37,893 nt of DNA from Fretibacterium sp. (lineage in GTDB: Bacteria > Synergistota > Synergistia > Synergistales > Aminobacteriaceae): contig JAFUYV010000263.1 in assembly GCA_017476945.1 (NCBI GenBank), positions 1-37,893 on the forward strand. Direction: 5' to 3'. Below are positions 1 to 37,893 of the stretch, in pieces (positions within the stretch are counted from its first letter, which is position 1; the number at the start of each line of letters is the position of its first letter). The notes below the pieces were generated by a model, which saw only the letters and a list, made by a program, of their open reading frames with translations, ran no database searches and was not told where the DNA came from. The position numbers and the translations under genes are program-made.

Positions 1-1567
1 CCATCAGGCCGAAGGGCGGGAGCCCCAGCTCCGAACGGAGCGTCAGCTCCCGTCTCCAGAAACGCTCCCATCCCCCCGCGAGAAGGCCCCGCCACTCCGC
101 GCCGCGGCGGCTCTGAATCAGCACGTCCCGTTCCCCCTCGTCCGCGTTGCGGCCCCGCCAGCAGGACTCCCATACCATGCTGAAAGCCTGGAAGCGCGCA
201 CCGTAATCCGGCCTGCGGAGCTCCGCGTCCATGTCCAGCCATGCCGCCAGCCCCACGTCCAGCGTATCACAGAGCGCCAGGGCCCCGCGTGTCCCCAGGA
301 TGAGGGAGGGGCCCTCCGGCCTGAGCGTCTTGCCTTCATGAAGGAGGACGGGGACGCCGCGAACCAGGCGGCCAGCCATCGAGGTGAGGGCCTCAAGCCC
401 GGGACGCCGCCCGGACCAGAGCTCGCCCTGGCAGTCCGGACAGCGTGAGGGCAGGTCCTCACGCGCACCGCAGCGGACGCAGCGCAGCCGTCGCCCGGAC
501 TCCTCGCTGCGCATGGTCCCCCCGCAGCGAGGGCAGCGGACCGCGTGGCCGCACTCCGCGCAGAACACCTCTCCCGCCTCCCCGCGGCGGTCGAGCACCC
601 AGAGGACGTGACGTCCCCCGGACAGTTCCGCCCGCGTCCGTGTCAGCAGCGAGACCGTCAGGGGCAGCGTCCCTTCGACCCCGCGCTCCTGTCCCTCAAG
701 GGAACGGCGTACGTCAGCGACGATAACTTTCTTCCGGCCGGGAAGAACGGTACACGAGGGCTTTATCCTGAGGAAGGTCTTGGAGGAGGGCATCCGTCCT
801 CCAAGGACGAGCTCTGCGCCCAACGTAGACGCTCGTCTGCCCGCGAGGCTGCGAGCAGAGACGCGCGGGGGACGCTGAAAGATGTAGGCCGGACTCGCCT
901 CCTCCTCCACAATGATGCGGTCCGGGGTCAGTGGGGCAAAAACCCCTCCCGGCGGTGCGATGACGAGCCGCACCTCCCCTGCCCTTGCCGCGCGCCAGGC
1001 GTTCCAGAGCTTCCTGCCGCCGGAGGAGGGCCAGAGCAAGGCTTCGGAGCGAAGAGAGGCCGGGAGCGACGCGAAGAATGTCTTGGCCGCACGCGCCTCG
1101 GAGAAGAGGAGCAGCGTCCGGCCTCCCTCCTCGAGACAACAACGATAAAAATCCCACCGCTCCTCATCCCAGGGGAGAAAACAGTGGGTTTCACGAAAGG
1201 CTTTGGAGACGGGGATGCCGGTGACGTCCGGAACAGGCTCACCCGCCAGAAGCTCCGGGGGGCAAAGGGCCTTCAGGGCCAAACCTGCCCCGCAGAGGAA
1301 GGCGCGCCCCATCCACAGGGCCAGGTCCCACAGGTCCGCATTCAGGACGCACGCCCTATCCAAGACCTCCAGGACACGACGAACCTGAAACTTAGGCTCG
1401 GCCCTGGAGAGCCCAAGGACGAAGCCAACACGCACGCCCTTCCCCACGGGGACGCGAACGCGCGCGCCCGGCGCCAGTGCGCCGTCCGCCTCGTAGGTCA
1501 GCGCGTTCCACCATGGCCCGGGGACGATGACGTCGACGAGGGGCCCACCGCCCTCAGCTCTGGACAA
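1..1567 (-). CDS. priA: PriA-like primosomal protein N', partial (C-terminus beyond the window)
   Basis: PriA reloads the replisome at stalled forks. About 520 residues are present and the C-terminal end lies beyond base 1. The N-terminus (PGARVRVPVGKGVRVGFVLG) matches the PriA 3'-DNA-binding domain. Around residues 334-377 all eight zinc cysteines are present as four CxxC pairs (CAEC, CPRC, CVRC, CPDC). The helicase core is degenerate. Where a Walker A loop GxTGSGKTE is expected (about residues 120-140) the sequence is FLPWDEERWDFY. The DEEH box reads EEEA (about residue 220), and the usual GSATPS reads GGRMPS. So ATPase activity is doubtful. There is no ATG; the only near start in frame is a TTG overlapping the end of coaBC by 14 bases, with a GAGG-rich stretch upstream. 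coaBC-priA linkage is common. Identity is fairly sure; the exact start is not. Confidence 0.85.
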   Translation of the reverse strand, partial: MSRAEGGGPLVDVIVPGPWWNALTYEADGALAPGARVRVPVGKGVRVGFVLGLSRAEPKFQVRRVLEVLDRACVLNADLWDLALWMGRAFLCGAGLALKALCPPELLAGEPVPDVTGIPVSKAFRETHCFLPWDEERWDFYRCCLEEGGRTLLLFSEARAAKTFFASLPASLRSEALLWPSSGGRKLWNAWRAARAGEVRLVIAPPGGVFAPLTPDRIIVEEEASPAYIFQRPPRVSARSLAGRRASTLGAELVLGGRMPSSKTFLRIKPSCTVLPGRKKVIVADVRRSLEGQERGVEGTLPLTVSLLTRTRAELSGGRHVLWVLDRRGEAGEVFCAECGHAVRCPRCGGTMRSEESGRRLRCVRCGAREDLPSRCPDCQGELWSGRRPGLEALTSMAGRLVRGVPVLLHEGKTLRPEGPSLILGTRGALALCDTLDVGLAAWLDMDAELRRPDYGARFQAFSMVWESCWRGRNADEGERDVLIQSRRGAEWRGLLAGGWERFWRRELTLRSELGLPPFGLM

Positions 1568-2789
1568 TCAGGCCCCGCCTCACCAGGGAACCCCAGACGG
1601 CGCAGGCCACGTCCTCCTTCAGGCCGGAGAAGCTCTCCTCCTCTCCCTCACGGCAGATGAGGCGCAGCGTGTTGGTCTCCGACGCGAAGCCGCTGCCCGG
1701 CGCGAGGACGTCGTTCACCAGGATGCCGTCCAGGCCCTTGCGCTCCAGCTTGGCTCGCGCGTTGCGCAGCAGGTCGTCCGTCTCGGCGGCGAAGCCGAGC
1801 AGAAACTGGTCCGGGCGCTTGACTCGCCCCACCTCTGCGGCGATGTCGGGATTCTGTACGAGGCTGACGGCTATCTCCGGCCGCCCCTCGCGCTTCACCT
1901 TGCGCTCCGCCCGCTCCTTGGCGCGATAGTCCCCCACGGCCGCGGCCTTGACGATGACGTGGGCCCATGAGAGAGACGCCATCACCGCGTCCCGCATTTC
2001 CAGGGCCGAAACGATTGAGGTAACCTGAAGCCCGTGAAGGACGCAGGGAGCCTCAACCGGCCCCAGGACCACCCGCACCTCCGCGCCCCGGCGCCAGGCC
2101 TCACGGGCCATCGCCAGGCCCATCCGCCCCGTGCTGGGGTTGGAGAGGTAGCGCACGGGGTCCAGATACTCCCGGGTCGGCCCCGCGGTAACGAGGATAT
2201 GGACCCCCTCCATGTCGTGCGGGGCCAGCGCTCGGAAGACCTCCTCTGCGATCTCCTCAGGCTCCGGCATCCGGCCTCGGCCCTCTCCCCCGCAGGCCAA
2301 CGCCCCCACGGCGGGCTCCACCACCCGCACACCGCGCCCGGCCAGCGTCCTCAGGTTCTCCTGCGTCGCGGGGTGTTCCAGCATATGGGCGTTCATGGCG
2401 GGAAAGAGCAGCACCGGCGCGCGAGCCGCGAGAAGCGTGGCCCCGATCAGTCCCTCCGCCCGGCCCTGGGCTAGGGCGGCAGCCGTGTTGGCCGTGCAGG
2501 GGGCAACGGCGATGGCCTCGGCCCACTCCGCGAGGCGAATGTGAGGAATCTCAAAGCCGCGTTCACCGGACAGCAGATCCTCCTCCTGCCAGACGCGGCG
2601 GCCTGAGAGCGTGGCGAGGGCGAGGGGCGCGACGAACTCTCCGGCAGCGTGCGTCAGGATGGTCTCGACCTCGCAGCCCGCCTTTGTCAGATGGCGCACC
2701 AGCTTCGGCGTCTTGTAAGCGGCAATGCCGCCCGTGACACAGAGCAGGACCCGCCGCCCCTCAAACGGTCTTGAACTGAGGCAGGCCAA
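1554..2789 (-). CDS. coaBC: Bifunctional phosphopantothenoylcysteine decarboxylase / phosphopantothenate-cysteine ligase
   Basis: This enzyme makes 4'-phosphopantetheine for coenzyme A in two steps: CTP-dependent ligation of cysteine to phosphopantothenate (CoaB), then FMN-dependent decarboxylation (CoaC). The N-terminal CoaC half shows VTGGIAAYK (about 18-26), the active-site His83 in HIRLAEW, the PAMNAHM substrate motif (130-136) and Cys166 in ACGGEGRGRM. The CoaB half starts near residue 195 with VTAGPTREYLDPVRYLSN, followed by AAAVGDYR and a GFAAET motif. At 411 residues it is full length. It starts with TTG, the only start in frame before the Rossmann fold, two bases after the rpoZ stop. 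Confidence 0.96.
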   Translation of the reverse strand: MACLSSRPFEGRRVLLCVTGGIAAYKTPKLVRHLTKAGCEVETILTHAAGEFVAPLALATLSGRRVWQEEDLLSGERGFEIPHIRLAEWAEAIAVAPCTANTAAALAQGRAEGLIGATLLAARAPVLLFPAMNAHMLEHPATQENLRTLAGRGVRVVEPAVGALACGGEGRGRMPEPEEIAEEVFRALAPHDMEGVHILVTAGPTREYLDPVRYLSNPSTGRMGLAMAREAWRRGAEVRVVLGPVEAPCVLHGLQVTSIVSALEMRDAVMASLSWAHVIVKAAAVGDYRAKERAERKVKREGRPEIAVSLVQNPDIAAEVGRVKRPDQFLLGFAAETDDLLRNARAKLERKGLDGILVNDVLAPGSGFASETNTLRLICREGEEESFSGLKEDVACAVWGSLVRRGLIVQS

Positions 2790-2791
2790 GG

Positions 2792-3022
2792 TTACAGTTC
2801 TTCCTCATCCCCCGGCAGCGACACGGGATCGCCGGGAGCGGGAATCCCACGGCCAAGGTCCGTCTCCAGCAGGGCCAGGGAAAGATAGCGCTCATTGACG
2901 TTGTGCTCGATCGTCCTGTGTTCCCCAAGCCAGCGCGCCCGCGCCGCAATCCGTGCCGTGATCTCGTACTTATTGTCCGTCCCGCATTTCCTGGACAGCG
3001 CCTCAAGGTCATAAAACTTCAT
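2792..3022 (-). CDS. rpoZ: DNA-directed RNA polymerase omega subunit
   Basis: This 76-residue protein lies between gmk and coaBC, the usual place of rpoZ. Omega helps RNA polymerase assemble and fold around beta'. The region NKYEITARIAARARWLGE (about residues 17-34) matches the omega core in which a conserved Arg-Tyr/Ala helix contacts beta'. The C-terminus is acidic (GDEEEL), as in many omegas. The ATG is preceded by GAGGTGGG. Sequence similarity is modest, so the call leans on position and size as well. Confidence 0.82.
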   Translation of the reverse strand: MKFYDLEALSRKCGTDNKYEITARIAARARWLGEHRTIEHNVNERYLSLALLETDLGRGIPAPGDPVSLPGDEEEL

Positions 3023-3024
3023 GG

Positions 3025-3600
3025 TTATCCCACCTCATGCTCTAGTCGATAATCCAGAATAATTTTCCTCAGTGTCAGGGAAGCCTCGTCAAGATTGTCG
3101 TTCACGACGACATGGTCGTATTCCCCGGCCCGCTGAAGCTCCTCGGCCGCGTTCTTCAGCCGGAGCCGGAGTTCTTCGCCTCCCTCCGTCCCACGGTTGC
3201 GGAGGCGGCGCTCCAGCTCCTCAAGGGAGGGAGGCGCCACGAAAATGGACACCGCGTCGGGCATCCGCTGCCGCACTTGAAGGGCTCCCTGCACGTCGAT
3301 CTCCAGCAGCACGTCATGCCCCGCGTCCAGCTCGCGCTCCACGTCCTCCTTCAGCGTCCCATAAAACGCATCGTGGACGTGGGCGTACTCCAGAAAGCGT
3401 CCCTGTTTCACCCTCTCCTCAAAGTCAGGGCGGGAGATGAAACGGTACTCCACGCCATCCCGCTCCCCCGGCCTTGACCGGCGCGTCGTGCAGGAGATGG
3501 AGTAGACCAACCCCTCAATATCGTCCAGGGCGCGCTCGCGCAGCGTTCCCTTGCCCACGCCGCTGGGCCCCGAAAGGATGAACAGCCGTCCCCGTCCCAC
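3025..3600 (-). CDS. gmk: Guanylate kinase
   Basis: The enzyme phosphorylates GMP to GDP with ATP. The P-loop GPSGVGKGT is at residues 11-19, followed by SCTTRRSRPGE, the GMP-binding segment, and LEIDVQGA, the Walker B-like segment. The reading frame stays open to 3672, but that would overlap yicC by 67 bases. I chose the GTG at 3600 because GGAG sits eight bases upstream and the product (191 residues) begins MGRGRLFILSG as in the family. A GTG at 3609, which would overlap the yicC stop as GTGA, is the alternative. Order yicC-gmk-rpoZ-coaBC-priA is a widespread bacterial arrangement. Confidence 0.95.
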   Translation of the reverse strand: MGRGRLFILSGPSGVGKGTLRERALDDIEGLVYSISCTTRRSRPGERDGVEYRFISRPDFEERVKQGRFLEYAHVHDAFYGTLKEDVERELDAGHDVLLEIDVQGALQVRQRMPDAVSIFVAPPSLEELERRLRNRGTEGGEELRLRLKNAAEELQRAGEYDHVVVNDNLDEASLTLRKIILDYRLEHEVG

Positions 3601-3605
3601 AGCCG

Positions 3606-4502
3606 TCACTCCACGTTCTGTATCTGCTCGCGGATGCGTTCGAGGCAGGACTTGGCCTCGACAACACCCCAACGGAAGTCCGCGTCCCCAACCTTGGACC
3701 CCATCGTGTTGATCTCACGGTTCATCTCCTGGATCAGGAAATCCAGCCGGCGGCCAGCGGGGTCCTTGCCCGCGGGGGAGGGGGCGGCCTCCATCGTCTG
3801 GCGGAATCGGCCGATGTGCGCCGCCAGGCGGGCCAGCTCCTCGGAAACGTCCCACTTGTCGGCCATGATTGAGACCTCCTGGGCGATACGCGCCTCATCA
3901 ATGTCCAGCCCGCAACGCTCCATGACCTTCCCGATACGCTCCTTCAGCGCCTCCAGCGCCTCGCCGGAGGCCGTCCTCCAGCGTGCCTCAAGGCTCGATA
4001 CGATGCCCGCGAAGGTGTCCAGGTCCGCCTCAATGACGGAATTCAGCTTCGCGCCCTCGGCCCGCTTCATCTCCATAAGGGACTCCACGGCGGCAGTCAG
4101 GAGCTCCTCCCACACCCGGGGATCGTCCTGAGCCTGCTCCAGGGCACGGCCAGCCTCGCATATCCCCGGCAGCATCAGGCAGGATGCCAGGGAAGGGGCC
4201 TCGCTCCCCTCCTGGGCCGCCAACTCCCGCACCCGGCGGAAGATGAGCAGCAGTCCCTCCTCATCCCGCGCCGGCGTCCGCGCGCCGGGGTTCCACGCGA
4301 TCTCCGCGGAGAGCCGCACCTTACCCCGGCCCAGGGCCGTCCGCAGCTGGGCAATCAGGCGGCTCTCCAGCGGGGAAAGCTCCCGTGGCAGGCGTGCCGA
4401 GAAATCCTGATAACGATGGTTCACCGAGGTCAGCTCAAAAATAACCGTCCCCCACGGGAACTCGCGGGAGGCGCGGCCAAAGCCCGTCATGCTCAGAAAC
4501 AT
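3606..4502 (-). CDS. yicC: YicC/YloC-family endoribonuclease
   Basis: This 298-residue protein has the family hallmarks at both ends: SMTGFGRA near the N-terminus and REINTMGSK near residue 265, followed by the EAKSCLERIREQIQNVE tail. Members of this family are stress-linked RNA-cutting enzymes; E. coli YicC acts on the small RNA RyhB. The ATG is preceded by GGAGG seven bases upstream. It is the first gene of the gmk-rpoZ-coaBC-priA run, with a -10-like TATAAT 62 bases upstream, so it may have its own promoter. Confidence 0.93.
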   Translation of the reverse strand: MFLSMTGFGRASREFPWGTVIFELTSVNHRYQDFSARLPRELSPLESRLIAQLRTALGRGKVRLSAEIAWNPGARTPARDEEGLLLIFRRVRELAAQEGSEAPSLASCLMLPGICEAGRALEQAQDDPRVWEELLTAAVESLMEMKRAEGAKLNSVIEADLDTFAGIVSSLEARWRTASGEALEALKERIGKVMERCGLDIDEARIAQEVSIMADKWDVSEELARLAAHIGRFRQTMEAAPSPAGKDPAGRRLDFLIQEMNREINTMGSKVGDADFRWGVVEAKSCLERIREQIQNVE

Positions 4503-4534
4503 TTAAGCCCTCCAGACGCTCTCAAAAGAAATCA

Positions 4535-4552
4535 GCCGGGCATACACCCGGC
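4535..4552 (-). terminator. Hairpin after plsC, possible terminator or 5' UTR element of yicC
   Basis: A perfect 6-bp inverted repeat GCCGGG-N6-CCCGGC lies between plsC and yicC. Read leftward, it is followed by a moderately T-rich stretch (TGATTTCTTTT). It could end plsC transcripts, or stand at the start of a yicC transcript begun at the TATAAT just upstream. Confidence 0.35.
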
Positions 4553-4564
4553 GGGAATGCCGAA

Positions 4565-4570
4565 ATTATA
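4565..4570 (-). promoter_or_regulatory. Candidate -10 box for yicC
   Basis: A consensus TATAAT reads leftward in the 77-base gap after plsC. I see no good -35 box at 16-18 bases. Confidence 0.35.
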
Positions 4571-4579
4571 GCACCACGC

Positions 4580-5206
4580 TCAGGATGCTTGGGCCTCAAG
4601 GGCCTTCAGGGCCTCTGTCAGCTTTGTCATAATGGCGTCCCTTCCGTCCCGGCCCTTATAGACCTCGTCAGAAAAGCGGAGGGGCTTGCCGAACGTCACG
4701 GTGATCTTGCTGGGGCGGACGAAGTGCGCGCCGGGGGGCATGGCCTTGAAGGAGCCGCTGATAAACACCGGCAGGATAGGCGCGCGCTCATGGGCGGCGA
4801 CAAGGGCCACGCCCGCCTCGAGAGGCTGGAGCTTTCCATCCGGGGAACGTCCTCCCTCCGGGAAGATCAGGACATCGTTCCCCTCCTGATAGAGCTTCAT
4901 AAAGCCCTTCAGCGCCCCCGCGGCGGAGGCGCTGCTCGACCGCGAGACGGGGACCGCCCCCAGGGCGCGGATGGAGGCGCCCAGGAACCACGAGCGGAAG
5001 AGCTCCTCCTTGGCGAAGTAGCGCAGCCTCCGTGGAAAGAAGCAACCCACCACCAGAGGATCGAGATTGCTGCAATGGTTGCAGGCGACGATCACCCTCT
5101 CCTCCGCAAGAGGCTCCTCCCAGCGCGTGGCGCACCGGTTCCACAGCCTCAGCGCCAGTCGGAAGAACACGCGGACGATCGCGTAGAAGATGCGGCTCTG
5201 ATTCAT
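4580..5206 (-). CDS. plsC: 1-acyl-sn-glycerol-3-phosphate acyltransferase
   Basis: The enzyme acylates lysophosphatidic acid to phosphatidic acid at the membrane. The catalytic NHxxxxD motif is NHCSNLD (His44, Asp49), and the glycerol-phosphate-binding motif is FPEGGRS (115-121). An N-terminal hydrophobic helix (about 5-20) fits membrane association. Length 208 is typical. Its ATG overlaps the cmk stop as ATGA, so the two are translationally coupled; cmk-plsC pairing is common in Gram-positive and related bacteria. Confidence 0.93.
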   Translation of the reverse strand: MNQSRIFYAIVRVFFRLALRLWNRCATRWEEPLAEERVIVACNHCSNLDPLVVGCFFPRRLRYFAKEELFRSWFLGASIRALGAVPVSRSSSASAAGALKGFMKLYQEGNDVLIFPEGGRSPDGKLQPLEAGVALVAAHERAPILPVFISGSFKAMPPGAHFVRPSKITVTFGKPLRFSDEVYKGRDGRDAIMTKLTEALKALEAQAS

Positions 5207-5877
5207 GCGGTGACCTCCCCTCTCGACAGGGCTCCCCGGACGCGGCTCAGGAGAAGCTCGACGACCTCCTCCTCGCTCATCTTCGATGTATCGACCAGGA
5301 CGGCGCCCTCCGGCTGGACGAGAGGGGCCAGCGCGCGGCTGCTGTCGTAATGGTCCCGCTCCTTTATCGCGGCCAGGACCTCGTCGTAACAGACGGACTC
5401 CCCCCTGCGCTCCCTCTCTAGGCAGCGCCGCCGCGCCCGCTCCTCCGGCGAGGCCGTCAAAAAGAACTTCAGGGGCGCCCTGGGGAACACCACGCTCCCC
5501 TCGTCGCGCCCCTCCACGACCAGAGAGCCGTACTGCTCCTGATCTTGCTGCAGGCCCAAAAGGGCCCGCCGGACGGAGGGCAAGGCGGAGTAGGTGGAGG
5601 CAAGCTCATCGACGCGTGGCGTCCGAATCTCCCGGCTGACGTCGAACCCGTTGACGAGGACGGCTCCGTCCCGCAGCTCGATGCGTATATCCGACAAGGC
5701 CTCCTCCAGGAACTCCGACTCCTCTGGGCGGACCTCCGCTTCTGCAAGGATAAGGGCGATCGCCCTGTAGATCGCCCCCGTGTCCAAGTAGTGAATACCC
5801 AAGAGCTGAGCCAAACGCTTGGCTATGGAGCTCTTTCCGGCCCCGGCGGGCCCGTCGATCGTTATGACATAGGCCAA
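5203..5877 (-). CDS. cmk: Cytidylate kinase
   Basis: The enzyme phosphorylates CMP and dCMP. The P-loop GPAGAGKSS is at residues 9-17, followed by YLDTGAIYRA, the CMP-binding segment, then VEGRDEGSVVFP and RRCLERERRGE, the lid region. Length 224 is normal. The frame starts with TTG, eight bases after GGGGG; no ATG is available near the P-loop. It follows the HDOD gene by 11 bases. Confidence 0.96.
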   Translation of the reverse strand: MAYVITIDGPAGAGKSSIAKRLAQLLGIHYLDTGAIYRAIALILAEAEVRPEESEFLEEALSDIRIELRDGAVLVNGFDVSREIRTPRVDELASTYSALPSVRRALLGLQQDQEQYGSLVVEGRDEGSVVFPRAPLKFFLTASPEERARRRCLERERRGESVCYDEVLAAIKERDHYDSSRALAPLVQPEGAVLVDTSKMSEEEVVELLLSRVRGALSRGEVTA

Positions 5878-5888
5878 GGATATGCCCC

Positions 5889-6782
5889 CTATTCGAGGCT
5901 GTTCATCTCGGACATCTCCTGAGAGACCTTTCCCGCGAAGTCCACCAGGTCCCCCATCAGCTCCTCGATGTTTGTGATCCCCAATCGTTCCATCGGCTCA
6001 GGGAACATATAGTTCTGAAGCCCATCCGCCCCAAGGCCGATCCCCAGCATCAGGCAGACGGAGTTGGCCACGCTGACCACATCCAGCATCGGCTGGTACT
6101 CCACCTTGTCCTCCGGCAGCTCGTTGGGCTTGTGGTGATAGGCCACCACAATTTGATAGGCCTCCGGCAGGTCCCACTTCTCCGTCAGGATCGCCCCCAC
6201 CATCGCGTGGTCGAACCCCAGGACGTTAAGCTCCGCCTCAATAAAGGGAATGTGCTCCTCCTCCACCATCTTGACGATGATTCCGTAACCGAAGCGAACA
6301 TAGTCGTTCAGGATGATCTTGCCGATGTCGTGAAGCAGGCCGCCGACGTAGGCGTCCTCCGAGGAGACGTTGTTCGTCTTCTTCGCGATGTAGCGGGCGG
6401 CGTAGGCCACCATCAGCGAGTGGCGCCACAGCTCCCCGCGGTCCAGAGCGTAACCGGAGAGTCCCTTGTCCATGGCGGAGTAGACCTGGGCGGCCAGGAC
6501 GATGTTGCTGACGCTTTTGTACCCCAATAAGGCGATCGCCTCAGAGATGTTGGAGATATTGCGCTTCATGCCGTAGGCCGCCGAGTTGGCCAGCTTCAGG
6601 ACGCGCAGGACAAGGCCCTCGTCCCTCGACAGGCTCTTGGAGACGTCCGACACGCTGCTGGTGGGGTCGTTCAGCTTGCGCATCGTCTCCAGGACAAACT
6701 GAGGGAAGGACTTGACATCCTTTAACTTGCTGAGGATACGAGTCTTGATCAACTCCCTCGAGCGCTCATCGATTCCACTCAT
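5889..6782 (-). CDS. HDOD-domain signalling protein
   Basis: The protein has 297 residues, almost all one HDOD domain (about 20-230). Typical features are FPQFVLETMRKLNDP, the SRDEGLVLRVLKLANSAAYG helix and a retained set of HD-type residues: His121, His151-Asp152 (HDIGK), His192 and His216-His217. Many HDOD proteins have lost these residues, so metal binding or phosphohydrolase activity cannot be excluded here. HDOD proteins usually act as output or scaffold modules in second-messenger, motility or stress signalling. No receiver or GGDEF domain is fused to it. The ATG follows GGAGGATGGGGC. Confidence 0.9.
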   Translation of the reverse strand: MSGIDERSRELIKTRILSKLKDVKSFPQFVLETMRKLNDPTSSVSDVSKSLSRDEGLVLRVLKLANSAAYGMKRNISNISEAIALLGYKSVSNIVLAAQVYSAMDKGLSGYALDRGELWRHSLMVAYAARYIAKKTNNVSSEDAYVGGLLHDIGKIILNDYVRFGYGIIVKMVEEEHIPFIEAELNVLGFDHAMVGAILTEKWDLPEAYQIVVAYHHKPNELPEDKVEYQPMLDVVSVANSVCLMLGIGLGADGLQNYMFPEPMERLGITNIEELMGDLVDFAGKVSQEMSEMNSLE

Positions 6783-6809
6783 GCCCCATCCTCCTTATCA
6801 CGTGCAGGC

Positions 6810-7526
6810 TTAGACTTCTCCTCCATTGAATATTTTAGTGTAGACTTCGGAAAAAGACAAATCTATAAATTCTCCAGGGCGAAGTTGCTTCAAGGTCAAT
6901 TCCCCGATGCGCCGCCGGATGAGCCTCTGCACGGAGAACCCCGCCAGGTTCGCCATGACGCGGACCTCCCGCTTCAGTCCTTCCCCGATAACGATGGAGA
7001 CCCACCGGCCCCGCGGCGCCCTCTCCAGGACGGACAGGGCGAGGGGGACGGCTCTGCGCCCCTCGATCTCGAAGCCGCCCCGCCACCGCTCAAGTTGCCT
7101 CTGGTTGATCTCGATGTTCAGCAGGGCCTCGTATTCCTTATGAACACCTTTCGAGGGGTGGAGGATGCTCTGGGCGAACGCGCCGTCATTGGTGAGGATC
7201 AGGAGCCCCTCGCTCTCGCGATCCAGCCTCCCCGCCGGGTAGACGCGGAGCGCCCGCAGCTCAGCGGGAAGGAGATCCACCACCACGGGGTCATAACGGT
7301 CGCTCACGGCGCAGACCACCCCCACCGGCTTATTCATCACCAGGTACACCATCCGCGAGGGCGACACCCCGCGCCCGTCGCACAACACCTCGTCCTCCGG
7401 TTCTACCGCGAAGAACGGGGCCAGGATGATCTTCCCGTTGACCTGCACCCGCCCCGCCCGGATCAGGTCCTCGGCCTTCCTCCGCGAGGCCACGCCGCAC
7501 GCCGCCAGGTAAGCGTTAAGCCTCAT
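6810..7526 (-). CDS. 16S/23S rRNA pseudouridine synthase, RsuA/RluB/E/F family
   Basis: It turns specific uridines of rRNA into pseudouridine. An S4 RNA-binding domain is at residues 1-50 (MRLNAYLAACGVASRRKAEDLI), and the catalytic domain shows GRLDRESEGLLILTNDG with catalytic Asp102 and the C-terminal LKREVRVM (G-x-KRQ-like motif). The length is 238. It overlaps scpB by 11 bases; scpA-scpB-rluB is the classical order, which favours RluB over RsuA. Confidence 0.93.
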   Translation of the reverse strand: MRLNAYLAACGVASRRKAEDLIRAGRVQVNGKIILAPFFAVEPEDEVLCDGRGVSPSRMVYLVMNKPVGVVCAVSDRYDPVVVDLLPAELRALRVYPAGRLDRESEGLLILTNDGAFAQSILHPSKGVHKEYEALLNIEINQRQLERWRGGFEIEGRRAVPLALSVLERAPRGRWVSIVIGEGLKREVRVMANLAGFSVQRLIRRRIGELTLKQLRPGEFIDLSFSEVYTKIFNGGEV

Positions 7527-8211
7527 CGGGAACGGCCTCCTCCGGGGGCGGGGAAATGGGGTCCAGGGCCTCTCCCGCGTCCGTATCTGGCTCAGGGGGG
7601 ACTGGGTTCTGCGCTACCGGCCCCTCGCCCAGTTCGCCCAGTTCCTCAAGGCTTGGCAGGTCCGCGATGGCGTTCAGACCAAACAGTTCCAGGAAGCGCG
7701 GCGTCGTGCGGTAAAGCAGAGGGGAGCCGCTGCCCTTCTTGCGCCCGGCGAGGCGCACAAGCCCGTAGTTCAACAGGCGTTCAATGACGCCGTCCGAGCG
7801 GACCCCTCGAAGGTCCTCCACCTCGCCCCGCGTAACCGGCTGATTGTAGGCGATGATTGCCGCCGTCTCCACCGCCGCGCGGCTGAGGCGCACGCGGCCG
7901 CGCTGAGCTGTGTCTCGGAAGCGGGAGAGGACCTCCGCGAAGTGCGGGTTCGTCTCCAGGGCCCAGCCCCCAGCCAATGCCTTGAGCACCAGCCCGTGCC
8001 CGCCCTTCAGATGTTCCTCCAACTCCCGCAGCGCCGCCGACAGCGCGGACCCCGGCACGTCAAAGACCTCCCGAAGTTCTGCCTCCGGCACGGGCGCTGT
8101 GGCCACGAACAACACCGCCTCGATCTGCGCTGCCAGAATAGACAGAGCCTGCCCCTGCGTGCCGGGCTCAGGCGGGTTTTGTTCAGGCTGATTTTGTGAG
8201 GACTTTGACAT
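7516..8211 (-). CDS. scpB: Segregation and condensation protein B
   Basis: ScpB is the winged-helix (kite) subunit of the SMC-ScpAB condensin. The family core begins near residue 28 (IEAVLFVATAPVPEAELREVF) and includes the second winged helix with AAIIAYNQPVTRGEVEDLRGV. A proline- and acid-rich tail (VPPEPDTDAGE) follows. The start is ambiguous: ATG at 8211 (used here) or TTG at 8217, which has GGAGG six bases upstream. Either overlaps the end of scpA, indicating translational coupling. Confidence 0.94.
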   Translation of the reverse strand: MSKSSQNQPEQNPPEPGTQGQALSILAAQIEAVLFVATAPVPEAELREVFDVPGSALSAALRELEEHLKGGHGLVLKALAGGWALETNPHFAEVLSRFRDTAQRGRVRLSRAAVETAAIIAYNQPVTRGEVEDLRGVRSDGVIERLLNYGLVRLAGRKKGSGSPLLYRTTPRFLELFGLNAIADLPSLEELGELGEGPVAQNPVPPEPDTDAGEALDPISPPPEEAVPDEA

Positions 8212-9004
8212 CGGCAAACAGGGCCTCCTGCTCTATGGCTATCTTTCCCATGCGGCACATCTCCAGCAGGGCCAGGAGCGTCACCACCAGCGCTCGGACG
8301 CCCCGGATGGGCGTTGCTCCCCGCAGAGGATCCTTCGCCGCGCGACAGAGGGCGCTGAGATAGAGTGTCCCCTCCGCCTGAAGCTGCTCCTCCAGCTCCG
8401 CGATGCGCGTTTGTATCTGCTCCTCGTCCGGCACGGACTCGTTGGTAAAGCCGTCCCAGTCCGCGGCGTCCTCCTCAAGGAGCTGCGCCCTCCTGCGCCT
8501 CTTCTCCTGCTCGTAGCGTTCGTAGATGCCCCACCAAACGCGGCACATGAAGTAGAGGCCGCCCACGTCGTAATCCACGTCCGCCTGGGCGTCCCCCGTC
8601 CCCTCCTCTGGAGGAAGGCGGCGGAAACAGCGATTTTCGCGCTCCAGCTTTTCCGCCAGCCAGCGGGCCGCCGCACGGTAGGGACGGTAGAGCTCAAGGT
8701 ACCTCAGGATAGCCTCCTCGTCGACGGCCTCCAGCTCCTCCTCCGTGATGGGCTCCGCATCATCATCGCTGCGCGGCAGAAGGGAGCGCGTCTTCTCCAG
8801 CAACAACCCCGCCACCCTGTAGAAGAACTCCACCAGGGTCTCCACCGAGGCGTGCTGCGTGCGGGCCAGGTAGACGCCGTAAATGCGCACGAGCTGCGTT
8901 ATCTTAAGCTGAGAGGCCTGGAACTGCCGGCTCTCCACCAGGCTGCACAGCAGATCCAGCGGCCCGGAGAACCCTTCGACGGAGATGTTGAACGTCTCAG
9001 CCAA
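8183..9004 (-). CDS. scpA: Segregation and condensation protein A
   Basis: ScpA is the kleisin subunit that closes the SMC ring. The N-terminus (VEGFSGPLDLLCSLVE) and the ITQLVRIYGVYL helix are diagnostic, and the C-terminal winged-helix ends LLALLEMCRMGKIAIEQE. At 273 residues it is of normal length. It begins with TTG, seven bases after GAGGAG, 19 bases after the trpS stop region. Confidence 0.95.
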   Translation of the reverse strand: MAETFNISVEGFSGPLDLLCSLVESRQFQASQLKITQLVRIYGVYLARTQHASVETLVEFFYRVAGLLLEKTRSLLPRSDDDAEPITEEELEAVDEEAILRYLELYRPYRAAARWLAEKLERENRCFRRLPPEEGTGDAQADVDYDVGGLYFMCRVWWGIYERYEQEKRRRRAQLLEEDAADWDGFTNESVPDEEQIQTRIAELEEQLQAEGTLYLSALCRAAKDPLRGATPIRGVRALVVTLLALLEMCRMGKIAIEQEALFADVKVLTKSA

Positions 9005-9023
9005 CGAAAGACTCCTCTCCGGC

Positions 9024-10034
9024 TCACCTCGCCGGGTTCATCAGCAGCCCCATCGCGGGATAGAGGGTCGCCATCGTCTCCCGCGCCACGGCCCCGGCCT
9101 GCCGGGCCCCATCCGCCAGGATGTCATCCAGCAGCTTCTTGTTGCCCTCGTACTTCGCCCGGCGCTCCCGCACGGGCTCCAGCATCTCCTGGAGGTGCGC
9201 GTTCAGCTTCTTCTTGCACTCAATGCAGCCGATACCCGCGCTGCGACATCCCTGGGCGATCTCCGCCTTCTCTGCCTCGTCGGGGTTGAACACCTTGTGC
9301 AGGTCCCACACGGGGCACTTCTCCGGCGTGCCGGGGTCGGTCTTCCTCATGCGTGCCGGGTCGGTCATCATCGTCCGCAGTTTGCCCCAGACGGATTCCG
9401 CGGATTCAGAGATCTGAAGCGCGTTGCCGTAGGACTTGCTCATCTTCCGGCCGTCGATGCCCGGCACCTTTGGCGTCTTGGTGAACAGCGGCTGCGGCTC
9501 CACCAGCAGATTCTCGCCAAAGAAGTTGTTGAAACGCCGCACGATCTCACGGCTCAGCTCCAGGTGCGCGCTCTGATCCTCGCCCACCGGCACCAGGCTC
9601 GCCTTGTAGAGCAGGATGTCCGCCGCCATCAACACGGGGTAGCCCAGGAAGCCGTAGGTACCCAGGTCCTTGTCCCTGATGTTCTCAAGCTGCTCCTTGT
9701 ACGTCGGGTTGCGGTAGAGCCACCCCAGCGGGGTGATCATCCCCAGCGCGAGGGCCAGCTCCGCGTGCTGCGGGATGTGGGACTGAATGAAGAGCGGGCT
9801 CTTCTCAGGGTCCAGCCCCACGGAGAGCCAGTCGAGCAGCGCGGCGTAACAGTACTCGCCCGTGTTCGCGGAGTCCGCGTAGTTCGACGTCAGAGCGTGC
9901 CAATCCGCGATGCCGTAGAAACACTCGTAGTCCTCGTCGTTCTGAAGCTTCACAAAGTTGTTCAGCGCCCCGGCCATGTGCCCCAGGTGCAGGGGGCCCG
10001 TTGGCCTCATCAAGCTCAAAACCCGCTTCTTCAT
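9024..10034 (-). CDS. trpS: Tryptophan-tRNA ligase
   Basis: A class I aminoacyl-tRNA synthetase of 336 residues. The HIGH-type motif is HLGH (16-19), and the KMSKS motif is intact near residue 198 (GRKMSKSYGNAL). The GEDQSAHLELSREI segment and the PVLMAADILLY helix are typical of TrpS. There is no T-box-like leader in the 41-base gap upstream. Confidence 0.97.
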   Translation of the reverse strand: MKKRVLSLMRPTGPLHLGHMAGALNNFVKLQNDEDYECFYGIADWHALTSNYADSANTGEYCYAALLDWLSVGLDPEKSPLFIQSHIPQHAELALALGMITPLGWLYRNPTYKEQLENIRDKDLGTYGFLGYPVLMAADILLYKASLVPVGEDQSAHLELSREIVRRFNNFFGENLLVEPQPLFTKTPKVPGIDGRKMSKSYGNALQISESAESVWGKLRTMMTDPARMRKTDPGTPEKCPVWDLHKVFNPDEAEKAEIAQGCRSAGIGCIECKKKLNAHLQEMLEPVRERRAKYEGNKKLLDDILADGARQAGAVARETMATLYPAMGLLMNPAR

Positions 10035-10075
10035 CCTTCACACTCCCAAAAAAATCCCAAAGATCCTTTGTTTCC

Positions 10076-10858
10076 TCATATCCTGACGGGAGCCGCCAGG
10101 GCCCTTGCCTCGAGCAGGAGGACTTCCGCCCCCTCCTCCGCCAAAAGAGGCGCCAGGCGGCGCGCGAACTCCGGCAGGGAGGCGCGCTCCATCTCCCCGT
10201 GGTCGGCCACGGCGACGGAGAGCCCCGCGTTGTTCGCGTCGATCAGCTCATGATACTTCATGTCTGCGGTGAGGTAGAGGTCCGCGCCCAACGCCTTCGC
10301 CGCGGGCCAGAGGCTCCCCCCCGACCCGCCGCACAGGGCCACCCGCGACACCGGCCCGCCGCCCGGCGCGTAAGTGTCAATATGGCTCAGGCCCCACGCC
10401 GCTTTGACCCGCCCAGGGAACTCGTCCAGCGGGACGGGATTGGGCAGGAGGCCGCACATACCCAAACCGGAGCCGGGGTCCAGCGTCGTTGCCTCCTGAA
10501 GCCCCAGCAGGCGGGCCAGCTCTGTGTTCACGCCGGCCTTGTCCCAGTTCGTGTGCGCGGCCAGGATGGCGACATCGCGCTTGACGGCCTCCCGCCCGGC
10601 GCGCCCCGGCCCGGCGTTCAGGTCCAGTTTCTTGAGGGGATGGAAGAGCAGCGGGTGATGGCACAGGAGCGCCTGGCACCCCTTCGCTGCCGCCTCAGCC
10701 ACCGCTTGGGGAGTGGCGTCCAGCGCCACGGCCACCCGCCGCACGGGCGCCTCCAGGTCTCCCACCATCAGGCCAACGTTATCCCACTCCTCGGCCAGCT
10801 CAAACGGCGCGATCCGGTCCACCTGGCACAGCAGGTCCCGCACACGCATGGCGCTCAT
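10076..10858 (-). CDS. Nif3-like dinuclear metal-centre hexameric protein
   Basis: This 260-residue Nif3/YbgI-type protein has the double His of the metal site at 67-68 (CHHPLLFHPLKKL), the HTNWDKAGVN segment (about 104) and the C-terminal VADHGEME segment. The family binds two metal ions in a toroidal hexamer. Its function is unsettled; it is often annotated as GTP cyclohydrolase I type 2 homologue. It lies between trpS and an alcohol dehydrogenase. A second ATG lies at 10849. Confidence 0.92.
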   Translation of the reverse strand: MSAMRVRDLLCQVDRIAPFELAEEWDNVGLMVGDLEAPVRRVAVALDATPQAVAEAAAKGCQALLCHHPLLFHPLKKLDLNAGPGRAGREAVKRDVAILAAHTNWDKAGVNTELARLLGLQEATTLDPGSGLGMCGLLPNPVPLDEFPGRVKAAWGLSHIDTYAPGGGPVSRVALCGGSGGSLWPAAKALGADLYLTADMKYHELIDANNAGLSVAVADHGEMERASLPEFARRLAPLLAEEGAEVLLLEARALAAPVRI

Positions 10859-10879
10859 CCTCCCTCAGCGTCCTTTCTC

Positions 10880-12049
10880 CTAGTACGCCAGCTTGTAGAT
10901 CTCCAGCACGTCCTCCGCGTCCAGCTCCTTCAGCACGCCGAACTTGCCGTTCTTCGCGGCGTTGTCCGCCAGCTTCTGGATATCCTCCTCGGGGATGTCC
11001 AGCTCGCGCAAGGTGGTGGGCGCACCGATCTCGCGGAAGAAGTCCTCCAGCGCCTCGATAGCGCTGAGGGCCTTCTCCTCGTCGCTCACATCGTCGAAGT
11101 TATCAAAGACGTTCTCCGCCAGTCGCGCGAAGGGGACGGGGTTCTCCTCGTAGAGATGACGGGCCCAGGCCGGCATCATCACCGCCAGGGACGCCCCGTG
11201 CGGCACGTCGTACAGCAGGCTGAGCGAGTGCCCCAGCTTGTGGGACGAGAAGTCACCCCGCGCCGCCCGGCCGCAGGAGAAGAAGCCGCTGTGGGCAAGG
11301 GCCCCGGCCCAGGCGTACTCGGCCCGCGCGTCGTAATTCTGCGGGTCCTCGATCAGCTCCGGGATCAGCCGCATCATGCTGCGCACGAGGGCATAGCCCT
11401 GCTCGTCCATCATCTCTGTGCCCTCGTCGCCGTCCAGCACGCGCTCCAGGATGTGGGCGATGATGTCGATCCCGCCGTTGACCGTCTGCCGCTCCGGCAG
11501 GGACGTCTGAAGCGACGGGTCGATGACCGACACCTTTGGATGGATCAGGGGGCTGTTCATGGAGACCTTGGCCTCCTTCTCCGGGTTCGAGACCACCGCG
11601 ATGCCGTTCATCTCGCTGGAGGACGCCGAGACGGTCAGCACGCCGAAGATGGGAAGCGCCCTCTGCACCTCCGCTTTGCCCTCGAAGAAATCCCACACGT
11701 CGCCGTCGTAGCACGCGCCGGCCGCTACGGCCTTGGCCGTGTCAAAAACGCTGCCCCCGCCGATGGGGACCACCGCGTCCACGGGCGCGGCCTTGATGCG
11801 GGCCACCGCCTCGCGCACCTTGTCAATACGCGGGTTGGGCTTCACGCCGCCGATCTCCGGAAAGGCGATGCCGGCCTTCGTCAATGCCTGGGTGAGCTGA
11901 GCGTAGGCCCCATTCTTAAAGATCGCCTTGCCGCCGTAGAGCAGCAGCACGCTCTTGGCGCCCACCGCCGCGAGCTGTTCCACCAGCTTCGGGATCGTCC
12001 CCTTCCCGAAGAACACGATCGTCGGGTTCCACCACATGAAGTTCTGCAT
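10880..12049 (-). CDS. Iron-containing alcohol dehydrogenase (butanol-dehydrogenase-like)
   Basis: This group III dehydrogenase reduces aldehydes to alcohols with NAD(P)H. The nucleotide-binding motif GGGSVFDTAK is at residues 97-106. Metal ligands are Asp195 and His199 (GIDIIAHILE), then His270/His274 (HKLGHSL) and His284 (VPHGASLAVMMP). The MWWNPT N-terminus is typical of the YqhD/BdhA group. I chose the ATG at 12049 because AGAGGT lies seven bases upstream; a GTG nine bases earlier is also open. It probably regenerates NAD in fermentation. Confidence 0.92.
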   Translation of the reverse strand: MQNFMWWNPTIVFFGKGTIPKLVEQLAAVGAKSVLLLYGGKAIFKNGAYAQLTQALTKAGIAFPEIGGVKPNPRIDKVREAVARIKAAPVDAVVPIGGGSVFDTAKAVAAGACYDGDVWDFFEGKAEVQRALPIFGVLTVSASSSEMNGIAVVSNPEKEAKVSMNSPLIHPKVSVIDPSLQTSLPERQTVNGGIDIIAHILERVLDGDEGTEMMDEQGYALVRSMMRLIPELIEDPQNYDARAEYAWAGALAHSGFFSCGRAARGDFSSHKLGHSLSLLYDVPHGASLAVMMPAWARHLYEENPVPFARLAENVFDNFDDVSDEEKALSAIEALEDFFREIGAPTTLRELDIPEEDIQKLADNAAKNGKFGVLKELDAEDVLEIYKLAY

Positions 12050-12171
12050 CTGCGACACCTCTTGCCATTTACAAAAGTAGCTCTCTCGGGGACACCCGCC
12101 CCGTTGCAGTTTCGTCCGTTTCCCGGCGGTTCTTAACGGACGGCCCCCCGAAAAAGCGATATTCTGCCTCT

Positions 12172-12179
12172 GCTATAAT
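12172..12179 (+). promoter_or_regulatory. Extended -10 promoter for the SHOCT-like gene
   Basis: TGCTATAAT, an extended -10 box, lies about 100 bases upstream of the 12280 start. I see no clear -35. The 230 bases between alcohol dehydrogenase and this gene hold nothing else that I can identify. Confidence 0.5.
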
Positions 12180-12279
12180 ATCACAAAGCGCTGTAAATCC
12201 GCCTTCGGCTCTGCCTTGGGGAGCTCCCCCACGGTTGGCGGGGGCGAAGAAAATGACAAGGGGAACAGGGTGAAGGACA

Positions 12280-12777
12280 ATGAACAGCGAGATCAAGCGC
12301 AAGCTGGACGACCTCAACGAGCTTTTGGCCCAAAACTACATCACGGATTCGGAGTACGCCATCGCAAGGGAAAACGTACTGAGCGACGCGGGAATTGACA
12401 TCGTCCCCCGGATGGAGAGTACCGTGGGAAACAGCGCCAGGGACAGCATCCGACCCCTGACGCCGCGCAGGGAACAGCGCGGTGGGTGCGGCTGTTTCGT
12501 GATGCTCCTGTTGCTGCTCGTCGTCGCGGCAGGTTGCCTCTTTGCCCTGCCCGAGGATATTGTGCAGAAGATCCCCGGCGTGGGGCAGCTCCTGGAGGAG
12601 CAACGCTGCCAGGAATTGCGCCAGGCCGTGACGCAGTTCATCGACGACCTTCGGGGTAATCCCGCCCCGGTGGAGAGCAGCGCCCCGGGCGCGACCGGCA
12701 GCCCGGAGCTCAGTATCACCGCCACCCCCCTCCCGGACGCAGAGGAGACCCCGCGCTCGCCGGACCTCTCGAGATAA
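12280..12777 (+). CDS. Small single-pass membrane protein with SHOCT-like N-terminus
   Basis: The function is unknown. Residues about 8-33 (LDDLNELLAQNYITDSEYAI) look like a SHOCT motif, a short helical element found at the ends of many membrane proteins. A membrane segment follows at about 72-90 (VMLLLLLVVAAGCLFALP), preceded by a glycine/cysteine patch. The C-terminal 30-40 residues are rich in Pro, Ser, Thr and Glu. The ATG has AAGGA upstream. It stands alone, convergent with gpsA. Confidence 0.75.
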   Translation: MNSEIKRKLDDLNELLAQNYITDSEYAIARENVLSDAGIDIVPRMESTVGNSARDSIRPLTPRREQRGGCGCFVMLLLLLVVAAGCLFALPEDIVQKIPGVGQLLEEQRCQELRQAVTQFIDDLRGNPAPVESSAPGATGSPELSITATPLPDAEETPRSPDLSR

Positions 12778-12834
12778 CGGCCCCCCTTCATAGGCCTGGG
12801 GGCGGGATATCGAAGCTAAGGGGCCCGCTGCCCT

Positions 12835-13827
12835 TCAGCTTTGGTGCTCCGCCCGGGGTTCCCGGAAGAGGAGCCGCCCGATGACATCCTGAAGTGCCGC
12901 CCCCTCATAGAGAAGCGCGTGGACGCCCTCGGAGATAGGCAGCTCAACTCCACGGCTCCGCGCCAGCGCGACCAGCGCCCGCACCGTGTGCGCCCCCTCG
13001 ACCACCTCGCCGATCTCCGCAGCAGCCTCGTCGGGCCCCGCTCCCCGGCCGATGGCCATGCCGAAGCGGAAGTTGCGCGAGTGCAGGCTGTAACAGGTCA
13101 CCATTAGATCCCCGACGCCGGCCAGCCCCGCCAAGGTCGACAACTCCGCGCCCATCGCCATGCCCAGCCTCATGATCTCGGCCAGCCCCCGCGTCGCCAG
13201 CGCCGCCCGTGCATTGTCCCCAAGCTCCAGCGCGTAGGCCGTGCCCGCGGCAATGGCGATGACGTTCTTCACCGCCGCCCCCAGCTCCACGCCCGTCACG
13301 TCTCCGCTGGTATAGACGCGGAAGCGTGGACTGTTCAGCAGCTCCTGCCACTCCAAGGCGGCCTCCGGCTCGTGCGAGGCCACGATGACCGCTGTGGGCA
13401 GTTCGCGGACGACCTCCTCGGCGTGGCTGGGCCCGGAGAGCACGCTGAACGACGCCTTCGGCATCATCTCGTCAAATATCTGGTCCGGCATCAGGCCCGT
13501 TGAGATCTCGATCCCCTTGGAGAGACAGAGGAAGCGCTTTCCTCCCACCGGGAAAGACCTCACGCGCTCCAGAACTGCGCGGAGACTCTGAGTGGGGACG
13601 GCCAGGATCACGTGTCCCGGCTCAAGAGCTGCGCTCAGGCTGGATGTGGCGGTCAACGAGGAGGAGAGTGCGCACCCCTTCAGATGCCGTGGGTTTTCGT
13701 GTTTCTCGTTGATGGAGCACGCCTGTTCCGGGTCGCGGCACCACAGGAGGGCCCTCTCCCCCCGGCTGGCGAGGCTGTGGGCGATGGCCGTGCCGAAGCT
13801 TCCAGCTCCAAGGATTGAGATGGGCAT
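12835..13827 (-). CDS. gpsA: Glycerol-3-phosphate dehydrogenase [NAD(P)+]
   Basis: The enzyme makes sn-glycerol-3-phosphate for phospholipids from dihydroxyacetone phosphate. The N-terminal ILGAGSFGTAIA is the dinucleotide fold. LSKGIE, LSGPSHAEEV, the catalytic-lysine segment AAVKNVIAIAAG and AGVGDLMVTC are characteristic. The frame is open further upstream, but the ATG at 13827 fits the family start, lies two bases after the upstream stop and has GGGGAG nearby. The product has 330 residues. Confidence 0.96.
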   Translation of the reverse strand: MPISILGAGSFGTAIAHSLASRGERALLWCRDPEQACSINEKHENPRHLKGCALSSSLTATSSLSAALEPGHVILAVPTQSLRAVLERVRSFPVGGKRFLCLSKGIEISTGLMPDQIFDEMMPKASFSVLSGPSHAEEVVRELPTAVIVASHEPEAALEWQELLNSPRFRVYTSGDVTGVELGAAVKNVIAIAAGTAYALELGDNARAALATRGLAEIMRLGMAMGAELSTLAGLAGVGDLMVTCYSLHSRNFRFGMAIGRGAGPDEAAAEIGEVVEGAHTVRALVALARSRGVELPISEGVHALLYEGAALQDVIGRLLFREPRAEHQS

Positions 13828-13828
13828 A

Positions 13829-15175
13829 TCAGAGACTCCCCTCTCTCGGCCGAACGGCCAGGGTGAGCCCCTCAACGGCGGTCACGATGCCTGCGTCCCC
13901 GGCGTGGAGGACACACTCCTGTGAACGCTCTGCCGGAGAGTCCGCCAAGCGGGCTCTCCACAGCTCGCCGCGGCAGCGCACCTGCCCGCCCTCCAGCGCC
14001 GTCCCCACGTCCGAGATGGCTTCGACCTCCAGTCCCACCATCCCCTGGGCGCCGGTCGTTACCTTCCGCCTCAGCCCGCGCACGACGAGGAACGCGAACA
14101 GCAGGAAACATATCCCAAGCCCCAGCGCCGTCCCCACGATGGCGGAGAGGGACAGTCGCAGCAGCTCGCCGCCCGGCGCCTGAAACAGGAATACGCCGCC
14201 CAGGCAGAACACGGGAAGCCCCAGCAGGGTGAGGAGCCCCGTCCCGCCGATAAAGAGGTCCAGCGCCATGACCAGAAGTCCCGCGGCCAGCAAAGCCACG
14301 CCCGCCCAACTGAATGGCAGCATCTTCAGACCGATGGCCCCCAGGAGGAGCATCAGCCCGCCGGCCGTCCCCAGCATGAAGCCGCCCGGCGTGATGACCT
14401 CAAAGAAGATCGCCATCAATCCGCCGGAGAGCAGCAGGTAGGCGATGTCGGGGCTTGAGACGAACTGTATCAGCCGTTCCCGCCAGGACATCTCCGCCCT
14501 CACGACCGGCACGCCGGGCTGGAGCTCGATCTTCGTGGTTCGGGACTCCAGCCTGACCGTGCGGCCGGAGATGGCCGCCAGGAGAGCGGGCACGCCCTCG
14601 GCAATGAGGTCGATCGCTCCCGCCTCCAAGGCTTCCTGCGCCGTCAGGGAAAGGCTTTCCTCAATCATCTGTTCCGCCGCCTCCTGATTCCGCCCCCGGA
14701 GCTGGACCACAGAGCGCATCTGAGCCCGGAGGTCGTTCAGGACCTTGCGGCTCATCTCCCCGTCCTCAATGTCCTTGCCCGACGCCACCACGGGGTGCGC
14801 CGCGCCGATGTTCGTGCCCGGGGCCATCGCCGCGATGTGGGCCGCCTGGACGATGAAGGCCCCCGCCGACGCGGCCCGCCCCCCTGGCGGCACCCACACG
14901 GCTACCGGGACGCGAGAGGCGAGGATCGACTGGACGATGCCGCGCATGGCCTCCACCAGACCGCCGGGGGTGTCAAGCTGCAGCACCACGAGGGAACAGT
15001 CCCCCTCCTCCGCCTCGCTCAGCGTCTGCTGGACGAACTCCTCCATCTGCACCCCCACGGTCCCCGTCAGGGGGACGAGAAGGACGCGGCCCCCGGCCCG
15101 GCAGGAGGCCGCATTCCAGGCTAGAAGCGCGAGGGCCAGGAGAACGCTGCAAATCGCGTTGTTCAGACTTCGCAT
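13829..15175 (-). CDS. NfeD-family membrane protease with ClpP-like serine protease domain
   Basis: This full-length NfeD1b-type protein has 448 residues. A signal peptide (about 1-27, ending ASCRAGG) is followed by a ClpP/SppA-like domain with GGLVEAMRGIVQSI and AASAGAFI, whose Ser is the expected nucleophile. After that come four to five membrane helices (about 245-375) and a C-terminal OB-like NfeD domain (GAQGMVGLEVEAISDV). Such proteins cleave membrane partners, often stomatin homologues; no stomatin gene is in this window. It is followed directly by gpsA. Confidence 0.92.
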   Translation of the reverse strand: MRSLNNAICSVLLALALLAWNAASCRAGGRVLLVPLTGTVGVQMEEFVQQTLSEAEEGDCSLVVLQLDTPGGLVEAMRGIVQSILASRVPVAVWVPPGGRAASAGAFIVQAAHIAAMAPGTNIGAAHPVVASGKDIEDGEMSRKVLNDLRAQMRSVVQLRGRNQEAAEQMIEESLSLTAQEALEAGAIDLIAEGVPALLAAISGRTVRLESRTTKIELQPGVPVVRAEMSWRERLIQFVSSPDIAYLLLSGGLMAIFFEVITPGGFMLGTAGGLMLLLGAIGLKMLPFSWAGVALLAAGLLVMALDLFIGGTGLLTLLGLPVFCLGGVFLFQAPGGELLRLSLSAIVGTALGLGICFLLFAFLVVRGLRRKVTTGAQGMVGLEVEAISDVGTALEGGQVRCRGELWRARLADSPAERSQECVLHAGDAGIVTAVEGLTLAVRPREGSL

Positions 15176-15351
15176 CGTTTACACCTCACTTATCATGCTC
15201 GATATCCTCTGCCTTATGATACTACTCATCGGGCCCCTTCACATCCCCCCGACGTTTGGGGAAAAGGGCCCTGGATATCATATCATCTAGGGAAATGAAT
15301 ATTTCCTGCGTGGACGGGTCCCCCCTCTCACTCTCCCTAAAACGGCATAAT

Positions 15352-15361
15352 GCTATATAAT
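15352..15361 (+). promoter_or_regulatory. Candidate promoter of the transketolase-transaldolase pair
   Basis: TGCTATATAAT stands about 50 bases before the transketolase ATG and contains TATAAT with an upstream TG. No convincing -35 is visible. The 236-base gap between nfeD and tkt holds no gene that I can see. Confidence 0.45.
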
Positions 15362-15411
15362 TAGAACATCACCAAAATAGGTCTCCCGATTTTATGAAGG
15401 AGTGAAGCTCA

Positions 15412-17349
15412 ATGTCCTTACCGAAGTTAAACGGTTTTCCGGCGGAGAAGCTCACCGGTGAGCAGCTCTCTGCCCTTCAGTCCGCGGCCCGTGACGCCCG
15501 CGTCAGCGCCGTGACGATGGTTGCCGCCGCCAAAAGCGGGCATCCGGCCGGCGCGTTCTCCAGCATGGAGATGTTCATGACCGTCTTTGGCGTTGCGCGG
15601 AACCTGACGGCCCCCCAGGCTGAACCGGGGGAGAGGGATTTTGTCGTCGTGTCGCACGGGCACACCTCAGCGGGAGCCTACGCGGCCCTGGCGGAGTGGG
15701 GTTTCGTGGACAGGGACGAGGTGAGGGCGCATTTCCGCCACTGCCACAGCGCTTTCCAGGGTCATGTGACGCGCGAGGTTCCTGGTGTGGACTGGGGAAC
15801 GGGGAACCTGGGGCAGGGGCTCTCCGCGGGTGTGGGTTTCGCCCTGTCCCAGCGCGTGCGCGGACATCGGGGCCGCGCCTACGTCCTGATGGGGGACGGC
15901 GGCCAGCCCAAGGGGCAATTGGCCGAGGCCCGGCGCGTCGCCGTCAAGGAGAAGCTGACGAACGTGGTGGCCTTAGTGGACTGGAACAACATCCAAATCA
16001 ACGGGGATCGCGAGACCGTCATGCCCTGCAACGTACGGGCGATTTGGGAGGCGGACGGCTGGGAGGCCGTGGAGTGTGACGGGCATTCCTTCCCGGCGCT
16101 CTATGAGGCGCTTCGAACCGCCGGGCAGCGCGGAAAGCCCACGGTGTTGCTGTGCCATACGCTGATGGGCAAGGACGGCGGGCCCATGGAGGGCATCCCG
16201 GACTATCATGGAAAGGCCCCCAGCCCGGAGGTCTATGCTCAGGTCGTTCAAGGGCTTGGCGGAAGTTCAGATATCCTGACCCGCGCTCAGGAGGCCCGCA
16301 AGTCCGCCCCGGCCTACAGGGGCCGCGAGGTGCCGCTTCCCCCTGCGCCCTCCCTTGACCTGGGGACTCCGCGAACCTATGAAGGGCCCAAGGCGTCGGA
16401 CAACCGCGGGGCTTTCGGTAAGGCGCTGGCCGATATTGGCGCGCTGAACTACAAGAAGCCGGGCAGGACGCCCATCCTTGTCTTTGACTGCGACCTGGCC
16501 CCCTCTGTCATGACCGGCGGCTTCCGCGACGCCTGCCCGGAGAATTACGTGCAGTGCGGCATTCAGGAGCACAACACCGCCACGGTGTCCGGCGCGGCCG
16601 CGTCCACGGGCGTGATTTCCGTCTGGGCGGACTTCGGCGTGTTCGGCATCGACGAGGTTTACAACCAGCAGCGTTTGAACGACATCAACCACGCGGGCAA
16701 CAAAACCGTCCTGACCCACGTGGGGCTGGATGTCGGCGAGGATGGCAAGACGCACCAGTGCATTGACTACGTGGGGCTGATGCGGAATATGTTTGGCTGG
16801 AAGTTAGTCGTCCCCATCGACCCCAACCAGACGGATCGCGCTACGCGGTGGATGCTTGCCACGCCGGGCTGCATCGCTCTGGCCGTGGGGCGCAGCAAGC
16901 TCAATACCGTGACGGACGCGGGCGGCAAGCCGCTCTTCGCGGGGGATTATCAGTTCGAGTACGGCAGGGCCGTAAAACTGCGGCAGGGCAGGGACGGCTC
17001 GATCTTCGCCCTCGGGGCCATGGCTCAGACCGCGCTGGAGGCGGCGGAGCTTCTGGCGAAGGATGGCGTCACCGTGACGGTGTGGGGTGTGGCCTGCCCG
17101 CTGGAGGTGGACCGCGAAGCCCTCAGGGAGGCCGCGCAGGCGGGGCCCATCCTGACCGTTGAGGACCACCACGTGGACACCGGCATGGGCGCGATCATGG
17201 TCCTGACGGCGGCGCGGGAGGGCGTGACGCCTGGAAAGTTCAAGACGCTGGGCGTGAGCCGTTATGGCGCGTCTGGCTCGTCGGCCGACGTTTATGCGGA
17301 CATGGGCCTCTCCGCCCAGGGCGTCGCCTCGGCGTTCCGCGGAAACTAA
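15412..17349 (+). CDS. tkt: Transketolase
   Basis: This thiamine diphosphate enzyme moves two-carbon units between sugar phosphates. It is 645 residues, one polypeptide. GHPAG (43-47), GDGG with a following WNN (about 163-190) binding diphosphate and metal, and the CGIQEHNTATVSGAA segment with the catalytic Glu (about 384) mark the PP and Pyr domains. The sequence between MGDGGQPKGQ and the C-terminal domain differs from the classic E. coli type. AAGGAG lies before the ATG. A hairpin separates it from the transaldolase gene, its pathway partner. Confidence 0.93.
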   Translation: MSLPKLNGFPAEKLTGEQLSALQSAARDARVSAVTMVAAAKSGHPAGAFSSMEMFMTVFGVARNLTAPQAEPGERDFVVVSHGHTSAGAYAALAEWGFVDRDEVRAHFRHCHSAFQGHVTREVPGVDWGTGNLGQGLSAGVGFALSQRVRGHRGRAYVLMGDGGQPKGQLAEARRVAVKEKLTNVVALVDWNNIQINGDRETVMPCNVRAIWEADGWEAVECDGHSFPALYEALRTAGQRGKPTVLLCHTLMGKDGGPMEGIPDYHGKAPSPEVYAQVVQGLGGSSDILTRAQEARKSAPAYRGREVPLPPAPSLDLGTPRTYEGPKASDNRGAFGKALADIGALNYKKPGRTPILVFDCDLAPSVMTGGFRDACPENYVQCGIQEHNTATVSGAAASTGVISVWADFGVFGIDEVYNQQRLNDINHAGNKTVLTHVGLDVGEDGKTHQCIDYVGLMRNMFGWKLVVPIDPNQTDRATRWMLATPGCIALAVGRSKLNTVTDAGGKPLFAGDYQFEYGRAVKLRQGRDGSIFALGAMAQTALEAAELLAKDGVTVTVWGVACPLEVDREALREAAQAGPILTVEDHHVDTGMGAIMVLTAAREGVTPGKFKTLGVSRYGASGSSADVYADMGLSAQGVASAFRGN

Positions 17350-17363
17350 CGCGGGCTTCTCGT

Positions 17364-17398
17364 GCTGGCTCCCCAAGGGAGCCAGCTGTTTAATTTTT
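17364..17398 (+). terminator. Intrinsic terminator or attenuator between tkt and tal
   Basis: A perfect 10-bp stem GCTGGCTCCC with a 3-base loop CAA is followed by TGTTTAATTTTT. It lies in the 80-base gap before tal, so it may lower read-through into tal. Confidence 0.75.
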
Positions 17399-17429
17399 AG
17401 AAATTCATCTTGAAATGGAGGAATAAATC

Positions 17430-18518
17430 ATGCCTCGTACTGTGTTGCATGACGTTTTTGACCTGGGGCAGAGCGCGTGGCTGGACACCATCAGCCGCAG
17501 CCTGATCGCATCGGGCGGCCTGGCGCAGTGGATTGAGCAGGGCGTCGTCGGGGTGACGACGAACCCCTCGATTTTTGAAGGGGCCATTGCGAAGACGGAG
17601 GACTATGACCCGGAGATCGCGGAGATGGCGGGCAAGGGCAAGACCGCGTCCGACATCTACGAGGCCCTGACGCTTCAGGAGGTGGGGGCGGCCGCGGACA
17701 TCATGCGCCCCGTCTACGACCGCACGAAGGGGCAGGATGGGTATGTGAGCCTGGAGGTCAACCCTCTGCTGGCGTCCGACCTTGCCAGCACAGTTTCCGA
17801 GGCCAAGCGGCTTTTTTCCATCCTGAATCGTCCCAACGTCATGATTAAAATTCCCGCCACGCCGGAGGGGGTGGCCGCGGTGGAGCAGTGCGTCGCCGCG
17901 GGCGTCAACGTCAACGCCACGCTCATCTTCTCTGAGGCGCAGTACGCCTCCGTGGCCGAGGCCTACATCAAAGGGCTCAAGGCACGGGCCGCAAAGGGTG
18001 AGAGCCTGGCCGTGGCCTCCGTTGCCTCGGTGTTTGTCAGCCGCGTGGATACGGCTGTGGACAAGGCCTTGGCGGCGAAAGCGGAGAACTCGCTCTGCGG
18101 GAAAATCGCTGTGGACGGCATCCGCCTGACCTATCAGCGTTTCAAAAACATCTTCTCCGGCTCGGAGTGGGACGCGCTGGTGGCGAAGGGAGCGAAAGTC
18201 CAGCGGCCTCTCTGGGCCAGCACGGGCACGAAAAACCCCGTCTACTCCGACGTGAAGTACGTTCAGGAGCTCATCGGGCCAAACACGGTGAACACCGTTC
18301 CCCCCTCGACACTCACCGCTTTCGTGGATCACGGCAAGGCCAAAGCGGCGATTGAGGATGACCTGGACGGGGCGAAGGTGAGAATGAAGCGGCTGAACGA
18401 GGTAGGGATTGACCTGTCCGTTGTCTGCGCCAAGCTGCTGGCGGACGGACTGGAGTCCTTCAACGGAGCGTTCAAGTCCCTTTTAGCCGCGATTGAGAAG
18501 AAGGCGGGGAAGAAGTAA
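17430..18518 (+). CDS. tal: Transaldolase
   Basis: Transaldolase moves a three-carbon unit between sugar phosphates through a Schiff base. The reactive lysine is Lys140 in VMIKIPAT, and GVTTNPSIFEGAI (about 41-53) and VNVNATLIFS are typical. At 362 residues it belongs to the long transaldolase type. TGGAGG precedes the ATG. With transketolase it makes the non-oxidative pentose phosphate branch; no oxidative-branch gene is in the window. Confidence 0.95.
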   Translation: MPRTVLHDVFDLGQSAWLDTISRSLIASGGLAQWIEQGVVGVTTNPSIFEGAIAKTEDYDPEIAEMAGKGKTASDIYEALTLQEVGAAADIMRPVYDRTKGQDGYVSLEVNPLLASDLASTVSEAKRLFSILNRPNVMIKIPATPEGVAAVEQCVAAGVNVNATLIFSEAQYASVAEAYIKGLKARAAKGESLAVASVASVFVSRVDTAVDKALAAKAENSLCGKIAVDGIRLTYQRFKNIFSGSEWDALVAKGAKVQRPLWASTGTKNPVYSDVKYVQELIGPNTVNTVPPSTLTAFVDHGKAKAAIEDDLDGAKVRMKRLNEVGIDLSVVCAKLLADGLESFNGAFKSLLAAIEKKAGKK

Positions 18519-18544
18519 CTCTCCCCCATCTCGCAACAAACACA

Positions 18545-18586
18545 ACAGTCCTCTCCCCGGCCTGTCAAGGCCGGGGAGAGGACTGT
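18545..18586. terminator. Strong bidirectional terminator between tal and the aminotransferase gene
   Basis: A perfect 19-bp inverted repeat (ACAGTCCTCTCCCCGGCCT and its complement) with loop GTCA lies between two convergent stops. Read leftward it is followed by TGTGTTTGTTG, so termination is best supported for the minus strand. Confidence 0.85.
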
Positions 18587-18595
18587 CTATCCGGG

Positions 18596-19768
18596 TTAAG
18601 CCAGAAACTCCTTCAGCCGTTGGACGCCCTCGGTGATCTGCTCCTCAGAGCAGGAATAGGACAGGCGGACGTGGCCGGGGCTCTGAAACGCCGTTCCGGG
18701 TACGAGGCCCAGCGCCTTTTCCTTCAGAATGGCCTCGCAGAAGTCCACATCGTTGGCCCAGCGCTTCCCCTCGCCCAGGAAGGATGATAAATCCATAAAG
18801 ACGTAGAACGCCCCCTTGGGTTCTAAAACGGAGAGGCCGGGGATCTCCGCCAGCAGCTTGAGCACGAGGGCACGGCGCTGTTCAAAGACCTTCCGCATCC
18901 TCTCCACGTCCTCCTCGGACTCCTTCAGCGCCCCCATGGCCGCCCACTGGGAGATAGAGCTGGTGTTGGAGGTGATGTGGCCCTGCAGAGAGGTCATGGC
19001 CTTGATAAGCCGCTCCGGCCCCAGGGCGTACCCCAGCCGCCAGCCCGTCATGGCGTAGCTCTTGCTGACACCGTTGATGTTCAGGACGAGGTCACGAGCT
19101 TCGGGGACGAGCTCCAGCAGGTGCGGCTTGAAGGAGACCCCGTAGATCAGGCGCTCGTAAATCTCGTCGTTGATGAGCGTGATCCCGTGCTTCAACGCGA
19201 TGCGCGTGATCTTCTCCAGCACGTCGTGGGGGTAAACCATGCCGGTGGGGTTGTTGGGGTTGTTGAGGATAACCGCCACGGTCCTGTCCGTGATGAGCTT
19301 CTCAAACTGCTCCGGGTCGGGAACGCAGCCCGTGGGCTGGGTGTCCAGGACGACGGGCACGCCATCGAAAAGGCGTATCTGTTCGTAGTAACTGACCCAC
19401 GCCGGGGCAAAGAGGATCACCTCATCCCCAGGGTTCACCAGGCAGCCCATCGCCTCATAGAGGAGCTGCTTCGCGCCCGTCCCCGTGATGACCTCCTTCA
19501 CGTCGTAGCGGAGGCCGAAGTGCCGCTCGTAATAATCCGCGGCGGCCTGGCGAAGCTCCTTCATGCCTGCGTTCACGGTGTAGTGGGTCTGGCCCTCGTC
19601 CATGGCACGGATAGCGTAGGTCCGGGCAGCCTGGGGGGAGTTGAAGTCCGGCTCTCCCGTTGTGAAGGATACCACCGGTCTCCCCTGCTCCTTCATCTCC
19701 TTGGCCTTCGCTGACATGGCCGTCGTGGCCGATGGCGCCATCCTCGTGATCCTGTCGCTGAGTTTCAT
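18596..19768 (-). CDS. Class I aspartate-type aminotransferase
   Basis: A pyridoxal-phosphate enzyme of 390 residues, the size of bacterial AspC/AspB group Ib enzymes. The PLP lysine is Lys236 (INGVSKSYAMTGWRLGYA), with NNPNNPTG (169-176) and DEIYE (201-205) contributing cofactor contacts. The substrate Arg is near 368 in HVRLSYS. Substrate choice (aspartate, alanine or aromatic) cannot be told from the sequence. GAGGTG lies before the ATG. An extended -10 promoter stands 80-90 bases upstream, and a strong terminator follows. Confidence 0.93.
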   Translation of the reverse strand: MKLSDRITRMAPSATTAMSAKAKEMKEQGRPVVSFTTGEPDFNSPQAARTYAIRAMDEGQTHYTVNAGMKELRQAAADYYERHFGLRYDVKEVITGTGAKQLLYEAMGCLVNPGDEVILFAPAWVSYYEQIRLFDGVPVVLDTQPTGCVPDPEQFEKLITDRTVAVILNNPNNPTGMVYPHDVLEKITRIALKHGITLINDEIYERLIYGVSFKPHLLELVPEARDLVLNINGVSKSYAMTGWRLGYALGPERLIKAMTSLQGHITSNTSSISQWAAMGALKESEEDVERMRKVFEQRRALVLKLLAEIPGLSVLEPKGAFYVFMDLSSFLGEGKRWANDVDFCEAILKEKALGLVPGTAFQSPGHVRLSYSCSEEQITEGVQRLKEFLA

Positions 19769-19847
19769 TGTACAACACCTCGTTTTTTATGGAAATATGA
19801 CGGCGGCAAAAGTCTTAAAAAACTTCGCCAAACCTTTACCGTACTCA

Positions 19848-19856
19848 AGTATAGCA
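19848..19856 (-). promoter_or_regulatory. Extended -10 promoter of the aminotransferase gene
   Basis: TGCTATACT reads leftward, 80 bases before the ATG, preceded by a T-rich spacer. The -35 is weak. Confidence 0.55.
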
Positions 19857-20001
19857 AAAAATCCCAGCCTGCACAGACTTTGACTTTGATGGAAAGAAAA
19901 ATAGACGGCACAAGAACTCCGCGGAGAGCTAAAGGCCGAGGCGGGAAGCTCCCGCTTTGAACGCTCAAGGGCGTTGCGCGGAAGCCTGCTGGCTTATGCG
20001 T

Positions 20002-20580
20002 TCATTGGCTGAGGTCGATGATGTCGCCGCCCAAACCTTCCGCATGTTCCTGATCATGCACGACAGCCAGAAGGGTGCGCCCGCCCCGGACGTCTTTTAT
20101 GTATTCCATAACCTGACGGGCGGTCGCCGCGTCAAGCCCCGCAAAGGGCTCATCCATGAAGATCATCTTTGAGGGGGCCAGGCACGCGCGCACCACGGCG
20201 ACCCGGCGCGCCATCCCTCCGGACAGTGCGCTGGCAAGGGTGTCAACATCCCCCGCCAGCCCCACCCTGCTGAGGTGTTCTAAAATGACCGGCTGACCTG
20301 GAGCCTGGGGGCATCCCAGAGCGGCATTGCGCGCGGCGGAGAGGTCGGGGATGAGGCGGTCCTCCTGAAAGACGGCTGAGCGAGGACTGGGAATCCCTGC
20401 AATCTCCCCCGCATCGGCGGGCACCAGCCCCATCAGAATGTGGAGAAGCGTCGTCTTGCCAATCCCGCTGGGCCCCATCAGGGCCGTTACCTCTCCCGCG
20501 GGGAAGCTCAGGTTCAGGCCACGAAAGAGAGGGCTTCCCCCAAAGCTCTTCCACAAGCCTCGCACCTCAATATGGCTCAT
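20002..20580 (-). CDS. ABC transporter ATP-binding protein, short SsuB/TauB-like
   Basis: The protein has Walker A GPSGIGKTT (36-44), Q-loop FQEDRLIP (71-78), signature LSGGMARR (119-126) and Walker B IFMDEPFAGLD (140-150). It has only 192 residues against about 240-260 for most SsuB/TauB proteins: the frame ends shortly after the H-loop (VVHDQEHAEGLGGDIIDLSQ). The start ATG at 20580 overlaps the permease stop as ATGA. The three import genes are co-transcribed in the order binding protein, permease, ATPase. Substrate is unknown. Confidence 0.9.
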   Translation of the reverse strand: MSHIEVRGLWKSFGGSPLFRGLNLSFPAGEVTALMGPSGIGKTTLLHILMGLVPADAGEIAGIPSPRSAVFQEDRLIPDLSAARNAALGCPQAPGQPVILEHLSRVGLAGDVDTLASALSGGMARRVAVVRACLAPSKMIFMDEPFAGLDAATARQVMEYIKDVRGGRTLLAVVHDQEHAEGLGGDIIDLSQ

Positions 20581-21335
20581 ACGTCTATCTCTCGCAGACA
20601 GTAGAGGCCATCCAGGAGGGTCAGCGAGAGCCGCTCCATGAGCCAGCCCAGAAACAGGATGACCGCGGCCCAGGCGAAGAGCTCCTCCGTATCGAGGTAT
20701 ACCTTCGCGCCATAGAGCGCCTCGCCAATGCTTCCTTGCGGCGTGCCAAGGACCTCCGCCGAGACGCCGGCCTTCCACGCCATGCCGGCCGCGACCCGCA
20801 GCGCGCTGCGCAGATGCCCCCTGGCCGCGGACAGGCGTATCCAGCGCCATTTCCTGGCCTCGCTCCAGCAGAAGACGCGGGCCATCTCCAACAGCTTCGC
20901 GTCCGCGGCGCGCGCGCCCGCCAGCAGGGCCGTGTAGAAAATGGGGAACGTCACCAGCGACACCACCGCCAGCGCGATGCCGGTGCTGGAGAAGAGGATG
21001 AGCAGCAGGATGACGATGACGGCGAGGGGGACGCTCTTCATGAGGGTGATGAAGGGGGCGAAGAAGACCTCGACGGCCGGTATATGAAAGCTCAGCACCG
21101 CGGCGGCGGAAGCAGCCGACGCGGAAAGCAGAAAGCCAAGCCCAATGCGGGTTGAGGAGAGGAGAATCCTTTTCCAGAAAGCCGCCGTCCCCCCAAGGTC
21201 CCACAGCGCCCTCAGGGAGTCCAGGGGCGAGGCGACGGCCAGCGCTCCGGGGAAGCAAAGGGCCAAAAGCTGCCAAAGGGCGACAAAAATCAGGAGGGCG
21301 CCCGCTCTCCTGATGAGCCCAACCTTACCTGGCAT
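20577..21335 (-). CDS. ABC transporter permease, nitrate/sulfonate/taurine type
   Basis: This 252-residue integral membrane protein has about six hydrophobic segments (first about 10-32, ALLIFVALWQLLALCFPGAL). The cytoplasmic EAA loop is divergent (EARKWRWIRLSAARGHLRSALRV), but layout and FAPFITLMKSVPLAVIVILL match the BPD_transp_1 family. It sits between the binding protein (11-base overlap) and the ATPase (4-base overlap). Confidence 0.88.
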   Translation of the reverse strand: MPGKVGLIRRAGALLIFVALWQLLALCFPGALAVASPLDSLRALWDLGGTAAFWKRILLSSTRIGLGFLLSASAASAAAVLSFHIPAVEVFFAPFITLMKSVPLAVIVILLLILFSSTGIALAVVSLVTFPIFYTALLAGARAADAKLLEMARVFCWSEARKWRWIRLSAARGHLRSALRVAAGMAWKAGVSAEVLGTPQGSIGEALYGAKVYLDTEELFAWAAVILFLGWLMERLSLTLLDGLYCLREIDV

Positions 21336-22314
21336 CCTTCACGTAGTAGAAGTTTTTGTCCGGCAGGGTCCCGCCAACCGATCGGGGCTCGGCCTCGAAC
21401 AGCACCCGCAGATAGCCCTCCGCCGCGTCCTGCATGACCTGCCCCTCCAGCGCCGTGACGCCACAATGAGGAATCGCACGCTCCACGAGCAGGGCGTTGT
21501 CGAATATCCCGTGTTTCACGATGAGCGCGGCGGCCTCCGCCGGATGGGCGTTCACGTACTCCGCCGAGGCGCGCGCCTCCCGCAGGAAGCCGGCGACATC
21601 CGCTTCATGCGACTTAACGTAGCTCCTCCGGGCCGCGTTGACGCCCATGACAAGCTCGGAGCCGCTGCCCGCCTTTCTCCACTCCTCCGCCAGGCTCAAG
21701 GCCTCCCGCAGGCCGCCGGCCTTCGCTAACGCCGCGGCCGCAAAGGGATAGGGAAGCAGGCAAGCGTCGCCCTTTCCCGCAACGGTTTGTCCGCGGCGCG
21801 ATGCCACGAGATGGGACAAGACCTCAGCGTGCTCACTGAACCACTCAATGCGGCAGTCCTTCCCCGGCTCGAGGCCGTTTTGACGAAGAAGGTAATTTAA
21901 AGCAAATTCCGGCGTAGCCCCGCGCCCGGCGGCCAAAAGCGTCCTGCCCCGAAGGTCCGCAATGGAATGGATCTCATCACCCTTTTCAAGGATGGAGAGC
22001 GCCCCCAATGTATTGACGGAAAGCAGGCAGACGTCCATCTTGAGCCGGTTCCAAAGGATTGCCGCCATGTTGGTGGGCATTGCGGCGATATCCCCCTCAC
22101 CGCGCGCAAGGGCCGCGACCAGATCCTCCGGAGTTGAGGCGATGCGGAACGTATAACGCCTTGCTGTGTGTCCCTCAGCCGCATCCTCCATCAGCTTTGC
22201 CAGCCCCATGCCCGTCGGGCCCCTGAGGCAGAGGACACGTACTGGCTCCTCCGCCCGGCAGGTTCCACACAGAAAAATTAGCAGAAGTAATGCGACAGAC
22301 AGGCGTCTCATCAT
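21325..22314 (-). CDS. ABC transporter substrate-binding protein (SsuA/NMT1-like)
   Basis: A 329-residue secreted binding protein with a Sec signal peptide (about 1-21, LLLLIFLCGTCRAEE; the Cys before RAEE could also form a poor lipobox). Features are EGDIAAMPTNMAAIL and ADLRGRTLLAAGRGATPEF, the usual hinge segments of the NMT1/SsuA group. The ligand is unknown; the family binds sulfonates, nitrate, pyrimidines or other small anions and aromatics. Its ATG overlaps the stop of the DUF1858 gene as TAATG, so both are made together. Confidence 0.87.
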   Translation of the reverse strand: MMRRLSVALLLLIFLCGTCRAEEPVRVLCLRGPTGMGLAKLMEDAAEGHTARRYTFRIASTPEDLVAALARGEGDIAAMPTNMAAILWNRLKMDVCLLSVNTLGALSILEKGDEIHSIADLRGRTLLAAGRGATPEFALNYLLRQNGLEPGKDCRIEWFSEHAEVLSHLVASRRGQTVAGKGDACLLPYPFAAAALAKAGGLREALSLAEEWRKAGSGSELVMGVNAARRSYVKSHEADVAGFLREARASAEYVNAHPAEAAALIVKHGIFDNALLVERAIPHCGVTALEGQVMQDAAEGYLRVLFEAEPRSVGGTLPDKNFYYVKDAR

Positions 22315-22538
22315 TAGGCGGGCTGTTTCTCGCGGCCCGCCAGGTATTCCTGAATGGACGCTAGGACCTCATTCGCGTCCAGGCCATGAACCGCGCAGGC
22401 ATCCTCAAGGGATTCCCCAATGGACGACGGACACCCGACACAGTGCATCCCCGACTGCATCAGGACGTAGGCAATCCCCATATCGTGCTGGAGCATATCA
22501 CCCATTGTCGTCGCTTTCGTAATCTCAAAATCCGGCAT
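22314..22538 (-). CDS. DUF1858-family redox disulfide mini-protein
   Basis: This 74-residue protein carries the CxxC pair Cys33-Cys36 in MHCVGCPSS, typical of the DUF1858 / hybrid-cluster-protein-associated redox domain. The sequence around it (MGIAYVLMQSGMHCVGC) has the usual length and spacing. Family function is unproven. The ATG at 22538 has GGAGG nine to ten bases upstream. It overlaps the start of the ABC binding-protein gene. I see no hybrid cluster protein nearby. Confidence 0.85.
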   Translation of the reverse strand: MPDFEITKATTMGDMLQHDMGIAYVLMQSGMHCVGCPSSIGESLEDACAVHGLDANEVLASIQEYLAGREKQPA

Positions 22539-22583
22539 ACCCAATCCCTCCTGAAAAATGTAACTTGTTTTATCACTTGCCCT

Positions 22584-23768
22584 TCAGGGGCAAATAACCG
22601 CATATGGAACCTCTTTTGATACCTCGCCCTTCAGCTTCAGAATTCTCAAGACGCTCCCATCCAGCCGGCCTTCGGAGATCCGGCCGCTCTGAACCGCGTC
22701 TAAAACTCCATTAAACGCCTCCTGATAGTCCCAGGGGATCAGCAGAATGTCATTTCCAGCCTCGACCGCCAGCACCGCGGCCTCAGCGGGCGTGTAGTTC
22801 TTCGCAACCGCCCCCATCATCAGGGCATCCGTGATGACAACTCCGTCGTAGCCCAGCTCCTCCCTGAGCTTTCCCGTTATCAGCTCCCTGGAGAGCGACG
22901 CGGGGAGGCCGTCGTGGGTAACCTTCGGGAGCGTGATGTGGGCCACCATGATGGAGTCCGCTTGGGCAAAGTTCTCGCAAAAGGGGATCAGTTCCGCCTT
23001 CCGCAGTTCGTCCCACGTCTTCCCGACCACAACGGTGCCGTCATGCGTGTCGTCCCTGGTATCGCCATGGCCGGGGAAGTGCTTGACACTGCCAATAATG
23101 CCCTGCTCGTGCAGGCCGTCAAGATATGCGCTCACCATCTTTGAAACCCGCTCAGGGTCGCTGCCAAAAGCGCGGTCTCCGATGATGATGTTTTCCGGGT
23201 TGGTGTTCACGTCCGCAACCGGCGCGAAGTCCATCGTGAAACCGTACCCGGCAAGGTACCTGCCAATAGTCGAAGCGGCCTCTCGAGCCCTTTCAGGATT
23301 TTTCGTGTTCCCTATGGCCTCCATGCTCTCAACCTTGGACACGGTGAAGCCCTTGGAGTTGGCAATTCGGGCAATCCTGCCGCCCTCCTCGTCGATGGCC
23401 ATGACAGGCGCAAGATGACACGCCGCCCTCAGGTCCGCTGTGAAGCGTCTCAGTTGTTCCGGCGTTGCGATGTTCTTTTTGAACAGGGCAAAGCCGCCCG
23501 CAGGGTATTCCTTCAACGTCCTCTCCATGACGGGCGTTAATTCCTTTACCCCAGCGGCTTTTGAGTCGTTGATTTCATCAAGGGACAAGGTTGCGTCCAA
23601 GTCGTCGGGGCGGATGATGAAAAGCTGGCCGACTTTTTGTTTCACCGTCATCGCCTGAAGGAGTTTGTTCGCGTCCGGCAGCGGCGCCGCGCTCGATCTT
23701 CCATCTGCCACCGCAGGGGAGGCAGCGAGTAGAAGAAGGATACAAATGCACAGCGCTTTTCTCAACAC
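22584..23768 (-). CDS. Glycoside hydrolase family 3, beta-N-acetylhexosaminidase-like
   Basis: An exported GH3 enzyme of 394 residues. A signal peptide (about 1-22, ending AVADG) is followed by a single TIM-barrel. The NagZ-type catalytic loop KHFPGHGDT is at 229-237, and the nucleophile Asp314 lies in VVITDALMMG. AIDEEGGR (126-133) is also characteristic. NagZ removes terminal N-acetylglucosamine from cell-wall muropeptides; NagZ itself is cytoplasmic, so the signal peptide points to an outside-acting relative. The GTG at 23768 was chosen because AAGGAG lies seven bases upstream. Confidence 0.92.
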   Translation of the reverse strand: MLRKALCICILLLLAASPAVADGRSSAAPLPDANKLLQAMTVKQKVGQLFIIRPDDLDATLSLDEINDSKAAGVKELTPVMERTLKEYPAGGFALFKKNIATPEQLRRFTADLRAACHLAPVMAIDEEGGRIARIANSKGFTVSKVESMEAIGNTKNPERAREAASTIGRYLAGYGFTMDFAPVADVNTNPENIIIGDRAFGSDPERVSKMVSAYLDGLHEQGIIGSVKHFPGHGDTRDDTHDGTVVVGKTWDELRKAELIPFCENFAQADSIMVAHITLPKVTHDGLPASLSRELITGKLREELGYDGVVITDALMMGAVAKNYTPAEAAVLAVEAGNDILLIPWDYQEAFNGVLDAVQSGRISEGRLDGSVLRILKLKGEVSKEVPYAVICP

Positions 23769-23822
23769 AAACACGCTCCTTTCTCTAAGGCGTCCTGTTC
23801 GGTTAAGGACAGAACTCCCCCT

Positions 23823-23828
23823 ATTATA
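23823..23828 (-). promoter_or_regulatory. Candidate -10 box of the GH3 gene
   Basis: TATAAT reads leftward about 55 bases before the GH3 start. The -35 is not obvious. Confidence 0.35.
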
Positions 23829-23897
23829 GCGTATCTCGCTTTCGGGCTGCCCTTGTGCTGGAGATAGTTCCCTCCATGGCGTTGGCGCTGTGATTTT

Positions 23898-24485
23898 TTA
23901 ACCGGCGATTCTGACGCGGCCCTCATGTCTTGGCTTTGGGCTGGGGGCGGGGCCGTCGAGGTAGCCCAGCAGGACGAAGCAGCGCGCGATGTAACCCTGG
24001 GGGATGTCCCATTGAGCGATGAGCCGTTGGCCCTCGTCGCTTAAGAAGGTCTCCTCTCCCCGCGCAATGATGCAGGAGGCGAGGCCCAGCGACTGCGCCA
24101 TCAACACCATGTTCTCCGCGCAGCAGAAGGCGTCGGGGATGCTGTAAAGAAAGTTGGCCGGCGCAAAGACCACGCAGACGGAGGGGGCCCCATAGAACCC
24201 GCTCCTGAGTGTCGGGTCGTCGATGATGCTGGGCTGTTCGTGCGACACGTAGGAGCCTGCAAGGCTGCTGCGGTCAAAATGCGCGATGTTGAGCTTCCCG
24301 ATGGCCTCCGCCAGTTTCTCATCATGCACCCCGACGATGACGCTCCTCTGGCCTCCGCCGGCGTTGGGGGCCCATATCCCTGCCTCGATAACCTTTTCCA
24401 TGTCCTCCCGCGAAATCTGGCGCTCCTGATACTTTCGGATGGAGCGCCGCTCCCTCATCAAGTTCAACAGTTCCGTGCTGTCCAT
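23898..24485 (-). CDS. Nitroreductase-family flavoprotein of the ACGX peptide cluster
   Basis: A 195-residue FMN-binding oxidoreductase. RERRSIRKYQERQIS (about 11-25) and the APNAGGGQRSV segment (about 39-49) are the FMN-binding signatures; AENMVLMAQSLGLASC and the GYLDG end are also family-typical. It starts three bases after the radical SAM gene stop, so it belongs to the same operon. In RiPP clusters nitroreductase-like enzymes often oxidise or dehydrogenate the peptide (as in azole-forming clusters), but its substrate here is unknown. Confidence 0.9.
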   Translation of the reverse strand: MDSTELLNLMRERRSIRKYQERQISREDMEKVIEAGIWAPNAGGGQRSVIVGVHDEKLAEAIGKLNIAHFDRSSLAGSYVSHEQPSIIDDPTLRSGFYGAPSVCVVFAPANFLYSIPDAFCCAENMVLMAQSLGLASCIIARGEETFLSDEGQRLIAQWDIPQGYIARCFVLLGYLDGPAPSPKPRHEGRVRIAG

Positions 24486-24488
24486 CGT

Positions 24489-25520
24489 TTACACCTCTTT
24501 CCAGCACTGCGGGTCGGGCGCGTAAAAATCCCCCGCCCTCCCGCAGGCGACGGCCGGGCACCCCCGGCACCAGGCCAGCAGCTCGCACTTTGAGCATTTG
24601 CTGAATTTTTGATAATCACGGTAACGTTCCATCTCCGTGACCCACACGTCAGCGATGCGGTCCTCAAAGACGCTGCTCACCCTGCTGTTCTGAACTCTGC
24701 GGCAGGCGTACAGGTCCCCCGACGGCAGAATGGTCAGGTGTCCGTTGCCGCAGTTACACCCACCGTAGATCATGCCTGGCTGCGCGTCCTGGGGTATCTG
24801 GAACTCCCCGGTTTCGTACTTGTACAGCGTCCAGAGATGATCCTTCCTGTCGAACCAGGTCTCGCACCCCGCCGCCGCGTACTCTTTGAACTTTTTGTCG
24901 CAGGCCGCCAGCAGGGCGCGGTACTCCAGCGGCGCGACGCCGGTGCTCCTCTCCGCGCTCGTGGGGCAGTAGCGCGCGAAGGAGTACACGTCGGCCCCAT
25001 GTGACACAACCGTGTCAATGATGTCCGGGACCTCGCGAATATTGGCGCTGGACACCGTGGTCATAATAACGGAGCAGATGCCCGCCTCCTTGATGCGTGA
25101 GATTTTTGAGAGCGTGCAGTCAAAGGAGCCGGGCTTTCGGAACCAGTCGTGCGTCTCCCTCATACCGTCGATGGAGAGCTGGTATTTATCGCAGCCCATC
25201 TCCCGCAGGCGGGCACAGACCTCATCGTTCAGATGGAACGGATTTCCAAGAATGGCGAAGGGGATTTCCTGTTTCTTCAGGAGGGCGAGCAGCCTCCAGA
25301 ACCTGGGATGCAGAATGGGATCGCCGCCCGTGATGTAAAAATAAGGCTGACGGTTGTAGATTTCGCAGAAGTCCAGGCAGTTGGCGAGGACCTCCTGCAT
25401 CCCTTTCCAACTGACGGCCTCCGGCTTCCTTCCCTTATCCTCGGAGAAGATGTAGCAGTGCCGGCACCGCTGGTCGCAGTCGTCCGTGATATGCCATTGA
25501 AAGGAAAAATAGCGTTTCAT
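24489..25520 (-). CDS. Radical SAM/SPASM peptide maturase, ACGX system
   Basis: This 343-residue enzyme has the radical SAM cluster motif CX3CX2C at Cys15-Cys19-Cys22 (CDQRCRHCY), followed by GGDPILHPRF. The C-terminal SPASM region (about 250-343) has nine cysteines (CNCGNG, YACRR, KCSKC, WCRGC, VACG, QCW), enough for two auxiliary iron-sulfur clusters. It directly follows a gene for a peptide with ACGX repeats, matching the known 'ACGX system' family of maturases. The ATG at 25520 fits the family N-terminus (MKRYFSFQWHIT), though no strong ribosome site precedes it. The frame is open back to 25733, which would run through the precursor gene. Confidence 0.9.
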   Translation of the reverse strand: MKRYFSFQWHITDDCDQRCRHCYIFSEDKGRKPEAVSWKGMQEVLANCLDFCEIYNRQPYFYITGGDPILHPRFWRLLALLKKQEIPFAILGNPFHLNDEVCARLREMGCDKYQLSIDGMRETHDWFRKPGSFDCTLSKISRIKEAGICSVIMTTVSSANIREVPDIIDTVVSHGADVYSFARYCPTSAERSTGVAPLEYRALLAACDKKFKEYAAAGCETWFDRKDHLWTLYKYETGEFQIPQDAQPGMIYGGCNCGNGHLTILPSGDLYACRRVQNSRVSSVFEDRIADVWVTEMERYRDYQKFSKCSKCELLAWCRGCPAVACGRAGDFYAPDPQCWKEV

Positions 25521-25547
25521 ACCATGCTGTTGAAGGTTGAAAGCAGA

Positions 25548-25570
25548 CGCCCCGGCGCGTGGCCGGGGCG
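25548..25570 (-). terminator. Hairpin between RiPP precursor and maturase genes
   Basis: A perfect 9-bp stem CGCCCCGGC with a 5-base loop lies eight bases after the precursor stop and 28 bases before the maturase start. There is no long T run, so partial termination or message stabilisation is likelier than a full stop. Such a hairpin would give more precursor than enzyme. Confidence 0.6.
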
Positions 25571-25578
25571 AGGCTGTC

Positions 25579-25740
25579 TTACTTGCCCGCTCCGCACACG
25601 GAGGGCTTTTCTCCGCCGCAGGCCGATGGTTTGCCGCCGCCGCAAGCAGAGGGTTTCTCCCCGCCGCCGCACGCGGAGGGCTTGCCGCCGCTGCCGCAGG
25701 AGGAGCCGCCGTTCCAGTCCGCAAGATTTGCAAGTGCCAT
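25579..25740 (-). CDS. ACGX-repeat RiPP precursor peptide
   Basis: A 53-residue peptide starts at ATG 25740, with GGAGG nine bases upstream. The leader is short (MALANLADWN), followed by a glycine-rich core with five regularly spaced Cys-Gly units: SSCGSGGK, PSACGGGE, KPSACGGG, KPSACGGE and KPSVCGAG, ending in K. This is the ACGX-repeat type that pairs with radical SAM/SPASM maturases, and such a gene follows in the same direction. The mature product of this family is not known to me. Leader length and cleavage site cannot be told. Confidence 0.88.
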   Translation of the reverse strand: MALANLADWNGGSSCGSGGKPSACGGGEKPSACGGGKPSACGGEKPSVCGAGK

Positions 25741-25793
25741 TGTGATAACCTCCATTACCTTGGATTGGGGCTGCGCGCCCCTTTGCGCAATTT

Positions 25794-25823
25794 ATCATAA
25801 ACGAATGAGGAAGCCCTGCGCAA
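25794..25823 (-). promoter_or_regulatory. Candidate promoter of the ACGX peptide operon
   Basis: Leftward, TTGCGC and TATGAT are separated by 18 bases, and lie 55-80 bases before the precursor ATG. It is divergent from the hxlR promoter. Confidence 0.5.
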
Positions 25824-25837
25824 GCAGGCAGTTTTTT

Positions 25838-25883
25838 GTAACCTGGTTACCTTCGGGTAACTTTTGTAAAAATTGAAGGTTAC
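25838..25883. promoter_or_regulatory. GTAACC/GGTTAC repeats, candidate HxlR operator
   Basis: The palindrome GTAACC-T-GGTTAC (25838-25850) is followed by GGTAAC (25856-25861) and another GGTTAC (25878-25883), just upstream of and overlapping the hxlR promoter. HxlR regulators bind such short inverted repeats near their own gene, so self-control and control of the RiPP operon are both plausible. Binding is inferred, not seen. Confidence 0.55.
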
Positions 25884-25891
25884 ACTATAAT
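25864..25891 (+). promoter_or_regulatory. Promoter of the hxlR operon
   Basis: TTGTAA and TATAAT stand 16 bases apart, with the -10 ending 42 bases before the hxlR ATG. The GTAACC-type repeats overlap its -35 region. Confidence 0.6.
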
Positions 25892-25933
25892 TTGAGTGGT
25901 GCATATAGAAACTGATGTAAGCGGGGTGGGGTT

Positions 25934-26266
25934 ATGCTGGCGAAAGAGGAACTGCCGGAGTGTCCTGTGGCGACGACTGTGCAGCTAATCGGGAGCAAGT
26001 GGAAGCTCCTGATACTTCGGAACCTGATGGCGCGTCCCTGGCGCTTCAACGAACTGCGCGGCAGCCTGCAGGGCATCAGTCAGAAGGTCCTGACGGACAG
26101 CCTGCGGGCCATGGCGGGCGACGGGCTGGTCAGCCGGACGGTCTACGCGGAGGTTCCAATCCGTGTGGAGTATGCGCTCACGGAGCTTGGCGAGACTCTG
26201 CGCCCTATCCTGAGGGCGATGGAACAGTGGGGAATGGAATATCAAAGACGGGTGAGGGCGAGCTGA
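25934..26266 (+). CDS. HxlR-family winged-helix transcriptional regulator
   Basis: A 110-residue winged-helix repressor/activator. The N-terminal CPVATTVQLIGSKWKLLILRNL with Cys10, and the RFNELRGSLQGISQKVLTDSLRAM recognition-helix segment, are diagnostic of HxlR. In B. subtilis relatives (HypR, YodB) the N-terminal Cys senses electrophiles or oxidants; here Cys10 is in the same place, so a thiol sensor is likely. Its stop overlaps the next start as TGATG, so it heads the flavin/macrodomain/sirtuin operon. The divergent RiPP promoter lies about 110 bases away. Confidence 0.93.
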   Translation: MLAKEELPECPVATTVQLIGSKWKLLILRNLMARPWRFNELRGSLQGISQKVLTDSLRAMAGDGLVSRTVYAEVPIRVEYALTELGETLRPILRAMEQWGMEYQRRVRAS

Positions 26267-26883
26267 TGGACGCTCCGACATGTCTGAAGAAATTGGAGCA
26301 CGTGGGGGTGCTGGCGTTCGCGACAGTGGACGGGCACGGCGCCCCGCAGGTGCGGTGCATCAGTGCCATCCACTACGAGCCGGATGCCCTTTACTTTTTT
26401 ACGGCCAGGGGCAAAAACTTCTGCAGGGAGCTGTTGCGGGACGGGCGTGTCCAGGTGTTGGCCTACACGATGTATAAGGAGATGATCCGCCTGTCGGGGA
26501 CCGCGAGGCGCGTGCCCGATGAGGAGCAGGCGGAGTGGCGCGACATGATTTTTGAGGAACAGCCCTATCTCTCCAACGTCTATCCCGGCGACACACGCGA
26601 TATCGGTGTCGTCTTCTGTATAAAGGATATGGCCATAGAATATTTCAACCTTGGGGTCTCCCCCATCTTCCGGGAAAGCTACGCTGTGGGCGGGGGGATG
26701 GTCGCGGGGAAAGGGTTTGCCATATTGGAGAGCTGCATCGGCTGCGGCACGTGCCGGCGCGTCTGCCCCCAGGACGCCATTGAGGAGGGCCGGCCTTACA
26801 GAATACGGCCGGAACACTGCCTGCACTGCGGAAACTGCTTTGAGAACTGCCCTGTTTCTGCCGTCGCCCGCCTGCCCAAGTGA
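26266..26883 (+). CDS. PNPOx-like flavin-binding protein fused to a 2[4Fe-4S] ferredoxin domain
   Basis: This 205-residue protein joins two domains. Residues about 1-140 are a split-barrel flavin-binding fold of the pyridoxamine-phosphate-oxidase type (LAFATVDGHGAPQVRCISAI, LYFFTARGKNFCREL). Residues about 155-205 have two full four-Cys cluster motifs, CIGCGTCRRVCP and CLHCGNCFENCP. This combination suggests an electron-transfer enzyme, from ferredoxin to flavin or the reverse. Such oxidoreductases occur near SirTM operons, but the substrate here is unknown. It overlaps the hxlR stop by one base. Confidence 0.88.
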   Translation: MDAPTCLKKLEHVGVLAFATVDGHGAPQVRCISAIHYEPDALYFFTARGKNFCRELLRDGRVQVLAYTMYKEMIRLSGTARRVPDEEQAEWRDMIFEEQPYLSNVYPGDTRDIGVVFCIKDMAIEYFNLGVSPIFRESYAVGGGMVAGKGFAILESCIGCGTCRRVCPQDAIEEGRPYRIRPEHCLHCGNCFENCPVSAVARLPK

Positions 26884-26894
26884 GGGAGACAGGC

Positions 26895-27725
26895 ATGGCC
26901 TACGAGCAAGACACACAATATCTCATAGAGGTCCTGCTGAAGGAGATGCCGGAGTACCGGCCCCAGGCCGCCGGGGCCCCGCAGTGGGCTGAGGGGCGGA
27001 GAAGGCTGCTTCGCGCCCTGATGAATGTCCGCCCGCCCCTCCCCCTCTCTCGGGAATTTCTGGAGGTGCAGGATCGGGTGCTCTCCAGGGAGCGGGAGGC
27101 GAAGGGCGTGGTGGACGTCATGGAGTTGCCTGTGACGGCCGCAAGTCCGCGCCTCTGTCTCTGGCAGGGGGATATCACACGGTTGAATTCCGGAGCAATC
27201 GTCAACGCCGCGAACAGCGCCCTGCTGGGGTGCTTCGTCCCCTGCCACGGGTGCATTGACAACGCCATCCACTCCGCGGCGGGCCTGCAGCTTCGCGATG
27301 AATGTTTCCGCCTCATGCAGAAACAGGGCCATGAAGAGCCGGCGGGCCGCGCCAAGCTGACGGGGGCTTATAACCTGCCCTGTCGTGGTGTCCTGCACAC
27401 GGTCGGTCCCATCGTTCAGGGGCCGCTCCGGCAGGACCATTGCGATGAACTGGCGTCGTGCTACCGTTCGTGCCTGGCGCTGGCGGCGGAGAAGGGGATC
27501 GGGAGCGTGGCCTTTTGCTGCATTTCGACAGGCGAGTTCCACTTCCCCAACGAGGAGGCCGCGAAGATCGCCGTGGAGACCGTCGTGGATTTTCTGAAAG
27601 ACAACAACTCCATTGAGCGGGTTATTTTTAACGTCTTTAAGGATGCCGATTATGAAATCTACCGTGCCCTGCTCGGGCCGGACTGTGAAGGGGGCGGCAA
27701 TTATGCGGACAAGGGCCGCGTATAA
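26895..27725 (+). CDS. Zinc-type macrodomain ADP-ribosyl hydrolase, SirTM-linked
   Basis: The protein has 276 residues: an N-terminal part of about 80 residues and then a macrodomain starting near 83 (LCLWQGDITRL). The segment IVNAANSALLGCFVPCHGCIDNAIH has the extra Cys/His set (GC...CHGC) that marks the Zn-containing SirTM-linked macrodomains of S. aureus and S. pyogenes. These remove ADP-ribose from the partner lipoyl protein. The ATG at 26895 was chosen because GGGAG lies a few bases upstream. The end overlaps the sirtuin gene by 23 bases, so both are expressed together. Confidence 0.94.
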   Translation: MAYEQDTQYLIEVLLKEMPEYRPQAAGAPQWAEGRRRLLRALMNVRPPLPLSREFLEVQDRVLSREREAKGVVDVMELPVTAASPRLCLWQGDITRLNSGAIVNAANSALLGCFVPCHGCIDNAIHSAAGLQLRDECFRLMQKQGHEEPAGRAKLTGAYNLPCRGVLHTVGPIVQGPLRQDHCDELASCYRSCLALAAEKGIGSVAFCCISTGEFHFPNEEAAKIAVETVVDFLKDNNSIERVIFNVFKDADYEIYRALLGPDCEGGGNYADKGRV

Positions 27726-28554
27726 TACGCCGGACGGGGTTGAGCGTCTCCGGGGGGAATTAAACTCTGCCAGTGCGGTCGTGCTTGGCGCGGGGGCGGG
27801 GCTGTCCACGTCTGCCGGGTTCACCTACGCGGGAGAACGTTTTGAGCGATATTTTCATGACTTCGAGGAGAAGTATGGCTTCCATGATATGTATATGGGA
27901 GGCTTCTACCCCTATGCAACGCTGGAGGAAAAGTGGGCGTATTGGAGTCGGAATATCTTCATCAACCGCTACGAGGACGCTCCATTCCCAGTCTACGATG
28001 ACCTGCTGCGGCTGGTGAAGGACAAGGATTATTTTGTGCTGACAACCAACGTGGATCATTGTTTTCAGAAGGCCGGCTTTGACAAAAAGCGCTTGTTCTA
28101 CACGCAGGGGGATTACGGCCTGTGGCAGTGCAGCGTCCCCTGCCATGAGAGGACCTATGACAACGAGGCAGTCGTGCGCCGCATGGTGGCGGAGCAGAGA
28201 GACATGCGCGTGCCCAGCGAACTCGTGCCCCTCTGCCCCGTCTGCGGGAAGCCCATGACGATGAACCTGAGGACGGACGATACCTTTGTGGAGGATGAGG
28301 GATGGCGCGCCGCGGCGGAACGCTATTCAGACTTCCTGAAAGACCATCGCGGGAAAAGGACGCTGTTCTGGGAGCTGGGCACGGGAATGAACACCCCGTC
28401 CATCATCAAGTTTCCCTTCTGGATGATGACGCATGAGTGGCCGGACGCCCGTTATGCCTGCGTCAACCTGGGCGAGGCTTATGCCCCCACTGAAATTGAA
28501 GCCAGGTCCATCTGCATCAACGAGGATATCGGGCGCGTGCTTGGAGAGCTGTGA
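27703..28554 (+). CDS. Class M sirtuin (SirTM), protein ADP-ribosyltransferase
   Basis: This 283-residue SIR2-fold protein has the NAD motif GAGAGLSTSAG (29-39), TTNVDH with Asn116, and a four-Cys zinc site (Cys143, Cys147, Cys178, Cys181). The catalytic His of deacetylase sirtuins (normally HG) is replaced by Gln135 in YTQGDYG. That exchange is the mark of the SirTM class, which transfers ADP-ribose to proteins rather than deacetylating them. It overlaps the macrodomain gene; AGGGGG precedes the ATG. The expected substrate, the lipoyl protein GcvH-L, is encoded 1.2 kb downstream on the opposite strand. Confidence 0.95.
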   Translation: MRTRAAYNTPDGVERLRGELNSASAVVLGAGAGLSTSAGFTYAGERFERYFHDFEEKYGFHDMYMGGFYPYATLEEKWAYWSRNIFINRYEDAPFPVYDDLLRLVKDKDYFVLTTNVDHCFQKAGFDKKRLFYTQGDYGLWQCSVPCHERTYDNEAVVRRMVAEQRDMRVPSELVPLCPVCGKPMTMNLRTDDTFVEDEGWRAAAERYSDFLKDHRGKRTLFWELGTGMNTPSIIKFPFWMMTHEWPDARYACVNLGEAYAPTEIEARSICINEDIGRVLGEL

Positions 28555-28607
28555 CCTATGGCGTGTTTATCGTCAAAATCTTTCCTCTGCGGATTTAGAC
28601 ATTGAAA

Positions 28608-28754
28608 TTACAGGCTCTCCATAATGTTGAGCAGACTTTGATAGCTATCCGCATCATGATAGACCGCGTCTTTGGTGGAAAGCTCGCTGAAAAGCCGCTT
28701 TGCGCACTTGATCTTTGCCTGTTCGCCCCGGAGATGCGGACAGTTTGCCGGGAT
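28608..28754 (-). pseudogene. Possible gene remnant in the convergent gap
   Basis: On the minus strand an open stretch of 48 codons ends in TAA and reads like real protein (CPHLRGEQAKIKCAKRLFS, then YHDADSYQSLLNIMESL). It has no usable start: a TGA lies just upstream in frame and no ATG, GTG or TTG is available. It may be the worn end of a lost gene, or chance. I do not recognise the family. Confidence 0.3.
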
Positions 28755-28791
28755 GGATGTAAATCATGGATGTAAATCGTTGATGTAATGC
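28753..28791. repeat. 13-bp tandem repeat, three units
   Basis: ATGGATGTAAATC occurs twice exactly in tandem (28753-28778), with a third degenerate copy GTTGATGTAATGC to 28791. It lies at the end of the gap before the radical SAM gene. Confidence 0.8.
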
Positions 28792-28810
28792 CCATGTGAC
28801 GCTCCCCGCC

Positions 28811-29770
28811 CTACTCCGTCCCCCAATTCTGCCAGCGGCGGAGCTCGTGCTGCTTCAGGTCTCCATGAGACATTTCGTCGATGGCGGCGTCTATACGCCG
28901 GAGCAGCAGCTCCTTATGCTCCGGCAGTTTCCCTTTGATGGGAAAGAGATTCGTCTTGTGCGTCGCGTTCCAGACGGTCGAGAGGGTCAGGCACGACAGG
29001 AGCTTCCGCCCCTCCTTCAGCGTCTCTAAAGAGCTCATGCGCTTGAACTCATGAGCGCGCACCCTCTCCGCCAGCCTCGCCCCCTTGAACAGCACCAGTG
29101 TTACAACCGTCAGCTCAAAGGGATGAGCGCCGTTTAAAAGGCTTGCCGTCTCGCTGACATGTCCGGCGGACATCTCCTGCCCTCCCAGCCCCAGCATGAT
29201 GTAGGCCGAGTAGCGCATCCCGGCGGTGTCCAGCGCGGCCATCGCGGCGGCGTTCTCCGCCCGCCCCACGCCCTTCTCCTGGTAGCGCAGCACGTCGTCC
29301 GAGCCGGACTCGATGCCGATGCACAGCCGGTCATACCCCGCCTGGCGAAGCGCTGACAGCTCCAGCGCGGTCTTGCGCAGCACGTCGTCCGCGCGGGCAA
29401 AGCAGGCAATGTACTCGCAGGAGGGAAAGGCGGCGTGTACCCTCTCAGCGATGGCCAGCAGCTTGTCCGTGGACAGGACGAAGGGGTTGCCCCCTGCCAG
29501 CAGGAAACGCCGGGGCGGCCGGGCGTCGTCCTCATGGATGAGGCGCAGCCGCTCGAGGTTCGCACCGATTTCCTCCAGGGACAGCTCGCGAAAAGTTACG
29601 CCCTGGTTCAGGTCGCAGTAAAGACAGCGCCGGTAGCTGCAACTCACGGTAACGGGGACCTGCACCGTGTAGGACTCGGCCATCGGCACGTAGTAGAAAA
29701 AACCGTACTCGCCGTAGACCTCGCGCTTGAGACGGCGGATATTCTGGATGCGCTTGGCGTCCTGTGACAT
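28811..29770 (-). CDS. Radical SAM protein with CX4CX2C motif, downstream of gcvH-L
   Basis: A 319-residue radical SAM enzyme. The cluster cysteines are Cys44, Cys49 and Cys52 in CSYRRCLYC, a CX4CX2C spacing instead of the usual CX3CX2C; I checked the codons. LAGGNPFVL (GGE-like SAM motif), GIESGSDDVLRYQEKG and MRYSAYIMLGLGG complete the core. No B12 domain or SPASM region is visible. It starts directly after the gcvH-L stop, so it is co-transcribed with lipoyl genes. A role in modifying the lipoyl protein or making lipoate is an inference only. Confidence 0.88.
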   Translation of the reverse strand: MSQDAKRIQNIRRLKREVYGEYGFFYYVPMAESYTVQVPVTVSCSYRRCLYCDLNQGVTFRELSLEEIGANLERLRLIHEDDARPPRRFLLAGGNPFVLSTDKLLAIAERVHAAFPSCEYIACFARADDVLRKTALELSALRQAGYDRLCIGIESGSDDVLRYQEKGVGRAENAAAMAALDTAGMRYSAYIMLGLGGQEMSAGHVSETASLLNGAHPFELTVVTLVLFKGARLAERVRAHEFKRMSSLETLKEGRKLLSCLTLSTVWNATHKTNLFPIKGKLPEHKELLLRRIDAAIDEMSHGDLKQHELRRWQNWGTE

Positions 29771-30211
29771 TTAGTGCCGTGCCGCCAGCCTCGCGGCGTG
29801 AGCGGTTGAATGTTTGAGATAAAGTTTATAGGCCTCCACGTCCATCAGCGCGTCCAGCCCCTGCAGGGCGCTTTTTGCCGGCTCCGCGGGTTCGATCTCG
29901 ATCAGCCAGCCCTCTCCAAAGGGATCGTCGTTCACAAGGCCGGGGGCCTCCGCGACGGCCGGATTGACCCTAATGACGCGGCCGGAGACCGGAGCGTTTA
30001 AATCGCTGACGGCCTTGGTCGCCTCAAGGGAGCCGAAGGGCTTTCCCGCCGTGACCCCGGTGCCCACCTCCGGCAGATCGATGGCGACGACATCCCCTAA
30101 CGCGGACTGCGAGTAATCGTCAATGCCCACCCGCACGCGCTCTCCGCAGCGCATGGCCCATTCGTTGGTTTTTGTGTAGAGCACCTCAGAGCTGAAAAAT
30201 GGCGCACGCAT
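29771..30211 (-). CDS. GcvH-like lipoyl protein (GcvH-L), expected SirTM substrate
   Basis: A 146-residue lipoyl carrier of the glycine-cleavage H-protein family. The lipoylation lysine is Lys66 in SLEATKAVSDLNAPVSGRV. The rest of the H fold is present (GIDDYSQSALGDVVAIDLPEVG). The C-terminus runs on for about 20 residues (LYLKHSTAHAARLAARH). No other glycine-cleavage genes (gcvP, gcvT, lpd) are nearby. In SirTM operons of S. aureus and S. pyogenes the GcvH-L protein is ADP-ribosylated only when lipoylated, and the macrodomain reverses this. The ATG overlaps the lipoate ligase stop as TGATG. Confidence 0.93.
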   Translation of the reverse strand: MRAPFFSSEVLYTKTNEWAMRCGERVRVGIDDYSQSALGDVVAIDLPEVGTGVTAGKPFGSLEATKAVSDLNAPVSGRVIRVNPAVAEAPGLVNDDPFGEGWLIEIEPAEPAKSALQGLDALMDVEAYKLYLKHSTAHAARLAARH

Positions 30212-31014
30212 CAAAACTCTCCTCCTGTCTCCAATTCATCGTAACGTCCCTCGTCGTTCCAGGTCCGGCTCCTGTACTTTAACTCCGCAAGCTTCCGAAC
30301 CGCCCGCTCATCCTGCGCGGACAGCCTGTAACTTTTCGAGTGAATGAAGGGCGTGCCCTGCCTCCGGAACATCTCCCACAGGAGCGCCATGAACTCCTCC
30401 GTGTCCGCCGCCCGCGGAAGAAGGGGCTTCAAGTTTCCCACACGGGCCCGCACCGATTTTACACCATGTCGGCGGAGTTTTGCGTCGGGGACGTTCAGGG
30501 CCTGGGCGAGCGCGTCGAGGTCGCAGTCGAAGAGCAGCGTCCCGTGACAGAGAAGGACCCCGTTGTGCCGGTGCTGTGCCATGCCGGAGACCTTGCGTCC
30601 TTCCACGGCGATGTCGTTGCCGCCGCGGGAGAAATCGGCGCGAACCCCCAGGGAGTCCAGCGCCCGGATCAGCTTGTCCGCGAAGAAGGCGAAATCATAT
30701 CCCTGCTGATCCGGCACGATGAAGCTGTAATTGACGTTGCCCAGGTCGTGATAGACCGCGCCCCCGCCGGAGTTCCGGCGCACGACGGGAAGGCCCCGGG
30801 CCTGGACGAAGGCGGCGTTGACCTCGGAGGCCGCGTCCTGAAAGCGTCCAATGATGATGGAGGGCGCGTTTCGCCACAGCATGAAGAATTCCTCGTTGCC
30901 GAGGGCGGCGCGGCGGCATAAATATTCCTCAAGGGCCAGATTATACTGCGGCTCCACGCTGCCCGTCTCAAGGAGACATTGAACGGCGTGGGCCTCCCGT
31001 GCATCATTCCCCAT
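30211..31014 (-). CDS. Lipoate-protein ligase A (LplA2-like)
   Basis: It activates lipoate with ATP and attaches it to the lipoyl lysine. The BPL/LplA fold shows RRNSGGGAVYHDLGNVNYSF (79-98) and the catalytic-lysine motif GRKVSGMAQ with Lys141, then HGTLLFDCDL. The C-terminal segment KYRSRTWNDEG resembles the small LplA accessory domain. The length is 267 residues from the ATG at 31014; the frame is open to 31146 but that would overlap the preceding gene deeply. It overlaps gcvH-L by one base and the preceding gene by 11, so the order unknown protein, ligase, carrier, radical SAM is one operon. Confidence 0.92.
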   Translation of the reverse strand: MGNDAREAHAVQCLLETGSVEPQYNLALEEYLCRRAALGNEEFFMLWRNAPSIIIGRFQDAASEVNAAFVQARGLPVVRRNSGGGAVYHDLGNVNYSFIVPDQQGYDFAFFADKLIRALDSLGVRADFSRGGNDIAVEGRKVSGMAQHRHNGVLLCHGTLLFDCDLDALAQALNVPDAKLRRHGVKSVRARVGNLKPLLPRAADTEEFMALLWEMFRRQGTPFIHSKSYRLSAQDERAVRKLAELKYRSRTWNDEGRYDELETGGEF

Positions 31015-32005
31015 CCGACGCGTCGGGCCGGAGGATACGCACGGTCTCCTCCTGGAACCAGTCATAAATTGTGCGCTTCTGTTCCTTCTGGTTGCGCATC
31101 CGCTCAATACTCGTGCCGATAAGGTACAGGGGGTTGGCCGGGGCAATCAAATCATGCCCCCAGCGCCGCAGCGTCGCCGTGAGCTCGTCCAGCTCGGCCT
31201 CCGTGTCCGTGACGAGGCACAGCATCGTCCAGTCCTCTTGGTCGGAGTGGTCGAAATCGAACCACCCGGGAAGGTAGATACGCCGCTGCCCCATCAGAAA
31301 GACGTGCAGCTTGCCGATGAAGGGCAGCAGGTCCTCCGGCCGTCCCGTGACCCTGCGGGCAAAGAGGGGATCGACGTCGACAAATCGGAAACGGTCGCTC
31401 TCTATCTGTTCGAACTTTCGGTAGTGGTCGAAATCGGCGCGGCTTCGCAGGACGAGGTCCACCGTCAGTGTTCCGTGCGGCGCGCGCTCCGTCTCCGCCC
31501 AACGGTCCAGGCCCGCCTGTCCCGGCGCCGGGAGTTTCCGCGCCTCAAAATCGCAGTTCGGGAACGCCTCGACAAAGGACTTCACGATGGGGGCGTCCGG
31601 CCACACAGCGCGGAGTCTCTCCCCCTCGAACCTGAAGTATTCTCCGTCGGGCAGGCACGGCACGACGGGGAACGTCTCGCGCGTCGTGAGCTCCTTGATG
31701 CCCCAATCCGTCACGAAAGCCCGGTCCAAGAGCTGTATCATGCGGTTAAGCTCCAGCATCTCACGGGCGCGGGCCGCGTCGATGAGGACCTCCCCCACAG
31801 AGGGCGCGGGCACGCCCATCTCCTGCGACACGCGCTCCCGCGTGCGGATGCCCTGCGGCGTGAGGGTGTAGCCGCCGGACAGCGGCATCAGGCTGCCGGA
31901 CGCGGCGAGCGGCTTCAAGCCGCTGGGGTCGTCCCCAGCGAGAAGGACCGTCTCCTCGTCCCAGCAGGGCAGCTCATGGCTGAAAAGCAGCAGCAAATTT
32001 TCCAT
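31004..32005 (-). CDS. Unknown protein heading the lipoyl operon
   Basis: I do not recognise this 333-residue soluble protein. There is no signal peptide, membrane helix or cysteine cluster. The N-terminal 70 residues include GGYTLTPQGIRTRERVSQE, somewhat like a winged helix. The middle is rich in aromatic and acidic residues (ERLRAVWPDAPIVKSF, DRFRFVDVDPLF), and the C-terminus is YDWFQEETVRILRPD. The ATG follows AGGAGG by nine bases. It overlaps the lipoate ligase gene by 11 bases and begins the operon, so it probably takes part in the same process. It may be a regulator or an extra transferase; both are guesses. Confidence 0.75.
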   Translation of the reverse strand: MENLLLLFSHELPCWDEETVLLAGDDPSGLKPLAASGSLMPLSGGYTLTPQGIRTRERVSQEMGVPAPSVGEVLIDAARAREMLELNRMIQLLDRAFVTDWGIKELTTRETFPVVPCLPDGEYFRFEGERLRAVWPDAPIVKSFVEAFPNCDFEARKLPAPGQAGLDRWAETERAPHGTLTVDLVLRSRADFDHYRKFEQIESDRFRFVDVDPLFARRVTGRPEDLLPFIGKLHVFLMGQRRIYLPGWFDFDHSDQEDWTMLCLVTDTEAELDELTATLRRWGHDLIAPANPLYLIGTSIERMRNQKEQKRTIYDWFQEETVRILRPDASDGE

Positions 32006-32046
32006 ACGCTCGTGCCTCCTGGCCCAACGAGTATAAATTTTAAAAG

Positions 32047-32055
32047 AGTATAGCA
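32047..32055 (-). promoter_or_regulatory. Extended -10 promoter of the lipoyl operon
   Basis: TGCTATACT reads leftward, 42 bases before the start of the unknown 333-residue gene; no clear -35 is visible. Very similar to the aminotransferase promoter. Confidence 0.5.
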
Positions 32056-32084
32056 GATAGGCGCAAAAAGCGAAATAAATGCGG

Positions 32085-32090
32085 TATAAT
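32085..32090 (+). promoter_or_regulatory. Candidate -10 box of the TSCPD-transporter operon
   Basis: TATAAT on the plus strand, 30 bases before a short reading frame with GGAGG. The -35 is not convincing. Confidence 0.4.
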
Positions 32091-32119
32091 AGCGATATGT
32101 TGTCCTTTGGAGGTTAGTG

Positions 32120-32158
32120 ATGCTGCGTTTTCTGCCGTTCGTGCAGGGGTTCACGTGA
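32120..32158 (+). CDS. Possible 12-residue leader peptide
   Basis: MLRFLPFVQGFT followed by TGA. GGAGG lies six bases before the ATG and TATAAT 30 bases upstream. It has no runs of a single amino acid that would mark attenuation. Two similar tiny GTG frames follow (32173-32193 and 32207-32251). It could also be chance. Confidence 0.3.
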   Translation: MLRFLPFVQGFT

Positions 32159-32362
32159 GGAGGCTCTTATAAGTGCAGGGGCTGCATTTATAGGGGGATC
32201 TTTTGCGTGGCGGAGAAGCTGGCGGCACCTTCGCGACAGTTCGTCATATAAGTTTTTTCCGTTCGCATTTTTGTTGCATTTTATCCCTTTTAAAAAAACT
32301 CCCCTGTATGTGGCGCAGGCGCGTGGTCTACTTTATATTTTTTACTGTTTTGGAGGCTCGAG

Positions 32363-32653
32363 ATGGCAAGTTACGCTTACACGCCGCAGGGTGTCTGCTC
32401 ACGGCAGATATCCTTCGACATTGAGGATGGAAAGCTCCGCAACGTGAGCTTCATTGGGGGTTGCCCCGGCAACCTTCTGGCGATCGGCAGGCTGCTGGAG
32501 GGGGCTGACGCGCGCGACGCGGCCCGGCGGCTTAAGGGAAATCTCTGCGGCAGCAAGGGAACCTCCTGCGCGGATCAACTCGCGGTTGCGGTGGAGGCGG
32601 CGTTGGAGCAGGGGCAGAACCCCCTTTCCGGCGGGAAACGCGGCGCGGCATGA
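32363..32653 (+). CDS. TSCPD-domain protein (TIGR03905-like)
   Basis: A 96-residue protein of the TSCPD group. The pattern YTPQGVCSRQISFDIEDGKL, then VSFIGGCPGNLLAIGRLLEG and LCGSKGTSCADQLA matches closely. The four cysteines (12, 34, 62, 69) are placed for metal or redox use. The name-giving TSCPD reads TSCAD here. Function is unknown; the domain also occurs at the C-terminus of some ribonucleotide reductases. TTTTGGAGG precedes the ATG. Its stop overlaps the permease start as ATGA, an odd partner for a transporter operon. Confidence 0.88.
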   Translation: MASYAYTPQGVCSRQISFDIEDGKLRNVSFIGGCPGNLLAIGRLLEGADARDAARRLKGNLCGSKGTSCADQLAVAVEAALEQGQNPLSGGKRGAA

Positions 32654-33318
32654 AGTTCAGTTGGGAGTACTTCTTCGCCACCTTTCCGCTCATCGCTGAA
32701 AAGCTCCCCGTCACGCTGTCGCTGACGCTCATCAGCGCGGGCTTCTCCCTGGCTCTGGGGACCGCGATGGCCCTGGTGAACTACTACAGGGTTCCCGTCC
32801 TGGCGCAGTGCCTGAAGGCGTGGAGCTCCTTCATCCGCGGCACGCCGGCCGTCACGCAGATGTTCTTCTTCTATTATGGCTTGGCGACCGTCAGCGCGCT
32901 CGTCCTCAACATGTCGCCCCTTGTGGCTGTGGCCGTCGTCATGAGCCTCAACATGAGCGCCTTCGTTGCCGAGTCCGTGCGCGCCGCCCTCATCTCCGTG
33001 GACGAGGGGCAGAAGGAGGCCGCGCTGTCCCTGGGGATGTCCAGCTTCCAGATGATCACGCGCATTGTCATCCCCCAGGCCGTTCGGGTCGCTCTGCCGC
33101 CGCTCTTTAACGACATGATCAACCTGTTTAAGATGTCGTCCTTGGCCTTCCTGGTCGGCATTCGGGACGTCATGGGAGCGTCGCGGATCGAGAGCGCGGC
33201 GAGCTTCCGGTTCTTCGAATGCTATGCCATCGTCATGGTCATCTACTGGGGTTGCACCATCGTCCTGACGTTTTTGCAGAGGCGTCTTGAAAAACGCTGC
33301 AACGCGATTTACGAGTAA
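32650..33318 (+). CDS. Polar amino acid ABC transporter permease
   Basis: This 222-residue membrane protein belongs to the HisM/GlnP/TcyL family. Five membrane helices are visible, with SFIRGTPAVTQMFFFYYGL and the EAA loop DEGQKEAALSLGMSSFQMITRIVIPQA (about 119-145), both characteristic. It overlaps the TSCPD gene by four bases and is followed by the cognate binding protein and ATPase. Confidence 0.94.
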   Translation: MKFSWEYFFATFPLIAEKLPVTLSLTLISAGFSLALGTAMALVNYYRVPVLAQCLKAWSSFIRGTPAVTQMFFFYYGLATVSALVLNMSPLVAVAVVMSLNMSAFVAESVRAALISVDEGQKEAALSLGMSSFQMITRIVIPQAVRVALPPLFNDMINLFKMSSLAFLVGIRDVMGASRIESAASFRFFECYAIVMVIYWGCTIVLTFLQRRLEKRCNAIYE

Positions 33319-33347
33319 GCAATTATTTCTTAAGGAGAGATGTAGAA

Positions 33348-34154
33348 ATGAGAAAGCTGTTTGCGTCCGTTCTGTTGGCCCTTATGCTGTGCTCCTGTGC
33401 CTTTGCCGCGGAGGTCGCGCCGCGGAAGTTCGTCGTCGGCACCACCGGCTCCAACCTGCCCTATTCCCTGATGAGGGATGAGGGCACCTGGAAGGACTGG
33501 GAGGGCGCGGAGGCCGACTTCTGGAACGAGATTGTCAAGCGCACGGGCTGGGAGGTCGAGGTCAAGCGCTGCGCCGACCTGTCCACGATGTTCGGCGAGC
33601 TGGACTCCAAGCGCATCGACGTGGCCGCCAACTGCCTCGCCATCACGCCCAGCCGTCTCGAGGCCCACATCGCCTCCGACCCCATCTACGGCGACGCGCA
33701 GGTCATCATCGTGAAGCCGGAGAGCAAGTACCAGACCTTTGAGGACCTTCGCGGCTGTGAGATTGGCTGCACCGCGGGCCAGGCCGCGCAGAACACCGTG
33801 GAGAAGATCGCACCGCAGTACAACTGGACTGTCCGCCCCTATAACGACACCCCGGAGGGCTTCATGGACGCCAACCTGGGCCGTATCCCAGCCTTTGCCC
33901 ACACCGTCAGCACCGTTGAGAAGTTCGAGCGGGAGCAGGGCATGAAGTTCCGTATGCTGGACCAGAAGCTCTTCGGCAACAACGTGGGCTGGTGGTTCCG
34001 TGACGACCCCGAGAGCGCCGCGCTCCGCGACGACATCAATAAGGTCCTTGCCGAGATGATGAAGGATGGCACAGTGGCGAAGATCACCGAGAAGTTCTTC
34101 TACGAGGACATGACCCAGTATATCAGCGACCAGTGGCTCAAGACCAACCGCTAG
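33348..34154 (+). CDS. Amino acid ABC transporter substrate-binding protein
   Basis: A 268-residue family 3 binding protein with a Sec signal peptide (1-20, LMLCSCAFAAE). GTTGSNLPYSLMRDEGTWKDWEGAEADF resembles the ligand loop of the polar amino acid family, and ANCLAITPSRLE (about 100-111) and GCTAGQAAQN are the usual later segments. Cleavage after AFA is likely; the earlier Cys residues are a less good lipobox. The ligand may be polar or sulfur-containing amino acids. AAGGAGAG precedes the ATG. Confidence 0.92.
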   Translation: MRKLFASVLLALMLCSCAFAAEVAPRKFVVGTTGSNLPYSLMRDEGTWKDWEGAEADFWNEIVKRTGWEVEVKRCADLSTMFGELDSKRIDVAANCLAITPSRLEAHIASDPIYGDAQVIIVKPESKYQTFEDLRGCEIGCTAGQAAQNTVEKIAPQYNWTVRPYNDTPEGFMDANLGRIPAFAHTVSTVEKFEREQGMKFRMLDQKLFGNNVGWWFRDDPESAALRDDINKVLAEMMKDGTVAKITEKFFYEDMTQYISDQWLKTNR

Positions 34155-34171
34155 CCGGGGCCCTTTGAATC

Positions 34172-34921
34172 ATGGAATCAATGGTCGAGGTCAGGGGCCT
34201 GTCCAAGACATTTGACGGATCGACGTACATCCTGAAGGATATTGATCTGAGTATCGCCAGGAACGAGGTCGTGGCCATTCTGGGGCCCTCAGGCACGGGG
34301 AAGTCCACGCTGCTGCGTTGCCTCAATTATCTCTGCGAGCCCACGGCGGGTTCCGTGCGGGTGGGGGCCGTGACGGTGGACGCCGCGCGGCACATGGGCT
34401 CCGAGGTGCGGGCCCTGCGCCGTCAGTCCGCGATGGTCTTCCAGAGCTACAACCTCTTCAAGAACAAGACGGCGAAGGAAAACGTCATGGAGGCCCTTGT
34501 CACCGTCCAGAGGAAGCCCAGGGCCGAGGCGGAGGCCATCGCTCTCCGTCTGCTGGAAAAGGTGGGGATGCTGGACCGGAAGGACTTCTACCCGGCGAAG
34601 ATGTCCGGCGGGCAGCAGCAGCGCGTGGGCATCGCGCGGGCCTTGGCGGTGAGCCCCAACGTCCTGCTCTTCGACGAGCCCACGTCGGCCCTGGATCCGG
34701 AGCTGGTGGGCGAGGTGCTGAACACCATCCGGCAGCTCGCGGAGGAGGGAACGTCGACAATGCTCCTCGTCACCCACGAGATTCGCTTTGCCCGCAGTGT
34801 GGCGAGCCGCGTGCTGTTCATGGACGGAGGGCACATCGCCGCCGACGGGACGCCGGAGCAGATCATCGACAGTCCGGAGAATCCCCGCCTGCGGCAGTTC
34901 CTCAACTTCGTCAGCAAATGA
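34172..34921 (+). CDS. Amino acid ABC transporter ATP-binding protein
   Basis: A 249-residue ATPase of the GlnQ/HisP/TcyN type. Walker A GPSGTGKST (38-46), Q-loop FQSYNLFKNKTAKENV, signature MSGGQQQRVGIARAL, Walker B LLFDEPTSALDPELV and H-loop VTHE are all intact. A second ATG at 34181 (MVEVRGLSKTF) is an equally good start. It completes the importer with the two genes before it. Confidence 0.95.
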   Translation: MESMVEVRGLSKTFDGSTYILKDIDLSIARNEVVAILGPSGTGKSTLLRCLNYLCEPTAGSVRVGAVTVDAARHMGSEVRALRRQSAMVFQSYNLFKNKTAKENVMEALVTVQRKPRAEAEAIALRLLEKVGMLDRKDFYPAKMSGGQQQRVGIARALAVSPNVLLFDEPTSALDPELVGEVLNTIRQLAEEGTSTMLLVTHEIRFARSVASRVLFMDGGHIAADGTPEQIIDSPENPRLRQFLNFVSK

Positions 34922-34964
34922 GGGGTCGCCGGCGCCATTATGTCCTGTTAAGGGGGGACACGCA

Positions 34965-35747
34965 ATGCAGAGTATGGTCATAAAAAACCTTTCGTTCGCC
35001 TACGCCGGGGGAAAACTCATCCTTCAGGATATCGACATCGCGGTGGAGGCGGGCGAGTTTGTCTGTCTGCTGGGCCAGTCCGGCTGCGGCAAGAGCACGT
35101 TCCTGCGCCTCCTCGCGGGGCTTGAGCGTCCCACGGTGGGCGAGCTCCTGCTGGACGGCGAGCCCATCCGGGGCGCGAGCCTCGACCGGGGGGTCGTGTT
35201 CCAGGACTACGGCCTGTTCCCCTGGATGACGGCGGGCGAGAACATCATGCTGGCGCTGGAGCAGCGCTTCCCAGGGGAGGACAGGAGAAGGTTGAAGGCG
35301 ACGGCCCTGAAGGGGCTTGCCGAGGTGGGGCTGGACGAGTCCGTGTACGGCAAGTTCCCCAAGGAGCTGTCCGGCGGCATGAAGCAACGCTGCGCCATCG
35401 CGCGGGCTTTCGCCATCAACCCCTCTGTGCTGCTCATGGATGAGCCCTTCGGGGCGCTGGACGCCGTGACGAGGGCCCACCTTCAGGACCTGGTGCTGAC
35501 GCTCTGGTCACAGACCGAGCCGAAGAAGACGGTGTTCTTCGTGACGCACGACGTGGATGAGGCGCTGCTGCTGGCAAGCCGCATCTTCGTGCTCGGCCAG
35601 TCCCCCAGTCACATCATCTACGAGTGCGCGCTTCCCGCGGACCGTCGCCCAACGCGCGAGACGCAGTTCGAGAACCCCGACATCCTCCGGCTGCGCCACA
35701 CACTGATTCGGGAGATCAACAAGGACGTGTCCGCGCGCATTTCCTGA
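34965..35747 (+). CDS. Nitrate/sulfonate/taurine-type ABC transporter ATP-binding protein
   Basis: An ATPase of 260 residues (SsuB/TauB/NrtD type). Walker A GQSGCGKST is near 36-44, Q-loop FQDYGLFPWM, signature LSGGMKQR, Walker B LLMDEPFGALD, H-loop VTHDVDEAL. The ATG at 34965 follows AAGGGGGG and gives the family start (MQSMVIKNLSFAY); the frame is open upstream but that would overlap the preceding ATPase gene. It begins a second importer operon: ATPase, binding protein, permease. Confidence 0.94.
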   Translation: MQSMVIKNLSFAYAGGKLILQDIDIAVEAGEFVCLLGQSGCGKSTFLRLLAGLERPTVGELLLDGEPIRGASLDRGVVFQDYGLFPWMTAGENIMLALEQRFPGEDRRRLKATALKGLAEVGLDESVYGKFPKELSGGMKQRCAIARAFAINPSVLLMDEPFGALDAVTRAHLQDLVLTLWSQTEPKKTVFFVTHDVDEALLLASRIFVLGQSPSHIIYECALPADRRPTRETQFENPDILRLRHTLIREINKDVSARIS

Positions 35748-35840
35748 GGTCTTTGCGGTTTTAATTAGTTTTCATTAAGGAGCATCGACGGGGCCGGAGC
35801 CCTGTTGAGCTATTCTAAAATCAAAGGAGTTAGACGTATT

Positions 35841-36887
35841 ATGAAGAAAAGTGTTTTATTTCTGCTGGCGCTGTCTCTTGTCCTGGCCCTCGCTGCCTGC
35901 GGCCTCGCCGCGGAGCGGGAAAAGCCCGAGGTCGATACAATCCGCTGGGCCCGCGCCAACAGCGGCAACGTGCTGGTCACGCTCGCCAAGGAGAACGGCT
36001 ACCTCAGGGATGCGGGCATCAACATCATCGAGATGCCGCTGAACTCGACGGCCGACGCCCTGACCGCGCTGAGCACGAAGCAGGTCGACGTGACCTCCAA
36101 CAACGGCACGAACAACCCGCTTCAGTTCATGGCGGCCGGCTCCGACTTCACCATCGTCGGCGGCTATATGCTGAAGGGCATGTACATCGTGGCAAAGAAG
36201 GGTACGGGCTGGCACGGCCTCGGCGACCTGGTGGGCAAGAAGGTGGCCGCCCCTCGGAGTCAGACCTGGATCACCGGCCCGCTGCTGGATGCGGGCTACA
36301 ACCTTGACGATGTGACCTGGCTGACGTACAGCACCAACAGCGACCGCCTGGCCGCCGTCATCGCGGGGGAGGCCGACTACGCCAGCCTGAGCGGCGACCT
36401 GCTGTTCCGCGTGGGCAACCTCGCCGACGAGATCGAGATCGTGGCCTGGGCCGATGACCTGATGCCGAACTACGGCTGTTGCCGCATGAACCTGCACACC
36501 GACTTTGTCAAGGCCAACCCCACAACCGTAAAGCTGCTTCTCAAGGCCCTGATCCGCGCCGAGCAGTTCCTCCGCGCCCATCCCGACGAGAGCGTCAGGA
36601 TCCTCGCGAAGGAGTTGGACGCCTCCGAGGAGTTCGTGGCGGCCTACCTCAAGAACCCCAACTACATCCCCAGCGCCGACCCCGTGAAACACTCCATCAA
36701 GGCCACGTGGGACATCATGATGAGGACGGGCTTCCTTGCGCCCGAGGCGAAGGATTATGACCTGGACACCCACATCAACACGGATCTGTATAAGGCCGCG
36801 CTGGACGAGCTGATCGCCGAGCGCCGTGACGAGGACCCCGCCTTCTACGACGAGCGGGCAGCCTTCTTCCAGGCCAACAACCTCTAG
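35841..36887 (+). CDS. SsuA/NMT1-type substrate-binding lipoprotein
   Basis: A 348-residue binding protein. A lipobox LAAC lies at residues 18-21 after MKKSVLFLLALSLVLALAAC, so it is likely lipid-anchored; an alternative cut is after LAA. KENGYLRDAGINIIEM and QVDVTSNNGTNNPLQFMAAGSDFTIVGGY are the hinge segments of the nitrate/taurine/thiamine-precursor type. The substrate is not determined. The ATG at 35841 (MKKS) was chosen over an earlier frame opening at 35805. A hairpin follows the stop. Confidence 0.92.
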   Translation: MKKSVLFLLALSLVLALAACGLAAEREKPEVDTIRWARANSGNVLVTLAKENGYLRDAGINIIEMPLNSTADALTALSTKQVDVTSNNGTNNPLQFMAAGSDFTIVGGYMLKGMYIVAKKGTGWHGLGDLVGKKVAAPRSQTWITGPLLDAGYNLDDVTWLTYSTNSDRLAAVIAGEADYASLSGDLLFRVGNLADEIEIVAWADDLMPNYGCCRMNLHTDFVKANPTTVKLLLKALIRAEQFLRAHPDESVRILAKELDASEEFVAAYLKNPNYIPSADPVKHSIKATWDIMMRTGFLAPEAKDYDLDTHINTDLYKAALDELIAERRDEDPAFYDERAAFFQANNL

Positions 36888-36904
36888 TCCTCCCCGGGGT
36901 ACGT

Positions 36905-36951
36905 CCCCGCCGCCCCGCGCAGTGTGAGGTGGCGGGGAATTTTGAATTGTT
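36905..36951 (+). terminator. Hairpin after the binding-protein gene
   Basis: A 10-bp stem (CCCCGCC with GGCGGGG, one G-T pair, then two more G-C pairs; loop 13 bases) is followed by AATTTTGAATTGTTT. It stands between the binding protein and the permease, so it likely lets only some transcripts continue, giving excess binding protein. Confidence 0.7.
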
Positions 36952-36964
36952 TAAGGAGTGTTTC

Positions 36965-37726
36965 ATGGGCAAGTTATGGGCCTTTTTAAAAAAATACTGG
37001 ATCACCGTTCTCATCTACGCGGGCATGGTCTACGCCTATATCTACATCGCCGGGCACAAAATCTTCAGCTCCTTCCTGTTCCCCCCGGCGGAGCAGATCG
37101 CCTCCGCTTTCATGGAGGACTGGCAGACGCTGCTGCTGAACGTGCTCTACTCGTTCCAGCTCATGATCCCCTCGATTGTTATCGCCGCGCTGATCGCGCT
37201 CCTGGTGGGGACGTGGCTGGGCATGAACCGGCGCGTGCGCGAGGTGGTCTACCCCGTGGTCTACTCCATCAGCGTCATCCCCGCCATCCTCATGTCGCCC
37301 TTCGCCCTGCTGCTGGCCCCCAGCTTCCGTACGGCATCGCTGTTCCTCGTGGTGTATAACACAATTTGGGCGACGCTGTTCGCCACCATCAACGGCATCA
37401 TGACCATCGACAAGCGCTACCTGGACAACGCCGCAACGTTGGAGCTCCGCGGCCTCAAGCGTATGTGGAAGGTCATCCTCCCGGCGGCCAGTCACTCGAT
37501 CCTGTCGGGCTTCATCACGTCGCTGCGCGGCTCGTTTGTCGTCCTGGTCTACGCCGAGATGTACGGCGCGAAGTACGGCATGGGCTACTACGTGAAGAAA
37601 TACGCCGAGTACGGCCTGTACAACCGGGCGTGGTGCGGCTTCGTCTTCATGGTGGTTGTGCTGGTTATCGTGATGCAGGTCTTTGAGCGCGTGAAAAACC
37701 ATATTCTGAAGTGGACCATCAACTGA
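36965..37726 (+). CDS. Nitrate/sulfonate/taurine-type ABC transporter permease
   Basis: A 253-residue membrane protein of the SsuC/TauC group with about six helices and the EAA-type loop DKRYLDNAATLELRGLKRMWKVILPAASHSILSG (about 141-174). The ATG at 36965 follows AAGGAG; the frame is open upstream through the hairpin, but the hairpin and ribosome site favour this start. It is the partner of the ATPase and binding protein before it. Confidence 0.92.
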   Translation: MGKLWAFLKKYWITVLIYAGMVYAYIYIAGHKIFSSFLFPPAEQIASAFMEDWQTLLLNVLYSFQLMIPSIVIAALIALLVGTWLGMNRRVREVVYPVVYSISVIPAILMSPFALLLAPSFRTASLFLVVYNTIWATLFATINGIMTIDKRYLDNAATLELRGLKRMWKVILPAASHSILSGFITSLRGSFVVLVYAEMYGAKYGMGYYVKKYAEYGLYNRAWCGFVFMVVVLVIVMQVFERVKNHILKWTIN

Positions 37727-37748
37727 AAAATTTCTGTGGAGGACTATC

Positions 37749-37893
37749 ATGAAAATCACTAAGGTCGACGTTATTCTCCTGGATTTGAAGCCCGCCGACA
37801 ACGTGGGCTGGGCTCCCATCGTCTGCCGCGTCTATGCCGACAGCGGCATCTACGGGGATGGCGAGGCGGCGCTGGCGTTTGGGCGCGCGCACC
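37749..37893 (+). CDS. Mandelate racemase/muconate-lactonizing (enolase superfamily) enzyme, N-terminal part
   Basis: The window ends after 48 codons. MKITKVDVILLDL, then VCRVYADSGIYGDGEAALAFG matches the N-terminal capping domain of MR/MLE enzymes (I-Y-G-x-GEA loop near residues 34-42). GGAGG lies eight bases before the ATG. These enzymes abstract a proton next to a carboxylate: dehydratases of acid sugars, racemases or epimerases. The catalytic barrel is beyond the window, so the exact reaction is unknown. It follows the importer permease by 22 bases, so it may act on the imported compound. Confidence 0.85.
   Translation, partial: MKITKVDVILLDLKPADNVGWAPIVCRVYADSGIYGDGEAALAFGRAH

Follow-up and report, generated by a model that had tools for sequence, protein, structure and literature searches.

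ACGX-type radical SAM peptide genes of Fretibacterium in a conserved redox and ADP-ribosylation gene set: a possible cassette for intracellular thiol/electrophile stress

Several described systems come close to parts of the locus considered here. Radical SAM/SPASM maturases encoded beside Cys-Gly repeat peptides have been named from genome comparison, as the earlier note on this DNA said, and are covered by NCBIfam TIGR04340 ('radical SAM/SPASM domain protein, ACGX system'), the adjoining peptides by TIGR04341 (target_ACGX); full-text literature searches found no mention of TIGR04340 and no ACGX product structure, in keeping with the note, which knew of none. The maturase PapB cross-links Cys to Asp or Glu in Cys-X3-Asp/Glu motifs (PMC9413430). 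In Bacillus subtilis the HxlR-family regulators HypR, YodB and CatR respond to HOCl, quinones and diamide via a conserved N-terminal cysteine and regulate reductases, YodC and HypO among them, and azo-/nitroreductases under regulators of this family detoxify quinone and diamide (PMC6943732). Class M sirtuins (SirTMs) transfer ADP-ribose to protein, with lipoylated GcvH-L as substrate (Rack et al., PMC4518038), the only known SirTM target according to a 2024 study that leaves others open (PMC11490716), and their pairing with a zinc macrodomain protein (Zn-Macro) has been tied to oxidative stress in other systems (PMC4518038, PMC11490716). The known extended SirTM operon of Lactobacillales and Staphylococcaceae consists of GcvH-L, LplA2, SirTM, Zn-Macro, OYE and LLM, and the SirTM papers listed by full-text search contain no mention of radical SAM. 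Within a 37,893-nucleotide contig of Fretibacterium sp. (JAFUYV010000263.1, hereafter the window) the earlier note had recognized a three-gene cluster of precursor, maturase and nitroreductase. These three genes are in place, but the note had missed a divergent half reaching to position 28554 and encoding an HxlR regulator, a PNPOx-ferredoxin fusion, Zn-Macro and SirTM. The ACGX pair usually sits in this larger conserved gene set, and it is the neighbourhood that is new, no description of the wider HxlR/PNPOx-ferredoxin/SirTM/Zn-Macro cassette having turned up in the literature searched.

The maturase (24489–25520, minus strand; 343 residues, PF04055 and PF13186) matches TIGR04340 over residues 4–343 with 600.3 bits, well over the curated cut-off of 400. 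Its AdoMet-cluster cysteines C15/C19/C22 (CX3CX2C) are invariant among homologues, and nine further cysteines lie beyond residue 250, exactly as had been counted from the translation, eight of them conserved across 45 homologues. Residue 260 is glycine in the window where nearly all homologues carry Cys260 (GGCNCGNCH), and an extra Cys326 occupies a position where the consensus is serine. The second-best family is SbtM (TIGR04082), a predicted thio(seleno)oxazole maturase, but its 159 bits fall far below the cut-off of 350 and no evidence for selenocysteine was seen; a literature search on selenobiotics and SbtM returned nothing relevant. The PapB model scores lower still (56.3 bits against the NF047865 cut-off of 340). 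A fold search with the AlphaFold model had SkfB as its best match and, near the top, also SuiB and the anaerobic sulfatase maturase; because the model is of moderate confidence (pLDDT 75.5, with the SPASM part near 50) this says just that the enzyme has a SPASM-type peptide maturase fold. A reading as a defence system was discarded, PADLOC showing generic viperin-like radical SAM similarity alone, at no more than 50 bits.

The precursor, MALANLADWNGGSSCGSGGKPSACGGGEKPSACGGGKPSACGGEKPSVCGAGK, lies at 25579–25740 (minus strand) behind a GGAGG ribosome site and has 53 residues, with a leader (MALANLADWN) whose MAL.NL..W-type pattern is common to 70 homologues, followed by the five Cys-Gly units that the note had pointed out; the spacing of the DNA repeat copies is 24, 24 and 27 nt. 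The repeat content is not a matter of chance, since among 639 stop-to-stop frames of 30–200 residues in the window the precursor alone has five or more CG, and shuffling of its own residues yields five CG in 0.1% of trials. As an ACGX peptide it is nonetheless only partly true to its name: Cys-Gly repeats are present, but they read SCGS, ACGG, ACGG, ACGG and VCGA, so that the strict unit occurs in three of five. Its TIGR04341 score (15.2 bits, E 0.025) is under the cut-off of 28, compared with 41–119 bits for nine precursors of other loci, and its place in the family is given by context, namely the adjoining TIGR04340 maturase, the shared leader and the repeats. With the maturase clear and the peptide sub-threshold, the pair is on sequence grounds counted as a member of the already named TIGR04340/TIGR04341 family. 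The 460 cysteines of 70 other precursors are preceded by Ala in 97% and followed by Gly in 99%, making Ala-Cys-Gly the near-invariant part of the compared precursors, and the residue at +4 is Asp in 50%, Cys in 44% and Glu in 1%. The window precursor is the most degenerate of the 71 compared: it lacks the ACGxACG (CX3C) doublet, the sole such case, and carries an acidic residue at +4 of one cysteine in five.

These figures bear directly on what the maturase makes of the peptide. Some modification at the Cys-Gly units is likely, and a loss of 2 Da per cysteine through thioether formation, the mass change that the earlier note proposed to look for, is possible. A specific version would have PapB-like thioether rings from Cys to +4 (Cys-X3-Asp/Glu), making the product a ranthipeptide or sactipeptide that is secreted as an antibacterial or signalling peptide. 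The +4 register of the 70 homologous precursors, the same register that PapB links (PMC9413430), and the appearance of SkfB, SuiB and the sulfatase maturase in the fold search speak in its favour. This register, which would favour a thioether in the relatives, is almost absent from the window precursor and also fails in that of a Roseburia locus (L016), where Asp is missing in four of five repeats; since these two precursors are largely without it, the CX3D thioether was not adopted as settled chemistry. Taken together with a maturase that scores higher against SbtM than against PapB, and with neighbourhoods that hold no fixed exporter or protease, this leaves a secreted ranthipeptide unlikely.

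Directly 3' of the precursor gene lies an intercistronic hairpin (25548–25570, minus strand; 9 bp, all GC; −25.6 kcal/mol), and hairpins like it stand behind nearly all homologous precursor genes (median over loci −23.5 kcal/mol in 45 nt), as expected if more peptide than maturase is to be made. At the other end of the peptide operon its last gene (23898–24485, minus strand) encodes an FMN nitroreductase-family protein of 195 residues (PF00881), the ATG of which (24485) follows three bases beyond the maturase stop (24489), as had been read from the letters. A DUF1858 'hybrid cluster protein-associated redox disulfide' protein is encoded two genes away from it (22314–22544, minus strand).

The nitroreductase invites a role in maturation, for instance as an azoline-type dehydrogenase acting on heterocycles made at Cys-Gly by the radical SAM enzyme. 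McbC-type nitroreductase-fold FMN enzymes oxidize azolines in azole peptides, the named maturase family next in line, SbtM, is annotated as a thio(seleno)oxazole maturase, and the nitroreductase gene directly adjoins in 50 of 80 informative loci. Comparison of 82 loci nevertheless shows it to be replaced or missing in 30: it is present in 52, an unrelated PIG3-like zinc-type quinone reductase takes its place in 21 (about a quarter), and nine have neither. Mapped onto the maturase tree, this three-state label switches at least 21 times. Such free exchange for an unrelated fold makes a maturation enzyme unlikely, so that the tailoring function is decidedly improbable and an obligatory one was rejected; the gene does adjoin, as the earlier note had it, but is probably not a fixed part of peptide processing. 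Considering also the azo-/nitroreductases under HxlR control in B. subtilis (PMC6943732), a detoxifying or electron-handling enzyme in the same regulon is more likely.

A regulator of this kind is encoded divergently. The first of four overlapping plus-strand genes that together form an operon (25934–28554) pointing away from the peptide operon encodes a HxlR/DUF24 (MarR-type) protein (25934–26266; 110 residues, PF01638), whose nearest solved structure is YybR (HypR) and whose single cysteine, Cys10, is invariant in 63 of 63 homologues; the domain and its conserved N-terminal cysteine place it with HxlR/HypR, thiol sensing itself being putative. Like the HypR/YodB regulons of B. subtilis, the locus combines such a regulator with reductases that it would control, and it differs from them in that the putative regulator adjoins a RiPP pair and SirTM/Zn-Macro. 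Comparison with homologous promoters points to a putative precursor promoter, TTGCGC-18-TATGAT (25794–25823, minus strand), at whose −35 box a degenerate candidate operator, CTGCCTGCTT (25822–25831, minus strand), overlaps. Its conserved form, GTGCGTACTT, is found in 48 of 56 HxlR–precursor intergenic regions, just upstream of the −10, with TATAAT-like boxes behind it at −35/−10 spacing, and of the other eight regions seven have one mismatch and the window two, the most degenerate site of the set. Upstream of the operator an exact palindrome, GTTAC-N6-GTAAC (25846–25861, minus strand), is present, and the same or close forms lie upstream of the conserved site at homologous loci. These conserved promoter sites, by their sequence and position, are good candidates for the HxlR operator, and the precursor-promoter site fits HxlR control. 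With both operator and precursor the most degenerate of their sets, the window copy may be decaying or specialized.

The regulator stop is overlapped (ATGA) by the gene for a PNPOx flavoprotein domain fused to a 2[4Fe-4S] ferredoxin (26266–26883, plus strand; 205 residues), the eight cluster cysteines of which are invariant in 56 of 56 homologues. Next come a predicted ADP-ribosyl hydrolase of the Zn-Macro type (26880–27725, plus strand), matching 8rsi, 5kiv and NF003163 with 273, 226 and 337 bits, respectively, and possessing the eight-residue C-X4-H-X-C zinc loop (C118-X4-H123-X-C125) found in 35 of 35 homologues, and a SirTM of the protein ADP-ribosyltransferase type (27703–28554, plus strand; 5a3a, 234.7 bits), the 5' end of which the macrodomain gene overlaps. 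In alignment with 5a3a, QG replaces the catalytic HG, as it does in 48 of 48 homologues, identifying a class M sirtuin. In some Lachnospiraceae two or three SIR2-like genes stand in tandem that are only 33–37% identical to SirTM (genome G200, contig C14:36979–39522; also G110, G121 and G105), possibly a further sirtuin subgroup.

How regularly these genes accompany the ACGX pair was assessed in a one-genome-per-species collection, in which 504 stretches encode maturase relatives; the best 80 of the 504, nearly all from Bacillota records, were compared, the set of 82 loci including the window's own copy (L001). Among the 49 loci with at least 5 kb of flank on both sides, a divergent HxlR gene is present in 43, a nitroreductase or zinc-type (MDR) quinone reductase in 45, PNPOx-ferredoxin in 33, SirTM in 32 and a macrodomain in 23, and the window itself has all parts. 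No fixed transporter, exporter or protease was seen among the neighbour gene clusters, part of which were identified by family search, a finding that fits the remark in the earlier note that the product may stay in the cell. The outer neighbours of the window lie beyond this set: its ABC substrate protein and a second radical SAM protein (rSAM2) have no match in any compared locus, and for GH3 the sole match is the window's own copy. SirTM and the macrodomain are missing from about a third to half of the full-flank loci, and 16 of 19 ACGX genomes lacking a local SirTM have one elsewhere, so that the SirTM link is an association and not a fixed part. The association extends to whole genomes: among 150 Lachnospiraceae, where SirTM is common in general (69/150) and TIGR04340 occurs in 21, SirTM is found in 18 of 21 ACGX carriers and 51 of 129 others (Fisher p 9e-5), and close PNPOx-ferredoxin orthologues in 10 of 21 and 4 of 129 (p 2e-7), kinship making both p values optimistic.

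In the window's own order TIGR04340 exceeds its cut-off in 2 of 61 genomes, the sole two that also have PNPOx-ferredoxin, and in none of three other genomes of the genus, where rSAM2, GcvH and LplA are found at 84, 72 and 58–65% identity with no cassette beside them. Given this patchy distribution next to shared genus neighbours, the cassette was probably acquired by transfer; the same identities make contamination of the bin an unlikely explanation. Two ACGX loci labelled Planctomycetota (L051, a Candidatus Brocadia MAG) and Bacteroidota (L039, a Bacteroides MAG) group inside Bacillota on the maturase tree and may stem from mislabelling or from contaminated bins. In one genome of the window's genus that lacks ACGX (L102), a Macro–SirTM pair stands behind an Rrf2-like regulator ORF in place of HxlR, so that the pair may move between stress regulators.

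Convergent to SirTM, at 28811–32005 (minus strand), lie the genes for rSAM2, a canonical GcvH, a lipoate-protein ligase and a 333-residue ORF (31004–32005, minus strand) with no Pfam or NCBIfam match. GcvH (29771–30214, minus strand) and the adjacent LplA (30211–31146, minus strand) are 1.2 kb from the SirTM/Macro genes, an arrangement raising the serious alternative that in the window SirTM acts on the nearby GcvH. Its fuller form is that SirTM and Zn-Macro serve lipoylation in the extended-operon style of Streptococcus and Staphylococcus, the ACGX pair being a mere neighbour, and lipoylated GcvH-L is after all the only known SirTM substrate (PMC4518038, PMC11490716). Yet this GcvH scores as the canonical type (117.8 bits, cut-off 115.85) and falls short of the H-like model (53.5 of 144), same-genus genomes with rSAM2-GcvH-LplA lack an adjoining SirTM, and GcvH and LplA have no match in any other compared ACGX locus, where SirTM recurs. 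We consider a lipoylation role quite possible, while leaning against it. Like the extended operon, the cassette assembles SirTM, Zn-Macro and two oxidoreductases round a possible sulfur-bearing small carrier and has a link to stress, and it differs in that this carrier may be a radical SAM-modified Cys peptide. In a bolder, and improbable, proposal the modified ACGX peptide would itself be the SirTM/Zn-Macro substrate, a ribosomally made cytoplasmic thiol carrier switched by ADP-ribosylation under a thiol-sensing HxlR, in a role like that of lipoylated GcvH-L in the Streptococcus/Staphylococcus operon.

The reading that we tentatively prefer, at a little short of an even chance, is of an ACGX-family RiPP cassette for an intracellular thiol/electrophile-stress response. 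It draws on gene content, family membership, synteny, promoter sites, the hairpin and diagnostic residues. An HxlR repressor of the HypR kind, sensing through a single cysteine, would hold down both divergent operons until thiol-reactive stress oxidizes or modifies it and both are turned on. From one operon the Cys-Gly repeat peptide would be made in excess over the maturase and oxidatively modified by it at its Cys units, with the nitro- or quinone reductase alongside; from the other, the flavin-ferredoxin protein could feed electrons to maturase or reductase, and the SirTM/Zn-Macro pair would write and erase ADP-ribose. The modified peptide would most likely be redox-active or electrophile-trapping and kept in the cytoplasm. 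That both of the reductases that replace each other belong to the nitroreductase/quinone-reductase families was counted in favour of such a stress role. A metal- or cluster-binding thiol peptide, comparable to a metallothionein or metallochaperone, could also account for the 4–15 cysteines in most of these short precursors and for the PNPOx-ferredoxin neighbour, and some precursors have weak, sub-cut-off matches to the methanobactin-like MovA; as the HxlR-type regulator and the quinone and nitro reductases indicate the sensing of electrophiles rather than of metals, it appears very improbable.

The conserved set around the pair, with its repressor for thiol stress, its reductases and its switch based on ADP-ribosylation, suggests that the probable task of the peptide is intracellular, in redox stress, and not that of an antibiotic; part of the case for an intracellular role is the lack of neighbouring exporters, genes for which could lie in other parts of the genome. 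ACGX peptides are widespread in gut Clostridia, as the 504 stretches with maturase relatives, at one genome per species, attest, and no product or role for them was found in the literature searched. The cassette context offers a testable function in redox or electrophile stress, one for which an assay of antibiotic activity may be the wrong test, and SirTM outside the lipoyl operon would gain a concrete candidate substrate.
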